Shown here: piece after piece, positions 1-64,000 of the stretch
Layout of the letters: the number at the start of each line of letters is the position of its first letter
How positions within the stretch are numbered: the stretch's first letter is position 1
Assembly (NCBI RefSeq): GCF_030014915.1
Contig: NZ_JAGIXS010000008.1
Coordinates: forward strand, 248,001 to 312,000
Source: Pelomonas sp. V22
GTDB lineage: Bacteria > Pseudomonadota > Gammaproteobacteria > Burkholderiales > Burkholderiaceae_C
DNA: 64,000 nucleotides
Direction of reading: 5' to 3'
Notes under the pieces: model-generated
Database searches by the model: none
Told to the model about the DNA's origin: nothing
Seen by the model: the letters and a program-made list of their open reading frames with translations, nothing else
Made by a program: the position numbers and the translations under genes

Positions 1-1244
1 TGCTTGTCCGTGAAGGTGCTGCGGCCATAGGTAGCGCTCAGCGTCAGGTCGTCGGTCAGATAACCCGTGTACTTCAGGATGTTGTACGTGGTATTGCGCA
101 CCTCAGGCGTCGGCACGCCAGCCACTGGTGCACCTTCCACACCGGTGGCGAAGGCATAGGCATTGCGCGTGCCGCTGTAGTCGTACTTTTCACCCAGGTA
201 GGTGTACTCCAGCAGGTGGTCGTTGGTGACGTTCCAGTTCAGCTTGACGTAGGCCTTGGGGTCCTTGGTCGTGCCGAGCGTGGTGTAGTCCGTGCCAACG
301 GCAGGTGCCGTCTTGGTGTCGACATCGCTCTTTTCCAGGGACACGAAAGCGAACAGCTTGTCCTGGATGATGGGGCCGCCGGCGTAGGCGCTGACCTTGA
401 CGCTTTCACGCGTGTCCTGGCCGCCGCGACGATACAGCGTGCCCGGCAGGGACGCGCTGGCATAGTTGTAACCCGACGGGAGGCTGATCTTAGGGTAGTA
501 GGTGTCAGGCGACTTGGCACGCAGACCATTGGGCGAGAACACGAACTGGCCGCCGTACACGAAGTTGTTCGTGCCGCTCTTGCCCACCTGGCTGATCACG
601 CCGCCGGCCGAACGGCCGTACTTGGCGCCGTAGCCACCGGTGTAGGTTTCCTGCTGAGCGATGGCGCCGTAGGGCAGTTCGAACTGGCCCAGGTTGCTCA
701 GCGGTTCGCCGCTAAAGTAGCCGTTGACGTAATAGGCGTTTTCCGAAACGCCGGCGCCGCCGAACGAGGTCAGGCCGCCGAAGTAGGCGCCGGAACCTGC
801 ATTGGCACCCGGGGTCAGCAGGGCGATGGCCTGGGCCGACTGCGTCAGCGGCAGGCGGGCCAGTTCCTTGGCGGTGATCACGGTACGCACGTCGGTCGAC
901 GAGGTGTCGATCATGACCTTGGTGCCCACCACGGTCACGGTGTCCAGCGTGTTCTCGAAGGAAACGCCGGTCGTCGAACCGATGGTCACGGTGATGGTGC
1001 GGGTGCCGAGGCCCTTGGCTTCGACCTTGTACTCACCCACCGGCAGCTGGTTGACGGCGAAACGGCCGCTCGAGTCGGCGGTGACGGTACGGGTGAAGCC
1101 GCTGTCATTGGAAATCACGACGACGGTACCCGCCTTGGCCACACCGCTCACGTTACCGGCGGTGCCCTGGGCCAACACGACACCGGCGAGACACATGCCC
1201 ACCGCAATCGCGACTAGGGACTTCGTCTTCTTCATAGCCTTCAT
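1..1244 (-). CDS. Oar-like TonB-dependent receptor, N-terminal part
   Basis: The first 414 codons of an outer-membrane TonB-dependent receptor; the gene runs off the left edge. It opens with MKAMKKTKSLVAIAVGMC and a signal peptide cut near VLAQG. Residues about 28-95 form a carboxypeptidase-regulatory-like beta-sandwich (sequence VSGVAKAGTVVVISND, then a turn LPVGEYKVEAKG), as in Oar-type receptors. A plug domain follows: VRTVITAKELARLPLTQS, a glycine-rich FGGLTSFGGAG stretch and YGRSAGGVISQVGKSGTN. The beta-barrel begins near residue 210. Start choice: ATG at 1244 preceded by GGAGCGACC; a second in-frame ATG lies three codons later. A hairpin at 1271-1290 lies in the leader. Substrate cannot be told from this part. 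Family assignment is firm; ligand unknown. Confidence 0.85.
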   Translation of the reverse strand, partial: MKAMKKTKSLVAIAVGMCLAGVVLAQGTAGNVSGVAKAGTVVVISNDSGFTRTVTADSSGRFAVNQLPVGEYKVEAKGLGTRTITVTIGSTTGVSFENTLDTVTVVGTKVMIDTSSTDVRTVITAKELARLPLTQSAQAIALLTPGANAGSGAYFGGLTSFGGAGVSENAYYVNGYFSGEPLSNLGQFELPYGAIAQQETYTGGYGAKYGRSAGGVISQVGKSGTNNFVYGGQFVFSPNGLRAKSPDTYYPKISLPSGYNYASASLPGTLYRRGGQDTRESVKVSAYAGGPIIQDKLFAFVSLEKSDVDTKTAPAVGTDYTTLGTTKDPKAYVKLNWNVTNDHLLEYTYLGEKYDYSGTRNAYAFATGVEGAPVAGVPTPEVRNTTYNILKYTGYLTDDLTLSATYGRSTFTDK

Positions 1245-1270
1245 AAAGGTCGCTCCAAAAAGTAGAAGAA

Positions 1271-1290
1271 CTGTGCCCCCCACGGCACAG
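1271..1290 (-). promoter_or_regulatory. leader hairpin of the Oar-like receptor gene
   Basis: CTGTGCC (1271-1277) and GGCACAG (1284-1290) form a perfect 7-bp stem with a 6-nt loop, 27 nt upstream of the receptor start. On the minus strand it is followed by TTCTTCTACTTTTT, then the ribosome-binding site. It could be a leader attenuator or an mRNA-stabilising hairpin. Function is inference. Confidence 0.35.
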
Positions 1291-1460
1291 GCTCTCAGAC
1301 CGGCCGAACGGGAGGCAACGTGGAACGATTGTCAGATCGCGTAGAAGCGAGGACCCCCGGGTAAGTCTTGACTCCCACTGCCAGCGGATTTTTTGGCTGC
1401 TTGTCCAGTCGTGAAATATTTTTATGAATCAATGACTTATTGCACTGCGACCGCTTCACC

Positions 1461-1492
1461 AGAAAAATAGGACCCCACGCAAGAACGGGGTC
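1461..1492 (-). terminator. Rho-independent terminator after queD-queE-mazG-like
   Basis: GACCCC (1471-1476) pairs with GGGGTC (1487-1492) around a 10-nt loop; reading the minus strand the stem is followed by CTATTTTTCT (1470-1461). It lies about 70 nt past the stop of the mazG-like gene. The stem is only 6 bp, so strength is moderate. Confidence 0.55.
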
Positions 1493-1559
1493 TACCCCCT
1501 TTGGGTTGTTGCGTTTTGGTGACGAGTCGGCCGGTTCAAGCTTCTTTACAGCACCCCAT

Positions 1560-1886
1560 TCAGGGTCCCGGATACTTCAGCGCGTTCTTGATGAGCTTGT
1601 CCTCGACGGCGGCGGCAATGTCCACGCCACTGTGATCGGCGATCTGAAGCAGGTAGAGCAGCACGTCGGCGATCTCCTCGCCCAGGTGCTGATGACGGGC
1701 CGGATCATCGGCAATGGCCGCACTCTCCTCGGGCGTGAGCCACTGGAAGATCTCGACCAGCTCGGCGGCCTCCACGACCATGGCCATGGCCAGGTTCTTG
1801 GGCGTCTGGTACGCCTGCCATTGCCGGGCCGCCGCAAACTCGCGCAGCCGGCGCTGTAGGCCTTCGACGTCCAGCGGCTGGCTCAT
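1560..1886 (-). CDS. MazG-like nucleotide pyrophosphohydrolase
   Basis: A 108-residue all-alpha NTP pyrophosphohydrolase of the MazG-like/dCTPase (RS21-C6) type, which cleaves (d)NTPs to the monophosphate and PPi in the cytoplasm. The magnesium-binding motif is clear: EAAELVEIFQW followed about 30 residues later by EEIADVLLYLLQIAD, i.e. the ExxE...ExxD pattern. Single-domain length fits the family. The start MSQPLDVEG at 1886 is two bases after the queE stop at 1889, indicating translational coupling with queE; a longer frame from 1934 would overlap queE. Last gene of a queD-queE-mazG-like run ending at the terminator near 1470. The substrate nucleotide is not predictable. Linkage to queuosine genes may only be co-transcription. 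Confidence 0.85.
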   Translation of the reverse strand: MSQPLDVEGLQRRLREFAAARQWQAYQTPKNLAMAMVVEAAELVEIFQWLTPEESAAIADDPARHQHLGEEIADVLLYLLQIADHSGVDIAAAVEDKLIKNALKYPGP

Positions 1887-1888
1887 CG

Positions 1889-2524
1889 TCAGGCTATGCC
1901 AACGACCTTGTGCATCTGCACCGACAACCTCCATTGGGGGTGGTCCAGGCAGTACTGCACCGCCTCCCGGGTGTGCTGGCGCTGCAACACCGAGTCCATG
2001 GGCTGCAGGAAGAAGTGCTGGAAATCCAGCCCCGCAAAGCGCTCTGGGCGGGCCAACTGTTGCGGATAGACCAGCTTCAGCTCATGGCCCCGGGTCAGCA
2101 CCAACTCGGCGTCGGCCTTGGGGCTGACGCAGATCCAGTCCAGCCCCGGCGGTGCAGCCTGCGTGCCATTGGTCTCGACAGCCACCTCGAAGCCCAGCCC
2201 ATGAAAGGCCTCGATCAACGCTTCGTCGAGTTGCAGCAGCGGTTCTCCGCCTGTACACACCACATAGGGCCTGCCCGCCTGACCCTGCGGCCACAGCGCC
2301 GCCACCGCTGCCGCAAGCTCGGCCGCCGTGGCGAACTTGCTGCCGCCCTGGCCATCGGTGCCGACGAAATCGGTATCGCAGAAATTGCAGACGGCGCTGG
2401 CGCGGTCCTGCTCGCGGCCGCTCCACAAATTGCAACCGGCAAAACGGCAGAACACGGCGGCACGACCCGCCTGCGCCCCCTCGCCTTGCAGCGTGTAGAA
2501 CATTTCCTTTACCGCGTAAGTCAT
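1889..2524 (-). CDS. queE: 7-carboxy-7-deazaguanine synthase QueE
   Basis: Radical-SAM enzyme that converts 6-carboxy-5,6,7,8-tetrahydropterin to 7-carboxy-7-deazaguanine, the second specific step towards queuosine and preQ0. 211 residues. Opening MTYAVKEMFYTLQGEG is diagnostic (QGEG substrate/SAM loop). The iron-sulfur ligands are C31, C46 and C49, a CX14CX2C spacing instead of the usual CX3CX2C; this variant is known from Burkholderia multivorans QueE. CTGGEPLLQ is the SAM-binding GGEP motif and VETNGTQ follows. The gene sits 10 nt after the queD stop and two bases before the mazG-like start, so the three genes are one transcription unit. Assignment is firm. Confidence 0.95.
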   Translation of the reverse strand: MTYAVKEMFYTLQGEGAQAGRAAVFCRFAGCNLWSGREQDRASAVCNFCDTDFVGTDGQGGSKFATAAELAAAVAALWPQGQAGRPYVVCTGGEPLLQLDEALIEAFHGLGFEVAVETNGTQAAPPGLDWICVSPKADAELVLTRGHELKLVYPQQLARPERFAGLDFQHFFLQPMDSVLQRQHTREAVQYCLDHPQWRLSVQMHKVVGIA

Positions 2525-2534
2525 CTGGACTGCC

Positions 2535-3641
2535 TCAGACCGGAATCAGTTCGTCTATGCCCACGGCACTGACGATGGCGCCCGACCCCCGGGTTTCGTA
2601 CATGTCGACCCGGTCCAGCTGTGGCAAGGCCGAGCGCCCCTTGGCCAGCACCCAGCTGGACAAACTGGCGGCATCGCCATCGGGCAGGTCGGCGATCTCG
2701 TAGAGCGGCCGGTGGTCAATGGCCTTGAAGATCGGATCGAACAGCCGCTTCACGTCACCAAAGTCCACGGTCCAGCCGGCCATTTCATCGAGCTCTGCGC
2801 TCAGATGCAGGCGCAAGGTGTAGGTATGGCCATGGATGCCACGCAGGATGTGGCCCTCGGGCGCGCGCTTCAGCTGGATCGCGCTGTCCAGCGTCAGCTC
2901 TTTCCAGATCCGGTAATTGCGGCCATCGAAATTCGCGCCGCAGCTGCCGGTTTCATAAACGGTGACCCAGGACAGCTCGGGCAACAGCGGCTTGATGCGC
3001 TCCCAAAGCCAGGCCGAGATCACCTCGCTGGTCGGGTTGTGCAGGCCCTCGATCTGGTTCAGGCACTGGTAGTTCAGGACCATGTGCAACGGCGACCAGA
3101 TTTCGTCCAGGTGGTCGTAGTCGATCGACAGATCGCGTTCGCCCAGATCCTGGTTGGCATGCAGGATCACCTCGAAGCCATGGCCATGCATGCGGCCGCA
3201 CTTGTGGCCCAGCGGCACATTGGGCAGCTGATGGGCCGCCTGGAAGCGGTAACGCCGCCAGACATGGGCCTGACCCGAGGCATCGAGGTCAACGCCGGAA
3301 TGCTGGGTGCTCTGCACGCCGATCTGCTGGATGCCCTGCACGCCGAACTCGGTTTGCAGACGATGGCGTATCCAGCGGGCGATGTTCTCGTCGGTTGGCT
3401 GCTCGATGGTCCGGTTCAGGAGCGCATGGTCCAGTGGCGCGACGCAGGCTTCCAGCCTGCGTCGCAGCTCCTCGACCTCACCGCCTGGGAACGGCGCCCA
3501 AGCCTCGGGCAGCTGGGCCCGCACGGTGGCGAAGTAGCTGTGGCCATGCAGGCCATGGCTGCGATGGCTGGGTGCCAGCAGTGGGATCTGGCAGGCGGAT
3601 TCAAAGCCGGCGGAAGCGGCGTAAAGCGTGGCGGTATTCAT
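2535..3641 (-). CDS. queD: triple-domain 6-carboxytetrahydropterin synthase (QueD-like)
   Basis: Converts dihydroneopterin triphosphate to 6-carboxytetrahydropterin, the step before QueE. At 368 residues it is three times the usual ~120. Three T-fold units are visible. Domain 1 (about 1-125) has HGLHGH with H32/H34 and the D71-H72 pair, but Ser28 where the catalytic Cys belongs and Cys17 in place of the first zinc His. Domain 2 (about 128-245) has the classical core: H137, C148, H152, H154 and E230-T231, but its Asp-His pair is N190-Y191. Domain 3 (about 246-368) has H270/H272, D309-H310 and E349-T350, but Leu266 for Cys and Ile255 for the first zinc His. In this family the catalytic triad spans two subunits, so a covalent trimer sharing one site is plausible. 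First gene of the operon with queE. Confidence 0.9.
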   Translation of the reverse strand: MNTATLYAASAGFESACQIPLLAPSHRSHGLHGHSYFATVRAQLPEAWAPFPGGEVEELRRRLEACVAPLDHALLNRTIEQPTDENIARWIRHRLQTEFGVQGIQQIGVQSTQHSGVDLDASGQAHVWRRYRFQAAHQLPNVPLGHKCGRMHGHGFEVILHANQDLGERDLSIDYDHLDEIWSPLHMVLNYQCLNQIEGLHNPTSEVISAWLWERIKPLLPELSWVTVYETGSCGANFDGRNYRIWKELTLDSAIQLKRAPEGHILRGIHGHTYTLRLHLSAELDEMAGWTVDFGDVKRLFDPIFKAIDHRPLYEIADLPDGDAASLSSWVLAKGRSALPQLDRVDMYETRGSGAIVSAVGIDELIPV

Positions 3642-4002
3642 GCGGAGACAACAGGCCCGGCCCCCTCACTGGGGACCGGCAGCTCGGCAGTGTGACATGG
3701 CCCGCAGGCGCAGCCAAACCAGGGGCGGGGGCTGTGGTTTGTGCACACGGCAGGCGAGGACTCTTATTCAATGATGATGTTGTCTTTCAGATTGGTGGTC
3801 GTAGTAGAGGGGGCCGATCTCTGTGGACAAGTGCTGAAGAGCCCCGGCTGACAAGCATTTAGCGAGCTCCAAAGCCTGTGTGTCCAGGGCCTGTGAGCGC
3901 CGGGACGAACCTACAACAAGTCCGCCGCCGGCTCCTCGCCTGTGGATAAGCCCCTGCTTGTTCAAGAACTCTGCACAGGTTTATGCATTGACAGCGGCCC
4001 GC
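3642..4002. other. gene-free region with DnaA boxes; replication-origin-like
   Basis: A perfect DnaA box TTATCCACA lies on the minus strand at 3941-3949; TTGTCCACA (one mismatch) at 3822-3830 on the minus strand; TTGTGCACA at 3739-3747 on the plus strand. Directly 3' of the 3822-3830 box, on the same strand, come a GC-rich block with five C (3809-3816 region), the trinucleotide tract CTACTACGACCACC (3794-3807) and an AT-richer stretch (3763-3793). Box, GC block, trinucleotide tract and AT-rich DNA in this order is the DnaA-trio unwinding architecture described in Bacillus subtilis. No dnaA, dnaN or rpmH gene is nearby. It may be oriC separated from dnaA, or a DnaA-titrating or regulatory site. 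Only three boxes in 210 bp, so the call is tentative. Confidence 0.4.
3657..3679 (-). promoter_or_regulatory. hairpin in queD leader
   Basis: CCGGCCCCC (3657-3665) can pair with GGGGACCGG (3671-3679) around a 5-nt loop, giving 9 bp with one wobble or mismatch depending on strand. It lies 16 nt upstream of the queD start, so it would sit in the transcript leader. It does not look like a preQ1 riboswitch. Role unknown. Confidence 0.3.
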
Positions 4003-5859
4003 TCAGAAGGTTTCCCAATCGCCATCGTTGGCCGGTGCAGCCGCCTTGGGTGCCGGGCTGGGCGCCGGAGCAGCAGGCCTGGGTGCGGCCGGTTTGGTCG
4101 GCTTGGACGGGCTGGCTGCAGCTTTTGCGGCGGAGGCAGCAGGCTTGGGCTGGGGCTTGCCGGCTGCAGGTCTGACGGCGGGCGTTGGCACCGTCCTCGC
4201 GGCTGCGGCCGGCTTGGCGGCACCCTGGTTGCTGAGCGCCGCACGCAGCGAACTGCTGGACCCGGTGCCGGTACGGAACACCGACACCACCTCGGCCAGG
4301 CGCTGGGCCTGCTCGCGCAGCGAAGACGCGGCGGCCGCGCTTTCTTCCACCAGCGCAGCGTTTTGCTGGGTCATCTGGTCCAGGCCGGTCACGGCCACAT
4401 TGACCTGGGCGATGCCGTCGCGCTGCTCGGTGGCCGAGGCGGCGATCTCGCCGATCATGTCGCTGACGCGGCCGACGCTGGCCACGATCTCCTGCATCAC
4501 GGTACCGGTCTGGCCGACCAGGGCGGCACCCGACTCGACCCGCTCGACCGAGGCATTGATCAGGCCCTTGATCTCCTTGGCCGCTTCGGCCGAGCGCTGG
4601 GCCAGGCTGCGCACTTCGCTGGCCACCACGGCAAAGCCGCGGCCCTGCTCGCCGGCACGGGCTGCTTCCACGGCCGCGTTCAGGGCCAGGATGTTGGTCT
4701 GGAAGGCAATGCCGTCGATCACGCTGATGATGTCGGAGATGCGCTTGGAGCTGGCCGTGATCTGCTCCATATTGCCGACCACCTGCTCCACCACCGAGCC
4801 GCCACGGGCTGCCGCCTCGGCCGCCGAAGCGGCCAGCTGGTTGGCCTGGCGGGCCGTGTCGGCCGACTGCGAGACCGTGGCCGTGATCTGCTCCATCGAG
4901 CTGGCCGTCTGCTGCAGGCTGGAGGCTGTCTGCTCGGTGCGGGCGCTGAGGTCGTGGTTGCCCGTGGCGATCTCGGCCGAGGCGGTGGACACCGACTCCA
5001 CGCCCTGCCGCACATCGCCCACCACCTTGCGCAACTGGCTGGCCATGCGGTTGAGGGCGTCGAGCAGCTGGCCGAATTCATCGCTGCGCCGGATGCTGGT
5101 CGAGGCCGAGAGGTCGCCATCGGCGATCAGGTTCGCGAGGTTCAGCGCATCGCCCAGCGGCTGTTTGATCGAGCGCACCAGCCAGACGGCACCCGCCAGC
5201 AGTGCGGTAACGATCGTGATCACTACCACCATGGCCACGCGCAGGGTCAGCTTGCGGCGCTCGTTCAGGTCGGCATCGGCCTCGTCCTTCTGCGTGGTTT
5301 GCAGCGAGGCGAAGTCGGCCAATGACTTCAGATAGACAACGACGGCCGGGTTGAAGGTCTGGCGAACCTCGTTGCCCGCCTCCTCGGCCTTGCCGGCGGC
5401 CTTGAGCTCGCGTGCCTTGGCCAGCGAGGCGAGCACGAGCTTGCGCTCGTCGGCAATGCGGGCCATCAAGGTCTTGTCCTTGTCGGTCAGCACCATCGCC
5501 TCGATGGCCTTCTGCACCTCGCTGATCTTGGCGATGGTGGCCGCGATCTCGTCCTTGAACAGCGCATCCACGGCCGGGTCGCTGCTGATGGCGGCAGCCT
5601 GGACGCGGGTCACATTGGTCGTGGTCATGCTCGCCCAGCGCTCGGCCGCTGCGCGCTTGGCGCCCATTTGCTGCTCGATGGCGGCCGCCTCGGCGTTCAG
5701 ATTGCCGGTACGCACCGAAGAAAAACCAATCAGGCCCACCAGGCTCACGATCACGGCCGCCACCGAGATCCAGAGGCGGCCGGCCACGCCCAGGCCTTGC
5801 AGCTTCAGGGCCACCGCGCTGCCAGCGCCGCTGCCGGGCGCACCGAAATTCATGCTCAT
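4003..5859 (-). CDS. methyl-accepting chemotaxis protein with CheR-tether tail
   Basis: Inner-membrane chemoreceptor of 618 residues. Transmembrane helix 1 spans about 29-48, the periplasmic four-helix-bundle sensor about 50-205, helix 2 about 205-230, then HAMP and a long cytoplasmic signalling hairpin. The hairpin tip reads IDGIAFQTNILALNAAVEAARAG, the conserved kinase-contact region. After it comes an Ala/Pro/Lys-rich linker of about 80 residues ending in DWETF, matching the xWxxF pentapeptide that recruits CheR and CheB in Tar/Tsr-type receptors. Start at 5859 (MSMNFG) has GGAGAC seven bases upstream. No che operon is adjacent; cheZ lies 40 kb away. Ligand unknown. It reads away from the origin-like region. 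Confidence 0.93.
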   Translation of the reverse strand: MSMNFGAPGSGAGSAVALKLQGLGVAGRLWISVAAVIVSLVGLIGFSSVRTGNLNAEAAAIEQQMGAKRAAAERWASMTTTNVTRVQAAAISSDPAVDALFKDEIAATIAKISEVQKAIEAMVLTDKDKTLMARIADERKLVLASLAKARELKAAGKAEEAGNEVRQTFNPAVVVYLKSLADFASLQTTQKDEADADLNERRKLTLRVAMVVVITIVTALLAGAVWLVRSIKQPLGDALNLANLIADGDLSASTSIRRSDEFGQLLDALNRMASQLRKVVGDVRQGVESVSTASAEIATGNHDLSARTEQTASSLQQTASSMEQITATVSQSADTARQANQLAASAAEAAARGGSVVEQVVGNMEQITASSKRISDIISVIDGIAFQTNILALNAAVEAARAGEQGRGFAVVASEVRSLAQRSAEAAKEIKGLINASVERVESGAALVGQTGTVMQEIVASVGRVSDMIGEIAASATEQRDGIAQVNVAVTGLDQMTQQNAALVEESAAAASSLREQAQRLAEVVSVFRTGTGSSSSLRAALSNQGAAKPAAAARTVPTPAVRPAAGKPQPKPAASAAKAAASPSKPTKPAAPRPAAPAPSPAPKAAAPANDGDWETF

Positions 5860-5953
5860 GCTTGTCTCCGCGTTTCAGGACGTAGTGATGCATGGCACCT
5901 TACGCCTGGGCGGGCCCGCTGTCGCTAGGGCGGATGCCTAGTGCGCAGCAGCG

Positions 5954-5973
5954 ATCCGGCACGAGCGCCGGAT
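5954..5973 (-). terminator. hairpin downstream of the SUV3-like helicase
   Basis: ATCCGGC (5954-5960) and GCCGGAT (5967-5973) make a perfect 7-bp stem with a 6-nt loop, 35 nt past the helicase stop. No T-tract follows on the minus strand, so it may be a weak or Rho-assisted terminator or an RNA-stabilising hairpin. Confidence 0.3.
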
Positions 5974-6007
5974 ATTCAACAGTTGCAGCAGAAATTCAAA
6001 GGCCGAA

Positions 6008-8215
6008 TCAGCGCCGGCCGCGTGACTGCCAGAGCGGCTTCTTGCCCTTGAGCTGGCGCTCGATGCCGTCGTTGAGCCGGTTGCGCAGGTCCACCACGTC
6101 GGCCAGGTGGCCGTAGACGCCGGGGAAGCGCAGGTCCAGCCACAGCCACAGCGTGCAGCTGCGCAGCGCCTGCTCCATGCGGTCCAGCCGGCTGCGCTCG
6201 TCCACATCGTCCAGGAACCAGGGCGCGCCCACCTGGCCGGCCAGCGCATGGCGCTGGGCCCAGTCCAGGTACTCCTGCACCTGGCTGTCGGTGCGGCTGT
6301 CCACCGGCGCCTGGGCGTAGATGAAGCGGGTCTTCAGCGGCAGCTGCGGTGCCGAGCGGTCCAGCGCCTCGGCCAGCTGCAGCATCTGCTCCAGCTCGGC
6401 CACAGCGAAGTGAGCATCGTCGAGGCGCAGCCGGTCCATGAAGACCTTCAGCACGGCCTCGAGCTTGTTGAAGCCGAGGCTGCTGGCGATGGTCTGCACA
6501 TGCCACCAGTTCGGTGCCACGGCGGCCTTGAAGTCGCGCGGCGCCCGCGGCTGCTTGGGCAGCAGCTCGCGCAGGGTCTTGCCGGCACTGGCCTCGGCCT
6601 CGCGCAGCACGCCGACAAAGCCCTCGTCATGCATGCCATAGCGGCCGGCGCGGCCGGCGATCTGGTGCACTTCAGAGACCGTCAAGGAGCGGTCGCCCAC
6701 GCCGTCGAACTTGCTCAGGGTGCTGAACAAGACGCGGCGTATCGGCAGGTTGAGGCCCATGCCGATGGCATCGGTTGCCACCAGCACATCGCTGGCGCCA
6801 ACGGCAAATCGCTCGGCCTCTCGGCGCCGAACTTCAGGAGGTAGCGCCCCGTAGATCACCGAGACCGGATGGCCGGCGGCCGACACCTGGTCGCGCAGCA
6901 TCAGCACCTCGCGGCGGCTGAAGGCCACGACCGCGTCGCCCTTCTTCAGTGCCGTCATGGGGACCGGCGCCGGCAGCAGCTGCACCTCCTGCTTGCGCTC
7001 GAAATGGCGCACCGTGCAGCGCTCGCCGCACAGGCCCAGCAGGTTCTCGATGGCCGGCACGGCATAGGCCGAGCAGATGATGATCAGCTCGTTCGCCGGC
7101 ACCGCGACGATGGCCTGAGTCCATGCCCAGCCGCGGTAGTTGTCGAACAGCATCTGCGCCTCGTCGACCACGGCCACGTCGATCGGCCGGCCGGTATCGA
7201 CCATCTCGATGGTGGACGAGACCACGCGGGCGTTGTCGGCCGGAACGTTCTCTTCGCCTGTGAGCAGCGAGCAGGGCACGCCGCGCGCCACCAGGCGGTC
7301 GCGGCCCTCCAGCGCCAGCAGGCGCAGCGGTGCGAGGTAGGCGCCATCATGGGCCGCCGCCAGCTTCTCGAAGGCCGCATGGGTCTTGCCGCTGTTGGGC
7401 GCGCCCACATAGAGCGTCACGGTGCGCTGCATGTTGCGGGCGAGTTCGAAGCTGTCGGGGTAGCCCTGGAAGGCCAGCTGCCGCTCCAGCTTCTGCAAGG
7501 TGCTGATCTCGGCTACGCGCTGTTCCCAGCGGTCCTGCGCGCGGGTGCAGGCTGCCAGCAGGGCCGGCAGCGGCTGGGGCGTTGCGCATTCGGCCTGCAG
7601 GCGCGGCAGCAGCGAATCAAGCTGCTCCGGATGGCCGGAGGTGCTGCGTGCCAGCAACTGCTGCAGATGGGATTGCAGCGCGGCGGCATCGGCATAGGCC
7701 GGTGCCGGGCCCAGCGCCTGCTGCAGCGTGGCCAGGTCGCCATCACGGTAGAAGTTCCAGACCGGCGCGGCATCCGCCAGCGGCAATTGATAGGCCACCG
7801 TGAGCTGGCCTTCGAGCAGTGGCTGCTTGCACAGCCGCAGCCATTGCAGGCCGGCGCGCCGCAGGCCCAGCGCTTCCAGCTGGGTGCTACGTTGCTGCAT
7901 CAGCGCTCTGAGGGTGGGGCCCGTGCCCAGGGCCTCGAGATGCCTCAACGCAGTGGCAATCAGGTCCGGCGCGATCCAGCGGCTGGGGCGACCGCCTGCG
8001 GCGGCCTTGGAGATCTGCACCAGGCCCAGCTGGTCGGCGTCCTCGCCCTCGTCCAGGTCGGCCGGTGTCAGCACTTGCGGCAACTGGTAGGCGGCCTGGC
8101 GGATCTGCTGCCATTGCTCGGGCAGCAGCCCCGGCGGCAGGCGCTTCAGGTGGCGGGGATTGGGCAGGGCCAGCGAGGGCGCGGCGGCGGGAGAGGGGGA
8201 TTGAACTTCGGACAC
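6008..8215 (-). CDS. SUV3-type superfamily 2 RNA helicase
   Basis: ATP-dependent helicase related to the mitochondrial degradosome helicase SUV3; bacterial homologues are known mainly from alpha- and betaproteobacteria. About 735 residues from the chosen start. Motifs in order: Walker A GAPNSGKT, VVDEAQM (Walker B, DEAQ), SAYAVPA (motif III position), AFSRREV, YGALPPEVRRREAERF, TDAIGMGLNLP (motif V) and QIAGRAGRYG (motif VI). A SUV3-like C-terminal helical region follows, ending in a basic tail (QSRGRR). The frame stays open to 8443, but that would overlap the next gene by 180 nt; GTG at 8215 (protein VSEVQSPSP) leaves a 47-nt gap. The start has no clear Shine-Dalgarno sequence. The N-terminal 250 residues match nothing I recognise. 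Probable role in RNA turnover is inference. Confidence 0.85.
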   Translation of the reverse strand: MSEVQSPSPAAAPSLALPNPRHLKRLPPGLLPEQWQQIRQAAYQLPQVLTPADLDEGEDADQLGLVQISKAAAGGRPSRWIAPDLIATALRHLEALGTGPTLRALMQQRSTQLEALGLRRAGLQWLRLCKQPLLEGQLTVAYQLPLADAAPVWNFYRDGDLATLQQALGPAPAYADAAALQSHLQQLLARSTSGHPEQLDSLLPRLQAECATPQPLPALLAACTRAQDRWEQRVAEISTLQKLERQLAFQGYPDSFELARNMQRTVTLYVGAPNSGKTHAAFEKLAAAHDGAYLAPLRLLALEGRDRLVARGVPCSLLTGEENVPADNARVVSSTIEMVDTGRPIDVAVVDEAQMLFDNYRGWAWTQAIVAVPANELIIICSAYAVPAIENLLGLCGERCTVRHFERKQEVQLLPAPVPMTALKKGDAVVAFSRREVLMLRDQVSAAGHPVSVIYGALPPEVRRREAERFAVGASDVLVATDAIGMGLNLPIRRVLFSTLSKFDGVGDRSLTVSEVHQIAGRAGRYGMHDEGFVGVLREAEASAGKTLRELLPKQPRAPRDFKAAVAPNWWHVQTIASSLGFNKLEAVLKVFMDRLRLDDAHFAVAELEQMLQLAEALDRSAPQLPLKTRFIYAQAPVDSRTDSQVQEYLDWAQRHALAGQVGAPWFLDDVDERSRLDRMEQALRSCTLWLWLDLRFPGVYGHLADVVDLRNRLNDGIERQLKGKKPLWQSRGRR

Positions 8216-8262
8216 AGGCTCAAGTGGAACACAGGCCTTGCCCCTGCCTGGCCCGACTTGGC

Positions 8263-9075
8263 TCAGCTGGCGCGATAAAACCAGCGGCGCGCGCCCTCGA
8301 TCTCGAAGGGCTTCCACTGCCCGGCCGGCTGGGCCAGACGGTCGGCCACGGCGTACAGCGCAAACGGGTTCATGCCCATGCCGCAGTGGCTGGCCAGCAC
8401 CTCGATGTTCTCGCTGGTGGGGCTCGGATCCATCACGCTGCACTGCCAGGCGACCACGCCGTCGGTCTTGGAATAGAGCGAAGTCGTCGGTACCGGCGGC
8501 GTGCGGCGGATTTCCTCCAGCAGTTCGTGGTCATGGACCCGCTGGCCGCTCACCAGCTCGAAGAAGCGCCAGGCATTGGTGGCGCGCGGATGGCCGGTGA
8601 AGGGCGTTCCGAGCGTGATCACCGAGCGCACATGGTCGGGCAGCTCCTTGGCCAGCTCGCGGGCATAGATGCCGCCGAGGCTCCAGCCGATCAGGCTGAC
8701 CGGCCGCGCATGGGCGCGGAAAAGGCGCTTGACCTCGGCCGTGCAATGCTCGAGCACGCCGTCGCGCGGCCCGAAATTGAAGCCATGGCCCCAGGGGTGG
8801 GTGACATAGCCGAGCTCGTCCAGGAAGCGGCGCAGGGCCAGCGTGGTGAAGTCATTGGCGCCGAGGCCGGGGAAAACGATGACCGGGTGGCCGTCGCCCC
8901 GGGGCAGCTTGCGCAGCCAGGGCGACGCGGCCAGCAGGGCGGCGAACTCCCAGGGCGCGCGGCCCTCCAGCAGCATCAGCCAGGCATTGGGGGCGCGCAG
9001 CTCCTCGTCGGATCCAGCGGGCACGGCGGCCGCAGCGGCGCTGCGACGGGCTTGTTTCTGAGGCATGACCGGCAT
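8263..9075 (-). CDS. alpha/beta-hydrolase (lipase-like)
   Basis: About 270 residues from MPVMPQKQ at 9075 (an in-frame ATG at 9066 is equally possible; neither has a strong ribosome-binding site). The nucleophile elbow is GWSLGG (GxSxG). The strand before it, PVIVFPGLGANDFT, is a typical oxyanion-hole HGxG-equivalent. The acid and histidine are probably in KTDGVVAW and ASHCGMG. No signal peptide, so cytoplasmic. It lies 47 nt upstream of the helicase on the same strand and may be co-transcribed. Substrate is unknown: lipase and acyltransferase-like esterases share these features. Confidence 0.8.
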   Translation of the reverse strand: MPVMPQKQARRSAAAAAVPAGSDEELRAPNAWLMLLEGRAPWEFAALLAASPWLRKLPRGDGHPVIVFPGLGANDFTTLALRRFLDELGYVTHPWGHGFNFGPRDGVLEHCTAEVKRLFRAHARPVSLIGWSLGGIYARELAKELPDHVRSVITLGTPFTGHPRATNAWRFFELVSGQRVHDHELLEEIRRTPPVPTTSLYSKTDGVVAWQCSVMDPSPTSENIEVLASHCGMGMNPFALYAVADRLAQPAGQWKPFEIEGARRWFYRAS

Positions 9076-9133
9076 CGTAGCGCCGTGAGCCCCCAAGAGT
9101 CTTGGGCGCTTGCCCTAGGACCACAATCGCGCC

Positions 9134-9268
9134 ATGAGCAAACTCGCCGATTCACCCATCCTCAGCTTCGCCAGCCAGGCCGAGGCGCTGGAGGGCGCGC
9201 TCTGCCATGGCTGGATCGACGGCCAGTTCGTCGAGATGCTGGCGCGGGGCGAGAAGCTTCATCCCTGA
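9134..9268 (+). pseudogene. internally deleted YdeI/OmpD-associated family remnant
   Basis: A 44-codon frame from ATG to TGA whose pieces match three separated parts of the ~190-residue YdeI family: the N-terminus MSKLADSPILSFASQ, the central AEALEGALCHGWIDGQ and the C-terminal tail FVEMLARGEKLHP. The stretches normally lying between them are missing, yet the frame is kept through both junctions. It has a normal ATG 58 nt from the divergent hydrolase start. It is either a decayed gene after two in-frame deletions or a residual microprotein. The family match is from memory of the conserved GWIDGQ and terminal motifs. Confidence 0.6.
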
Positions 9269-9330
9269 ATCGGGATGCCAAAGCGGCTGCCGGGCCGTTC
9301 AATGGCAAGCCGATCATCATCGTCAGCAAC

Positions 9331-9375
9331 GGGTTAGGATTTCGCACCACCCGGTATCTACCGAAATCCCAACCC
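9331..9375. repeat. 14-bp inverted repeat upstream of P-loop gene
   Basis: GGGTTAGGATTTCG (9331-9344) and CGAAATCCCAACCC (9362-9375) are inverted copies with one mismatch, separated by 17 nt. The right arm ends 17 nt before the P-loop ATPase start. It may be an operator, an RNA hairpin in the leader, or the end of a small mobile repeat. There is no T-tract after it. It is not an integron attC: the GTT and AAC ends are in the wrong order. Confidence 0.6.
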
Positions 9376-9392
9376 CGCAGCAGATTGACAAC

Positions 9393-9902
9393 ATGCCTAT
9401 CATCCGATTGATCGAAGGCCCGGTCGGCGCAGGAAAGTCGACCTTCGCCGCCGATTTGGCCGCACGCACAGGTGGCGTTCATATCGCCCTGGACGCCTGG
9501 TTTGCAAGGCTGTTCAGCCCGGACCGACCCGCCGGCGATTTCATTCCCTGGTATGTCGAACGCAAGGAGCGGCTGCTGGAGCTCATCTGGGCCCATAGCC
9601 GGGCTGTCCTGGCCACGGGGACCGATGCCATCCTCGAGCTGGGGCTCATCCAGCGCCAGCCGCGCATGGACTTCTGCCGTCGCGTGATCGACGAGGGCCT
9701 GGAGCTGGTGATGTACGAGCTGGATGCACCGCGAGACCTGCGGCGCGCACGCGTGCTGCAAAGAAACACCGAGCGGGGCGCCACGTTCTCCATGGTCGTG
9801 CCGCAGCAGGTCTTCGAGCTGGCCAGCAATATGTGGGAGCCCTCGGATGAGCAGGAGCGCGACGAGTACCGCATCGAGTACCCGTCCATCCTGCCCCGAT
9901 GA
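9393..9902 (+). CDS. P-loop ATPase/kinase-like protein
   Basis: 169 residues from MPIIRLIEGPVGAGKST at 9393. Walker A is GPVGAGKST at residues 9-17. ALDAWFARLF follows at the position where small P-loop kinases (AAA_33, zeta-toxin and gluconate-kinase-like) hold the substrate-binding Asp. An Arg-rich lid, DAPRDLRRARVLQRN, lies near residue 115, then RG, QQVFE and a C-terminal YPSILPR. These fit a single-domain small-molecule kinase. A longer frame from 9207 exists but overlaps the YdeI remnant and its N-terminus looks non-coding. Followed 37 nt later by a methyltransferase. Substrate unknown; a zeta-type toxin is a less likely alternative because no antitoxin gene is adjacent. Confidence 0.8.
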   Translation: MPIIRLIEGPVGAGKSTFAADLAARTGGVHIALDAWFARLFSPDRPAGDFIPWYVERKERLLELIWAHSRAVLATGTDAILELGLIQRQPRMDFCRRVIDEGLELVMYELDAPRDLRRARVLQRNTERGATFSMVVPQQVFELASNMWEPSDEQERDEYRIEYPSILPR

Positions 9903-9939
9903 ACCGGTGCCCAGGTCTGAACCGCCACCCCTCAACAGC

Positions 9940-10584
9940 ATGCCGGACTACAACGCCACCTCGGTCGCCACATTCGACAAGAACGCCGCGCGCTACGCCG
10001 ACAAGTACTTCGCGCTGCGCGACTACGACGCCTGCTACGCGCTGATCACCACCGAGTTGCAGGGCCGGCCGGCGCGCTTCCTGGACCTGGCCTGCGGGCC
10101 CGGCAATGTGGCGGCCTATGTGCGGGCGCAATGCCCAGCGGCGCAGATCCTGTGCGTGGACCGCTCGGCGCAGATGCTGGAGCAGGCGCGCCAGCGCGTG
10201 CCCGAGGTCGAGCTGCTGCAGGCGGATTGCCGGGATCTTTCTGCCGTCCCTGGGCGCTTCGATGCGGCCGCCTTCTGCTTCGGCCTCAGCTACTTCGACG
10301 ATGCCGACGCGGCCTTGGTGCTCGCGGCGTTGCAGCGCCTGCTGCGGCCCGGCGCGCCGCTGCTGCTGGCCACCGTGGCCACCGTGGCCGGCGATCCGGC
10401 GCTGAGCGGCGAGCAGCAGACGGCGGCTGGCGACAAGGTCTACAGCTTCTACCGCGAGCAGGACCAGATCGTGGCGCTGATGGCTGCTGCCGGTTTCGAG
10501 CTCATGCAGGCAAGCCGCATCGCCAGCCCGGCCAATGCGAGCGTGGCCTCCACGGATGTGGTCGTGCTGGCCAGGCGGCGATGA
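9940..10584 (+). CDS. class I SAM-dependent methyltransferase
   Basis: 214 residues beginning MPDYNATSVATFDKNAARYADKYF. SAM-binding motif I is FLDLACGPGNVAAYV near residue 47; motif II acid is in CVDRSAQMLEQAR, and motif III/IV in LLQADCRDLSAVPGRFDAAAFCFGLSYFDD. This is the UbiE/Coq5-like methyltransferase_11/25 fold. Substrate cannot be predicted. It follows the P-loop protein by 37 nt on the same strand; no good ribosome-binding site is visible. A longer frame from 9724 overlaps the preceding gene and is rejected. Confidence 0.85.
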   Translation: MPDYNATSVATFDKNAARYADKYFALRDYDACYALITTELQGRPARFLDLACGPGNVAAYVRAQCPAAQILCVDRSAQMLEQARQRVPEVELLQADCRDLSAVPGRFDAAAFCFGLSYFDDADAALVLAALQRLLRPGAPLLLATVATVAGDPALSGEQQTAAGDKVYSFYREQDQIVALMAAAGFELMQASRIASPANASVASTDVVVLARRR

Positions 10585-10674
10585 GCTGAGCGGCGGCTGC
10601 GCGGGTTCCCACCAAGCCGGTGCCGGCCCGCGCGGGCCAACAATCAGCCACCGCTGCAAGGCAAGGTGAACGAC

Positions 10675-11070
10675 ATGAGCCCTCTTCTCTCTCTGGTGGT
10701 CTGCATGGCCTGCATCACCTGGCTGCTGTTGCTGGCGGCCAGCCTGATACGCGCCAAGTGCTGGACGCCCGCCGGCCTCAAGCTGGCCATGGGCAACCGC
10801 GCGCACATGCCTGAGGCCAGCGACTTTGCCGGGCGCGCCGACCGCACGGCCAGGAACACGCTGGAAAGCTTCGTGATCTTCGCCGCCCTGGCCCTCGCGG
10901 CCCAGGCCTCGGGCCTGCAGTCGCCACGCATCCTGCTCGGCGCCCAGATCTTCTTCTGGGCCCGGCTCGCCTTCATCGTCTGCTACTACCTGGGCATCCC
11001 CTATCTGCGCACCTTGGTGTGGACCGCAGGTTCGCTGGGTCTGGCGATGATGGCGTTTTCCATGGCCTAG
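10675..11070 (+). CDS. MAPEG-family membrane protein
   Basis: 131 residues with four predicted membrane helices: about 2-26 (LLSLVVCMACITWLLLLAAS), 59-80, 85-105 and 110-131. The family signature is the RADRTARNTLESFVIFAALAL segment between helices 1 and 2, as in MAPEG (membrane-associated eicosanoid and glutathione metabolism) proteins, where NxxE/ExxxxF contacts glutathione. Bacterial members are often uncharacterised. Start chosen at ATG 10675 with AAGGTG eight bases upstream; a GTG at 10666 is in frame. Its TAG stop shares the bases CTAG with the stop of the convergent acyltransferase gene. Confidence 0.85.
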   Translation: MSPLLSLVVCMACITWLLLLAASLIRAKCWTPAGLKLAMGNRAHMPEASDFAGRADRTARNTLESFVIFAALALAAQASGLQSPRILLGAQIFFWARLAFIVCYYLGIPYLRTLVWTAGSLGLAMMAFSMA

Positions 11071-12500
11071 GCGGCCGCGAGGCCCTGCCACTCGGCCAGT
11101 GCCGCGCGCAGATGGGCGGCCAGCCGCGCCGTCTCGGGCAAGGCCTCGCCACAGGCCATCAAGCCGAACTCCAGCGAGTCGCCATAGCTCTGCACCGTGA
11201 TGTTGAGCGCCATGCCGTGCACGGCGATCGAGGTCGGGTAGTTGGTCAGCAGGCGGGCGCCAGCGAGATACAGCGCCACCTGCGGGCCCGGCACATTCGA
11301 GATCGCCACATTCGCGAGGGCCGGCAGCTTGTCGGCCATCTGCGCCGCGCCATAGAGCCTTGCGGCGCCGGCCATCAGCCAGGGCAGGCCGAGCGAGGGG
11401 AAGTCCAGCGGCATCAGCTCTTTCAAGGTGCCGAGCGAGCTCTTCATGGCAGCGGAAGCCGCCAGCACATGGGCCAGGCGCTTGTGCGGATCGGCAATGT
11501 GCGTTCCCAGCGTCACCGTGCTCATGGTGGCCTGGTTGTTCGATGAAGCGTCGCCGGCGGCGCGCAGCGAGACCGGCACGGCCGCCACCAGCGGCTTCTT
11601 GGGCAGCTCATGCCAATCGAGGAAGAGCTGGCGCAGCGCCGTGCCGCAGAGGTAGAGCACCGCATCGTTGAGGCTGGCGCCATGCAGCTTGCGCAAGCGA
11701 TGCAGCTCGGCCAGTGGCAGGCTGACCGAGGCGAAGCTGCGCGTCGCCGAGATCGTGCGGTTGAGCCTGGTGCGCGGCGCGAGTTTCAGCGGGCTGGCGG
11801 ACGCGCTCTTGCCACGCAAGAGGCCCAACAGGGCGCCGGCTGCATCGCCGGCCGACCCGCCGAGCGTGCCCAGCGCGCCGGGCAGGGCGCGGACCATGTT
11901 CAGGTATTGCTGGGCCTGGTGGGCCAGCGCGCCGCGCAGCAGGCTCAGCGTGCCGGGTTCGTGGCGCTGGCGCGGTGCTTTCTCCGGCATGGTGCGCGGC
12001 ACGGGGCCCAGGTCCAGGATCACCGCCGCCAGGGCCACGGCGGCCTGGCCGTCGACCGCCGCATGGTGCAGCTGGGTGTAGAGCGCCACGCGGGTGGCGC
12101 CGTCGTCGGGCGCGGGTGCCAGGCCCTCGAAGACATGGAACTTCCACAGCGGCCGGTCGCGCGGCAGCAGCTGCGGATGCAGGTCGGCCACGGCCGCTTC
12201 CAGCGCCGCGATGCCGCTGCCGGGTGGCAGGTCCACGGCCACGATGTGCTGTTCCAGGTCGGGCAAGGCATCGACCCAGGCCGGGTTGAGCGCATTCAGA
12301 GCCACCGAGGCGAGACGCCGCCGCAGCGCGGGCAGGTGCGGCAGGCGCTGGCCCATGTGCCGGCGCAGCGCGGCGAGGAAGCTGCCCTCGAAGCCGCGCG
12401 GCAATTCGAGGATGTGCAGGGCGCCCACATGCATGGGCATCTCGGCCGTTTCCAGGAACAGGAAACTCGCGTCCAGTCCTGCCAGTTGCTTGATCGCCAT
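11067..12500 (-). CDS. wax ester synthase/diacylglycerol acyltransferase (WS/DGAT)
   Basis: 477-residue bifunctional acyl-CoA:alcohol/diacylglycerol acyltransferase that makes wax esters or triacylglycerol storage lipid. The catalytic HHxxxDG motif is HHAAVDG at residues 145-151. PLW at 117-119, SLNDAVLYLC (ND motif) and NVAISNVPGPQVALYL in the C-terminal domain are all family landmarks. Length fits the Acinetobacter AtfA class (~460). Start MAIKQLAGLDASFLFLE is the usual N-terminus. Alone on its strand between the MAPEG gene and the histidine kinase. Overlaps the MAPEG stop by four bases. The physiological product is not predictable. Confidence 0.93.
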   Translation of the reverse strand: MAIKQLAGLDASFLFLETAEMPMHVGALHILELPRGFEGSFLAALRRHMGQRLPHLPALRRRLASVALNALNPAWVDALPDLEQHIVAVDLPPGSGIAALEAAVADLHPQLLPRDRPLWKFHVFEGLAPAPDDGATRVALYTQLHHAAVDGQAAVALAAVILDLGPVPRTMPEKAPRQRHEPGTLSLLRGALAHQAQQYLNMVRALPGALGTLGGSAGDAAGALLGLLRGKSASASPLKLAPRTRLNRTISATRSFASVSLPLAELHRLRKLHGASLNDAVLYLCGTALRQLFLDWHELPKKPLVAAVPVSLRAAGDASSNNQATMSTVTLGTHIADPHKRLAHVLAASAAMKSSLGTLKELMPLDFPSLGLPWLMAGAARLYGAAQMADKLPALANVAISNVPGPQVALYLAGARLLTNYPTSIAVHGMALNITVQSYGDSLEFGLMACGEALPETARLAAHLRAALAEWQGLAAA

Positions 12501-12529
12501 CGCGCCGCCCTCCTGAGCTGCGGCCGATG

Positions 12530-14596
12530 CTAACCGCTGCGCCGCAGGCAGAGCTCGAAGTTCACGCCGTCCTCCACATTGCGCGCGGCGATCGTGCCGT
12601 CCATCTTGGCCATGTAGGTCTTGGCGACGAACAGGCCCTGGCCGCGTCGCTCGCTGCCATGGCCTTGCGGCTGGTCCGAGACGCCGTATTCGAAGATCTT
12701 GTCCAGCAGGGCCGGGTCTATGGCCGGGCCCAGGTTGTGCACGCTCAGCAAGACCTGGCCTTCGGCCTCGGACAGGCTCAGCGTGATCGCCGAGCCGGCC
12801 GGGCGGTAGCGGTCTGCATTGCGCAGCAGATGGGTGATCACGTCCTCCAGCGAATAGGCATCGGCCCGCACCCAGACCGGCTCACCGCGTGGGGCATAGC
12901 GCACGTTGGCGATGTCGGCAAAGGCCGCGTTGGCGGCCACCTCCTGCAGGAACTGGTCGAGCTCGAGCCGGCCTGGGTCCAGCGTGGCCGACGCGATGGC
13001 CTCGCTCGGCGAGGCCGCGCCATAGAGCACGCGCACGGCCTGCTGCATGCGCTGCAGGTAGCGGTGGCTCGCGTCGTCCGGCGCGCCATGCAGCACCAGC
13101 AGGGACTGCAAGGGCGACATGATCTCGTGCCCCACGGCATGCCACATGTCGCGCTCATGCTCGGCACGCAGGTGCTCGCGGCGGATGCCGTCGCGGGTGC
13201 GTTCCAGCAGGTCGGACAGCGAGCCGGCCAGGATGCCCACTTCATCGCTGCCGCGCAGGTCCGACACATCGAGCTTGCCGAGGCGCTGCTCCACCTGCGG
13301 ATGCTGAACTTCGTAGGACACCGCCGCCGCGCGCTGGGTGAGCCGCGCAATGCGGCGCATCAATCCCAGCTCGATGATCAGCCAGGCCAGGGCGATGGCG
13401 GCCAGCATCGCGCCCACCAGCCCCGAGGCGCGTGCCGCGCTGGCGCTCAAGGACCGGTCCAGGCTGCGCCAGTCGCCGCGCAGCACCAGCTCATAGCGGC
13501 CCAGCGGCGTCACCACGCTGTCCTCGGCCAGCAGGGCCGGTGCCTGCACCTGCACCGGCAGGCGGCGTATCAAACGCGTCAGCCAGGGCGAGGGAATCTC
13601 GGCCGGGTCGGCCGAGCCGCGCAACAGGGTCACCGGGCGGCCGTCGCGGGTGATGCTCAGGGTCTCGTCCGGCTGCAGTGACTGGCCGACGCTGACCAGC
13701 GAGACCGGCGGCAAGAGCGTGCCCGCCGCGCTGTCGAACAGCGGTGCGGCGCCGTCCGGCGCCAGCAGCTCCATCCTCACCTCGATGCGGTCCAGCTCGG
13801 CCGGCGGCCAGGTCGGCGCGGGCTGCCTGAACAGGGCCTCGCGGAAGGCCTCGACCGGCAGGCGGATCGAATACAGCGTGCGGCGCGGGCAGTCGGCGCC
13901 GCTGGTGTTCTTCAGGCAAGGCCCTTCGCGCCACAGCCAGCCCCGGAAATCGCGCGTGGGCCGGGCGCGGGGCGGCAGCTCGTCGGTGCCGCCGAGGAAG
14001 CCGGTGAGCCGGCCGAGCTGGCCGTCGCCGCTGCTGCTCATGGCCTCGAAAGGCGCGATCCATTGCTCGCTGCCACCGGGCAAGCCCACCGTGATGCGCG
14101 CACGATGCAGGCCGGCCAGCTCGGAGGCGCCGCGCTCGCGGCCGACCAGCGGGCCCGCATCCAGGCTGCCGACCAGGTAGATGAAGGCCCCGGCGGCGGC
14201 CTTGCTGCCCACGGCGACGCACAGGCTCGCGCCATCGCTGAATTGCAGGGCGCAGCCCGACATCTCCACGGCGCGCTGCGCCTTGGTCGGGTCATCGAAA
14301 TCAATGGCCGAGAACGGCAGCAGCAGCGGCGTGATCGGCCGCCGGCCCTGGAAGCCGGGGTTTAGCAGCGCGAGCTGCCCGGTCGGGTGGCGCAGTTGAG
14401 CCGTGATCTCGCCGAGCGAGCGCTTGAAGCCCTGCTCGTAGCGCTGGTAGCTGCGCTGCTTTTCTTCCAGCAGCAGCGAGACGGCCAGGGCGAGCGTGGC
14501 CGCAGCGAGCAAGAGGAACACGCCGTGAAAGACGATGCGGCTGCGAAAAGCCGCGAGGCCGAGGCGCGGCACTTCGTCGAGCGCCGGCAGCCTCAT
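12530..14596 (-). CDS. membrane sensor histidine kinase
   Basis: 688 residues. Transmembrane helix 1 spans about 21-43 and helix 2 about 392-414, enclosing a large periplasmic sensor of about 345 residues with no domain I recognise. A HAMP-like segment follows. The dimerisation/H-box is WHAVGHEIMSPLQSLLVLHG with the phospho-His in VGHE. The N-box is EDVITHLLRNADRYRP, and the ATP-lid G residues are in HGSERRGQGLFVAKTYM. The gene overlaps the response regulator by four bases (ATGA at 14593-14596), so they form a cognate pair. Target unknown. Its 3' end is 30 nt from the acyltransferase start on the same strand, so co-transcription is possible. Confidence 0.92.
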   Translation of the reverse strand: MRLPALDEVPRLGLAAFRSRIVFHGVFLLLAAATLALAVSLLLEEKQRSYQRYEQGFKRSLGEITAQLRHPTGQLALLNPGFQGRRPITPLLLPFSAIDFDDPTKAQRAVEMSGCALQFSDGASLCVAVGSKAAAGAFIYLVGSLDAGPLVGRERGASELAGLHRARITVGLPGGSEQWIAPFEAMSSSGDGQLGRLTGFLGGTDELPPRARPTRDFRGWLWREGPCLKNTSGADCPRRTLYSIRLPVEAFREALFRQPAPTWPPAELDRIEVRMELLAPDGAAPLFDSAAGTLLPPVSLVSVGQSLQPDETLSITRDGRPVTLLRGSADPAEIPSPWLTRLIRRLPVQVQAPALLAEDSVVTPLGRYELVLRGDWRSLDRSLSASAARASGLVGAMLAAIALAWLIIELGLMRRIARLTQRAAAVSYEVQHPQVEQRLGKLDVSDLRGSDEVGILAGSLSDLLERTRDGIRREHLRAEHERDMWHAVGHEIMSPLQSLLVLHGAPDDASHRYLQRMQQAVRVLYGAASPSEAIASATLDPGRLELDQFLQEVAANAAFADIANVRYAPRGEPVWVRADAYSLEDVITHLLRNADRYRPAGSAITLSLSEAEGQVLLSVHNLGPAIDPALLDKIFEYGVSDQPQGHGSERRGQGLFVAKTYMAKMDGTIAARNVEDGVNFELCLRRSG

Positions 14597-15288
14597 CGGC
14601 CAGTCCAGCGGAAGCCGCGCATGGGGACGTTCTCGATGCCGTCGAAGTTCGGGTCCACGTCGCGGAAGGCATCTCGGATGGTGCTCACATGCTTGCGCAC
14701 GTTGTCCTTGTTGCGGCCGCTCTTCACCACCTCGAAAAGCTGGTCATAGCTGACCACCTCGCCCCTGCGCTGGTGCAGCGTGGCGAGGATGCGCTGGGCG
14801 GTGAGCGGCAGGTTGATGCGCTGGCCGCGCCAGGTGGGCGTGCGCTGCCACAGCGGGTCCAGGCTCAGCTCGTCATCCTTCTTGATCGCGGTAGCGGCCG
14901 GTTTTCGAGCCTTGGCGGCGCGCAGCATGTCGAGAAAGGTCTCGATGAACTCGGCCTCGTCGAAGGCGGTCTTCTGCAGGTAGTCCCAGGCATCCAGCGC
15001 CTTCATGATGCCCCGGTAGATGGCGGCCGGCATGGCCGAGACCACCAGCACCGGCGTGCCCTGCTGCAGCTTGTTGATCGCATTGATCAGGGCCACGCCG
15101 GCATGGCGCTCGCGGCCCAGCTCGATGTCGAGCAGCACCAGGTCGTAGCCGCCACCGGCCAGCGCGGCCTCGGCCTCATCGCGCGTGAACCACTGGTCGA
15201 CCTGCAGCTCCGGCCGGGCGGCGCGTATCCAGCCGGCCAGCTGGTCGCTGGTGGGGCGGTCGTCTTCGATGACGGCGACTTTGCTCAT
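14593..15288 (-). CDS. OmpR-type response regulator
   Basis: 231 residues. Receiver domain 1-120 with acidic pocket E8-D9-D10, phospho-acceptor D54 in DLVLLDIELG, the Ser in VLVVSAMP and the conserved Lys in YLQKTAFDE. The C-terminal domain (about 135-231) is a winged helix of the Trans_reg_C class: LPLTAQRILATLHQRRGEVVSY, then VRKHVSTIRDAFRD and VPMRGFRWTGR. First gene of the two-component operon. GRERHAGVALINAINKL is an unusual insertion after the phospho-Asp. Regulon unknown; the divergent neighbour is the SPFH gene. Confidence 0.92.
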   Translation of the reverse strand: MSKVAVIEDDRPTSDQLAGWIRAARPELQVDQWFTRDEAEAALAGGGYDLVLLDIELGRERHAGVALINAINKLQQGTPVLVVSAMPAAIYRGIMKALDAWDYLQKTAFDEAEFIETFLDMLRAAKARKPAATAIKKDDELSLDPLWQRTPTWRGQRINLPLTAQRILATLHQRRGEVVSYDQLFEVVKSGRNKDNVRKHVSTIRDAFRDVDPNFDGIENVPMRGFRWTGR

Positions 15289-15432
15289 GGCTGGCGATTA
15301 TGGGAGGAGGGCCGACGCACGCCTGTGAAGCTTTCTTCCGCGCCCCGGAAGGGATCCACCCGCCCGCCGCCTTGTTGCTTCCTGCCCGGGCGCCGAATCA
15401 TTCAGCCATCGCCAAACACAAGGAGAAGCGCG

Positions 15433-16626
15433 ATGGAACTGATGCAGAAACTCAAGGCCCTGCCCCAAGCAATTCGCAATGCCATGCCGCCGCTGCCGGC
15501 TGTCAATGGCCGTGTGCTGGGCGCCCTGTTGGTGGCCGGCACCGTTGGCACGGCAGCCTATCTGCTCGTCAGCCATCCGCCGCTCTACACGGTGCAGCGC
15601 GGCGAGGCGGCGGTGCGCAGCAACCTGTTCACCGGCTCGGCCGTGGTCTTCAACGACGGCCGCATCCTGGCCCTGCCCGGCGTTCATGAGGTGCGCGGCC
15701 TGCCCTTGCACGACCTCAGCTACCGCGCCACGGCCATGAGCCGTGCCGACGGCCCGGCGCCGCTGCAATCGGTCGAAGGCCTGTCGCTGGGCCTGGACCT
15801 GACGCTGCGCTATGCCGTCGACCCGAGCCGTCTGGCTCAACTCGCCCGAACCCTGCCCGACAACATCGAGCGCGACCTGGTGGACCCGGCCCTGCAGGGC
15901 GTGGCCTACCGCCTGGTGGCCAAGCGCACGGTGCGCGAGATCTTCTCCAGCCAGCGTGCCGAACTGCAGCAGCAGATGGAAAGCGAGCTGCGCGCCAAGC
16001 TCGCGGCCGACGGCCTCCTCCTGCGCAGCGTGCAGATCGGCAAGGTTGACCTGCCGGCCGACTATCGCCGGGGCATGGACGCGCTGCTGGCCGAGGGCCT
16101 GTCGGCCGAGAAGATGCGCTACACGCTGGAGCTCAAGGACAAGCAGGTCAAGCAAAGCGAGCTGGAAGCCGCCGCCGACAAGGTGCGCCGCGAAATCGCT
16201 GCCGAGGCCGCCGGGCGCGAGCAGGTGCTGGCCGCCAAGGCGCAGGAGGAGGCGATGAAGCATGTCATCCCCTTCAAGCAGCGCCAGATCGAGCAGCGTG
16301 AACTGGAGGCCAAGGCGCAGAGCGCCTCGCGCATCAAGGTGGCCGAGGGTGAAGCGCAGGCCCGCCGCATCGAGGCGGAGGGCGAGGCCAAGGCGCGCGA
16401 GAAGCTGGCCGACGCTGAGGCCTACCGCCTGGCTCAGCTGGGCAAGGTCAACATCGAGCAGATGACGGCCGAAGGCGAGCTGATCACCAAGCATCCGCTG
16501 CTGGTGCAGAAGACGCTGGCCGACAAGCTCTCGAGCAAGGTGCAGGTCATCATCGCGCCCCCGCCGGCTGCGGGCGGCTTCATTGGCAATGGCCTGCTCG
16601 GTGCCAAGAACGAAGCCAAGGAGTGA
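15433..16626 (+). CDS. SPFH/prohibitin-like membrane protein
   Basis: 397 residues. One N-terminal membrane helix (about 28-48, VLGALLVAGTVGTAAYLLV), then an SPFH domain that starts PPLYTVQRGEAAVRSNLF and includes VEGLSLGLDLTLRYAVDPSRLAQL. A long coiled coil (about 205-330) is rich in Ala/Glu/Lys/Arg (AQSASRIKVAEGEAQARRIEAEGEAKARE), typical of prohibitin and stomatin C-terminal halves. Such proteins build rings at the inner membrane and modulate proteases or domain organisation. ATG at 15433 has AGGAG at 15421-15425. The frame is open back to 14689 but that overlaps the response regulator. Immediately upstream of an unknown exported protein whose ATG lies six bases after this stop. Confidence 0.88.
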   Translation: MELMQKLKALPQAIRNAMPPLPAVNGRVLGALLVAGTVGTAAYLLVSHPPLYTVQRGEAAVRSNLFTGSAVVFNDGRILALPGVHEVRGLPLHDLSYRATAMSRADGPAPLQSVEGLSLGLDLTLRYAVDPSRLAQLARTLPDNIERDLVDPALQGVAYRLVAKRTVREIFSSQRAELQQQMESELRAKLAADGLLLRSVQIGKVDLPADYRRGMDALLAEGLSAEKMRYTLELKDKQVKQSELEAAADKVRREIAAEAAGREQVLAAKAQEEAMKHVIPFKQRQIEQRELEAKAQSASRIKVAEGEAQARRIEAEGEAKAREKLADAEAYRLAQLGKVNIEQMTAEGELITKHPLLVQKTLADKLSSKVQVIIAPPPAAGGFIGNGLLGAKNEAKE

Positions 16627-16631
16627 ACACC

Positions 16632-18119
16632 ATGCGCAGCCAAGGTCTCCGTGTTCTGCTGGTGATGGGCCTGGCCTTGGTGGCGGCCTATGTGAATGTG
16701 GCTGCGGCGGCCGAAGCGGCCAAGCCCCTGGGCGCCGGTCTGGTCTTGCAGGACCAGGCTCCGCTGCGCGGTGCGGCGCGCGACTCGGCGCCTTTGCAGG
16801 CCAACCTCTGGCGCGGCGAGGCGCTGGAGATCCGTGGTGAACGGCTCGACCATTACCAGGTCTGGGACTACCGCCGCGAGCGCGGCGGCTGGTTGCGCAA
16901 GAGCCAGCTCTACCGCTTGCCGAGCGATGCCAACGAGTTGCTCGCCACCCTGCGCCTGGTGCGCCTGCAGCAGGGCGCCGAAGCGCTGGGCCTGGGCCTT
17001 GCCGCCGCCTATGTGCAGAGCGCTTCGCGCGAGCAGCTGAACGGGGCCGGCGGCACCGAAGCGCTGGATGCCTTGGGCACGCTGGCCGAGCGCATGGCTG
17101 ACCGTGCCAATCTCGGCAACAAGAACAGCGAGACGCAGACGGCCGCGCAGCTCGACGTGGCCGCGCGCTACGGCCTGCGCTTCGTCAGCTTCAACCTGCC
17201 GGATGGCCGGGTCCAGCTCTGCTACGACGGCGATGCCTTCCGCCGTGTGCTCTCGATGCCGGCGCCCGCCGAGGCGCAGGCCCGGGCGGCGCTGGCGCTC
17301 ACCCGCCCCGATTGCGCCGACCCGGCCGCCCTGCCCTCGGACAAAGAAAAACTCGATGCCTGGCGCGCCGAGGTCCTGAGCCATGTGGAGGTGCAAGACC
17401 TGGCCCCGCATTGGAAGAACCGCGTCTTGATGCGCCGTGCCGCCGTGCAAGCCAGCCTGGCCTTTGCGCGCCGCGAGGTGGCGGCATCAACCGTTGCGGC
17501 CCAGCAGTCGCTGGCCGATTTCGCCAGCCTGCAAGCGGCCGATCTGGCGGAAGACGATCAACCGACCTGGAACGACACCGCGATGCGCGTGAACGCCATG
17601 CGCTGGGCTGCGTCGCCAAGGCTGGCCTCACGCGAGTTCGGCAAGCTGCTGATGAACCTCAGCGTCACGCCGGACGGCGAGCAATGCCTGAGCCTCATCG
17701 AGGGCAACCCGGCCAAGCCGCTCTTGCGCCGCTGCAGCTTCGGCCAGGTCTGGCTGGCCTCGGCGAGCTTGAACCGCGAAGGCACTGCCATCGCCATCGC
17801 CGCCCAGCCGCTGGAGGGCTGGCGCGAGCTGTGGGTGCTGCGCAAGGGTCGTGAGGGTTGGAGCCTGCAAGTGCTGCCGCCCGCCGCCGCCACGCCGGGC
17901 CTCGGCTATGTGGAATTCGCCGGCTGGGTGCCCGGCGGCAAGCAGGTGCTGGTCAGCCGCGAGGCGCGGGCCGAGGGGCGCTATGCCCGCCGCACGTTCG
18001 AGCTGCTGAGCCTCGACACGCTGGCCACCGAACGCCAGGCCGGCGAGCCGCAGCTGCTCGGCGCCTTCCAGCGCTGGCAGGACCCGGCCTGGAAGCGCGA
18101 GTCGCTGGCCCTGCGATGA
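16632..18119 (+). CDS. exported protein of unknown function with SH3-like N-terminal domain
   Basis: 495 residues. Signal peptide MRSQGLRVLLVMGLALVAAYVNVAAAAEA. Residues about 35-95 (LVLQDQAPLRGAARDSAPLQ, then LWRGEALEIRGERLDHYQVWD and GGWLRKSQLY) look like a bacterial SH3 domain. The rest is not recognised; residues 330-470 suggest a beta-propeller-like repeat (SLNREGTAIAIAAQPLEGWRELWVL, then FAGWVPGGKQVLVSREA). ATG 16632 has AAGGAG nine bases upstream; a GTG overlapping the upstream stop is in frame. Coupled to the SPFH gene, so the two may act together in the envelope. Stop is 10 nt from the convergent protease stop. Confidence 0.7.
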   Translation: MRSQGLRVLLVMGLALVAAYVNVAAAAEAAKPLGAGLVLQDQAPLRGAARDSAPLQANLWRGEALEIRGERLDHYQVWDYRRERGGWLRKSQLYRLPSDANELLATLRLVRLQQGAEALGLGLAAAYVQSASREQLNGAGGTEALDALGTLAERMADRANLGNKNSETQTAAQLDVAARYGLRFVSFNLPDGRVQLCYDGDAFRRVLSMPAPAEAQARAALALTRPDCADPAALPSDKEKLDAWRAEVLSHVEVQDLAPHWKNRVLMRRAAVQASLAFARREVAASTVAAQQSLADFASLQAADLAEDDQPTWNDTAMRVNAMRWAASPRLASREFGKLLMNLSVTPDGEQCLSLIEGNPAKPLLRRCSFGQVWLASASLNREGTAIAIAAQPLEGWRELWVLRKGREGWSLQVLPPAAATPGLGYVEFAGWVPGGKQVLVSREARAEGRYARRTFELLSLDTLATERQAGEPQLLGAFQRWQDPAWKRESLALR

Positions 18120-18128
18120 ATGAGGCGC

Positions 18129-19514
18129 TTACTTGGCAGCGATGGCGGCCGCCACCGCCGCCTCGGCATTGACGATGCCGGCACCGCAGCCGCTGCAGCT
18201 GGCCGGGAAGGCGCGCGCGCTGCTCTTCAAGAGCGTGGCCACCTGGTCGGGCGTCAGCTTGGGGTTGGCCGAGAGCATCAGCGCCGCCACGCCGCTGACC
18301 ACCGGCGTGGCCATCGAGGTGCCCGACATGTAGGCATAGGCATCGGCGCCCGGCGTCGTGGTGCCGGCGTTCCAGGTCGAGAGGATGCCGCTGCTGCCGC
18401 CGTCGCCGCCCGGGGCGGCCAGCGTCACCGTGCTGCCGTAGTTCGAGTAGGAAGCGCGGCCGCCTGTCTTGCCGGTGGCGGCCACCGAGATCACGCCCGT
18501 GCAGTTGGCTGGCGAGCTGGTGCTGGCATCAGCCTTCTCATTGCCGGCCGCCACGATGACAACGGCGCCCTTGGCACGCGCCGCATTGATGGCGGTCTGC
18601 GAGGTCTTGCTGCAGGCGGCCGTGCCGCCGAGCGAGAGGTTGATCACCCGAGCCGGCGTGGTGTTGGTCGGCAAACCGCTGACGGCATTGCCGGCCGCCC
18701 AGCTGATGGCGTCCGAGATGTCCGAGGTGTAGCCGCCGCAGCGGCCCAGCGCGCGCAGCGGCAGGACCTTGGCACCCCAGGCCACGCCGGCCACACCGGC
18801 CTTGTTGTTGGTGGCGGCCGCCACGATGCCGGCCACGTGCGTGCCGTGCCAGGAGCTGTTGGCGGCGGCCGAGCCGGTGCTGCAGTAGCCGGCCGTCACG
18901 TAGTCGCCGGGGTCGGTGGCGTCGGCATCGCGGCCGTCGCCATCGTTGGAGATGAAGGTGGTCGAGATGAAGTCGCGGCCGGCCAGCAGATTGGCCGTCA
19001 GGTCGGCGTGTTTGCGCACGCCGGTGTCGATCACGGCCACCACGATGCCGGCGCCGCTGGCCTTGTCCCAGGCGGCCGGCGCGCGGATGCCGGCGGTCGC
19101 GTCGAACAGGCTCCACTGGTAGCTGTAGTAGCTGTCGCTGGGCGTCATCAGCGGCTGCAGCAGGTGGTCGGGCTCCGCATACTCGATATCGGGGTCGCCG
19201 GCACGCAGGCTTTGCACCATGGCCTCGGCCTCCTGGGCATTGAGCCGGCGGTTCAGCTGCATCACCTGAGCGCCGCTGCTCATCGCGCGCAGATGGCGCA
19301 TGTTCACGCCCTGGCGATTCGAGGCCACGCGGATCGCGGCCTCGCCGCGTGCCGTGGTGAAGGGCTGCACGCCGCTGCGGTACTTGATGATCAGGCGGTC
19401 GGTGGGGGCGGGTTCATCGCCGGGGACCAGGTGGTCGTTGACGGGGCGCGCCAGGGCGGCGCCGACCAGGCTGGCCAGGGCCAGGGCGGTGAACAAACGG
19501 GGGAGCTGGTGCAT
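18129..19514 (-). CDS. secreted subtilisin-like serine protease (S8)
   Basis: 461 residues. Signal peptide MHQLPRLFTALALASLVGAALA, an I9-like propeptide up to about residue 115 (RLIIKYRSGV, then IEYAEPDHLLQPL), and the S8 catalytic domain. The triad is Asp in VVAVIDTGV, His in HGTHVAGIVAAATN and Ser in YMSGTSMATPVVSGVAALML; the oxyanion Asn is in IVAAAGNE. Four or more Cys (CSTG, RCGG, CSKT, ANCTG, CSGCG) suggest disulfides as in extracellular proteases of Xanthomonas and Aeromonas type. Start at 19514 has GAGGCG upstream. It ends after the catalytic domain with no C-terminal sorting domain, so it is probably released by type II secretion. Confidence 0.93.
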   Translation of the reverse strand: MHQLPRLFTALALASLVGAALARPVNDHLVPGDEPAPTDRLIIKYRSGVQPFTTARGEAAIRVASNRQGVNMRHLRAMSSGAQVMQLNRRLNAQEAEAMVQSLRAGDPDIEYAEPDHLLQPLMTPSDSYYSYQWSLFDATAGIRAPAAWDKASGAGIVVAVIDTGVRKHADLTANLLAGRDFISTTFISNDGDGRDADATDPGDYVTAGYCSTGSAAANSSWHGTHVAGIVAAATNNKAGVAGVAWGAKVLPLRALGRCGGYTSDISDAISWAAGNAVSGLPTNTTPARVINLSLGGTAACSKTSQTAINAARAKGAVVIVAAGNEKADASTSSPANCTGVISVAATGKTGGRASYSNYGSTVTLAAPGGDGGSSGILSTWNAGTTTPGADAYAYMSGTSMATPVVSGVAALMLSANPKLTPDQVATLLKSSARAFPASCSGCGAGIVNAEAAVAAAIAAK

Positions 19515-19723
19515 GAAGAAGCGCCTCGTGTTGAACTGCTGACGAGGCCAGATCACTTGGCGGCGATCTGGCAGCCCCGCTGCCCTGGCTTGCTGTGAAG
19601 CTCGCTGTAGGCCGGAAGCTTTGCGTCACGCGCTTTCACGCGTTTTGCCGAGCCCCAACGATAGGCGGCCGGCCCGGCGGCCGCCAGTGCGGGCGCTGAT
19701 CGCACCGGGTGATTTCTGGCATT

Positions 19724-19750
19724 TGTTGGCAGGCTGGCGCCACAATCGGC
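19724..19750 (+). promoter_or_regulatory. weak ECF42-like promoter before first DGPF gene
   Basis: TGTTGG (19724-19729), 17 nt, then CGGC (19747-19750). It has the same spacing as the better motif at 20142-20168 but matches TGTCGA/CGTC poorly. It lies 22 nt before the DGPF start. Offered only as a candidate. Confidence 0.25.
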
Positions 19751-19772
19751 GCCCGAAGAGGAGGTGCCAACA

Positions 19773-20129
19773 ATGTCTTACATGCTCTTGATCGTCGAAC
19801 CGGTCGGCCAGCGCCACGAGCGCGGCCTGGAAGCCGGTCAGCAGGTCTACGAACGGATGCTGCGTTTCACCGAGATGCTGCAGCAGCGCGGCGTGCTGGT
19901 GGCCAGCAACTCGCTGGCTTCGACCAAGCGGGCGACGCGCCTGACCGTGCGCGAGGGCCGGCCGCAGCTGATCGACGGCCCCTTCGCCGAAGCCAAGGAA
20001 ATGGTGGGCGGCTTCTTCCTGCTGGAGGGCGTCAGCCGCGAGCAGGCCCTGGCCTATGCCGAGCAATGCCCCGCGGCCGAGTGGGCGACGGTGGAGATCC
20101 GCCAGGTCGGGCCCTGCTTCGACGATTAA
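19773..20129 (+). CDS. YCII-related DGPF-domain protein 1
   Basis: 118 residues, single YCII/DGPF domain. It starts MSYMLLIVEPVGQRHERG and carries the signature LIDGPFAEAKEMVGGFFLLEG near residue 72, then SREQALAYAEQCP and a C-terminal VEIRQVGPCFDD. The fold is a dimeric ferredoxin-like alpha+beta barrel; activity is not established for these proteins. ATG 19773 has GAGGAGG upstream. It heads the cluster of two DGPF proteins, SRPBCC, VOC and an ECF42-type sigma factor, the standard neighbourhood for that sigma group. Confidence 0.88.
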   Translation: MSYMLLIVEPVGQRHERGLEAGQQVYERMLRFTEMLQQRGVLVASNSLASTKRATRLTVREGRPQLIDGPFAEAKEMVGGFFLLEGVSREQALAYAEQCPAAEWATVEIRQVGPCFDD

Positions 20130-20141
20130 ATTCCCGGTCTT

Positions 20142-20168
20142 TGTCGAAACCGGGCGGCCCGGCCCGTC
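20142..20168 (+). promoter_or_regulatory. candidate ECF42 sigma-factor promoter
   Basis: TGTCGA (20142-20147), 17-nt spacer, CGTC (20165-20168), about 48 nt before the second DGPF gene. From memory, the ECF42 target motif defined in Streptomyces is TGTCGA at -35 and CG(A/T)C at -10, upstream of DGPF genes; this site matches both. It would make the DGPF2-SRPBCC-VOC-sigma run self-activating. Confidence 0.6.
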
Positions 20169-20215
20169 GTGTTCCTGAGCGCCCGCTGCTTGGCGCGCCA
20201 ACCAGGAGAGACAAG

Positions 20216-20599
20216 ATGCGATTCATGATCATCGTCCGGGCCACGCCCGACAGCGAGGCCGGCCAGCTGCCGACGGCCGACGACCCCCTGATGGTCGAGA
20301 TGCAGGCCTTCCACGAGGAACTGGCCAAGGCCGGCGTGCTGCTCGATGCCAACGGCCTCAAGCCCAGCAGCGCCGGCTGGCGCATCTGCCATGACGGCAA
20401 GGGCAAGAGCCGGGTCGTCGACGGCCCCTTCGCCGAGACCAAGGAGCTGATCGCCGGCTACACGCTCATCCAGGTGCGCTCCCGCGAGGAGGCGATGGAA
20501 TGGTCGCGCCGATTCCCGGCGCCGTTCCGGGGTCTGGCCTGCGAGGTCGAGGTGCGCCAGCTCTATGAAATCCAAGACTTCGAAGCAGCAAGGAACTGA
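20216..20599 (+). CDS. YCII-related DGPF-domain protein 2
   Basis: 127 residues beginning MRFMIIVRATPDSEAGQLPT. The signature VVDGPFAETKELIAGYTLIQV sits near residue 71, followed by SREEAMEWSRRFPAPF and a C-terminal CEVEVRQLYEIQDFEAA. It is a second, diverged copy of the same fold as the gene 87 nt upstream, with a longer N-terminal insertion (TADDPLMVEMQAFHEEL). Ribosome-binding site AGGAGAG lies about eight bases before ATG 20216. A likely ECF42 promoter precedes it. The SRPBCC gene begins one base after its stop. Function unknown; expression link to the sigma factor is the best clue. Confidence 0.88.
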   Translation: MRFMIIVRATPDSEAGQLPTADDPLMVEMQAFHEELAKAGVLLDANGLKPSSAGWRICHDGKGKSRVVDGPFAETKELIAGYTLIQVRSREEAMEWSRRFPAPFRGLACEVEVRQLYEIQDFEAARN

Positions 20600-20600
20600 C

Positions 20601-21134
20601 ATGCTGAAACTCATCCTGATCCTCGTGGCCGTCGCCCTCGTCGGCTTCCTCGCCTTCGTGGCCACCCGCCCTGACAGCTTCCGCATCGAGCGCAGTGCCC
20701 GCATTGCCGCCACGCCCGAGCAGCTGCACGGGCTGATCAACGACTTTCGCCAGTTCAACCGCTGGAACCCCTGGCGCCTCAAAGACCCCGCCACCACCGA
20801 CCTCTATGGCACGAGCACCGTCGGCGTCGGCGCGCGCTACGGCTGGGAGAGCAAGGAGTTGGGCGTGGGCAGCATGGAGATCGTCGAGTCCACGGCGGGC
20901 CAGCGGGTGCTCTTGAAGCTCGATTTCATCAAGCCTTTCGAGGCCCACAACCGGGCCGAGTTCACGCTGCAGGCCGAGGCCGATGGCGCCACCACGGTGC
21001 GCTGGTCCATGGAGGGGCCGGCCAACTTCATGTCCAAGCTGATGAACGTGGTCGTTGGCATGGAGAAGATGGTGGGCCCGGACTTCGAGGCCGGCCTCGC
21101 CAACCTCAAGAAGATCGCCGAACAGCGCGGCTGA
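20601..21134 (+). CDS. SRPBCC-family (START-like) protein, membrane-anchored
   Basis: 177 residues. One N-terminal helix (about 2-22, LKLILILVAVALVGFLAFVA) anchors a SRPBCC/polyketide-cyclase-like domain: SFRIERSARIAATPEQLHGLINDFRQFNRWNPW, then a beta-rich middle and C-terminal helix LNVVVGMEKMVGPDFEAGLANLKK. These domains bind hydrophobic ligands in a deep cavity. Start ATG 20601 is one base after the DGPF2 stop, with AAGGAA upstream. Within the ECF42 cluster. Ligand unknown. Confidence 0.82.
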   Translation: MLKLILILVAVALVGFLAFVATRPDSFRIERSARIAATPEQLHGLINDFRQFNRWNPWRLKDPATTDLYGTSTVGVGARYGWESKELGVGSMEIVESTAGQRVLLKLDFIKPFEAHNRAEFTLQAEADGATTVRWSMEGPANFMSKLMNVVVGMEKMVGPDFEAGLANLKKIAEQRG

Positions 21135-21148
21135 CAAAGGAGACTGCC

Positions 21149-21544
21149 ATGCAGATCAAGATCGCCAGCGTCATGGTCGATGACCAGGACAAGGCCCTGC
21201 GCTTTTACACCGAGAAGCTGGGCTTCAAGAAGATGGCCGACATTCCCATGGGCCCGACCTACCGCTGGCTCACCGTGGTGGCGCCCGAGGGCATCGCGGG
21301 CATGGAGCTGGCGCTTGAGCCGATGGGCTTCGAGCCGGCGCGTGTCTTCCAGAAGGCCTTGTACGAGGCCAACATCCCGGCCACGGCCTTCCTCACCGCC
21401 GATGTCGAGACCGAAGCCCGACAGCTGCGCGAGCGCGGCGTCACGGTGCGGGGTGAGCCCGTGCACATGGGCCCGATCAAGGCCGTGATGTTCGAGGACG
21501 GCTGCGGCAACCTGATCCACCTGGTCCAGCCACTCCAGACCTGA
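21149..21544 (+). CDS. VOC-family (glyoxalase/dioxygenase-fold) protein
   Basis: 131 residues starting MQIKIASVMVDDQDKALRFYTEKLGF, the typical VOC first half, with the second half VETEARQLRERGVTVRGEPV and the closing FEDGCGNLIHLVQP. The C-terminal Glu that usually ligands the metal (xGNxxE/xL) is replaced by Ile-His (NLIHLV), so metal binding is uncertain. AAAGGAG lies upstream. It is 14 nt after the SRPBCC gene and one base before the sigma factor start, so it is part of the same operon. Proteins of this kind recur next to ECF sigma factors of the DGPF type; substrate unknown. Confidence 0.85.
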   Translation: MQIKIASVMVDDQDKALRFYTEKLGFKKMADIPMGPTYRWLTVVAPEGIAGMELALEPMGFEPARVFQKALYEANIPATAFLTADVETEARQLRERGVTVRGEPVHMGPIKAVMFEDGCGNLIHLVQPLQT

Positions 21545-21545
21545 G

Positions 21546-22826
21546 ATGCGCACGCCCAGCGACATCGAGCGCGCCATCACGGCGGTCTGGCGCATGGAGT
21601 CGGCCAAGATCGTGGCCCACATCGCCCGCATCACCCGCGACGTGGGCGTGGCCGAGGAGCTGGCCCAGGACACCCTGCTCAGCGCCCTGCAGCGCTGGCC
21701 GCAGGACGGCCTGCCCGACAAGCCGGCCGCCTGGCTGATGACGGCGGCCAAGCACCGCGCGCTGGACCATGTGCGCGCCGAGGCCCTGCATGCGCGCAAG
21801 CATGAGGAACTGGGCGCCGACCTCGAGGCGCAGGAGGCGATGATCGTGCCGGACTTCGTCGATGGCCTCGATGCCGCAAGAGCCGACGACATCGGCGACG
21901 ACCTCTTGCGCCTGATCTTCACCGCCTGCCACCCGGTGCTCTCCACCGAGGCCCGCGTGGCGCTGACGCTGCGCTTGCTCGGCGGCCTCACCACCGCCGA
22001 GATCGCGCGTGCCTACCTGGTGGCCGAACCCACCATCGCCCAGCGCATCGTGCGCGCCAAGAAGACCCTGTCTTCGGCCCGCGTGCCTTTCGAGCTGCCG
22101 CCACCCGAGGCGCGGCATGAGCGCCTCGCGTCGGTGCTGGAGGTGATCTACCTGGTCTTCAACGAGGGCTACACGGCCACGGCCGGTGCCGACTGGCTGC
22201 GCCCGGCGCTGTGCGACGAGGCGCTGCGCCTGTCGCGCGTGCTGATGGGCCTGATGCCCGAGGAGGTCGAGGTGCTGGGCCTGAACGCGCTGCTGGAGAT
22301 CCAGGCCTCGCGCGCTCACGCCCGTACCGACCGCGAGGGTCGGCCGGTGCTTCTGATGGACCAGGACCGCAGCCGCTGGGACCTGCTCCTGGTGCGCCGC
22401 GGCCTCGCTGCACTGCAGCGCATTGCCGAGCTGGGCAAGGAGCTGGGGCCCTATGCGCTGCAAGCCGGCATCGCCGCATGCCATGCCCGGGCCGTGCGTG
22501 CCGAGGACACCGACTGGACCGAGATCGTGGCGCTCTATGACGCCCTGTGCCAGCTCCAGCCCTCGCCCGTGGTGGAGCTGAACCGCGCCGTGGCTGTGGG
22601 CATGGCCGAGGGGCCGGCCGCCGCGCTGGAACTGGTTGATGCGCTGGTGGACGAGGGCGGCCTCGCCCAGTACCCCTGGCTGTTCAGTGTGCGCGGCGAC
22701 CTGCTGGCCAAGCTCGGCCGCATTGGTGAAGCCCGTACCGAGATCGCCCGTGCCGCGACGCTGACCCGCAACGAGCGCGAGCGCGAACTGCTGCTGGAGC
22801 GGGCCAGCAAGCTCAGCGCTGCGTGA
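21546..22826 (+). CDS. ECF42-group RNA polymerase sigma factor with C-terminal TPR-like extension
   Basis: 426 residues. Region 2 (about 10-85): IVAHIARITRDVGVAEELAQDTLLSALQRWP. Region 4 (about 120-175): LIFTACHPVLSTEARVALTLRLLGGLTTAEIARAYLVAEPTIAQRIVRAKK. The long C-terminal part (about 180-426, DUF6596-like and TPR-like) contains EVIYLVFNEGYTAT, a conserved DRSRWD and helical pairs ending VELNRAVAVGMAEGP and RAATLTRNEREREL. Such extensions replace a separate anti-sigma factor in the ECF42 group, and no anti-sigma gene is present here. It starts one base after the VOC stop. A matching promoter lies at 20142-20168, implying positive autoregulation. The signal is unknown. Confidence 0.9.
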   Translation: MRTPSDIERAITAVWRMESAKIVAHIARITRDVGVAEELAQDTLLSALQRWPQDGLPDKPAAWLMTAAKHRALDHVRAEALHARKHEELGADLEAQEAMIVPDFVDGLDAARADDIGDDLLRLIFTACHPVLSTEARVALTLRLLGGLTTAEIARAYLVAEPTIAQRIVRAKKTLSSARVPFELPPPEARHERLASVLEVIYLVFNEGYTATAGADWLRPALCDEALRLSRVLMGLMPEEVEVLGLNALLEIQASRAHARTDREGRPVLLMDQDRSRWDLLLVRRGLAALQRIAELGKELGPYALQAGIAACHARAVRAEDTDWTEIVALYDALCQLQPSPVVELNRAVAVGMAEGPAAALELVDALVDEGGLAQYPWLFSVRGDLLAKLGRIGEARTEIARAATLTRNERERELLLERASKLSAA

Positions 22827-22866
22827 ACGCGAGAGACAAACTTTTGCATGAGAGGCAAGATCAAGG

Positions 22867-23790
22867 ATGAGGGAGGGAGCGGTAGTGCGTGCAAGAAGCT
22901 TGATCATGCTCGGCGGCTTTGGGGCAATCTTGTGCGGCCTTGTCGCGGTCTGCATGTCAGGAGATCCGCCGCCCGAGCTTGAGGTGAGACCCGAGCGCTT
23001 GGTTGAGCGCCCTGTCGGGATGGGCGCAAGGCCTTCATGGGCGGCGTCGGGAGGCTCTACTCCGCTGCCCGGTTTGCCACCGAAGGTTGAGGTGCCCACC
23101 GCGAACTTCGCTGAGATGCGCCGGCTCTTCGAGAGCAGCCAGAACTACCGCGCTTTTGTCAGCCAGGCGCTTCTGAGGCCAGCCGATGGCGGCAGGTTCT
23201 ATTCGTTGATGGCCATGGAGACTTGCATCCGGGTCCAGGCCCTTCAGAACGCCAGACGCAAGGAGTCAGCTGGCGATTCAGGGAAAGGGTTGGAGCAGAG
23301 CGTCTCAGCCTTGGATCGGCTGGAGCAGCGATGTGAAGGGTTGGCCGAGCAGTTTGGTGGCTCGCGCAATCTCTACAGCCGGATCCTTGTGAAAGTGCCA
23401 GCCGGCGCTGAGGACCCGCTGCTGCAGGCGCAGCGACGATTGCAGCAGGGCGAGGAGGATCCTTGGGCGGCGATCCAGCGTGCTCGGTCGCTGTCAGATC
23501 CGAATCTGTCCGCCATGACGCTGGGAACCAAGGCCGAACAGCTGATTGCGCATGCCGAGCGCTTCAAGGACAGCACCTTGGACGAAGATCTGGTCGCGCA
23601 AGCTGTGATGACGGCTGGATGCGAGATCCAGGGCAGCTGCATCAGTGGACTGGACAATCTCATCGAATGTGCAGACCGCATCTGCTCTTCGACAGACATG
23701 AGAGAGCGCGTCCTTTCCAGCATCGCGGATCCGGCGCAGCGGGATCAGTATCTGAAGCTGCGGCAATGGCTCTTGACGGTGATGAAGTAG
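22867..23790 (+). CDS. hypothetical protein with N-terminal membrane anchor
   Basis: 307 residues, not recognised. An N-terminal helix [23 protein letters not shown] (about 9-31) is followed by a Pro-rich linker ([18 protein letters not shown]) and an Ala/Leu/Glu-rich helical domain with several Cys ([34 protein letters not shown]). VAVC is a poor lipobox because Val precedes Cys. ATG 22867 is used; GTG at 22885 has a better ribosome-binding site (GGGAGGGAG) and may be the real start. Codon use looks less G+C-rich than that of its neighbours, which may mean a more recent arrival. It sits alone between the sigma factor and the convergent serine dehydratase. Confidence 0.6.
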
Positions 23791-23821
23791 GGCCACACGG
23801 CGCCGCGTTTTGCGTCCGGAC

Positions 23822-25213
<1,392 letters not shown>

Positions 25214-25228
25214 GCCTGCCCTGCTCCC

Positions 25229-27991
25229 TCAGAAGTCGTAGGCCGCGGTCACCGACAGGTAGCGGCCGTAAACATTGGCCACGCTGCTGCTCACGCCGAC
25301 TTCGGTGTTGTTCGGATCCAGCGGCGGGCGCTTGTCCTGCAGGTTGCGCACCGAGGCACTGAGCTTCACGCCCTTGAAGCCCTTGTAGCTGAGCGACATG
25401 TCGATGGTCTTCCAGGCCGCGATGCGGCAGAGGTTGCCGTAGCCGCCGGCGGTCAGCGTGGCATCGCAGCTGCCACCCGCGTCGAAGCTCTGGAAGGCGC
25501 TCTGGTAGTTGTAGGACAGCGAGCTGGACCAGCTGCCCACCGACCAGTTGGCGCCGAGCTGGGCCTTGTTGCGCGGCAGCTTGTAGTAGCCCACCGTGTC
25601 GACCAGCGGCGAGCTGGCTTGCGTCTGCTGTTTGCGCGACTGCATGTAGGTGCCCTTGAGGCTGAGGCGCAGCTTGCCCAGGTCGCCCAGGCCAAAGCGC
25701 TGGCCCAGCTCGTAGTCGAGGCCGGCGGTCTTGGACAGGGCCAGGTTCAGGTAGGGCCGGCGCACCTGGAACACGGTGCCGGGCGTGCCGGGCACGGTGC
25801 TGTCCAGCCGCACGACGGCGCCCGGGAACTCGCTCTCGCGGTTCAGGATTTCCTGGGCGCTCAGGCGGTCCACCTCGCCACGGCGCTCGATGTACCAGGC
25901 ATCGACGATGACTTCCGTGCCCTTGGTGGGCTCGTAAAGCAGGCCGAGGGTCACGGAGTCGGACTTCTCGGGCTTCAAGTCCGGGTTGGACAGCGAGACC
26001 GTCGACAGGCTCAGCGAGCAGTTGGCATTGCTGGTGTTGACGATGGGGCACAGGATGGGATCGCGGTAGCCCGAGCTGAAGGCGAACACGGCCGACTTGG
26101 TGACCTGCGACAGCGAAGGCGCTCGGAAGCCATTGGCCCAGGAACCGCGCAGGGCCAGCGTCTTGGTCAGCGCGTACTTGGCGCCCAGCTTGGCGGTGAC
26201 GGCATTGCCGAAGTCGGTGTAGTGCTCGGCGCGCAGCGCGACCTGCGTTTCCAGGCCCTTGATGAAGGGCAGCTGCAGTTCGGCGTAGGCTGCCGCGATG
26301 TTGCGCGAACCGGCGGCTTCGCCGATGCCTCGGCCGATGATGTCGCCGGCGGCGGTGCGCGGGTCGGCGCCCACCTCGAAGCTCTCATGGCGCAGTTCGC
26401 CACCGACGCCGAGCATGGCCATGCCACCGTCGAGCTTGACCAGCTCGCGCGAGCCACGCGCATCGAAGGACGTGGTGCGGGAATTGCCCCAGTCGTTGAT
26501 GTCCGGCGACAGGAGGGCCAGCACCTCGGGGCTGTTGACGCCGCCGAAGCGGTAGCTGCCATCGGCCAGCACCTTGTTGAGGCCCGACAGGCTCAGGCGG
26601 CCAGTCAAGGTCTTGGTGTTCTTCTGGTCATGGTGCAGGAAGCCGCTGTCGATGTCCCAGGCGCCCAGCGTGGTGCTGGCGCTCAGCACCAGGCGCACGT
26701 TCTCGGCCTGGGTGTGATAGTCGTAGGGCAGGTCGGCAAAGCGGTAGCGCAGGCCCATCACCGTGGGCTTGGTGTAGCTGGTGGTGGTGCCGCTGGAATT
26801 GGGCAGCTTGACCGGGTTGGCCGTGGTGGCGAGGCGGGTCGGGTTGTCTGGGTGGTTGGCCGGCAGCGCCAGGCCCATGAACTGCACGGTATTGCCCTTG
26901 GCATCGCCCCAGGTGGAGAGCGATTCGGTGCGGCTGGTCGGCGAGTCCGTGTAGTCGTTGCGGGTGCGCGAGGCCATCAGCTCGGCATTGAGCGTCGTGT
27001 CCTTGCCCAGCAGGTAGGTGCCGCGCACAAAGCCCGAGCTGCGTTCCTGTGCGCCGGTGTACTGGGCGTACTGCGTCGAGTCCCACAGGCAGCGCGGCGT
27101 GGAGACGGTCGAGGAGTACGGCGCCTGCGTGGCGCAGCTGCTGGACAGCATGCCGCGGAAGCTGCCCGAGCTGCCGTTGTTGTAGGTGTAGAGATTGCCC
27201 GGGTAGGACGAGGTGGACGACGGCGTCAGGCGGCCGTAGAGCTGCTTCAGCAGGTCGCCCTGCACCAGGTTGGGGTTCTCGGTGATGCCCACGCCGTCGC
27301 GCTTGTAGAGCTCGGCGCCGACGAAGACGTTGTAGCCGTCGCGGTCGAGGTCACCAAAGCCAGCCACGCCGGTGACCGTGTGGTTCTTGAACAGGCCGTC
27401 GAAGCGCTGCTTGGCGTTCAGCTCGATCATCTGGCCGCGGTAGTCCTTGCGCAGGATCACGTTGACCACGCCGGCCAGCGCGTCCGAGCCGTACAGCGAG
27501 GAGGCGCCCGACTTGAGGATTTCGATGCGCTCGATCGCCGACATCGGGATCGAGTTGACATTGAAGATGGTCGACTGGCCGCTGTTCACGTCCACGACGG
27601 CGGCCGGCGCGATGCGGCGGCCATTGATCAGCACCAGGGTGGCGGCCGAGCCCATGCCGCGCATGGAGACCGAGGCGGTGCCGGCCGAGAAGCCGTTGCC
27701 GCTGCTCAGGTCATCGAGGCCGCCGGCGCCGGTGGACGGGTCCATGCGCAGCAGCTCGTCCAGCGTGGTGGCGCCGCTGCGTTCGATGTCCTCGCGCTTG
27801 ATGACGCTGACCGGGGCCGGCGTCTCGGCATCGGTGCGCTTGATCATGGTGCCGGTGACCTCGACACGCTCCAGCTTGGGAGCGGCCGGCGTGGCCGGGG
27901 CGGGCGGCGTGGCGGGATTTTGGGTCTGGGCTTGGGCGCCCAATGCCATGCAGGCGAGCGCGATCAGGTGAAGGCGTGCGGCGGTCTTCAT
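25229..27991 (-). CDS. TonB-dependent outer-membrane receptor
   Basis: 920 residues. Start MKTAARLHLIALACMALGAQA at 27991 gives a normal signal peptide; a longer frame to 28066 gives no sensible N-terminus. A Pro/Ala-rich stretch precedes VEVTGTMIKRTDAETPAPVSVIKREDIERSGATTLDELLR, the plug domain start. The plug ends with AIERIEILKSGASSLYGSDALAGVVNVILRKDY. The barrel runs to the C-terminus and ends in SVTAAYDF, with the terminal Phe recognised by the Bam machinery. N-glycine-rich loops are typical of the large receptors in Burkholderiales and Caulobacterales that import peptides or glycans. Divergent from a LysR regulator 119 bp away, and upstream of sdaA. Confidence 0.93.
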   Translation of the reverse strand: MKTAARLHLIALACMALGAQAQTQNPATPPAPATPAAPKLERVEVTGTMIKRTDAETPAPVSVIKREDIERSGATTLDELLRMDPSTGAGGLDDLSSGNGFSAGTASVSMRGMGSAATLVLINGRRIAPAAVVDVNSGQSTIFNVNSIPMSAIERIEILKSGASSLYGSDALAGVVNVILRKDYRGQMIELNAKQRFDGLFKNHTVTGVAGFGDLDRDGYNVFVGAELYKRDGVGITENPNLVQGDLLKQLYGRLTPSSTSSYPGNLYTYNNGSSGSFRGMLSSSCATQAPYSSTVSTPRCLWDSTQYAQYTGAQERSSGFVRGTYLLGKDTTLNAELMASRTRNDYTDSPTSRTESLSTWGDAKGNTVQFMGLALPANHPDNPTRLATTANPVKLPNSSGTTTSYTKPTVMGLRYRFADLPYDYHTQAENVRLVLSASTTLGAWDIDSGFLHHDQKNTKTLTGRLSLSGLNKVLADGSYRFGGVNSPEVLALLSPDINDWGNSRTTSFDARGSRELVKLDGGMAMLGVGGELRHESFEVGADPRTAAGDIIGRGIGEAAGSRNIAAAYAELQLPFIKGLETQVALRAEHYTDFGNAVTAKLGAKYALTKTLALRGSWANGFRAPSLSQVTKSAVFAFSSGYRDPILCPIVNTSNANCSLSLSTVSLSNPDLKPEKSDSVTLGLLYEPTKGTEVIVDAWYIERRGEVDRLSAQEILNRESEFPGAVVRLDSTVPGTPGTVFQVRRPYLNLALSKTAGLDYELGQRFGLGDLGKLRLSLKGTYMQSRKQQTQASSPLVDTVGYYKLPRNKAQLGANWSVGSWSSSLSYNYQSAFQSFDAGGSCDATLTAGGYGNLCRIAAWKTIDMSLSYKGFKGVKLSASVRNLQDKRPPLDPNNTEVGVSSSVANVYGRYLSVTAAYDF

Positions 27992-28094
27992 GCTTGCGGA
28001 ACTCCAGGGTCGGTTGATGCGCGCAAAACGGCGCGCGAGGAACGAGGCAGACCGCACCGTAAGCATTTGCCATCCGGCGAGCGTGATCTATTTT

Positions 28095-28111
28095 TTGCTA
28101 AAGTTTCGCAA
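28095..28111. promoter_or_regulatory. possible LysR-type operator
   Basis: TTGC (28095-28098) and GCAA (28108-28111) flank TAAAGTTTC, giving a T-N11-A-like dyad in the 119-bp gap between the divergent TonB receptor and LysR genes. It touches the first base of the ATG at 28111, which favours a regulator start further downstream (GTG 28186). The motif is short. Confidence 0.3.
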
Positions 28112-29100
28112 TGGTTATCGAAGCCTCACACGAGCTCACCAACGAGCTCACCAACGGCCTGGCGCCCTCGCTGGCCGAGGACTTCGTGGTGCGGCGCGTG
28201 AGCCTGCGCCACCTGCGCGTGCTGCTGGCGCTCACCGATGGCGGCAGCATCAGTGCGGCGGCCGAGGCCTTGCACGTCACGCAGCCCGCGATCAGCCGCA
28301 CCTTGGCCGAGCTGGAGCAGGGCCTGGGGCAAACCCTGTTTGCACGCCGCGGCCGTCGCATCCGCGCGACGGCGCTCGGGGATCGCATGATCCAGCTCGC
28401 GCGCCGGCTCGAGGCCGAGCTGCGCCGGGGCGGCGAGGACGTGGCTTCGCTGGTGCGCGGCACCAGCGGCGAGCTCTTGATTGGTTCCACCAATGCGGCG
28501 CTGACCGAGCTGATGCCCGAGGCCGTGATGGCCATGAAGGCCGAGTACCCGCGCCTCGAGATGAGCGTGCGCACCCATGCGCTGACCACCATGCTGGACG
28601 ACCTGCGTCAGGGCCGGCTCGATCTGGTGATCGCACGCATCGACCCGCGCGAGGCGCCGGCCGACCTGGAAGCCCATCACCTGCTGGCCCAGGACGAGGT
28701 GCTGACCATCAGCGCCGTCCATCCGCTCGCCCGCCAGCCGGCACGGCTCAGCTGGGAGCAGCTGTGCGACGAGCCCTGGCTGTGGCCGCTGGCCGGCACG
28801 CGCATGCGCGTGCTGCAGGACCGGCGCTGGCAGGAGATGGGCCTGACCCTGCCCAGCAAGCTGATACAGACCGACGACCTGATGATGATGACCGGCCTGA
28901 TGCGGCGCATGCCGCTGCTGGCCTTCCTGCCCGAGCATGTGGCGCGCAGCGCAGCCCGCGAAGGCCTGCTCAAGATCGTGCCGCTGCAGGCCGAGCTGCG
29001 CCTGACCGAGCTCTCGGCCTGGCATCTGCGCGAACCTCAGGGTGAGGTGGTCGAGCGCTTCAAACAGGTTCTGGCCGAGGTGGCTCGGCGCCTGGCCTGA
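28111..29100 (+). CDS. LysR-family transcriptional regulator
   Basis: 329 residues. The winged HTH is VSLRHLRVLLALTDGGSISAAAEALHVTQPAISRTLAELEQGLGQTLFARRGRRI, preceded by an extra N-terminal 26 residues. The periplasmic-binding-like effector domain follows (ELLIGSTNAALTELMPEAVMAM, to RFKQVLAEVARRL). ATG 28111 lacks a ribosome-binding site; GTG 28186 has CGAGG upstream and gives a more usual N-terminus. Codons 7-14 contain a 12-bp tandem repeat. Divergent from the TonB receptor-sdaA unit, which it probably controls. Its 3' end overlaps the convergent DUF6502 gene by 41 nt. Effector unknown. Confidence 0.9.
   Translation: MVIEASHELTNELTNGLAPSLAEDFVVRRVSLRHLRVLLALTDGGSISAAAEALHVTQPAISRTLAELEQGLGQTLFARRGRRIRATALGDRMIQLARRLEAELRRGGEDVASLVRGTSGELLIGSTNAALTELMPEAVMAMKAEYPRLEMSVRTHALTTMLDDLRQGRLDLVIARIDPREAPADLEAHHLLAQDEVLTISAVHPLARQPARLSWEQLCDEPWLWPLAGTRMRVLQDRRWQEMGLTLPSKLIQTDDLMMMTGLMRRMPLLAFLPEHVARSAAREGLLKIVPLQAELRLTELSAWHLREPQGEVVERFKQVLAEVARRLA
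28131..28154 (+). repeat. 12-bp tandem duplication in LysR 5' end
   Basis: CGAGCTCACCAA occurs twice in a row (28131-28142 and 28143-28154), encoding ELTN-ELTN. The unit is a multiple of three, so copy-number change would not break the frame. It lies upstream of the alternative GTG start. Confidence 0.8.
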
Positions 29101-29962
29101 GGTTGCGCTTGCGGCTGCGCGGCGCCTGCTCCTCGCTGGGCCAGGGCTCGGCAAAGCTCTGGATGCCGAAGCTGTAGCGCTGCTCGCCGCCGGCCTGGCG
29201 GCCGCGCGCCTCGGCCTCGCTGACGGCGAGGTTGAGCCGGTCGCCAAAGCTGCGGCCCCAGCGCCTGACCTTGGCATGCAGGGCCTTCACGTCCTCGTCC
29301 AGCAGGCCCTCGGCGCGCACCGAGAACAGGAAATGCGCTGGCGCCTCGGCCTTTGGGCCACGCATCAGGTTCTGCCAGGCGGCTTCCAGCCGGTCGGCCG
29401 CAAGGCGGGCGCTGCGGCCTTGCTGCTGCAGCGATTCGCCGGCCACGTATTCCGGCTGGGCCCAGCAGACGCGGCCCTGCTCATCGAGCGTCACGGCGCC
29501 CTGGCCTATCCAGGCCTCCAGCAGCGCGCGCGGCTGGTGGCCCTTGCTGACCTCCTCGATCAGGTCCTCGAAGCCGGGCTTGCCGTCATCCGCATGGGCG
29601 GCGAGGCGGCGCGACAGCGGGCGCGGCGCGCCGCGCCGGTCCAGGAAGCGCTTGTCGCCGCTCCACAGCGACATCACGGCAGACAAGAGGCTGCGCTTGC
29701 GCCGCTCGGTGGGCGCCAGCGGCCCGTCGGCGCCTATGCGCTTGACGTCCTTGCGGTGCACGCCGGTCATGGCGCTGAGCGCCGCGTCGCTCGCCTTGCG
29801 GCCCTCGAGGCGCAGCTTCTCGGCGGCCTGCTCCACGTAGACGCGCTTCGCCAGCTCGACCAGCTCGTTGATGCCCACGCCCCAGTGGATCATCAGCCGT
29901 ATCAAGGGCCGCATCAGCGTGGCGGCAATCTGCAAGGCCTGGTCGCGGGTGTTCATTTCCAT
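29060..29962 (-). CDS. DUF6502-like predicted DNA-binding protein
   Basis: 300 residues from MEMNTRDQALQIAATLMRPLIRLMI. The N-terminal helical part includes GVGINELVELAKRVYVEQAAEKL and an HTH-like SDAALSAMTGVHRKDVKRI, followed by GDKRFLDRRGAPRPLSRR. The central segment VTLDEQGRVCWAQPEYV and the C-terminal AHFLFSVRAEGLLDEDVKALHAKVRRW are conserved in this uncharacterised proteobacterial family as I remember it. The tail is very basic and Pro-rich (APRSRKRNLRPGAEPPRPEPV) and is encoded in the 41-nt overlap with the convergent LysR gene. The function is unknown; a regulator is the likely guess. Divergent from the acid phosphatase gene. Confidence 0.7.
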   Translation of the reverse strand: MEMNTRDQALQIAATLMRPLIRLMIHWGVGINELVELAKRVYVEQAAEKLRLEGRKASDAALSAMTGVHRKDVKRIGADGPLAPTERRKRSLLSAVMSLWSGDKRFLDRRGAPRPLSRRLAAHADDGKPGFEDLIEEVSKGHQPRALLEAWIGQGAVTLDEQGRVCWAQPEYVAGESLQQQGRSARLAADRLEAAWQNLMRGPKAEAPAHFLFSVRAEGLLDEDVKALHAKVRRWGRSFGDRLNLAVSEAEARGRQAGGEQRYSFGIQSFAEPWPSEEQAPRSRKRNLRPGAEPPRPEPV

Positions 29963-30014
29963 GGCTGCTAGCCTAGCGCAGGCGGGCGGCGGCGGAATCG
30001 GTGCTTCTGCTATT

Positions 30015-30033
30015 TGCGAAAAAATCGCATAAT
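30015..30033 (+). promoter_or_regulatory. dyad overlapping a -10-like element before the phosphatase gene
   Basis: TGCGA (30015-30019) and TCGCA (30025-30029) form a dyad around five A residues, and CATAAT (30028-30033) directly follows as a plausible -10 element, 54 nt before the phosphatase start. No good -35 hexamer is seen 17 bp upstream. An operator overlapping the promoter is likely. Confidence 0.45.
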
Positions 30034-30086
30034 CTTTGGAGCCGTCATCACGGCCAAGCCTGTCATCACTCCCAAGGATCCCGACC

Positions 30087-30845
30087 ATGCGCCGCCCTGC
30101 CCTTCGTCTGCTTGCCCTGAGCCTCTGCCTGACCCTCGGCCTGAGCGCGGGTGCCGCCCTGGCCGCCTCGCCCGAATGGGAATCGCCGGTGATCAGCCAC
30201 AAGACCGACAAGCCCTTCTTCGACGCGAGCAAGCTGCACGCCGTGGTGCTGGGCCCGGCGCCGGTCGAGGGCTCGCGCCAGGACAAGGACGACGTGGCCG
30301 CCGTGCTGGCCCGCCAGCAGGTCGACGCGGCGCGCCGCGAGCAGGCCGAGCTCGATGCCAAGTGGCTGTACGACCGCTTCGCCGAGGCCTTTGGCCGGCC
30401 GATCACGCGCGAGAAGGCGCCGCTGCTGGTGGCCTTGCTGAACCGCGCGGAGAAGCAGGTCAGCGGCCCGGCCTTCGCCGCCAAGCCGCTCTATGCGCGG
30501 CTGCGCCCGCACCAGCGCCTCGCCTTGCAGAACGTCTGCGGCCGTTCCAGCGGCTCGCAGCCCGACCCGGATTCGCAGCAGCGCACCTCCTACCCCTCGG
30601 GCCACAGCGCCTATGGCTGGACGGCCGCCCTGGTGCTGGCCCGCGTTGCGCCCGAGCGCGCGCCGGCCCTCTTGCAGCGCGCCGCCGAGTACGGCGAGAG
30701 CCGGGTGATCTGCGGCATGCATTTCCCGAGCGACATCGAGGCCGGCCGCACGCTGGCTACCGCTGTGGTCGCCCAGCTCGACGGTTTGCCCGAGTTCCAG
30801 TCCGCGCTCGAAGCCGTGAAGACGGAGCTGGCCGCCAGCCGCTGA
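30087..30845 (+). CDS. periplasmic class A acid phosphatase (PAP2 superfamily)
   Basis: 252 residues with signal peptide MRRPALRLLALSLCLTLGLSAGAALA. The three-part acid phosphatase signature is complete: KPLYARLRP (KX6RP), YPSGHSAYGW (PSGH) and ESRVICGMHFPSDIEAGR (SRX5HX2... with SR, His and Asp). The histidine of the last part is the nucleophile. It hydrolyses phosphomonoesters non-specifically in the periplasm, and homologues include PhoN and PhoC. Start ATG 30087 has AAGGAT upstream. Divergent from the DUF6502 gene and followed 34 nt later by an AraC-type regulator. Confidence 0.92.
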   Translation: MRRPALRLLALSLCLTLGLSAGAALAASPEWESPVISHKTDKPFFDASKLHAVVLGPAPVEGSRQDKDDVAAVLARQQVDAARREQAELDAKWLYDRFAEAFGRPITREKAPLLVALLNRAEKQVSGPAFAAKPLYARLRPHQRLALQNVCGRSSGSQPDPDSQQRTSYPSGHSAYGWTAALVLARVAPERAPALLQRAAEYGESRVICGMHFPSDIEAGRTLATAVVAQLDGLPEFQSALEAVKTELAASR

Positions 30846-30879
30846 AAACCCCGTTCCGGCGGTGCTACGCTGCGCCGCC

Positions 30880-31950
30880 ATGCTCGAACCCCTCACCGCC
30901 GCCCTGCTGATCGATGCCGCGCTGCGCGGCGCCGTCGTCGCGCTGATGCTGATCACGGCCGCGCTGATGCTGCGCGACCGGCCCGGCCTCACCGCCGTGC
31001 GCCTGGGCCTCGCGCTGGTGGCGGGCCTTGCGGTCCAGGTGTTCGCCTCGGCGCCGCTGATCGAGTCGGGTGTGCCCCGGCTCTGGCAGGCGCCCCTCGT
31101 GGGCATCTCGGTGGCCAACGGCCTCCTGTTCTGGCTGTTCACCGCCGCGCTGTTCGACGAGGAGTTCCGCCCGCGCCCCTGGCAGGCCGGCGTCTGGGTG
31201 GTCGTGGTGGCGCTCGGCACCTACAACTGCGCCAGTGCCACAGCCGAGGGCGCGCCCGCCATGCTGGTGCAACGCTGGCTGCCCGTGCTGTTCTCGCTGC
31301 TCGCGATCACGGCCGCGCTGCGGCCGCGCCGGGCCGATCTGGTCGAACGCCGCCGCCGGCTGGCGCTTTACCTGGCCGTGGCCGGATCGGTCTATACCGT
31401 CGTGATGGTGGCCCTGCGCCTGTCCTCGCCCCATGGCCGGCTGAGCGAGCCGGCCGCCACGCTGGACATGGGCCTGCTGCTGTTGCTGGTCGCCGGCCTG
31501 GCCTGGAAGCTCCTGACCGTTTGCGACACCGAGCTGCTGAGCGCGCCCGCGCCGCTGCCCCTGCCCGAACCGGCGCCGGCGGTGGACCCCGAGGAGCAAG
31601 CCCAGGCCGAGGCGGTGCTGGCGCGCGTCCGGACCGAGGCCCTGTACCGCCAGGACGATCTCAGCATCGGCAGCCTGGCCGACCAGCTCGGCCTGCCCGA
31701 GTACCGGCTGCGCCGCCTCGTGAACCAGCAGCTGGGCCATCGCAACTTCAATGCCTTCATCAATGGCTTCCGGCTGGCGGCCGCCCGCGCGGCGCTGGCC
31801 GATCCGGCGCGGCGCGAGGAAGCCGTGCTGGCCATCGCCCTCGATGCCGGCTTTGCCTCGATCGGCCCTTTCAACCGCGCCTTCAAGGCCGAAACCGGGC
31901 TGACGCCCAGCGAATTCCGCCGCCAGGCCCTGGCCGATTCCTCGATTTGA
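30880..31950 (+). CDS. membrane-bound AraC-family regulator
   Basis: 356 residues. The N-terminal 220 residues contain about six or seven hydrophobic segments (for example AALRGAVVALMLITAALML, VSVANGLLFWLFTAAL, VWVVVVALGTYNCA, LALYLAVAGSVYTVVMVAL, MGLLLLLVAGLAWKLL). The C-terminal AraC domain (about 265-356) has LSIGSLADQLGLPEYRLRRLVNQQLGHRNFNAFINGFRL and VLAIALDAGFASIGPFNRAFKAETGLTPSEFRRQ. Such regulators sense signals in the membrane directly. Three copies of a GCCGAWTCCT element lie at its 3' end and just beyond (31933-31981) and may be its binding sites. The next gene on the same strand is a secreted hydrolase. Confidence 0.9.
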   Translation: MLEPLTAALLIDAALRGAVVALMLITAALMLRDRPGLTAVRLGLALVAGLAVQVFASAPLIESGVPRLWQAPLVGISVANGLLFWLFTAALFDEEFRPRPWQAGVWVVVVALGTYNCASATAEGAPAMLVQRWLPVLFSLLAITAALRPRRADLVERRRRLALYLAVAGSVYTVVMVALRLSSPHGRLSEPAATLDMGLLLLLVAGLAWKLLTVCDTELLSAPAPLPLPEPAPAVDPEEQAQAEAVLARVRTEALYRQDDLSIGSLADQLGLPEYRLRRLVNQQLGHRNFNAFINGFRLAAARAALADPARREEAVLAIALDAGFASIGPFNRAFKAETGLTPSEFRRQALADSSI

Positions 31951-31981
31951 GGCGCCGAATCCTGCTCGGCCAGGAATCGGC
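31933..31981. promoter_or_regulatory. three GCCGAWTCCT elements, possible AraC-type operator
   Basis: GCCGATTCCTCG (31933-31944) and GCCGAATCCTGC (31954-31965) are direct repeats 21 bp apart, and an inverted copy is at 31970-31981. The direct-repeat spacing is two helical turns, as for AraC-family sites. The inverted copy can also pair with either direct copy, so two alternative RNA hairpins are possible. Located between the AraC-type gene and the hydrolase gene at 32049. Confidence 0.5.
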
Positions 31982-32048
31982 GAGACGGCAAGACCCGACC
32001 CCGCGAGAGTGGGCCACCGCCGGCAGGGTGCCGGTGATGGAGGCTTGA

Positions 32049-33134
32049 ATGACGCGAATGAAATGGAAGGGTGCTCTGGCTGCCCTGATGGCCGGCTGGA
32101 TGGTCTGCGCAGGGGCTTGGGCCGGTGTCGGTCAGACCGAGCTGTGGGCCGGCGACGAGAACCCGGTGACGCTGTTCTATCCGACCGATGCCGCCGGACG
32201 ACCCGAGCGCCGCCTGTTCGGCAGCTTCGAGATTGCGGTCGATGCGCCGCCGCGTGCCGGCAATGGCCGCCTGGTTGTGATCTCGCACGGCTCGGGCGGT
32301 TCGCCCTGGGTGCACTTCACGCTGGCCCGGTCCCTGGTCGAGGCCGGCTATGTGGTGGCCTCGCCCCGCCACCATGCGGACAACTACCGCAACGACAGCA
32401 AGCCCGGCCCCGAGAGCTGGACGCGCCGGCCGGCCGAGGTTTCAGATGCCATCGACGCGGTGGCGGCCGATGCGCGCTTTGCGCCGCTGCTGGACCTGCG
32501 CCAGGTCGGCGCCTACGGCATGTCGGCCGGCGGGCACACGGCCCTCTCGCTGGCCGGCGGGCGCTGGTCACCGGCGCTGTTCTACCGGCATTGCGAGGCG
32601 AACCTGGCCGAGGATTTCAATGCCTGCGTGGGCCTCGCCACGCGGCTGACCGGCGGCTGGGCCGACGGCCTGAAGAAGTGGGTCGCGACCCGGGTCTTGC
32701 ACGCCTACTTCGCCGGTGACCAGCAGCTGCGCGAGCACCATGACCCGCGCATCACGGCGGTGGTGGCGGCCGTGCCGGCAGCAGCCGACTTCGATCCGGC
32801 CTCGCTCGCGCAGCCCAGCGCTGCCCTCGCCTTGCTGACGGCCCGAGAGGACACCTGGCTGCATCCCCGCTTCCACGCGGACCGCATCCTTGCGGCCTGT
32901 CTGCCACGCTGCGAGCTGCTGGCGGAGCTGAAGACCGGCGGCCATGGCGCCTATTTGTCACCGCTGCCGCCGGGGCTCACCGGCCTGGTTGGCCAGCTGA
33001 TCAACGACCCGCCGGGCTTCGACCGCGCGACCGAAGTGCCGGCAGTGGAGGCCAGGATCGTCGACTTCTTCGACCGCAAGCTCAGGGCTGGATTCAGGGC
33101 TGACGGTCCGTCCGCAGCACGGGGTAAAGATTGA
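32049..33134 (+). CDS. exported alpha/beta-hydrolase (dienelactone-hydrolase-like)
   Basis: 361 residues. Signal peptide MTRMKWKGALAALMAGWMVCAGAWA. The core reads RLVVISHGSGGSPWVH (oxyanion region), then VGAYGMSAGGHTALSLAG with the nucleophile Ser in GMSAGG. A late His lies in KTGGHGAYLSP and a probable acid in LTAREDTWLHP. This is the predicted dienelactone-hydrolase or PAF-acetylhydrolase-like class. DDNYRND and HHADNY near residue 115 fit the same group. ATG 32049 is 98 nt after the AraC-type gene. Its 3' end overlaps the convergent carboxypeptidase gene by 41 nt. Substrate unknown. Confidence 0.83.
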   Translation: MTRMKWKGALAALMAGWMVCAGAWAGVGQTELWAGDENPVTLFYPTDAAGRPERRLFGSFEIAVDAPPRAGNGRLVVISHGSGGSPWVHFTLARSLVEAGYVVASPRHHADNYRNDSKPGPESWTRRPAEVSDAIDAVAADARFAPLLDLRQVGAYGMSAGGHTALSLAGGRWSPALFYRHCEANLAEDFNACVGLATRLTGGWADGLKKWVATRVLHAYFAGDQQLREHHDPRITAVVAAVPAAADFDPASLAQPSAALALLTAREDTWLHPRFHADRILAACLPRCELLAELKTGGHGAYLSPLPPGLTGLVGQLINDPPGFDRATEVPAVEARIVDFFDRKLRAGFRADGPSAARGKD

Positions 33135-34857
33135 AGCGGTCGTCCCAGCTGCTGTGCCGGCGGGCGAAGAAGTCCAGGCGCTGGGCCGGGCTCTTGGCGA
33201 AGGCCGCGTCCTCGGCCACGCGCTTCTCGAACGCGGCCTTCAGCGCCGGGTCGGCGGCCAGCTGCTCGCGGGCCACTTCCTCGGCCACATAGCCCTCCAT
33301 GTACTCCTTGCGCTCGAAGTGGTTGTTGAAGAAACCCCAGGCCGCGAACGAATCGGGCGCCAGCGGCTCCAGCAGCGACATCACGAGGCGCGCACCGGGC
33401 TGGGCGATGGGCACGAACAGCGAGCCGGCCGGCACGTCGCGCGCTTCTGCGGCCCACTGGCCCTGCAGGTCCAGGCGCTGGTGGCTCTCCACCGACTGTG
33501 CGCCGCGCTTGGCCATGGTGGCGCGGAAGGTCTGCACCTCGGCCTTGCCCTGCGGCGCCTTCAGCACGCGGTAGCTGAGGCCGTGCAGCTTGAGCTTGTC
33601 GGCCATCCAGGCCGCATGCTCGGCCGGGATCAGGTAGCCGGCCTTGGGCGCGGTGATCTGCAGGTCGGGCAGGATCTCGTCGCGCAGCGGCAGCTTCCAC
33701 AGCTCGGGCTTGCTCTCGTCGTAGCGCGTCATCAAGGCGCCGGAGATCTCGCTCGGCGTGCGCGTGTAGGCATAGCCCCGGAACTCGATCTCGCGGACCT
33801 TGGGGCTGGCCTTCCAGCTCAGGGCCACGCTCTGGCCGGCCAGCTGGGCGGCGCGGCCGTCGGCCTCCTTCGCCACCTTTTGCCAGGCCTTGCCATTGGC
33901 GGCCATTCGCTCCAGCACCGAGACCACGATGTTGCGGGTCACGCGCACGCGGTGCGGGTAGTCCTTCCAGGAATGCGTTTCCACCAGCATCGAGAGCCGG
34001 TTGCGCAGCAGCGGGTAGCCGGTGGAGAAGCGCGGCGGCGAGACGCCATCGGTGAAGCCCGAAAGCGGGTTGTCGTCCTCATTGAACGAAGGGTAGAAGA
34101 CCACCGGCAGCGAGCCCTGCTTCGCAATGTCGGCCGCCACGCCGTCGCGCCAGGCGCGGCCCACGTCGCGCAAGGCCTCGTCCCCGGCATGCACCGGCTC
34201 GACCTGCACGGCCACGTCATGCTCGAACTTGGCACCGTCGGTCACGTGCAGGTCCACCAGCAGCAGCGGGTCCCACAGGTCGATCAGGCGCAACATGGCC
34301 TGCATCTCGGGCGCGTCGGCCTTGGCGTAGTCGCGGTTGAGGTTGTAGTTCTGCGCCGTGGTGCGCCAGCCCATCTGCTCGGGGCCGCGCTGGTTGGGGC
34401 GGTTCCAGGCGGCAAAGCGCTCGTGGCCGTCCACGTTGAACACCGGCACGAAGACCAGCACCTGCTTCTTCAGGGCGCCGGGCGCGGCCTGGCCGTCGAG
34501 CACCTGGCGCAGCGCCTGGAAGCCGGCGTCCTTGCCGTCGATCTCGCCGGCATGGATGCCGCCCTGGATCAGGGCCACCGGCAGTCCCTTCTTGCGCGCG
34601 TCGGCGGGGCTCAGGGCACCGCTGTCCGAGGCCACCAGGGCCAGCATCGGCCGGCCCTGCGGCGTGCGGCCGAACTCCCAGCAGCGCACGCGGCCCGGAT
34701 AGGCTTTGGCGAAATCGCGGCACAGGGTCTCGACCTCCTCGTAGCGACCGGTCTTCAGGAAACCGCTGCGCTCGGAGACGGTGGTCAGCGTGGGCGGTGC
34801 GGCGAGAGCGCTGGTGGCGAGGAGGGCGGCGGCGAGCAGCGGGGTGAGCTTGAACAT
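33094..34857 (-). CDS. exported M14-family zinc carboxypeptidase
   Basis: 587 residues. Signal peptide MFKLTPLLAAALLATSALA. Zinc ligands His and Glu are in GGIHAGEIDGKD (HxxE), and the third His is in LLVDLHVTDG. NLNRDYAKADAPE is the substrate-binding stretch. The catalytic Glu is probably the one in LSMLVETHSWKDY. The catalytic domain covers about residues 40-330; the C-terminal 250 residues form an uncharacterised domain ending in DDRFNLYPVLRTDRQP. Length is like the large bacterial M14 proteins, longer than typical carboxypeptidase A. A periplasmic peptide-trimming role fits the other peptidases in the window. Confidence 0.9.
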   Translation of the reverse strand: MFKLTPLLAAALLATSALAAPPTLTTVSERSGFLKTGRYEEVETLCRDFAKAYPGRVRCWEFGRTPQGRPMLALVASDSGALSPADARKKGLPVALIQGGIHAGEIDGKDAGFQALRQVLDGQAAPGALKKQVLVFVPVFNVDGHERFAAWNRPNQRGPEQMGWRTTAQNYNLNRDYAKADAPEMQAMLRLIDLWDPLLLVDLHVTDGAKFEHDVAVQVEPVHAGDEALRDVGRAWRDGVAADIAKQGSLPVVFYPSFNEDDNPLSGFTDGVSPPRFSTGYPLLRNRLSMLVETHSWKDYPHRVRVTRNIVVSVLERMAANGKAWQKVAKEADGRAAQLAGQSVALSWKASPKVREIEFRGYAYTRTPSEISGALMTRYDESKPELWKLPLRDEILPDLQITAPKAGYLIPAEHAAWMADKLKLHGLSYRVLKAPQGKAEVQTFRATMAKRGAQSVESHQRLDLQGQWAAEARDVPAGSLFVPIAQPGARLVMSLLEPLAPDSFAAWGFFNNHFERKEYMEGYVAEEVAREQLAADPALKAAFEKRVAEDAAFAKSPAQRLDFFARRHSSWDDRFNLYPVLRTDRQP

Positions 34858-34898
34858 GGGCTTGTCAATCCAGGCGACGAAGAGGTCGCCGGACTGTA

Positions 34899-35258
34899 CT
34901 AGCCGCCCGCCCGCTTGGCCGGATGTCCGGCCTTGATGAGCAGCTCGGTCACGCGATCGGCATGGTCGCCCTGGATCTCGATCACGCCGTCCTTGACCGT
35001 GCCGCCGGTGCCGCAGGCGGCGCGCAGCTTCTTCCCGAGGGCCTGCAGATCGTCGTCCGACAGGGCCATGCCCTTGACGAGCGTGACGGTCTTGCCGCCC
35101 CGGCCCTTGCTCTCGCGCCAGACGCGGGCGATGCCATCTCCGGCCGGCTTGGCAGCCTTCTTAAGCGCGGCGCAACGGCAGTCCGCGAGCGCCTGGCGGC
35201 AGTCGGGGCAGGTGCGGCCCGTCTCCGTGGAGTAGACCAGGCGGCTGCCGCCGCTCAT
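34899..35258 (-). CDS. yciH: eIF1/SUI1-like translation factor YciH
   Basis: 119 residues homologous to E. coli YciH: MSGGSRLVYSTETGRTCPDCR at the N-terminus and GGTVKDGVIEIQGDHADRVTELLIKAGHPAKRAGG at the C-terminus. The SUI1 fold contains VTLVKGMALSDDDLQALGKKLRAACG. Unlike E. coli YciH it has a Cys-rich N-terminal insert (CPDCRQALADCRCA) that could bind zinc. YciH in E. coli affects start-codon fidelity. The start overlaps the stop of the small lipoprotein gene by four bases (ATGA at 35255-35258). It is the last gene of a three-gene overlapping run. Confidence 0.92.
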   Translation of the reverse strand: MSGGSRLVYSTETGRTCPDCRQALADCRCAALKKAAKPAGDGIARVWRESKGRGGKTVTLVKGMALSDDDLQALGKKLRAACGTGGTVKDGVIEIQGDHADRVTELLIKAGHPAKRAGG

Positions 35259-35479
35259 CGCTGCGCCCCCGACGCGGCCGAGGGCAATTGCAGCTGGCGG
35301 CGCTGCTTCTCGTAGTCGCGGTAGTCCTGGCTGTTGCGGCGCCGGCATTCCGTGCGGGCGCTGGCATCCTGCATCTGCTCGCAGTCGCGCAGGGCCGTCT
35401 GCTGGCCCATGTCGTACAGCACCTCGCAGCCCGCCAGCAGGGCTGCGGCGGCCAGTGCCAGCGGCAGGGTCGCCTTCAT
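35255..35479 (-). CDS. small lipoprotein
   Basis: 74 residues. Signal MKATLPLALAAAALLAGC with lipobox LAGC, so mature protein starts at C18. The mature part is short and rich in Cys, Gln, Arg and Asp (LRDCEQMQDASARTECRRRNSQDY), with two Cys that may form a disulfide. It overlaps the genes on both sides by four bases. No named family comes to mind. Coupled translation with DUF2242 upstream and YciH downstream suggests only shared control. Confidence 0.75.
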   Translation of the reverse strand: MKATLPLALAAAALLAGCEVLYDMGQQTALRDCEQMQDASARTECRRRNSQDYRDYEKQRRQLQLPSAASGAQR

Positions 35480-36063
35480 TTGTCGCCCTCGCGCCTGTCG
35501 TTGGCCTGCTCCTTCAGCATGCGGTTCATCAGTGCGAAGAAGCGGTCATAGAACTCGCCGGCCGGGATGGTCTCGCTGGCCACCTTGACCAGGGAATCCT
35601 GCGACGAGGACAGCGGCACCGAGATCGAGCCGATGGCGCTGATGCCTATGCTGCTGGCGTTCGTGCTCTTCTTGATTGCGTAGCGGTCTTGCTGGGCCGA
35701 GACGTAGGCGGTGGCGATCTGGCTGTTCTTGCCATCGGCCACGCAGACGATGTTGAAGCTCAGCTCTACGTGCACCTCGCCCTCGGGCTGGAAGCGCTTG
35801 CTGCCATTGATGCCGCCCTCGCGGGCGCTGGTGATGATGTAGCCCTGGCTCAACAGCGCGCGGCGCGCCGCCTCGCAGGTCTCGGCCACGCTGCCGTCGA
35901 ACAGGCGCGAGAAGGTCTCGTCGCTCTGGAACTTCTCGTTCAGGTAGACCGAGGTCTTGGGCGTGGCCTGCAGCGCCGGCGAGCCGCAGGCACTCAGCAG
36001 GACGGCAGCCGCCAGACTGGCGGCGAGCGGGCGTAGCAAGGGGTTGCGGAGGGTCGGCAGCAT
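35476..36063 (-). CDS. DUF2242-like outer-membrane lipoprotein
   Basis: 195 residues from MLPTLRNPLLRPLAASLAAAVLLSAC, with lipobox LSAC. The mature part has YLNEKFQSDETFSRLFDGSVAETCEAARRALLSQGYIITSA, then VELSFNIVC and a closing VKVASETIPAGEFYDRFFALMNRML. The layout matches the DUF2242 family as I recall it, found mainly in betaproteobacteria. A longer frame to 36111 has no signal peptide. It is first of the overlapping three-gene run with the small lipoprotein and yciH. Function unknown. Confidence 0.75.
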   Translation of the reverse strand: MLPTLRNPLLRPLAASLAAAVLLSACGSPALQATPKTSVYLNEKFQSDETFSRLFDGSVAETCEAARRALLSQGYIITSAREGGINGSKRFQPEGEVHVELSFNIVCVADGKNSQIATAYVSAQQDRYAIKKSTNASSIGISAIGSISVPLSSSQDSLVKVASETIPAGEFYDRFFALMNRMLKEQANDRREGDK

Positions 36064-36166
36064 CGGGGTGATTATCCCAGGGCGAGGGGCGGTGTTTGGC
36101 CGGGTCCGCACCGTACCACCCTTTGTGGGCCGATGCTAAGCTGGCCCGGCAGTCCCCGAGCCCGCC

Positions 36167-37231
36167 ATGAACCTGTCCCGCCGCCACCACCTGAGCGCCC
36201 TGCTGGGCCTGTTGGCGGCCCGGCCAGGGCTGGCGGCCGGCACCGCGCTCGGCGAGCTCGAGAAGGCGGCGCGCGCCGAGGGCCGTGTGGTCAGCGGCGG
36301 CATGCCGGACTTCTGGGCCAACTGGCGTGCCACCTGGTCCGACCTGCAACACCGCTATGGCCTGGCCCATCAGGATTTCAACGGCAGCAGCGGCGAGATG
36401 CTCACGCGGCTGCAGGCCGAGGGCCGCGAAGCCACGCTGGACATCGTCGACCTGGGCTTCGAGTTCGCCGGCCTGGCCAAGGCCTCCGGCCTCACACGGG
36501 CGCACAAACCCGCCCCCTGGGAGCAGCTTCCCGACTGGGCTCGCGACCCCGAAGGCCATTGGGCCCTGGCCTATACCGGCACCATTGCGTTCGCGGTCAA
36601 CACCCGGCTGGCGGCCCGCGCACCGCGCAGCTGGAAGGACTTGTTCGAGGACAAGTCGCTGCGCGTGATGACGGGCGAGGTCGGCCCCACGGCGCAGGCC
36701 AACGCCGTGGTGCTGGCGGCGGCGGTGGCGCTGGGTGGCAGCGAAACCCGGCTCGACCCGGCCCTGGCTCGCTTCGCCGAACTGGCCGCGCGTGGCCGCC
36801 TGGTCAACATGAATCCGGGCGTGGCCCGCATGAAGGCCAACGTGGCCGATGTCTACCTGATGTGGGACTTCAATGCCCTGTCATTCCGCCACCGGCTGGC
36901 CAATGCGGCCGACTTCGAGGTGCTGATACCGGCCGACGGCTCGGTGCTGAGCGGCTATGCGCCGGTGCTGAACCGCTACGCTCCCCATCCCCATGCGGCA
37001 CAACTGACGCGCGAATACATCTTCAGCGACGCCGGCCAGCTGAACCTGGCGCGCGGCAATGCCCGGCCCATCCGTATCGACCAGCTGGACCTGCCGGCCG
37101 CCGTGCGCGGGCGCCTGGTCGACAGCGCCCAGTACCGCAATGCGCGCGCGCTGCAGCCGGCGGTCTGGGCGCGCGAAGCGAAGAAGCTGGACCAGGTCTG
37201 GCAGAAGGACGTGCTGCGCAAGCCGGGCTGA
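36167..37231 (+). CDS. orphan ABC-type solute-binding protein (PotD/AfuA-like)
   Basis: 354 residues. The N-terminus MNLSRRHHLSALLGLLAARPGLAAG is a signal with an SRR pair and may use the Tat route. The binding-protein fold shows GRVVSGGMPDFWANW, DLGFEFAGLAKASGL, YTGTIAFAVNTRLAAR, VMTGEVGPTAQANAVVLAAAVALGG and EYIFSDAGQLNLARGNARPI, which match the iron/polyamine-binding (SBP_bac_6/8) class. No permease or ATPase gene is nearby, so it may serve a remote transporter or a sensor. Ligand unknown. Neighbours: divergent DUF2242 gene and, 156 nt downstream, the 2-oxoacid oxidoreductase operon. Confidence 0.85.
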   Translation: MNLSRRHHLSALLGLLAARPGLAAGTALGELEKAARAEGRVVSGGMPDFWANWRATWSDLQHRYGLAHQDFNGSSGEMLTRLQAEGREATLDIVDLGFEFAGLAKASGLTRAHKPAPWEQLPDWARDPEGHWALAYTGTIAFAVNTRLAARAPRSWKDLFEDKSLRVMTGEVGPTAQANAVVLAAAVALGGSETRLDPALARFAELAARGRLVNMNPGVARMKANVADVYLMWDFNALSFRHRLANAADFEVLIPADGSVLSGYAPVLNRYAPHPHAAQLTREYIFSDAGQLNLARGNARPIRIDQLDLPAAVRGRLVDSAQYRNARALQPAVWAREAKKLDQVWQKDVLRKPG

Positions 37232-37387
37232 ACAAGGGCCGTGCGCCCCGCTGGTGCGCCCGGGTTTGCCCGCGCAGCCCAGCCTGGTGCGGCGGGCGTA
37301 GACTGGCCCGACACAGTGGTGCACCGGTGCCCTTGATGGCACCGCGAATGTGCAGGTCGCTGTGATCCGCACAGGAGGGCTTCCACG

Positions 37388-39172
37388 GTGCAGCGCAGCG
37401 ATATTGCCGACCCGGCCTATTTCCACAAGGTCGTCGACTGTCAGTGGGCCTGTCCGGCCCATACCCCCGTCCCCGAGTACATCCGCCTGATCGCCCAGGG
37501 CCGCCACGACGAGGCCTACATGGTGAACTGGGTGTCCAACGTCTTCCCCGGCGTGCTGGGTCGCACCTGCGACCGGCCCTGCGAGCCGGCCTGCCGGCGC
37601 GGGCGGGTCGAGGAAAAAAATGCGGCCAAGCCGGAGGCTGTGGCGATCTGCCGCTTGAAGCGGGTCTGCGCTGACAACAAGACCGAGGAGGTGCGCGCGC
37701 TCTTCCCCATGCCTTTGCCGCGCAACGGCAAGAAGGTCGCCTGCATAGGCGCGGGCCCGGCCTCGCTGACCGTGGCGCGCGACCTGGCCACGCAAGGCTA
37801 TGCGGTCACCGTCTTCGACGGCGAGGCCAAGGCTGGCGGCTTCATCCGCACGCAGATCCCGCGCTTTCGCCTGCCTGAATCGGTGATCGACGAGGAATGC
37901 GGCCACATCCTCAACCTCGGCGTCGAGCTGCGGGCCGGTGAGCGCATCGCCTCGATGAAGGCGCTGCTGGGCGAGGGCTATGACGCGGTCTTCGTCGGCT
38001 GCGGCGCGCCGCGGGGGCGCGACCTGCAGCTGCCCGGTCGCCAGGAAGCCGGCGCCACCATCCGCATCGGCATCGACTGGCTGGCCTCGGTCTCCTTCGG
38101 CCACGTCACCAGCGTCTTGCCCCGCGTCATTGTGCTCGGGGGCGGCAACACGGCGATGGACTGCTGCCGTTCCGCCCGCCGCCTGGGCGCGAAGAGCGTG
38201 ACTGTGGCCGTGCGCAGCGGCTACGCGCAGATGAAGGCCTCGCCCTGGGAGAAGGAAGACGCCGAGCACGAGGGCATTCCCATCCTCGACTTCCATGTGC
38301 CCCTGGCCTTCGAGCATGAGAACGGCAAGCTCACCGGCATGCGCTTCAAGAAGGCCCAGACCGGCGAGGAGCTGAGGATTCCTTGTGACGAGGTCCTGAT
38401 CGCCGTGGGCCAGGAAAATTCCTTCCCCTGGATAGAACGCGATGCCGGCATCGCATTCGACGAGCAGGGTCTGCCGCAGCTCGATGCGCTGACGTTCCAG
38501 TCCAGCCTGCCCCAGGTCTTCTTCGGCGGCGACGCGGCCTTCGGGCCCAAGAACATCATCACGGCCGTGGCCCATGGGCATGAGGCGGCCGTGTCCATTG
38601 ACCGCTATCTGCACGCCGAGGCGGTGAGCAAGCGGCCGCCTCCGCATGTGAACCTGCTGTCGCAGAAGATGGGCATTCATGAATGGAGTTATGACAACGC
38701 CATTGCCAACGACGCACGCTACAAGGTGCCCTGGACGGCGGCCGAGAAGGCCCTGGCCAGCATCAAGGTCGAGGTCGAGCTGGGCTTCGACGCGGCCACC
38801 GCCTTCAAGGAGGCGCAGCGCTGCCTGAACTGCGATGTGCAGACGGTGTTCACCGACAGGCAGTGCATCGAATGCGATGCCTGCGTGGACATCTGCCCGA
38901 TGGACTGCATCAGCTTCACCGCCAACGGCGAGGAGGCCGAGCTGCGCCAGCAGCTCCATGCGCCGGCCCTGAACCTGACCCAGGATCTCTATGTCTCCGG
39001 CGAGCTCAAGACCGGCCGCGTGATGGTCAAGGACGAAGACGTCTGCCTGCACTGCGGCCTCTGCGCCGAGCGCTGCCCCACCGGTGCCTGGGACATGCAG
39101 AAGTTCCTCTTGCAGACCACCAAAGCGGGGCCGGCCTGCCGGGACCATGAGACGCGGAGGGCTGCCGCATGA
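37388..39172 (+). CDS. GltD-like FAD/iron-sulfur NAD(P)-linked subunit with ferredoxin domain
   Basis: 594 residues. The N-terminal iron-sulfur section has CQWACPAHTPVPEYI and TCDRPCEPACRRG, as in glutamate synthase small subunit. FAD binding: VACIGAGPASLTVARDLATQGYAVTVFD. NAD(P) binding: VIVLGGGNTAMDCCRSARRLG. FFGGDAAFGPKNIITAVAHGH is the second FAD contact. The C-terminal ferredoxin domain carries CIECDACVDICPMDC and CLHCGLCAERCPTGA, two 4Fe-4S clusters. GTG 37388 has AGGAGGGC upstream. It overlaps the KorA-like gene by four bases, so it should transfer electrons between the oxidoreductase and NAD(P)(H). Confidence 0.88.
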   Translation: MQRSDIADPAYFHKVVDCQWACPAHTPVPEYIRLIAQGRHDEAYMVNWVSNVFPGVLGRTCDRPCEPACRRGRVEEKNAAKPEAVAICRLKRVCADNKTEEVRALFPMPLPRNGKKVACIGAGPASLTVARDLATQGYAVTVFDGEAKAGGFIRTQIPRFRLPESVIDEECGHILNLGVELRAGERIASMKALLGEGYDAVFVGCGAPRGRDLQLPGRQEAGATIRIGIDWLASVSFGHVTSVLPRVIVLGGGNTAMDCCRSARRLGAKSVTVAVRSGYAQMKASPWEKEDAEHEGIPILDFHVPLAFEHENGKLTGMRFKKAQTGEELRIPCDEVLIAVGQENSFPWIERDAGIAFDEQGLPQLDALTFQSSLPQVFFGGDAAFGPKNIITAVAHGHEAAVSIDRYLHAEAVSKRPPPHVNLLSQKMGIHEWSYDNAIANDARYKVPWTAAEKALASIKVEVELGFDAATAFKEAQRCLNCDVQTVFTDRQCIECDACVDICPMDCISFTANGEEAELRQQLHAPALNLTQDLYVSGELKTGRVMVKDEDVCLHCGLCAERCPTGAWDMQKFLLQTTKAGPACRDHETRRAAA

Positions 39173-40992
39173 GCCGGATAGAAGCGGTCAACGACTTCGT
39201 CGTGAAGTTCGCCAACGTGAACGGCTCGGGCTCGGCCTCCGCCAACGAGCTGTTCGCCAAGGCCATCCTGCGCATGGGCGTGCCGGTCAGCCCGCGCAAC
39301 ATCTTCCCGAGCAACATCCAGGGCCTGCCCACCTGGTACGAGGTGCGGGTCTGCGAGGCCGGCTGGCTGGGCCGGCGCGGCGGTGTCGACATGATGGTGG
39401 CGATGAACCCACAGACCTGGGCCCAGGACCTGCAGGAGATCAGCCCCGGCGGCTACTTGTTCTACGACTCCACCCGGCCACTGCCGCCCGAGGCCTTCCG
39501 CGCCGACGTGCATGTGATCGCCATGCCGGTGACGGCCATCTGCAACGCCACCTACGAGGACTCGCGCCAGCGCCAGCTGTTCAAGAACATCATGGTGCTG
39601 GGCGCGCTGTCGCAGCTGATGGGCATTGATCCCAAGGAGATTGAGACCCTGTTCGCCGAGCAGTACAAGGGCAAGGAACGCCTGCTCGATTCCAACGTGC
39701 GTGCCCTGCATGCCGGCCGCGAGTTCGCGCGCGACCACCTCGGCGATGCGCTCGGCCTGCAGGTGCGGCGCGCCGACCGCGTGGGCCAGCGAATCTTTGT
39801 CGATGGCAATGCGGCTGCGGCCCTGGGCTGCGTCTATGGAGGTGCCACCGTCTGCGCCTGGTACCCGATCACGCCCTCGAGTTCGGTGGCCGAGGCCTTC
39901 GAGAAGTACTGCGGCAAGTTCCGCGTCGACGCGGCGACGGGTGAGAAGCGCTACGCCATCATCCAGGCCGAGGACGAGATCGCCTCCATCGGCATGATCA
40001 CCGGCGCCGGCTGGAACGGCGCGCGCGCCTTCACGGCGACCAGCGGCCCCGGCGTCTCGCTGATGAGCGAGTTCCTGGGCCTCGCCTACTTCGCCGAGAT
40101 CCCTCTGACCATCATCGACGTGCAGCGCGGCGGGCCCTCCACCGGCATGCCCACGCGCACGCAGCAGGCCGACCTGATCGCTGCCGCCTATGCCTCGCAT
40201 GGCGACACCAAGCATGTGCTCTTGCTGCCCGAAGACCCGCGCGAATGCTTCGAGATGGCCGCCGCCGCGCTGGACCTCGCAGACCGGCTGCAGACGCCGG
40301 TCTTCCTGATGACCGACCTCGACATCGGCATGAACCAGCGCCTGTGCGAGCCGCTGGCCTGGAGCGACGAGCGCCGCTACGACCGCGGCAAGGTGATGAC
40401 GGCCGCGCAGCTTGAGGCCGGCAAGGAGTTCGCCCGCTACAAGGATGTGGACGGCGACGGCATCCCCTGGCGCACCCTGCCCGGCACGCACCCGAGCAAG
40501 GGCGCCTACTTCACGCGCGGCACCACGCGCGATCCGCAGGCCCGCTACTCGGAGAAGGGCGAGGACTATGTCTACAACGTCGAGCGCCTGTTGAAGAAAT
40601 TCGCCACGGCCGCCACCCTGGTGCCGCCGCCGCTGCTGAAGCCGGCGGCCCGCAAGACGCGGCTCGGGGTGATCTATTTCGGCTCGACCAGCCCGGCCAT
40701 GGACGAGGCCTTGCAGGCGCTCGGCGAGGCCGACATCCATGTCGATGCGCTGCGGCTGCGTGCCTTCCCGTTCCCCGCTGCGGTGCTCGAGTTCATCGCG
40801 GCGCATGAGCAGGTCTTCGTCGTCGAGCAGAACCGCGATGCGCAGATGCGCAGCCTGCTGGTCAACGAGCTGGAGGTGGCGCCGGCCAAGCTCACCAAGA
40901 TCCTGCATTTCGACGGCACGCCCATCACCGCCCGCTTCATCACCGAGGCGATCACGCGCCATGTGCATGCGCTGGCCACGACACCCAGGTAG
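39169..40992 (+). CDS. korA: 2-oxoacid:acceptor oxidoreductase, fused gamma-alpha subunit (KorA-like)
   Basis: 607 residues. The gamma domain (about 1-190) begins VVKFANVNGSGSASANELFAKAILRMG. The alpha domain (about 200-607) has GNAAAALGCVYGGATVCAWYPITPSSSVAEAFEKY, then the TPP/CoA-side ATSGPGVSLMSEFLGLAYFAEIPLTIIDVQRGGPSTGMPTRTQQADL, which are hallmark motifs of 2-oxoglutarate oxidoreductases. QPGSTG-like loop and the C-terminal VVEQNRDAQMRSLLVNEL complete it. With the KorB-like gene 12 nt downstream it forms an enzyme for oxidative decarboxylation of a 2-oxoacid to its acyl-CoA. Substrate most likely 2-oxoglutarate, but this is inferred from family similarity. Confidence 0.9.
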   Translation: MSRIEAVNDFVVKFANVNGSGSASANELFAKAILRMGVPVSPRNIFPSNIQGLPTWYEVRVCEAGWLGRRGGVDMMVAMNPQTWAQDLQEISPGGYLFYDSTRPLPPEAFRADVHVIAMPVTAICNATYEDSRQRQLFKNIMVLGALSQLMGIDPKEIETLFAEQYKGKERLLDSNVRALHAGREFARDHLGDALGLQVRRADRVGQRIFVDGNAAAALGCVYGGATVCAWYPITPSSSVAEAFEKYCGKFRVDAATGEKRYAIIQAEDEIASIGMITGAGWNGARAFTATSGPGVSLMSEFLGLAYFAEIPLTIIDVQRGGPSTGMPTRTQQADLIAAAYASHGDTKHVLLLPEDPRECFEMAAAALDLADRLQTPVFLMTDLDIGMNQRLCEPLAWSDERRYDRGKVMTAAQLEAGKEFARYKDVDGDGIPWRTLPGTHPSKGAYFTRGTTRDPQARYSEKGEDYVYNVERLLKKFATAATLVPPPLLKPAARKTRLGVIYFGSTSPAMDEALQALGEADIHVDALRLRAFPFPAAVLEFIAAHEQVFVVEQNRDAQMRSLLVNELEVAPAKLTKILHFDGTPITARFITEAITRHVHALATTPR

Positions 40993-41004
40993 GAAAGCAC
41001 AGCG

Positions 41005-42057
41005 ATGACCTATCTCGCCAAACCCACGCTGCACCATCCCTCGCTGCAGAAGAACAAGGTCGGCTACACGCGTCGCGACTACGAAGGAAAGGTCTCGACG
41101 CTGTGCGCCGGCTGCGGCCATGACTCGGTCTCGGGCGCCATCGTCCAGGCCTGCTGGCAGCTGGACATCGCGCCGCACCGCGTGGCCAAGCTCTCGGGCA
41201 TAGGTTGCTCCAGCAAGACGCCGGACTACTTCCTCGGCGCCAGCCACGGTTTCAACACCGTGCACGGCCGCATGCCCAGCGTGCTGACCGGGGCCAACCT
41301 GGCCAACCGCGAGCTGCTCTACCTCGGCATCTCAGGCGACGGCGATTCGGCCTCCATCGGCCTCGGCCAGTTTGCCCATGCGATGCGGCGCGGCGTGCGC
41401 ATGGTCTACCTCGTCGAGAACAACGGCGTCTACGGCCTGACCAAGGGCCAGTTCAGCGCCACGGCCGACCGCGGCTCGGTGGCCAAGAAGGGCGCGACCA
41501 ACAACGACGCCTCCATCGACCTGGTGGCGCTCGCGCTGCAGCTCGGCGCCACCTATGTGGCCCGCTCCTTCAGCGGCGACAAGGCCCAGCTCGTGCCCCT
41601 GATCGAGGGCGCGATCCGCCATGGCGGCGCCGCCTTCATCGACGTGATCAGCCCCTGCGTGGCCTTCAACAACCATGCCGGCAGCACGCGCTCCTACGAC
41701 CATGTGCGCGAGCACAACGAGGCGCTGAACCGCATCGACTTCATTGACCTGGCGGCCGAGCAGAATGCGGCGGGCGACGAAGGCGAGATCCTCGTGCCCC
41801 AGCCTGATGGCTCGCAGATGCGCTTGCAAAGAGTGCTGGCCGACTACGACCCGACCGACCGCCTCGGCGCCATGAACCACCTGCAGGCCTTGCAGGCCGA
41901 GGGCGTGATCCCCACCGGCCTGCTCTACGTGGACCCGCAGGCGCGCGACCTGCACCAGGGCCTGAAGACCGTGGCCCGGCCGCTGAACCAGCTGGCCGAG
42001 GCCGACTTGTGCCCGGGGGCCGCGTTGTTGGACAAGATCAACGCGGGTTTGCGCTAG
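41005..42057 (+). CDS. korB: 2-oxoacid:acceptor oxidoreductase beta subunit (KorB-like)
   Basis: 350 residues. TPP-binding core: YLGISGDGDSASIGLGQF then VENNGVYGLTKGQFSATAD. Iron-sulfur ligand candidates are C34, C37 (LCAGCGHDS), C68 (GIGCSSK) and the Cys in ISPCVAFNN, the four-Cys pattern of this subunit. The C-terminus (from about 250, LVPQPDGSQMRLQRVLADYDPTDR) matches the 2-oxoglutarate type. Third gene of the operon: FAD/ferredoxin subunit, alpha-gamma, beta. It ends 73 nt before the M13 peptidase. Confidence 0.9.
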   Translation: MTYLAKPTLHHPSLQKNKVGYTRRDYEGKVSTLCAGCGHDSVSGAIVQACWQLDIAPHRVAKLSGIGCSSKTPDYFLGASHGFNTVHGRMPSVLTGANLANRELLYLGISGDGDSASIGLGQFAHAMRRGVRMVYLVENNGVYGLTKGQFSATADRGSVAKKGATNNDASIDLVALALQLGATYVARSFSGDKAQLVPLIEGAIRHGGAAFIDVISPCVAFNNHAGSTRSYDHVREHNEALNRIDFIDLAAEQNAAGDEGEILVPQPDGSQMRLQRVLADYDPTDRLGAMNHLQALQAEGVIPTGLLYVDPQARDLHQGLKTVARPLNQLAEADLCPGAALLDKINAGLR

Positions 42058-42102
42058 GGCCTGACGAACGGTGGTGGCGGTGGCCTGGCCGAGAATGGCC
42101 GG

Positions 42103-42116
42103 CTTGTACATACAAG
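42103..42116. promoter_or_regulatory. 14-bp palindrome before the M13 peptidase gene
   Basis: CTTGTACATACAAG (42103-42116) is a perfect palindrome except for the central CA/TA step counted as spacer (CTTGTA-CA-TACAAG). It lies 14 nt upstream of the ATG at 42131, so it would block translation or transcription if bound. Candidate operator; the regulator is unknown. Confidence 0.45.
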
Positions 42117-42130
42117 TACCCGCCCAGCCC

Positions 42131-44209
42131 ATGATCCAACGTTCCTCCGCCGCCTTGAGCCTGCTTGCGCTCGCGGCCACCCTGTGCTGCCAGCCCGCGA
42201 GCGCCCAGTCGTCTGCCACCGAAACCCCGCTCACCGCCCTGCCCTACACCCCGAGCCTGGACACCCAGGCCATGGACCGCTCGGTCGACCCCTGTGAGGA
42301 CCTCTACCAGTTCGCGTGCGGCCACTGGAACAAGAACAACCCCATCCCCTCGGACCAGTCGCGCTGGTCGGTCTACGCCAAGATGGCCAACGAGAACCAG
42401 CGCTACCTCTGGGGCGTGCTGGACAAGCTCGCGCAGGGCGGCCCCGAGCGCACGGCCAACCAGGACAAGATGGGCGACTACTTCGGTGCCTGCATGAATG
42501 AAGACGCGGCCCGCGAACAAGGGTTGGCGCCGCTGCAGCCGCTGCTCAGCCGCATCGACGGCCTGGCCGACAAGCGCGAGCTGCCGGCCCTGCTGGCCGC
42601 GCTGCAGCTGGCCACCAACAACGAGCGCTTCTTCTTCCGCTTCTCCTCGGGCCAGGACTTCGCCGACGCCAGCCGCCAGATCGCCTTTGCCGTCGCTGGC
42701 GGTCTGAGCCTGCCCGACCGCGACTACTACCTCGGCAAGGACGCCAAGTCCGTCAAGCTGCGCAGCCAGTTTGAAGCCCATGTGGCCCGCCTGCTGGAAC
42801 TCGGCGGTGCCACGCCTGCGGCGGCTCGTGCCGAAGCGAAGACGGTGCTGAAGATCGAAACCGCCCTCGCGCGCGCCTCGCTCAGCAAGGTCGACAAGCG
42901 CGATCCTTACAAGAGCTTCCACGTCGTCGATGCCCAGGGCCTGCAGGCGCTGACGCCGGGCTTTGACTGGGCGGCCTACCAGCAGGCGCTGGGCGCGCCG
43001 GCCGGCCTCACGCGCTTCAACGTCACCGAGCCCGCCTTCATGAAGGCTTTCGCCGCTCAGCTGAAGGCGCTGCCGCTGGCCCAGCTGAAGACCTATCTGC
43101 GCTGGCAGACCTTGTCCAGCCATGCGGCCCTGCTGTCGCCCGAGCTGGTGCAGGCCAATTTCGACTTCTTCGGCCAGACGCTCAATGGCGTGCCGCAACT
43201 CAAGGCCCGCTGGAAGCGCTGCGTCGAACTCGTCGATGTGCAGATGGGCGAGGCCCTGGGTCAGGAGTTCGTGGCCCGCAACTTCAGCCCGGCGCTGAAG
43301 GAAGCCACGCTGAAGATGACGACGCAGATCGAGACCGCGATGGCGGCCCGCATCGACAAGCTCGAATGGATGAGCCCGGCCACGCGAAAGCGCGCGCAGG
43401 AGAAGCTGCATGCCATCGTCAACAAGGTCGGCTACCCCGATCGCTGGCGCGACTACTCGGCGCTGCCGGTGGCGCGCGGCAGCTTCGTGGCCAATGTGCA
43501 GGCCGGCCATGGCTTCGAGCTGCGCCGCCAGCTGGCCAAGATCGGCCAGCCGCTGGATCGGGGCGAATGGGGCATGACACCGCAGACGGTGAATGCCTAC
43601 TACGACGCGCAGATGAACGACATCAACTTCCCGGCCGGCGTGCTGCAGCCGCCGCTGTACGACGCCAAGCTGGACGACGCGCCCAACTACGGCAACACCG
43701 GCGGCACCATTGGCCACGAGCTGGTGCATGGCTTCGACGACGAGGGCCGGCAGTTCGATGCCCAGGGCAACCTGAAGGACTGGTGGGGCAAGAAGGACGG
43801 CGCTGCGTTTGAGAAGCGCGCCGCCTGCGTGGCCGACCAGTACGCCACGTACACCATCGTTGACGACATCAAGATCAACAGCAAGCTGACCTTGGGCGAG
43901 GACCTGGCCGACCTCGGCGGCCTGGTGCTGGCCTGGGCCGCCTGGCAGGCCCAGATCGCCGACATGAAGCCCGCCTCACGTGACGGACTGACGCCCGAGC
44001 AGCGCTTCTTCGTCGGCTATGCGCAGTGGGACTGCAATGACGCGCGGCCGGAGGCCCTGCGCGTCAAGGCCAAGACCGATCCGCATTCGCCCGGCCGCTA
44101 CCGCATCAACGGCGTGGTGGTGAACATGGCCGAGTTCGAGCGCGCCTTCAATTGCAAGCCGGGCCAGAAGATGGTCAAGCCCGAGGCGCAGCGCTGCAAG
44201 GTCTGGTGA
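42131..44209 (+). CDS. M13-family zinc metallopeptidase (neprilysin/PepO-like)
   Basis: 692 residues. Signal peptide MIQRSSAALSLLALAATLCCQPASAQ. The M13 N-terminal landmark SVDPCEDLYQFACGHW is present. Catalytic part: NAYYDAQMNDINFPAGVLQPP, the zinc motif HELVH in TIGHELVHGFDDEGRQFD and the third zinc ligand Glu in TLGEDLADLGGLVLA. The closing CKVW is the usual C-terminus. Such enzymes cut oligopeptides in the periplasm. Start at 42131 is favoured over an extended frame beginning at 42071. A hairpin (44214-44230) follows the stop. Confidence 0.95.
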   Translation: MIQRSSAALSLLALAATLCCQPASAQSSATETPLTALPYTPSLDTQAMDRSVDPCEDLYQFACGHWNKNNPIPSDQSRWSVYAKMANENQRYLWGVLDKLAQGGPERTANQDKMGDYFGACMNEDAAREQGLAPLQPLLSRIDGLADKRELPALLAALQLATNNERFFFRFSSGQDFADASRQIAFAVAGGLSLPDRDYYLGKDAKSVKLRSQFEAHVARLLELGGATPAAARAEAKTVLKIETALARASLSKVDKRDPYKSFHVVDAQGLQALTPGFDWAAYQQALGAPAGLTRFNVTEPAFMKAFAAQLKALPLAQLKTYLRWQTLSSHAALLSPELVQANFDFFGQTLNGVPQLKARWKRCVELVDVQMGEALGQEFVARNFSPALKEATLKMTTQIETAMAARIDKLEWMSPATRKRAQEKLHAIVNKVGYPDRWRDYSALPVARGSFVANVQAGHGFELRRQLAKIGQPLDRGEWGMTPQTVNAYYDAQMNDINFPAGVLQPPLYDAKLDDAPNYGNTGGTIGHELVHGFDDEGRQFDAQGNLKDWWGKKDGAAFEKRAACVADQYATYTIVDDIKINSKLTLGEDLADLGGLVLAWAAWQAQIADMKPASRDGLTPEQRFFVGYAQWDCNDARPEALRVKAKTDPHSPGRYRINGVVVNMAEFERAFNCKPGQKMVKPEAQRCKVW

Positions 44210-44213
44210 GCAT

Positions 44214-44230
44214 GGGCGGCCGGGCCGCCC
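44214..44230. terminator. GC hairpin between convergent M13 peptidase and cheZ
   Basis: GGGCGGC (44214-44220) and GCCGCCC (44224-44230) form a perfect 7-bp stem with a 3-nt loop in the 30-nt gap between two convergent stops. No T-tract on either strand, so it is at most a weak, bidirectional transcription barrier. Confidence 0.3.
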
Positions 44231-44239
44231 GGCGCCAAC

Positions 44240-44848
44240 TCAGAACCCGAGGCTGGCCAGCAGGTCGTCCACGTCGTCCTGCTTGAGGGCCTTGTCCGGC
44301 ACCTGCGGGCCGGCCAACTGCTCGACCTCGGGCGGATGCTCGGGGTCGGCCTTGGAGGTCTCGATGAGGATGGCCAGCAGCTGGGCCTCGGTGCGGGTGA
44401 TGATGTCCACGACCTTCTTGATGACCTGGCCGGAGAGGTCCTGGTAAGTCTGGGTCATCATGATGTCGCTGAGCAGGGTGCTCTGGCCGTCGGCGAACCG
44501 GGCGGCGCGCTCGGCATAGTCGGCGCATTGCTTCAGCATGGCCCTGGCCATCAGCTCGCTCATCTCGCCCTCGGAGCGGCGGCGCAGTGTCTCCGCCAGC
44601 TCGCGCCCGCGGGCGGCCACGCTGTCGCATTCGGGCATGCCCTTCTCTACGGTTTCCAGCACCTTGTGAGCCGCATCCTCGGTCAGCTTGCCCACGTAGA
44701 CCAGGCGGTCGCGGGCATCCGGGATCTCGCGCGTCACCTGCGTCAAGGTACGGTCATAGCCCAGCTCGCGCAGGGCCTCGTGAAGGGTGCGGGCCAGGTG
44801 GCCGAGCTGTTCAAAGGCAATGGGCTGGAGGGGCAAAGGGGTGCTCAT
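44240..44848 (-). CDS. cheZ: chemotaxis phosphatase CheZ
   Basis: 202 residues. CheZ removes the phosphate from CheY-P. The active helix reads DIMMTQTYQDLSGQVIKKVVDII, containing the catalytic Asp/Gln of the family (E. coli D143/Q147). The C-terminal CheY-binding peptide is DDVDDLLASLGF, almost the same as in E. coli. Start chosen at MSTPLPLQ 44848; the frame extends to 44950 without recognised sequence. No cheA, cheY or flagellar gene is present around it, so it is an orphan in this window. It fits the chemoreceptor at 4003-5859. Confidence 0.95.
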   Translation of the reverse strand: MSTPLPLQPIAFEQLGHLARTLHEALRELGYDRTLTQVTREIPDARDRLVYVGKLTEDAAHKVLETVEKGMPECDSVAARGRELAETLRRRSEGEMSELMARAMLKQCADYAERAARFADGQSTLLSDIMMTQTYQDLSGQVIKKVVDIITRTEAQLLAILIETSKADPEHPPEVEQLAGPQVPDKALKQDDVDDLLASLGF

Positions 44849-45105
44849 GGCATTCGTCCTGGGACTGCGAGGGATCTGAACGCGGGAAGGCTGATTTTCT
44901 GCCGACCGGCTTGGAGAAGGCTGACGGCGGTCAAGTCTGCCACCTTCCAAGGGCCACCGGAACGCCCGCCGGCGTGAAGAAATTGGTGCGAAGGCTGGAC
45001 CGCTCCAGGGGCTGAGGGGCCCCGATCAATCGTAGACTCGCCGCACTTGCCGCCTCTTCGGGTCGGTCGTTTGCCGCCCGGGCTGTCGCAAGTCGAAGGG
45101 CTCCC

Positions 45106-46224
45106 ATGCGGTCCAGGCTGTCATTTGCCGCGCTCGTGCTCGCCATGGCCCTGCTGGGCCCGGCGTACACCTGGGCGGCCGCTTCAGCGGCCGAGATCCG
45201 CGTCGGCAGTTCGGCCGCGCTCAGCGGCCAGGCCGCCGGCCTCGGCCTGCGCTTCCATGCCGGCGCCGCCGCCTACTTTGCCCAACTGAATCATCAGGGC
45301 GGCATCGGTGGTGCGCGCGTGGTCGTCGACCTGCTCGACGATGCCTACGAATCCGACCGCGCCGACACCAACAGCCGCAAGCTGGTCGAGGACGAGCGTG
45401 TGCTGGCCCTGTTCGGCTATGTGGGCACGCCCACCAGCAATATGGCCCTGCCCTATGTGCGGCGCTGGAAGATCCCCTTTGTCGGCGCCTACACCGGGGC
45501 CGAGATGCTGCGCGAGCCCTACAACCCGCTGGTGTTCAATGTGCGGGCCAGCTACAAGGAAGAGGCCCAGCAACTGGCCGTGGCCATGAAGGCTGCCGGC
45601 GTGCGCACGCTCAACGTCTTCTACCAGGCCGACCTGTTCGGCCGGGCCGGCCTCGAGGCCATGCGCGCGGCGGCGGCGGCGGCGGGCATCCGCATCCTGA
45701 CCACGGCCACGGTCAAGCGCAACACGGCGGCGGTGGATGCCGAGGCGGCATCGCTTACGCAGAGCACGCCTGCCGATGCGATCTACCTGGTGAGCACCTA
45801 TGCCACGACGGCGGCCTTCGTGCGCAGCGCGCGGGCCAAGGGCTTTGGCGGGCGCTTCTACACGCTGTCGTTTGCCGGCCTGGAGCAGCTGCGCCAGGCC
45901 CTTGGCAAGGCGCAGTTCAAGGGCCTGACCATTGCCCAGGTCGTGCCCGATGCCGAGGACCGCAGCCTGCCCATCGTGGCCGAGTACCAGCAGGCCATGC
46001 GCGATGCGGGCGACAGGCATTTCGACTCGATCAGCCTCGAGGGCTACCTGGCAGCGCGCGTGCTCGCCGAAGGCCTGCGCCGGGCTCGCCATCCGCTCAG
46101 CCGCGAGAGCCTCGAGCAGGGCCTGGAGGCCATAGGCAGTCTGGACCTCGGCGGCTACCGCGTGCATTTCGGGCCGGGGCTGCGCAATGGCTCCAGCCTG
46201 GTGGAGCTGCGCGCTCAGCCCTGA
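45106..46224 (+). CDS. orphan branched-chain-amino-acid-type binding protein
   Basis: 372 residues. Signal peptide MRSRLSFAALVLAMALLGPAYTWAAASA. The type I periplasmic fold shows IRVGSSAALSGQAAGLGLRFHAGAAAYFAQLNHQGGIGG at the N-terminus, DDAYESDRADTNSRKLVEDERVLALFGYVGTPTS, and a closing RVHFGPGLRNGSSLVELR. These are LivJ-like hallmarks. There is no permease or ATPase nearby, so it may feed a distant transporter or act as a sensor input. Its stop is 13 nt from the convergent pstS-like stop. The 257-nt gap to the divergent cheZ holds no recognisable element. Confidence 0.88.
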   Translation: MRSRLSFAALVLAMALLGPAYTWAAASAAEIRVGSSAALSGQAAGLGLRFHAGAAAYFAQLNHQGGIGGARVVVDLLDDAYESDRADTNSRKLVEDERVLALFGYVGTPTSNMALPYVRRWKIPFVGAYTGAEMLREPYNPLVFNVRASYKEEAQQLAVAMKAAGVRTLNVFYQADLFGRAGLEAMRAAAAAAGIRILTTATVKRNTAAVDAEAASLTQSTPADAIYLVSTYATTAAFVRSARAKGFGGRFYTLSFAGLEQLRQALGKAQFKGLTIAQVVPDAEDRSLPIVAEYQQAMRDAGDRHFDSISLEGYLAARVLAEGLRRARHPLSRESLEQGLEAIGSLDLGGYRVHFGPGLRNGSSLVELRAQP

Positions 46225-46236
46225 GCCAGGTCTGTT

Positions 46237-47286
46237 TCAGAGCGCCAGGTAGGCGATGGGCGCGCCGTCCTGCGCCTTGACCTCGGCCAGCCGCGCCGCC
46301 AGCTTGGACTGGATGCGCACCGGCAGCGGCGCAAAGCCGGTGCCGCGCGTCAGCTCATCGCCATGCAGGAAGCACCAGTAGAGGAAGCGCATGGGCGCCA
46401 CGGCGGCAGCGGCACGCGGTGGGCGGGCATCGATCAGGGCGAAGCTGGTCAGCGTCAAAGGCCAGCTGTCGGCGCCGGGCCGGTCCAGCAGGCTGGCGCG
46501 GTCGTCGCCCTTGGACTGCAGCTCGCTGTGGCGGATGGCGGCCATGAAGCCGGCCTCGGAGGCGCTGACCCAGCGGCCCTCGCGGTTGCGCAGCTGCACG
46601 CTGCTCAAGGCGTCGCGGGCCACCCGGTCGTAGCTGACATAGGCAATGGCGCCCTCGGTGGCCTTCAGCAGGGCGCTCACGCCATCATTGCCCTGCGCCG
46701 CCAGCACCTCGCCCGGCCAGGCCGGCAACTGGCTCGCGCCAATCTCGCTGGCAAAGCGCGGCGACACCGCCGCCAGGTAGCGGCTGAAACCCTCGGTCGT
46801 GCCCGACTTGTCGGACCGCACCACCCGCTTGATGCGCAACGCCGGCAGGGCGAGGCCGGGGTTGAGGGCGGCGATGCGGGCGTCGTTCCACTGCGTCAGC
46901 TCGCCGCGCATGATGTCGGCCAGCAGCTCGCCGGTGAGCCGCAGCCGGCCGCTCGGCACGCCTGAGAGACGCACCACCGGCACCACGCCGCCCACCAGCA
47001 TCGGAATCTGCAGCAGCTGGCGCTTGGCCAGTTCCTCCGGGCTCAGCGGCGAATCGGAGCCGCCGATCTGCACCTGGCGGGCACTGATGCGCTTGATGCC
47101 GTCACCCGAGCCGGTGGCCTGGTAGCTGACCTGCACGCCGGCCGCCCGGGTGTAGGACTCGGCCCAGCGCAGATAGACCTGCGACGGGAAGGAGGCGCCG
47201 GCAGCCTGGACCTGGGCCAAGCTGGGCAGGCTGGCCGTGGTCAGCAGGCCGGTGGCGACTAGGCATCTCAGGGCGGAGCGGAACAT
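46237..47286 (-). CDS. pstS: PstS-like phosphate-binding protein
   Basis: 349 residues. Signal peptide MFRSALRCLVATGLLTTASLPSLAQ. The phosphate-site motifs of PstS are recognisable: QAAGASFPSQVYLRWAESY, SYQATGSGDGIKRISARQVQIGGSDSPLS and VVRSDKSGTTEGFSRYLAAVSP. IAYVSYD and a C-terminal WCFLHGDEL match the family too. No pstCAB-phoU genes are adjacent, so it is a solitary copy that may be alternative or regulated separately. Length fits (about 340). Symbol is by similarity. Confidence 0.85.
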   Translation of the reverse strand: MFRSALRCLVATGLLTTASLPSLAQVQAAGASFPSQVYLRWAESYTRAAGVQVSYQATGSGDGIKRISARQVQIGGSDSPLSPEELAKRQLLQIPMLVGGVVPVVRLSGVPSGRLRLTGELLADIMRGELTQWNDARIAALNPGLALPALRIKRVVRSDKSGTTEGFSRYLAAVSPRFASEIGASQLPAWPGEVLAAQGNDGVSALLKATEGAIAYVSYDRVARDALSSVQLRNREGRWVSASEAGFMAAIRHSELQSKGDDRASLLDRPGADSWPLTLTSFALIDARPPRAAAAVAPMRFLYWCFLHGDELTRGTGFAPLPVRIQSKLAARLAEVKAQDGAPIAYLAL

Positions 47287-47370
47287 GGGCGCGCGGGATC
47301 GGTGGCAGGACCCGCGATGCTAGGCAGCCCATGTGACAGGCGATCACGACCCGAAGCGCAAAGAGCCATG

Positions 47371-47403
47371 AAAAAAGCCCCGGGCTCCAGGAGCGCGGGG
47401 CTT
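47371..47403 (-). terminator. strong Rho-independent terminator after the DUF4397 gene
   Basis: AAGCCCCG (47375-47382) pairs with CGGGGCTT (47396-47403), with an inner GCTC/GAGC stem, and reading the minus strand the hairpin runs into a run of T (complement of 47371-47376). It lies 21 nt past the DUF4397 stop and separates that gene from pstS. Confidence 0.85.
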
Positions 47404-47423
47404 GGCAGGCGAGGGGCCTGGTC

Positions 47424-48737
47424 TTAGGTGCGATCGCGTCGCAGGATGCCTTGCGGGGCGTTGGCGCCGCCACCCAGCACGAAGACCGTGTAGACGGTGC
47501 CTTGCAGCACGGTCAGGCCGGTTTCCTTGTACAGCGGCGTTGCCGACAGCGGCGAGGACACCGACAGCTGCGAGCTGCTGCTGGCTGCCACGTTCAGCAC
47601 GCTGGAGGCCGTGCCCGGCAGCACGTTGTTGGCGATGGCGCTGAAGTCCAGCGTCAGCGTCAGGCCGGCGCCGGCGGTGGCCAGGCCGTTGATCAGGCGC
47701 ATCTTGGAGGTGCCGGCGGTCGTGGGCAGGCGGTTGTCGTCGCTCAGCACAGTCAGCTGCGGCGCGGTGGCGTCGCCGTACACCATCAGCGTGTAGTCGC
47801 CGCCAGCGGCCAGGTTCACATTGGCAACCGGCATGGCAACGCCATTGACGGTGATGTTGACGCCGTTGTTGCCGGCCGTCAGGGCCACGTAGTCACCGAT
47901 CTGCGGAGCGGCCGTGCCGACTTGCAGCAGCGTCTTGCCACCGGTCGTGGCGCTGACCGTCGGGAAGACGTTGGCGACATTGCTGGCGACTGCAGCCACG
48001 ACGCGGGCTCGCGCGCTGGTCGCGGCGTAGTTGGTCGGGGTGCCTTGCTGCTGCATGAAGATGCCGTTGACCAGCACGCCGCCTTGCGTCGGGGTGATGA
48101 TCAGGCTGTGCACCTTCAGGGCTTCGAGCGAGATGGACGGGATGTCCAGCAGGATCTTGGTGCGGTCGCCGGCGGCGGTGACGCGGGCGCGGAATGTGCC
48201 GCTGTTCAGGCCGACGTAGCCGCTGCTGGAGCCACCATTGACCGCGCTGGCGGTCGGGGAGGCGTTGTCCAGCGTGTCGGTGGCACCGGTCAGGTAGAGG
48301 TCCACGGCGCCGGCGTCGGCGGCCAGGTTCAGCACCAGCAGCTTGGAGGTGCCGGCCGTCGTCGGGGCGGCTTCTTCTTCCTGCAGCAGGGTGGTGCGCA
48401 GAGCGCCCGACCAGCCGTAGGCGATCACGCTGTAGTGGCTGCCGCCGGTCAGGGTGGGGGTGATGGACGCCAGCGTGGTGCCAGTGCCGTTGGCCTGGAC
48501 CTGGCTGGCCGTGGCGCCGGTGTCGACGCCCGAATAGGTGCCAGCGTTCGCGTAGGCGATGCCGGTGCTGGCCTTGGTGGTTCCGATGGTCAGGTCCAGC
48601 GAGCTATAGCCCACGCTGGCGTTGACCAAGCGCATCTGCGCACTGCCGCTGCCGCTGCCACCACCACCGCCACCGCAGGCGGTCAGCAGCATGCTGCCGA
48701 TAAGGGCCACCGAGGTGGCCAGACTTCCAAAGCGCAT
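47424..48737 (-). CDS. DUF4397-repeat lipoprotein
   Basis: 437 residues. MRFGSLATSVALIGSMLLTAC gives lipobox LTAC, then a Gly-rich tether (GGGGGGSGSGS). Two DUF4397-like halves begin AQMRLVNASVGYSSLDLTIG and SKMRLINGLATAGAGLTLTLDF, each with the Y-SVI/YTLMVYG strand (SHYSVIAYGWSG, DYTLMVYGDATA). The protein is Ala/Thr/Ser-rich as expected for surface beta-sandwich repeats. Start 48737 has AGGAGAG upstream; a longer frame lacks a signal peptide. Likely surface-exposed with unknown role. It is a stand-alone gene with its own terminator. Confidence 0.85.
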   Translation of the reverse strand: MRFGSLATSVALIGSMLLTACGGGGGGSGSGSAQMRLVNASVGYSSLDLTIGTTKASTGIAYANAGTYSGVDTGATASQVQANGTGTTLASITPTLTGGSHYSVIAYGWSGALRTTLLQEEEAAPTTAGTSKLLVLNLAADAGAVDLYLTGATDTLDNASPTASAVNGGSSSGYVGLNSGTFRARVTAAGDRTKILLDIPSISLEALKVHSLIITPTQGGVLVNGIFMQQQGTPTNYAATSARARVVAAVASNVANVFPTVSATTGGKTLLQVGTAAPQIGDYVALTAGNNGVNITVNGVAMPVANVNLAAGGDYTLMVYGDATAPQLTVLSDDNRLPTTAGTSKMRLINGLATAGAGLTLTLDFSAIANNVLPGTASSVLNVAASSSSQLSVSSPLSATPLYKETGLTVLQGTVYTVFVLGGGANAPQGILRRDRT

Positions 48738-48823
48738 CGCACTCTCTCCTGAAAATAGGTTCCCGATTGGACGGGGCCGCCATTGCTGGGCCGCGTCGCA
48801 ACTTGTCGGACTGTAAAGCATAG

Positions 48824-51031
<2,208 letters not shown>

Positions 51032-51154
51032 ACAGCCTGTCGGCGTGCTTTACAAAGCGCGAGCCGCCTGATTCATACGGGCGAATGACGCGCACCTGTG
51101 CGGCGTGACTTTTCACAGGGTGGAAATCTGCTGCCGCGGCCGCAGGAGCAGGGG

Positions 51155-51171
51155 TTGGCATGGTTCTGGCT
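51155..51171 (+). promoter_or_regulatory. candidate sigma-54 promoter of the PEP-CTERM gene
   Basis: TTGGCATGGTTCTGGCT carries the invariant GG (51157-51158) and GC (51169-51170) ten bases apart, as required for RpoN. Only one base of the -12 TTGC element differs (TGGC). The predicted start is near 51182, leaving a 45-nt leader with AAGGAGA. PEP-CTERM genes in related bacteria are known to depend on the PrsK/PrsR and RpoN system. Confidence 0.6.
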
Positions 51172-51226
51172 ACTGGCTGTGTCATGGCCCCGCCGGGTGG
51201 CGGGGCAATACCTCCAAGGAGACACC

Positions 51227-51892
51227 ATGCAAATCAAAAAACTGTTCACCGCAGCCTCGATGGCTTTCGCGTTGGGCCTTTGCGGCGTTGCCCAGGCCGA
51301 CGTGATCAACTTCACCGGCGGCACGGCCACCGACGTGGGCGCCGGCACCCATGTCACGTCGAACTCCAGTTCGTTCAGCAACATCGTCAAGTACGAGCAA
51401 CTGGGCTACCGCGTCGAGTTCATCGGCGGCACCGGCTACATCGGCAATTACTACGGCGCCGGCAATGACGTGATCCACGGGCACTGGGACACGGGTGACT
51501 ACGGCACGCTGACCCGCATCAAGTTCAGCCGCATCGACGGCGCTGCGTTTGATCTGAACTACTTCCTGCTCACCTCCAACACCGACACCGGTGGCGGCGC
51601 CGCTTCGGGCAACGAGCGCGCCTTCATCCACGCCTCGTCGGATGGCGTCACCGATGATTACAGCCAGCTGCTGCCGGTCGAGAACTGGGGCTTCCCGGCG
51701 ACCGCGGTCATGCTCGGCTCGCAGTTCGACAGCGTCAAGGCTTTCTGGTTCGACGTCGAGAATGCCGTGGACTGCTTTGGCATGGACATGTTCTACATCA
51801 ACGAGGCTGCACCGGGCGTGCCGGAGCCGGCCTCGCTGGCCCTGGTGGCTCTGGCGCTGGCCGGTGTGGGCGTGAGCCGCCGCCGCCGCTGA
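51227..51892 (+). CDS. PEP-CTERM sorting-signal protein
   Basis: 221 residues. Signal peptide MQIKKLFTAASMAFALGLCGVAQA. The mature domain is rich in Gly, Asn, Thr, Asp and aromatic residues (FIGGTGYIGNYYGAGNDVIHGHWD), fitting a beta-rich exported protein. The end VPEPASLALVALALAGVGVSRRRR is the exosortase signal: VPEP, a membrane helix and an Arg-rich tail. It should be processed by exosortase and linked to extracellular polysaccharide or biofilm. No exosortase gene is in the window. ATG 51227 with AAGGAGA upstream; a strong terminator follows. Confidence 0.93.
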   Translation: MQIKKLFTAASMAFALGLCGVAQADVINFTGGTATDVGAGTHVTSNSSSFSNIVKYEQLGYRVEFIGGTGYIGNYYGAGNDVIHGHWDTGDYGTLTRIKFSRIDGAAFDLNYFLLTSNTDTGGGAASGNERAFIHASSDGVTDDYSQLLPVENWGFPATAVMLGSQFDSVKAFWFDVENAVDCFGMDMFYINEAAPGVPEPASLALVALALAGVGVSRRRR

Positions 51893-51934
51893 AAGCAGGG
51901 CATTGCCCGGGCGTTTATCGCCCAGGCCTCCTTG

Positions 51935-51961
51935 AAGGCACCGCTTGCGGTGCCTTTTCCT
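51935..51961 (+). terminator. Rho-independent terminator after the PEP-CTERM gene
   Basis: AAGGCACCGC (51935-51944) and GCGGTGCCTT (51947-51956) make a 10-bp stem with a very tight loop, and TTCCTTTTT follows. It lies about 40 nt past the stop. Confidence 0.88.
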
Positions 51962-51992
51962 TTTTGTGCGCCCCGGCCGGGCTCAAGCCGGC

Positions 51993-52019
51993 GCTCACGC
52001 TTTGCAGCAAACCGTGAGC
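51993..52019. promoter_or_regulatory. 27-bp dyad upstream of the GGDEF/EAL gene
   Basis: GCTCACG (51993-51999) mirrors CGTGAGC (52013-52019), and TTTGC (52001-52005) mirrors GCAAA (52007-52011), around a central A at 52006. Only the C/C pair at 52000 and 52012 breaks the symmetry. Too long and regular for chance, and too tight in the middle for an RNA loop, so a protein-binding operator is likely. It is 177 nt before the ATG, in the 303-nt gap that otherwise holds only the upstream terminator; TTGACC at about 52137 might be a -35 element. Confidence 0.6.
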
Positions 52020-52195
52020 AATTGCGGACTTGCACTGTGGCGCCTAGTGGCCAACCCTGAGCCTGGACAGGGGGGCCGCACCCACACTTCCGACCGGTCG
52101 TCAAAACAAAGAGGGACACCCCGCCGTACCAGGGTGTTGACCAACTATCGCCTCCGTCTCATCAGGACGGTGGCGCCGACAAAGGTTCGGAAGCG

Positions 52196-54490
52196 ATGAA
52201 CTTGAGCAAGAGTCACCCAGGCCGTGCGGCCCAGCTGTGCTGGCTGGCCGTGGTGCCGGCCTGCGGGCAGGCGCGCGCCCTTGTTGAAACGGGTGGGCCG
52301 GCCGCGCTGCTGGGCCGTCCCGACCTGTGGCTGCTGGCGTTCGCGCTGCTGGGCGTGCTGGGCATGGGCCTGGGCCTCGGCCTGCTGCGCGGCCAGCGCC
52401 TGCGCCTGAAGGCCCGCCGCGACGCCCTGCGCCGCGTGCGCAGCGAGCGCACCCGCCTGGCGGCGCTGCTGAACGCCATCCCCGATCCGGTCTTCTTCAA
52501 GGACGCGGACGATGCCTATGACGGCAGCAATCCCGCCTTCGTCCGCCTGACCGGTCTCTCCGAGGCCGAGCTGCAGGGCCGCACCGACGAACAACTGCCG
52601 ATCCAGCCGGGCTGGACCCGCGCCATGCCGGGCAGCCATGGCAGCGTGCAGCGCGCGCTCAGCTGGGTCGAGCGCCCCGATGGCAGCCGCGCCTGCCTGG
52701 ATGTGCTGCAGGCGCCGGTGTTCGACGAGAACGAGTACCTGGGCCAGGTCGGCGTCGCCCGTGACGTGACCGTGCAGCAGGAAGCGATGGAGAGCGCCCG
52801 CCGCGCGGCCACCGTGTTCGAGCATTGCGGCGAGGGCATCCTCGTGATGGATGCCGAGCTCAGCGTGATCGACCTGAACCCGGCCGCCTGCCGCATCAGC
52901 GGCCGTGTCCGCGAGCAGTTGCTCGGTCGCACGCCCGAGATGCTGCGCGCCATCGCGCTGGACGCCGAGCTGCAGGAAGAGCTGTGGAGCAAGGTCGACA
53001 CCGAGGGCAAGTGGAGTGGCGAGCTGCTGGACCGCCGCCAGGACGGCCTCAGCGTGCCGCTGTGGGCTACCCTCGTGAAGGTGCCTGCAAGCCAGACCAC
53101 CCCGGCGCAGTACCTGATGGTGCTGACCGACATCTCGCGCATCAAGGCGACCGAGGCCGAGCTGCTGCACCAGTCCCTGCACGACCGCCTGACCGGCCTG
53201 CCCAACCTGGCGCTGCTGCGCGACCGCATCGAGCGCCAGATCCACATTGCCCAGCGCGACCACACCAGCGTGGCCGTGCTCTACATCGACCTGGACGGCT
53301 TCCGCGAGGTCAACGACATCTCGGGCCACCGCGCCGGCGACGCCGTGCTGCGCGAGACGGCCGAGCGCTTCGTCAACGTCGTGCGGGCCAGCGACTCGGT
53401 GGCCCGCGTTGGCGCCGACGAATTCGTCATCGTGCTCTCCGGCCTCGTGGACGAGGAGACGGCCATGCGCCTCGGCGACCGCCTGATCCAATCCATGGGC
53501 GAGCCCATCCTGGTCGGCAGCCAGCGCTTCAACCTCGGTGCCAGCATAGGCCTGGCCTTGTTCCCCACCGATGGCGAGACGGTCGACTCGCTCCTGCGCA
53601 ATGCCGAGGCGGCGATGTGCCGCGCCAAGGCCAATGCCCGCAACACCGTGCAGGGCTACCGACCCGAGCTGACCCGCATCGTCCAGCAGCGCTTCGAGCT
53701 GACCCATGCGCTGCGCCAGGCTAACGAGGCGGCGCAGTTCCGCCTCGAGTACCAGCCGCAGGTGCGCCTCTCGGATGGCGTGCTGATCGGTGCCGAGGCG
53801 CTCCTGCGCTGGCGTCACCCGACCCGCGGCCCGATCTCGCCGGCCGAGTTCATCCCGCTGGCCGAAGACACCGGCCTCATCATCCCCATCGGCCGCTGGG
53901 TGCTGGAGCAGGCCTGCGCACAGGCCGCTCGCTGGCAAGGCCAGCCGGGCAAGCCGCAGCAGGTGGCGGTCAACGTCTCGGCGCGCCAGATGCGCCAGAG
54001 CGACTTCGCCGACACCGTGGAGCAGATCCTGCGCGAGACCGGCTGCCCGCCGCAGGCGCTGGAACTCGAAGTGACCGAAAGCCTGCTGCTCGAAGATGCC
54101 GAAGGCGCCATCGAGCTGATGACGCGCCTGACCCAGCAGGGCGTGCGCGTGGCCATCGACGACTTCGGCACCGGCTACTCCTCGCTCAGCTACCTGAAGC
54201 GCATGCCGGTACAGACGCTGAAGATCGACCGCAGCTTCGTCTCGGAGCTGGGCAGCGATGCCAACGTGGCGGCGATTGCCCGCACCGTCATCGTGCTGGC
54301 CCGCAGCCTCAACCTGGACGTGCTGGCCGAGGGTGTGGAAACCGCCGAGCAGGCCGAATGGCTGCGCCGCGAGGGCTGTGACTGGGCGCAAGGCTGGTAC
54401 TACGGCCGCCCGGCACCGGCCGAGGACTTCGTGGCGCCGACGGTGGACCTGCCGCGCTCCGAGGCGCGCCGCCGCCTGCATCTGGCCTGA
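52196..54490 (+). CDS. membrane PAS-GGDEF-EAL protein (c-di-GMP turnover)
   Basis: 764 residues. One membrane helix (about 43-66, DLWLLAFALLGVLGMGLGLG), then two PAS domains (about 80-310), a GGDEF domain and an EAL domain (about 500-745). The GGDEF loop reads GADEF, but the upstream RASD five residues before it keeps the I-site RxxD spacing. The EAL domain is complete: GAEALLRWRHP, NVSARQMRQSDF, ELEVTESLLLED, DDFGTGYSSLSYLKRMP and EGVETAEQAEWL. The most likely activity is c-di-GMP phosphodiesterase, with the GGDEF part degenerate or regulatory. ATG 52196. Confidence 0.92.
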   Translation: MNLSKSHPGRAAQLCWLAVVPACGQARALVETGGPAALLGRPDLWLLAFALLGVLGMGLGLGLLRGQRLRLKARRDALRRVRSERTRLAALLNAIPDPVFFKDADDAYDGSNPAFVRLTGLSEAELQGRTDEQLPIQPGWTRAMPGSHGSVQRALSWVERPDGSRACLDVLQAPVFDENEYLGQVGVARDVTVQQEAMESARRAATVFEHCGEGILVMDAELSVIDLNPAACRISGRVREQLLGRTPEMLRAIALDAELQEELWSKVDTEGKWSGELLDRRQDGLSVPLWATLVKVPASQTTPAQYLMVLTDISRIKATEAELLHQSLHDRLTGLPNLALLRDRIERQIHIAQRDHTSVAVLYIDLDGFREVNDISGHRAGDAVLRETAERFVNVVRASDSVARVGADEFVIVLSGLVDEETAMRLGDRLIQSMGEPILVGSQRFNLGASIGLALFPTDGETVDSLLRNAEAAMCRAKANARNTVQGYRPELTRIVQQRFELTHALRQANEAAQFRLEYQPQVRLSDGVLIGAEALLRWRHPTRGPISPAEFIPLAEDTGLIIPIGRWVLEQACAQAARWQGQPGKPQQVAVNVSARQMRQSDFADTVEQILRETGCPPQALELEVTESLLLEDAEGAIELMTRLTQQGVRVAIDDFGTGYSSLSYLKRMPVQTLKIDRSFVSELGSDANVAAIARTVIVLARSLNLDVLAEGVETAEQAEWLRREGCDWAQGWYYGRPAPAEDFVAPTVDLPRSEARRRLHLA

Positions 54491-54517
54491 GGGGCCAGGC
54501 GCGGCCACAATCGCGCC

Positions 54518-55204
54518 ATGGACCCCGCCCGACTGCTGCAACGCATTGCCAACGGCCGCTGCGACCTGATCCTCGACCGGCTGGGCGATGGTGGCTCGCC
54601 GGACGCCCGGGTCGATGGCGCGAGCCTCCTGCAATGGGCCGCCTACTACGGCGACGTGACCGCGCTGCGTGTGCTGATGGAGCGGGGCCAGGCCTTGTCC
54701 GAGCTGGGCGACGACCTGGGCCTCAACGGCGCGGCCTTCCACGGCCATTGGCGGCTCGCCCAGTTCCTGCTGGAGCAGGGCGCGCAGGTGGACCATGCCG
54801 ACCCTGACACCGGCGAGACCGCCCTGCACTCGGCCCTGTGCCATGAAGACCGAATCGGCCGCGACCGCGTGCTGCAAGTGCTGCTCGAGGCCGGCGCCGA
54901 TGTGCGCGCGGCCACGCGGCCCGGTCAAGCCACCGGCGCCTTCATGCGCGATGCCCGCACCAAGGGCGAGACGGCGCTGCACCGGGCCGCCCTGGTCGGC
55001 ACGCCACAAACCCTCCAGCTGCTGCTCGATGCTGGCGCCCATGTCGAGGCGCGCGATGCCCATGGCGACACGGCGCTGGCCTGGGCGAGCTGGGCGCGGC
55101 GCCCGGCGGCCGTCCTGCGCCTGCTCTGCTATGGCGAGCACCGCGTGCGACCCGACCATCCCGGCATGACCGAGCACCTCGCGGGTCAGCCGCTGAAATC
55201 CTGA
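54518..55204 (+). CDS. ankyrin-repeat protein
   Basis: 228 residues of ankyrin repeats: DGASLLQWAAYYGDVTALRVLMERG, GAAFHGHWRLAQFLLEQGAQVDHADPDTGETALHSALCHED, DRVLQVLLEAGADVRAAT, GETALHRAALVGTPQTLQLLLDAGAHVEARDAHGDTALAWAS. It has four to five repeats and no signal peptide, so it is a cytoplasmic protein-protein adaptor. A 28-nt gap follows the GGDEF/EAL gene, so co-transcription is possible. The CYTH gene begins three bases after its stop. Partners unknown. Confidence 0.87.
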   Translation: MDPARLLQRIANGRCDLILDRLGDGGSPDARVDGASLLQWAAYYGDVTALRVLMERGQALSELGDDLGLNGAAFHGHWRLAQFLLEQGAQVDHADPDTGETALHSALCHEDRIGRDRVLQVLLEAGADVRAATRPGQATGAFMRDARTKGETALHRAALVGTPQTLQLLLDAGAHVEARDAHGDTALAWASWARRPAAVLRLLCYGEHRVRPDHPGMTEHLAGQPLKS

Positions 55205-55206
55205 AC

Positions 55207-56950
<1,744 letters not shown>

Positions 56951-56952
56951 GC

Positions 56953-57180
56953 TCAATGGGCCTGGGCGGTGGCCACGTCAAAGGCCAGCAGCCACAGCTC
57001 AAACTCCACGCCCTCGGGCGCATCGCTGACCTCCAGCCCCTGGCTCAGTTCGAACGAGGAATCGAACCAGCCGCAGCCCGCGCGGTCGCGCAAATCCTGG
57101 GGCTCGGCGATGACGGCTACCGGCGTGGCAAGGGCGGCGAGGGCGGTGGCAGGCGGCTGGCGACGGGCGGTGAAGAACAT
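56953..57180 (-). CDS. small conserved hypothetical protein
   Basis: 75 residues from MFFTARRQPPATALAALA; a longer frame to 57234 is rejected because ATG 57180 has AGGAG upstream. The second half (CGWFDSSFELSQGLEVSDAPEGVEFELWLLAF) is acidic and looks ordered. I have seen similar short proteins in Burkholderiales but know no function. It ends two bases from the pcaG stop, on the opposite strand, and has no partner gene. Confidence 0.6.
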   Translation of the reverse strand: MFFTARRQPPATALAALATPVAVIAEPQDLRDRAGCGWFDSSFELSQGLEVSDAPEGVEFELWLLAFDVATAQAH

Positions 57181-57280
57181 GGCGGCTCCTGGGTGCAAGG
57201 TGGGAATGGGGCGCATCGTCGGCGCGCAAGCCACCGCCTCCCATCACCACGAGGAGGCCCCCCCACCGGGGCGACCTCCC

Positions 57281-57303
57281 CCTTCCCCACCGATGGGGGA
57301 AGG
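57281..57303. repeat. C/G-rich hairpin after the Lrp-type gene
   Basis: CCTTCCCC (57281-57288) pairs with GGGGAAGG (57296-57303), and AAGGCCT (57300-57306) with AGGCCTT (57313-57319) forms a second stem that touches the stop of the Lrp gene. No T-tract follows on the minus strand. Resembles the C/G-rich intergenic repeats seen near 48900; may aid termination. Confidence 0.4.
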
Positions 57304-57318
57304 CCTTGCACCAGGCCT

Positions 57319-57807
57319 TCAGATCGGCAAGGCCGTGGTGTTCTTGACCTCCTCCATCACCGCGTAAGTGCGAGTCTCCCGGACGCCGGGCAGCGTCCAG
57401 ATCACGCTGCCTATGAACTCGCGGTAGTGGCCCATGTCGGCCACCCGCGTCTTCAGCAGGTAGTCGAAGCCGCCGGCCACCAGGTGGCATTCCAGGATCT
57501 CGGGCCGGGCCTGGACGGCGGCCTTGAAGTTGTCCATCACGTCCTGCACCGTGCGGTCCAGCAGGATCTCGATGAAGACCAGCATGGAGGCGCCGAGCTT
57601 GGCCGGGTTCAGCCGTGCCTCGTAGCCGAGGATGAAGCCGTCGCGGGTGAGGCGCTTGACCCGCTCCAGCACGGCCGTCGGCGAGAGGTGCACGCTTTCG
57701 GCCAGCTTCAGGTTGGAAATGCGCCCATCGGCCTGCAGCGCGCGCAGAATGCGGGCGTCGATCTTGTCCAGCCCGCGCTGGCCGTTGTCGTCGTCTGGGG
57801 TGCTCAT
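57319..57807 (-). CDS. Lrp/AsnC-family regulator, probable regulator of putA
   Basis: 162 residues. HTH domain LDKIDARILRALQADGRISNLKLAESVHLSPTAVLERVKRLTRDGFI, then the RAM effector domain (ASMLVFIEILLDRTVQDVMDNFK and PEILECHLVAGGFDYLLKTRVADMGHYREFI). The length is typical. It is divergent from putA with a 98-bp gap. In Agrobacterium, an Lrp-like PutR activates putA in response to proline, and this PutA lacks the DNA-binding domain that represses in E. coli, so a PutR-like role is likely. Confidence 0.9.
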   Translation of the reverse strand: MSTPDDDNGQRGLDKIDARILRALQADGRISNLKLAESVHLSPTAVLERVKRLTRDGFILGYEARLNPAKLGASMLVFIEILLDRTVQDVMDNFKAAVQARPEILECHLVAGGFDYLLKTRVADMGHYREFIGSVIWTLPGVRETRTYAVMEEVKNTTALPI

Positions 57808-57841
57808 GCTGGATTTTTGTCTGGTGGATCGGCAAGACTCG

Positions 57842-57852
57842 GAATTTAATTC
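57842..57852. promoter_or_regulatory. AT-rich palindrome in the lrp-putA gap
   Basis: GAATTTAATTC is a perfect 11-bp palindrome in the 98-bp divergent gap, 54 nt before putA. It is AT-rich in an otherwise GC-rich region, as expected for an Lrp-type site, and could also hold a -10 element. Binding is inference. Confidence 0.4.
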
Positions 57853-57905
57853 ATCCGAAGCGCTTTTAAAGTCCTGATCTTCGCTAGATCCTCCGCCTGG
57901 AGCCC

Positions 57906-60900
57906 ATGATGACCAGCTTTGCCCTGCCGACCGAACGCGCCCGCCTGCCCTTCCCCTACCGGCCCGAGCGTCCGGTGGTCGAAGCCTTGGCAGCGCAGTT
58001 GCATGAACAGCTGGACTGGCCGGCCGTGATCCGCACCGCCACGCCCTGGGTCGAGCAGGTGCGTGCCAACCCGGCGCCCTTCTGGGCCATGGAATCGCTG
58101 CTGCGCGAGTACCCGATCACCAGCAGCGAGGGCCTGGCCCTGATGCGTCTGGCCGAAGCGCTCTTGCGCGTGCCGGACGCGCCCACCGCCATCGCGCTGA
58201 CGGCCGACCAGCTCGGCCGTGCCGACTTCGACGGCAATTCCGAGGGCCCGCACAAGATGCTGGCCAGCCTCTCGGCCTCGGCGATTTCCTTGTCCAAGAA
58301 GTTTCTGCCGGAGGCCGAAAGCTCGGGCGGCCTCTTGACACGCCTCGGTGCGCAGACTGTGGTGGCCGCCACCGTGCGCGCCATCCAGCTGCTGGGCCGC
58401 CAGTTCGTGCTGGGCCGCAACATCCGTGAAGCGATGGGCGAGGCCGACTCGGCCCGCAAGCAGCAGGCCCAGCTGCGCTTCTCCTACGACATGCTGGGCG
58501 AAGGCGCCCGCACCGAGCATGATGCCGCCCGCTACCAGGCCAGCTACCTGGCCGCCATCGAGGCCATCGCCTCGGGCCGCAAGGCCGAGTCGCCCGAAGG
58601 TTCGGACGGCATCTCGATCAAGCTCAGCGCCCTGTTCTCGCGCTACGAGATCCTGCAGCGTGAGCGGGTCTATGCCGAGCTCTTGCCGCGCGTCTGGCAG
58701 CTGGTCGAGCGGGCCGCCAGCGCCAACATCAACCTGACCATCGATGCCGAGGAGGTGGACCGCCTCGAGCTCTCGCTGGAGCTGCTGGACTCAGTGGCCG
58801 AGCGCATTGCCGCCAGCTTCCCCAAGTGGCGCGGCTTCGGCCTCGCGGTGCAGGCCTACCAGACCCGCTCGCTGCAGGTGGTGCACGAGGTGGCCGCAAT
58901 CGCCCGCAAGCATGGCCTGCGCTTCATGGTGCGCCTGGTCAAGGGCGCGTACTGGGACGGCGAGATCAAGCGTGCCCAGGAGCAGGGCTTGCCGGCCTAC
59001 CCGGTGTTCACGCACAAGCAGCACACCGACGTGAGCTACCTGGCCTGCGCCCAAGCGCTGATCGCCCATGCCGACGTGATCTACCCGCAGTTCGCCAGCC
59101 ACAACGCCGGCACCATCGCCGCCATCGTGCAGATGGCCCGCGCTGCCGGCGCCGAATTCGAGATGCAGCGACTGCACGGCATGGGTGAGGGCGTCTACCG
59201 CGAGGTGCTGAAGGACGGCACGATTCCCTGCCGCGTCTACGCCCCGGTCGGCGAGCACCGCGACCTGCTGGCCTACCTGGTTCGCCGCCTGCTGGAAAAC
59301 GGCGCCAATTCCTCCTTCGTCCACCAGCTGGCCGATCCTCAGGTCCGCCCCGACGAGCTGCTGGCCTCGCCGCTGGAGCTGATCCAGAACGAGACCGCCC
59401 TGCCGCTGCCGGTGGACCTCTACCGCGACCGCCTGGGCCATGGCCGTGCCAACTCCACCGGCGCCGACCTCACCTGCCTGCAGCAGCGCGAGCCGCTGCT
59501 GAATGCGCTGGCCGAGGGTCAGGTCTTGCCGGTGGCCGAAGCCACGCCCGAGCAAGTGGCGGCCGCGATGCAGCTCTTGCAAGACGGCTTTGCCGGCTGG
59601 AACGGGAAGCCCGTGGCGGAACGCGCTGCGATCCTGCGCCGCGCGGCCGATGCGCTCGACGCGCGCCTGGCCGAGTTCTGTGCGCTGCTGGTGAAGGAGG
59701 CCTACAAGACGCAGGGCGACTGCATCGCCGAGGTGCGCGAGGCGGTGGACTTCCTGCGCTACTACGCGGACGAGGCAGAAAGCCATGGCGCTGCCATGCA
59801 AGGCCGTGGCGTCTTCGTTTGTATCAGCCCCTGGAACTTCCCGCTGGCGATCTTTGTCGGCCAGGTGGTGGCGGCCCTGGTGGCCGGCAACACCGTGGCG
59901 GCCAAGCCGGCCGAGCAGACGCCCTTCGTGGCGCTGAAGATGGTCGAGCTCCTGCACGCAGCGGGCGTGCCGGCCGATGCGCTGGTGCTCTTGCATGGCC
60001 CGGGCGAGACCGTCGGCGCCGGCCTTGTGGCCGCTGCGCAGACCGCTGGTGTCTGCTTCACCGGCTCTACACAAGTCGCGCAAATCATCAACCGCACGCT
60101 GTCCAAGAAGGACGGCGAGATCGTCCCCTTGATTGCCGAGACCGGCGGCATCAACGCCATGGTGGTGGACTCGACCGCGCTGCCCGAGCAGGTGGTTGAC
60201 GCCGTGGTGCAAAGCGCCTTCCGCTCGGCCGGCCAGCGCTGCTCGGCGCTGCGCCTGCTGTGCGTGCACGAAAGCATTGCCGACAACCTGATCGAGATGC
60301 TCAAGGGCGCGGTGCAGGAGCTGTGGGTCGGCAACCCGGCCGAGCTGGCGACGGACGTGGGCCCGGTCATCGACGACGAGGCCTTCGAGAACATCAAGCA
60401 GCATGTGGCGCGCCTGAAGAAGGAAGCGAAGCTGATCGTCGAGGCGCGCGCGCACGACGCCGTGCCGCGCTTGGTGATGCCGGTGGCCTTCGAGCTGGCC
60501 AGCATCAAGGAGCTGGGCGCCGAGATCTTCGGCCCGGTGTTGCATGTGGTGCGCTGGGGGGGCGATGTGGACGCCGTGATCCAGGAGATCAATGCGCTGG
60601 GCTATGGCCTGACCCTGGGCATCCAGACCCGCATCGACAGCCGTGCCTTGCGACTGGCCGAGGCCGCCAAGATCGGCAATGTCTACGTGAACCGCAACAT
60701 CATCGGCGCCGTGGTGGGCGTGCAGCCCTTCGGCGGCGAAGGCCTGAGCGGCACCGGCCCCAAGGCCGGCGGCCCGAACTACCTGTGGCGCTTCTGTGCA
60801 CCGACCCAGGCAGCGCCTGCAGCCACGGCCACGGCCTTGGCCGACGGTGCCGCCAGCGCCGAGCTCGGCGCGCTGGCTCAGGCGCAGGCCGTCTGGAGTG

Positions 60901-61505
60901 ACGTGGCCCTGGAAGCACGCGCCGCCTTGCTGGGTCGCACCGCCGATGCGCTGGGCGCCGCCGGCGAAGCCGCCGCGCTGCGCCGCCTGGCGCAAGACGC
61001 ACCGGCCGTGCTGGCCAGTCGCGATCTGCCCGGCCCCACCGGCGAAAGCAATGAGCTGCGCCTGCACGGCCGGGGCGTGATCGCCGTGCTGGCAGCCGGT
61101 GCCAGCCCGGCCGAAATCGGCGCTGCGGTGGGCGCGGCCCTGGTGGCCGGCAACAGCGTGGCCCTGCTGGGCGCCGACGACGCCGAGGCCGCCCAAGGCC
61201 TGCGCAAGGCCTTGCAGCAGGCGGGCCTGCCGGGCGCGGCCCTGCAGCTCTTTGCCCTCGATGCCGAGCGCGCCCTGCTGCAATCGCCCCTGCTCGCCGG
61301 TGTCTGCGTGGCCGCGGCGAAGAGCGGCCAGCGCCGTGCCGTGCAGCGGGCCCTGTCCGAGCGCTCGGGCGCCATCCTGCCGCTGATCGGCGCCAGCGAA
61401 GCTGCCAACCCGCGCCAGCTCTACCGCTTTGCGGCCGAGCAGACGCTGACGATCAACACCGCGGCGGCCGGCGGCAATGCGGCGCTGCTGGCCGGCGTTC
61501 ACTGA
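57906..61505 (+). CDS. putA: bifunctional proline dehydrogenase/P5C dehydrogenase PutA (type B)
   Basis: 1199 residues. Oxidises proline to glutamate via P5C with FAD and NAD+. The N-terminus lacks the ribbon-helix-helix repressor domain, so no trifunctional role. The proline dehydrogenase barrel (about 80-490) has SDGISIKLSALFSRYE, VRLVKGAYWDGEIK, FASHNAGT and QRLHGMGEGVY. The P5C dehydrogenase domain (about 540-1010) has the catalytic Glu in LIAETGGINAMV and Cys in SAGQRCSALR, with ISPWNFPLAIFVGQV and VGVQPFGGEGLSGTGPKAGGPNYL. The last 180 residues are an ALDH-superfamily-like domain, as in type B PutA. Start ATG 57906 or 57909. Divergent from the Lrp-type gene; proC follows 51 nt downstream. 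Confidence 0.97.
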   Translation: MMTSFALPTERARLPFPYRPERPVVEALAAQLHEQLDWPAVIRTATPWVEQVRANPAPFWAMESLLREYPITSSEGLALMRLAEALLRVPDAPTAIALTADQLGRADFDGNSEGPHKMLASLSASAISLSKKFLPEAESSGGLLTRLGAQTVVAATVRAIQLLGRQFVLGRNIREAMGEADSARKQQAQLRFSYDMLGEGARTEHDAARYQASYLAAIEAIASGRKAESPEGSDGISIKLSALFSRYEILQRERVYAELLPRVWQLVERAASANINLTIDAEEVDRLELSLELLDSVAERIAASFPKWRGFGLAVQAYQTRSLQVVHEVAAIARKHGLRFMVRLVKGAYWDGEIKRAQEQGLPAYPVFTHKQHTDVSYLACAQALIAHADVIYPQFASHNAGTIAAIVQMARAAGAEFEMQRLHGMGEGVYREVLKDGTIPCRVYAPVGEHRDLLAYLVRRLLENGANSSFVHQLADPQVRPDELLASPLELIQNETALPLPVDLYRDRLGHGRANSTGADLTCLQQREPLLNALAEGQVLPVAEATPEQVAAAMQLLQDGFAGWNGKPVAERAAILRRAADALDARLAEFCALLVKEAYKTQGDCIAEVREAVDFLRYYADEAESHGAAMQGRGVFVCISPWNFPLAIFVGQVVAALVAGNTVAAKPAEQTPFVALKMVELLHAAGVPADALVLLHGPGETVGAGLVAAAQTAGVCFTGSTQVAQIINRTLSKKDGEIVPLIAETGGINAMVVDSTALPEQVVDAVVQSAFRSAGQRCSALRLLCVHESIADNLIEMLKGAVQELWVGNPAELATDVGPVIDDEAFENIKQHVARLKKEAKLIVEARAHDAVPRLVMPVAFELASIKELGAEIFGPVLHVVRWGGDVDAVIQEINALGYGLTLGIQTRIDSRALRLAEAAKIGNVYVNRNIIGAVVGVQPFGGEGLSGTGPKAGGPNYLWRFCAPTQAAPAATATALADGAASAELGALAQAQAVWSDVALEARAALLGRTADALGAAGEAAALRRLAQDAPAVLASRDLPGPTGESNELRLHGRGVIAVLAAGASPAEIGAAVGAALVAGNSVALLGADDAEAAQGLRKALQQAGLPGAALQLFALDAERALLQSPLLAGVCVAAAKSGQRRAVQRALSERSGAILPLIGASEAANPRQLYRFAAEQTLTINTAAAGGNAALLAGVH

Positions 61506-61555
61506 CGGCGGGCGAGGCTGACGGCAGGCGGGCGGCGATTAGACTTCCGCCCATC

Positions 61556-62440
61556 ATGAGCAGCAGCCCTCACCAGACTCCCGCGCCTTCGTCCGCCCCA
61601 CGCCGCCGCATCGCCTTCATAGGCGGCGGCAACATGGCCAGTGCCCTCATCGGTGGCCTGCTGCGCAGCGGCCATGACGCGGCCAGCCTGGCTGTGGTCG
61701 AACCCTATGCGCCGCAACGCGACAAGCTGTGCCAGGATTTCCCTGGCGTCGCGGTCGTGGCGCAGGCGGACAGCAGGCTCGGCGAGGCCGACCTGGTCGT
61801 CTGGGCCGTCAAGCCGCAGATGTTCGGCGAAGCGGCGGCGCCGGTGCAGGCCTCGGAAGCTTCGCTGCACCTGTCGGTGATGGCCGGCATCCGCTGCGAG
61901 ACCATCAGCCAAGCCACCGGCAGCGCGCGTGTGGTGCGCGCCATGCCCAACACACCGGCCTTGATCGGCCAGGGCATCGCCGGCCTGTTTGCCAGTGCGG
62001 CGGTCAGTGCGGCGGACCGGCAACTGGTCGAAGCCGTGCTGGCCCCCACCGGCCGCAGCCTCTGGGTGGCGGCAGAAGCCGACCTGGACGCGGTGACGGC
62101 GCTGTCGGGCTCGGGCCCGGCTTACTTCTTCTACATGGTCGAGGCCATGATGGCGGCTGGCGTCGAGCTCGGCCTGCCGGCCGAGCAGGCGCGCGAGCTG
62201 GCCCTGGCCACCTGCGGCGGCGCCGCGGCGCTGGGCCTGCAGTCTGGCGAGTCGCCCACGCTGCTGCGTGAGCGCGTCACCTCCAAGGGCGGCACCACCC
62301 ATGCGGCCATCAGCAGCATGGAAGCCGAGGGCGTGGGCGCCGCGATCCAGCGCGCCGTGAAGGCGGCACAGCGCCGGGCCGTGGAGCTGGGCGATGAGTT
62401 CGGCGCGGCCGCTGGTGGCACCGCCGCCGGCCAGTCCTGA
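61556..62440 (+). CDS. proC: pyrroline-5-carboxylate reductase
   Basis: 294 residues. Makes proline from P5C with NAD(P)H. RIAFIGGGNMASALIGGLLRSG is the dinucleotide fold, AVKPQMF and MPNTPALIGQG the substrate loop, and ALSGSGPAYFFYMVEAM plus VTSKGGTTHAAI complete the C-terminal dimerisation and active-site region. It is slightly longer than usual (~270) because of an N-terminal extension (MSSSPHQTPAPSSAPRRR) and an Ala/Gly tail. Located right after putA, which runs the opposite reaction; the pairing may be for balancing P5C. Confidence 0.95.
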   Translation: MSSSPHQTPAPSSAPRRRIAFIGGGNMASALIGGLLRSGHDAASLAVVEPYAPQRDKLCQDFPGVAVVAQADSRLGEADLVVWAVKPQMFGEAAAPVQASEASLHLSVMAGIRCETISQATGSARVVRAMPNTPALIGQGIAGLFASAAVSAADRQLVEAVLAPTGRSLWVAAEADLDAVTALSGSGPAYFFYMVEAMMAAGVELGLPAEQARELALATCGGAAALGLQSGESPTLLRERVTSKGGTTHAAISSMEAEGVGAAIQRAVKAAQRRAVELGDEFGAAAGGTAAGQS

Positions 62441-62481
62441 AGCTCGAAGCGAACCACGAAGCCACGAACGGAAGCGAGCGT

Positions 62482-63036
62482 ATGGGCATTGCAAGCCGTG
62501 CCGGCCTGCGCGACTGGCTGCGCGCGCCGGGCTCGTTGAGCCGGCGCCTGGCGCGCCTGGGTCAGCGCTTCGAGGTGCAGGTGCTGAGCCAGCGCATCGC
62601 GCCGCTGCGCCAGCTGGAACGCCGCGCCCTGGGCCTGCCCCGGCGCGGCCTCAGCCTGGTGCGCGAGGTGATCCTGCGCGTCGACGGCCGGCCGTTGGTG
62701 TGGGCCCGCTCGGCCCTGCACCAGAGCGCCCTGGCCGGCCCCTGGCGCGCGCTCAAGGGCCTGGGCCACCGGCCGCTGGCCGATCTGCTGTATCACGACA
62801 AACGTGTCAGCCGCAGCGAACTGCAGCCGCGCCGGCTTTCGCGCTGCGGCCACACGCGCCGGCACATGCAGCGCCAGTGGCTGCAGGCCACCGGTCTGGA
62901 GGCGTCGGCGCAGATGCTGTGGTCCCGCAACTCGGTGTTCCGCCGCTGCGGCGCCGAGCTGCGGGTGATGGAGCTGTTCACACCGGAGCTGGAGCGGCAC
63001 AGGCCGGGGAACCTGAGGCGGCGCAGGCAGCGGTGA
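62482..63036 (+). CDS. ubiC: chorismate-pyruvate lyase UbiC
   Basis: 184 residues. Releases pyruvate from chorismate to give 4-hydroxybenzoate for ubiquinone. Recognised by VLSQRIAPLRQLERRALGLPRRGLSLVREVILRVDGRPLVWARS, with the conserved Arg that holds chorismate in VWARS, and the closing LWSRNSVFRRCGAELRVMELFTPEL. A Trp/Arg-rich start (DWLRAPGSLSRRLARLG) is usual. ATG 62482 with GGAAGCGAG upstream. It follows proC by 41 nt. Next on the opposite strand is an integron integrase. Confidence 0.9.
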   Translation: MGIASRAGLRDWLRAPGSLSRRLARLGQRFEVQVLSQRIAPLRQLERRALGLPRRGLSLVREVILRVDGRPLVWARSALHQSALAGPWRALKGLGHRPLADLLYHDKRVSRSELQPRRLSRCGHTRRHMQRQWLQATGLEASAQMLWSRNSVFRRCGAELRVMELFTPELERHRPGNLRRRRQR

Positions 63037-63103
63037 CGATGATGCGCGCGCCCTGTGTGTGTGGCCGCTGCGCGCGAGGGATGCGATTCGATGCGGCGCG
63101 TTG

Positions 63104-64000
63104 CTACATCTGGTCCAGCGGGCTGCGCACGCCGCGTCCGCCCCGGTTCAGCACATGGGTGTAGATCATCGTGGTCTTGACGTTGCTGTGGCCAAGCAAC
63201 TCCTGCACCGTGCGGATGTCGTAGCCAGCCTGCAGCAGATGGGTGGCGAAGGAATGCCGCAGCACATGGGGCGAGCAGGGCTTGTCGATCTGCGCCCGGC
63301 GGGCCGCCAGCGAGATGTTGCGCTGCAGGGTCTGCTCCAGCAGATGGTGGCGGCGCACCTCGCCGCTGCGCGGATCGATAGAGCGCGAGGGGCTGGGGAA
63401 CACCCACTGCCAGCCCCATGACAGGGCTGCCTGCGGCATCTTGACGGCCAGGGCATGCGGCAGGTGCACGGCGCCATAGCCTTCGCGCAGGTCGAGCGCG
63501 TGCAGGCTGCGGGCCGCCGCCAGTTGCTCCTGCAGCGGCAGCATCAGGTTTTCGGGCAGCACCGTCACCCGGTCTTTGCCGCCTTTGCCTTCGCGCACGA
63601 TGACCTCGCGGCGCTCGAAATCGATGTCCTTGACGCGCAGCCGCAGGCCTTCCATCACCCGCATGCCGGTGCCATAGAGCAGCGAGGCGATGAGCCATGG
63701 CACGCCATTGAGCTCATGCAAGAGCGCACGCACTTCGCGCGGCGTCAGCACCACCGGCAGGCGGCGCTTCGTCTGCGCCGTGATCACCTCGCCCAGCCAG
63801 GGCAGGTCCAGCTGCAGCACCTGGCTGTAGAGATAGAGCAGCGCCGACTTGGCCTGGTTCTGCGTCGACGGTGCGACGTTGCGCTCGGTGGCCAAGTGCG
63901 TGAGAAAGGCGGCCACCTCGTCCGCCCCCAGCTCGCGCGGATGGCGCTTGTTGTTGAACAGGATGAAACGGCGTATCCAGTCCACATAGGCCTGTTCGGT
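63104..64000 (-). CDS. intI: integron integrase, C-terminal 299 codons (5' end beyond the window)
   Basis: Tyrosine recombinase of the integron class. Catalytic residues: Arg in [20 protein letters not shown], His-x-x-Arg in [13 protein letters not shown], the [13 protein letters not shown] block with His and the nucleophile Tyr. It ends [16 protein letters not shown]. The diagnostic insertion of integron integrases lies between them: [49 protein letters not shown]. It is closely like IntI1 in this region. The frame is still open at 64000 (reading [12 protein letters not shown] upstream), so the N-terminus and attI lie to the right. No attC or cassette is seen here. Only 67 nt after ubiC. Confidence 0.93.

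Follow-up and report, generated by a model that had tools for sequence, protein, structure and literature searches.

Bacterial chromosomes are usually assumed to have a single replication origin, often next to dnaA, and genome tools set the first position of a chromosome at dnaA, which they treat as the origin. In E. coli, oriC lies tens of kb from dnaA on the one chromosome, not far from mnmG (gidA). A stretch of 64,000 nucleotides from the genome of Pelomonas sp. V22 (5.08 Mb in 27 contigs), covering positions 248001-312000 of contig C8 and referred to here as the window, raises the question of where the origin of this bacterium lies. A sequence-only reading had noticed an origin-like arrangement of DnaA boxes in the gap between a queD gene and a chemoreceptor gene, and had offered three explanations for it: an oriC away from dnaA, the origin of a second replicon, or a DnaA titration or control site. 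We infer, with high confidence, that the segment at window positions 3746-3994 is the primary oriC of the chromosome, which once lay between dnaA and dnaN and has since moved into the gap that separates the chemoreceptor gene from queD.

The domain content of the two flanking minus-strand genes agrees with the names given to them by that reading. The QueD-family gene (2535-3641) matches PTPS domains (PF01242, E=3.8e-52), and the gene on the other side (4003-5859) encodes a methyl-accepting chemotaxis protein (MCP; PF00015, PF00672 and PF12729). The QueD-family protein is 368 aa long and has three PTPS-matching stretches, being longer than a single-domain QueD; a Suv3-type RNA helicase gene is found at 6008-8443. 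No dnaA is present in the window, as had been stated, and a search placed it on the same contig, 103 kb from the module (dnaA at about 148 kb, module at 251.8 kb of C8).

The whole module lies on the minus strand and was delimited by an alignment of modules (A1) and by its match to a module model (R1). In the alignment the conserved block extends to about 3994, and its upper part had been overlooked. Box 1 (TTATCCACA, 3941-3949, minus strand) is perfect and nearly invariant in sets of 30 and of 103 aligned modules, and box 2 (TTGTCCACA, 3822-3830, minus strand), found in the box motif scan, has one mismatch, both as first described. The two are separated by 119 bp, start to start, and by 118-120 bp in relatives. 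A third box proposed at 3739-3747 was rejected, as it reads TTGTGCACA, with two mismatches, and falls outside the conserved block. Relatives carry an inverted third box (TGTGGACAA or TGTGGATAA) 28 bp before box 1; comparison with them places its decayed counterpart in our module at 3969-3977 on the plus strand, where the minus strand reads TGTGCAGAG. Between the two boxes, an inner element ACTTGTTGTAG (3911-3921, minus strand; AAGTTGTTRTC in the family) occupies columns conserved in the 103 modules and, judged by this conservation, may be a weak half-box. The most constant parts of these 103 modules are the inverted box, box 1, the AAGTTGTT block, CCCACA.GCTT, CAAGTgCTTG, box 2 and CTCTACTA..AC.AC.A.

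Downstream of box 2 and on the same strand, a 14-bp spacer that includes a GC-rich block leads to the tract CTACTACGACCACC (3807-3794), and this is followed by an AT-rich stretch (3754-3793, minus strand; a 40-mer with 62.5% AT) that is likely to be the unwinding element. DnaA-trios are read 3'-5' on the strand opposite the box strand, where our tract gives 3'-GAT GAT GCT GGT GGT-5' and the consensus of the 103 modules, CTACTAcgACTACtA, gives 3'-GAT GAT NCT GAT GRT-5'; there are two canonical trios in our copy versus four in the family consensus, with the third position interrupting. The DnaA-trio system (PMC8287927, PMC6669920) consists of a box, a GC-rich spacer of about 14 bp, CTA repeats and AT-rich DNA, and the order and orientation of these parts, to which the sequence-only reading had drawn attention, are the same here. 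The published search rule demands at least three consecutive NAN trios, and a box within 0-16 bp of the tract (PMC8287927). Our tract lies within that distance of its box but does not have three canonical trios in a row, and the third trio deviates throughout the family; consequently, we call it trio-like rather than a member of the class under that rule.

Could such an arrangement be a chance cluster, or be conserved merely as the leader or promoter of queD? The module lies just upstream of queD, and the number of DnaA boxes in the window is ordinary (three versus 2.06 expected), so that box count, not being above chance, was rejected as evidence for an origin. The arrangement of the boxes, however, is not ordinary: a pair of boxes spaced by 100-130 bp and a box with CTAYTA within 5-20 bp after it each occur once in the 329-kb contig, at the module, and neither arose when the contig was simulated 40 times with a first-order Markov model. 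The two boxes, conserved as a pair, lie in an intergenic gap of 361 bp, and the AT-rich region adjoining box 2 has a composition attained by just 0.08% of 40-mers in a contig with 33% AT. Most Roseateles/Paucibacter/Pelomonas-like genomes have a pair of boxes 118-120 bp apart upstream of queD, usually with the inverted box 28 bp before the pair. No module, however, was found near queD in eight more distant queD relatives (L033-L038, L041 and L043), which indicates that queD itself does not carry the module along, and in other genera the module is found in the dnaA-dnaN gap and in other places. The probability that we assign to chance or to a leader function is close to negligible.

The relation of the module to a conventional origin is seen in three outgroup genomes (G004, G013 and G019), where a homologous module fills the dnaA-dnaN gap and ends just before the start of dnaN. 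These Burkholderiales dnaA-dnaN origins share with our module the boxes, at a spacing of 118-120 bp, the trio tract and the inner elements; ours differs in lying 103 kb away beside queD and in the decay of its inverted box and later trios. The ancestral site in our genome is empty, its dnaA-dnaN gap being short and containing neither DnaA boxes nor a module. Model R1 matched 246 of 251 genomes of the family, one to three times each, and matched our genome once (E=7.3e-42, C8:251762-251993, window 3762-3993), with no second copy in the genome. Among 15 other families of the order it gave five weak matches, the best with E 1.9e-12, so that the module in its present form appears largely specific to this family.

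These observations bear directly on the suggestion that the module titrates or controls DnaA, as datA or DARS do in E. coli, while the working origin lies elsewhere. A place for such an origin could be the cluster of DnaA boxes upstream of dnaA (C8:147,247-147,915), which is also present in relatives; those boxes probably serve dnaA autoregulation. The titration explanation fails because the genome has no other copy of the module, which is thus the sole homologue of an origin there rather than something distinct from it, and whose outgroup counterpart is the dnaA-dnaN element itself. An inverted pair of boxes 60 bp apart was also observed upstream of dnaA in our genome and in G001, G009, G013, G015 and G019.

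GC skew, which the sequence-only reading had proposed as a check, points to the module as well. Along contig C8, the cumulative skew is lowest at 245,709, near the module and not near dnaA, although this contig alone leaves the change point loosely placed (bootstrap 95% range 25-309 kb) and the arm to the right of the module has a skew of only +0.005 (p=0.33). The module location gives a log-likelihood gain of 3.1 for the skew change, versus 0.14 for dnaA, which explains essentially none of it. In G001 and G254 the minimum falls inside the 10-kb bin of the module, with dnaA 52 and 96 kb away, respectively, and in G020 and G260 it is also at the module and not at dnaA. Agreement is less sharp in G228, with two near-equal minima between 672 and 752 kb (module at 672, dnaA at 972), and G009 is ambiguous, with dnaA (1523) on one side of its sampled minimum at about 1545-1565 kb and the modules (1605/1608) on the other. 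When our genome, G001 and G254 were pooled, mean skew was -0.018 in the interval from dnaA to the module (p=1.5e-7) and +0.018 on the far side of the module (p=8.7e-10). That reading had named a skew minimum and dnaA-linked boxes elsewhere, together with a stretch not conserved in close relatives, as evidence against an origin here; the minimum does not lie at dnaA, and the stretch is conserved. With the skew minimum at the module in five relatives, we consider a titration or control site very improbable.

The only TGTTTCACGTGNAACA (parS) sites of the genome are at C8:229,624 and 230,759, about 21-22 kb from the module, within ORFs that we take, from their sequence, to be mnmG and rsmG beside parA. 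Parallel to this, parS-like sites are found 9-53 kb from a module in G001, G254, G260 and G020. The distance from dnaA is all that would suggest the origin of a second replicon or of an integrated plasmid, and this explanation is unlikely in the extreme because dnaA, the putative mnmG-rsmG-parA genes and the parS sites share the contig of the module. Furthermore, the surroundings of the module are collinear with those in G001, a genome of the same genus, single-contig genomes have dnaA and the module on one contig, and no Rep gene was noticed beside it on unsystematic inspection. Some 50 kb of the DNA that separates dnaA from the module (G000:C8:158376-207479, in our genome) is inverted relative to G001, which partly accounts for the different distance between them (103 kb versus 52 kb). 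KOPS-like motifs gave inconsistent results: those to the right of our module (G000:C8:251850-329445) number 2 on the plus and 14 on the minus strand, a bias opposite to that expected of a rightward replichore, whereas those of G254 agree with expectation (37/8).

Together, the homology to the dnaA-dnaN origin, the skew, the nearby parS sites and the near-universal presence in the family support an oriC away from dnaA. At such an origin, DnaA would bind box 1, box 2 and weaker sites between the two; from box 2, a DnaA-ATP oligomer would grow over the 14-bp spacer to the single strand that faces CTACTA (3'-GATGAT-5') and open the AT-rich stretch at 3754-3793, where the helicase would be loaded, and the origin would fire. 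Like oriC of E. coli, our module is apart from dnaA on a shared chromosome and not far from the putative mnmG; it differs in architecture, and in the family its position varies and copies are often two or three.

This variation was surveyed in 56 near-complete genomes, all having both dnaA and the module. All copies are at dnaA in 20 of them, none is in 34, and two have both; the expectation that oriC in Burkholderiales lies beside dnaA, from which the sequence-only reading had started, thus does not hold in this family, and taking dnaA as the origin would be wrong for most of the near-complete genomes tested. The nearest module in the 34 genomes is 4-460 kb from dnaA, some chromosome lengths being rounded and no wrap-round being applied where the length was unknown. 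With the origin away from dnaA, analyses of skew, gene dosage and growth rate (peak-to-trough) anchored on dnaA would be biased. The two genomes with both, G137 (contig C3) and G268 (contig C1), carry one module between dnaA and dnaN and another 25-29 kb away, and are candidate intermediates of origin relocation; G198, whose genus code is that of G268, has the dnaA copy only, which fits a recent copying event. Relocation would proceed by insertion of a copy tens of kb from dnaA, coexistence of the two copies and loss of the original. The module tree requires several changes of place, and we claim no number of relocations, since most of its deep branches are weakly supported.

Two or three copies of the module are carried by 20 of the 56 genomes; strains with two include Pelomonas sp. 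BJYL3 and Roseateles subflavus. At many queD loci a second whole module is found on the far side of queD, 0.6-2.8 kb past the gene, and in L015, L016, L019, L011, L013, L022, L027 and L040 two complete modules in one orientation flank queD, at about 3.7 kb and 5.8-8.1 kb of the locus. In five groups of related species with two copies, identity between species is 70-91% for copies that share a place, and 53-65% for the two copies within one species, which indicates that the duplicates are old and have been inherited as separate orthologous lineages across species. For the most part they have kept their boxes and trio tracts, which suggests that selection acts on both copies. Box 2 is altered in some of the second copies (CTGTCCACA; L010, L014, L023 and L028), a possible sign, read from sequence, of partial loss of function.

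We put forward, as a proposal to which we give slightly less than even chances, that the origin of this family is a mobile, copyable unit, which would have been copied several times to places 4-460 kb from dnaA with loss of the old copy, and of which many lineages would have kept two or three complete modules, a few hundred bases to tens of kb apart, for long as alternative or joint starts on one chromosome. The natural intermediates and long-kept duplicates make such a change or sharing of origins directly testable. The portions consulted of the Ori-Finder papers (PMC10225481, PMC4403523) note that oriC can be found away from dnaA and that there may be more than one oriC, and do not include the present case; the literature searched yielded nothing on oriC of Roseateles. 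The double origins predicted by Ori-Finder/DoriC (PMC4403523) and the displaced oriC of cyanobacteria (PMC6323995) are likewise cases in which one bacterial chromosome is predicted to have several origins or one distant from dnaA, but they are isolated predictions, whereas here one homologous module is followed through a family, intermediates included. In bipartite origins, as in H. pylori and B. subtilis, two parts also lie within a few kb of each other or closer, but in the duplicated relatives each of the two is a whole module that has a trio tract to itself, and such modules may fire singly or jointly. A divergent pair was observed in G163 (C1:2591174-2591705, L092), where about 70 bp separate two modules of opposite orientation.
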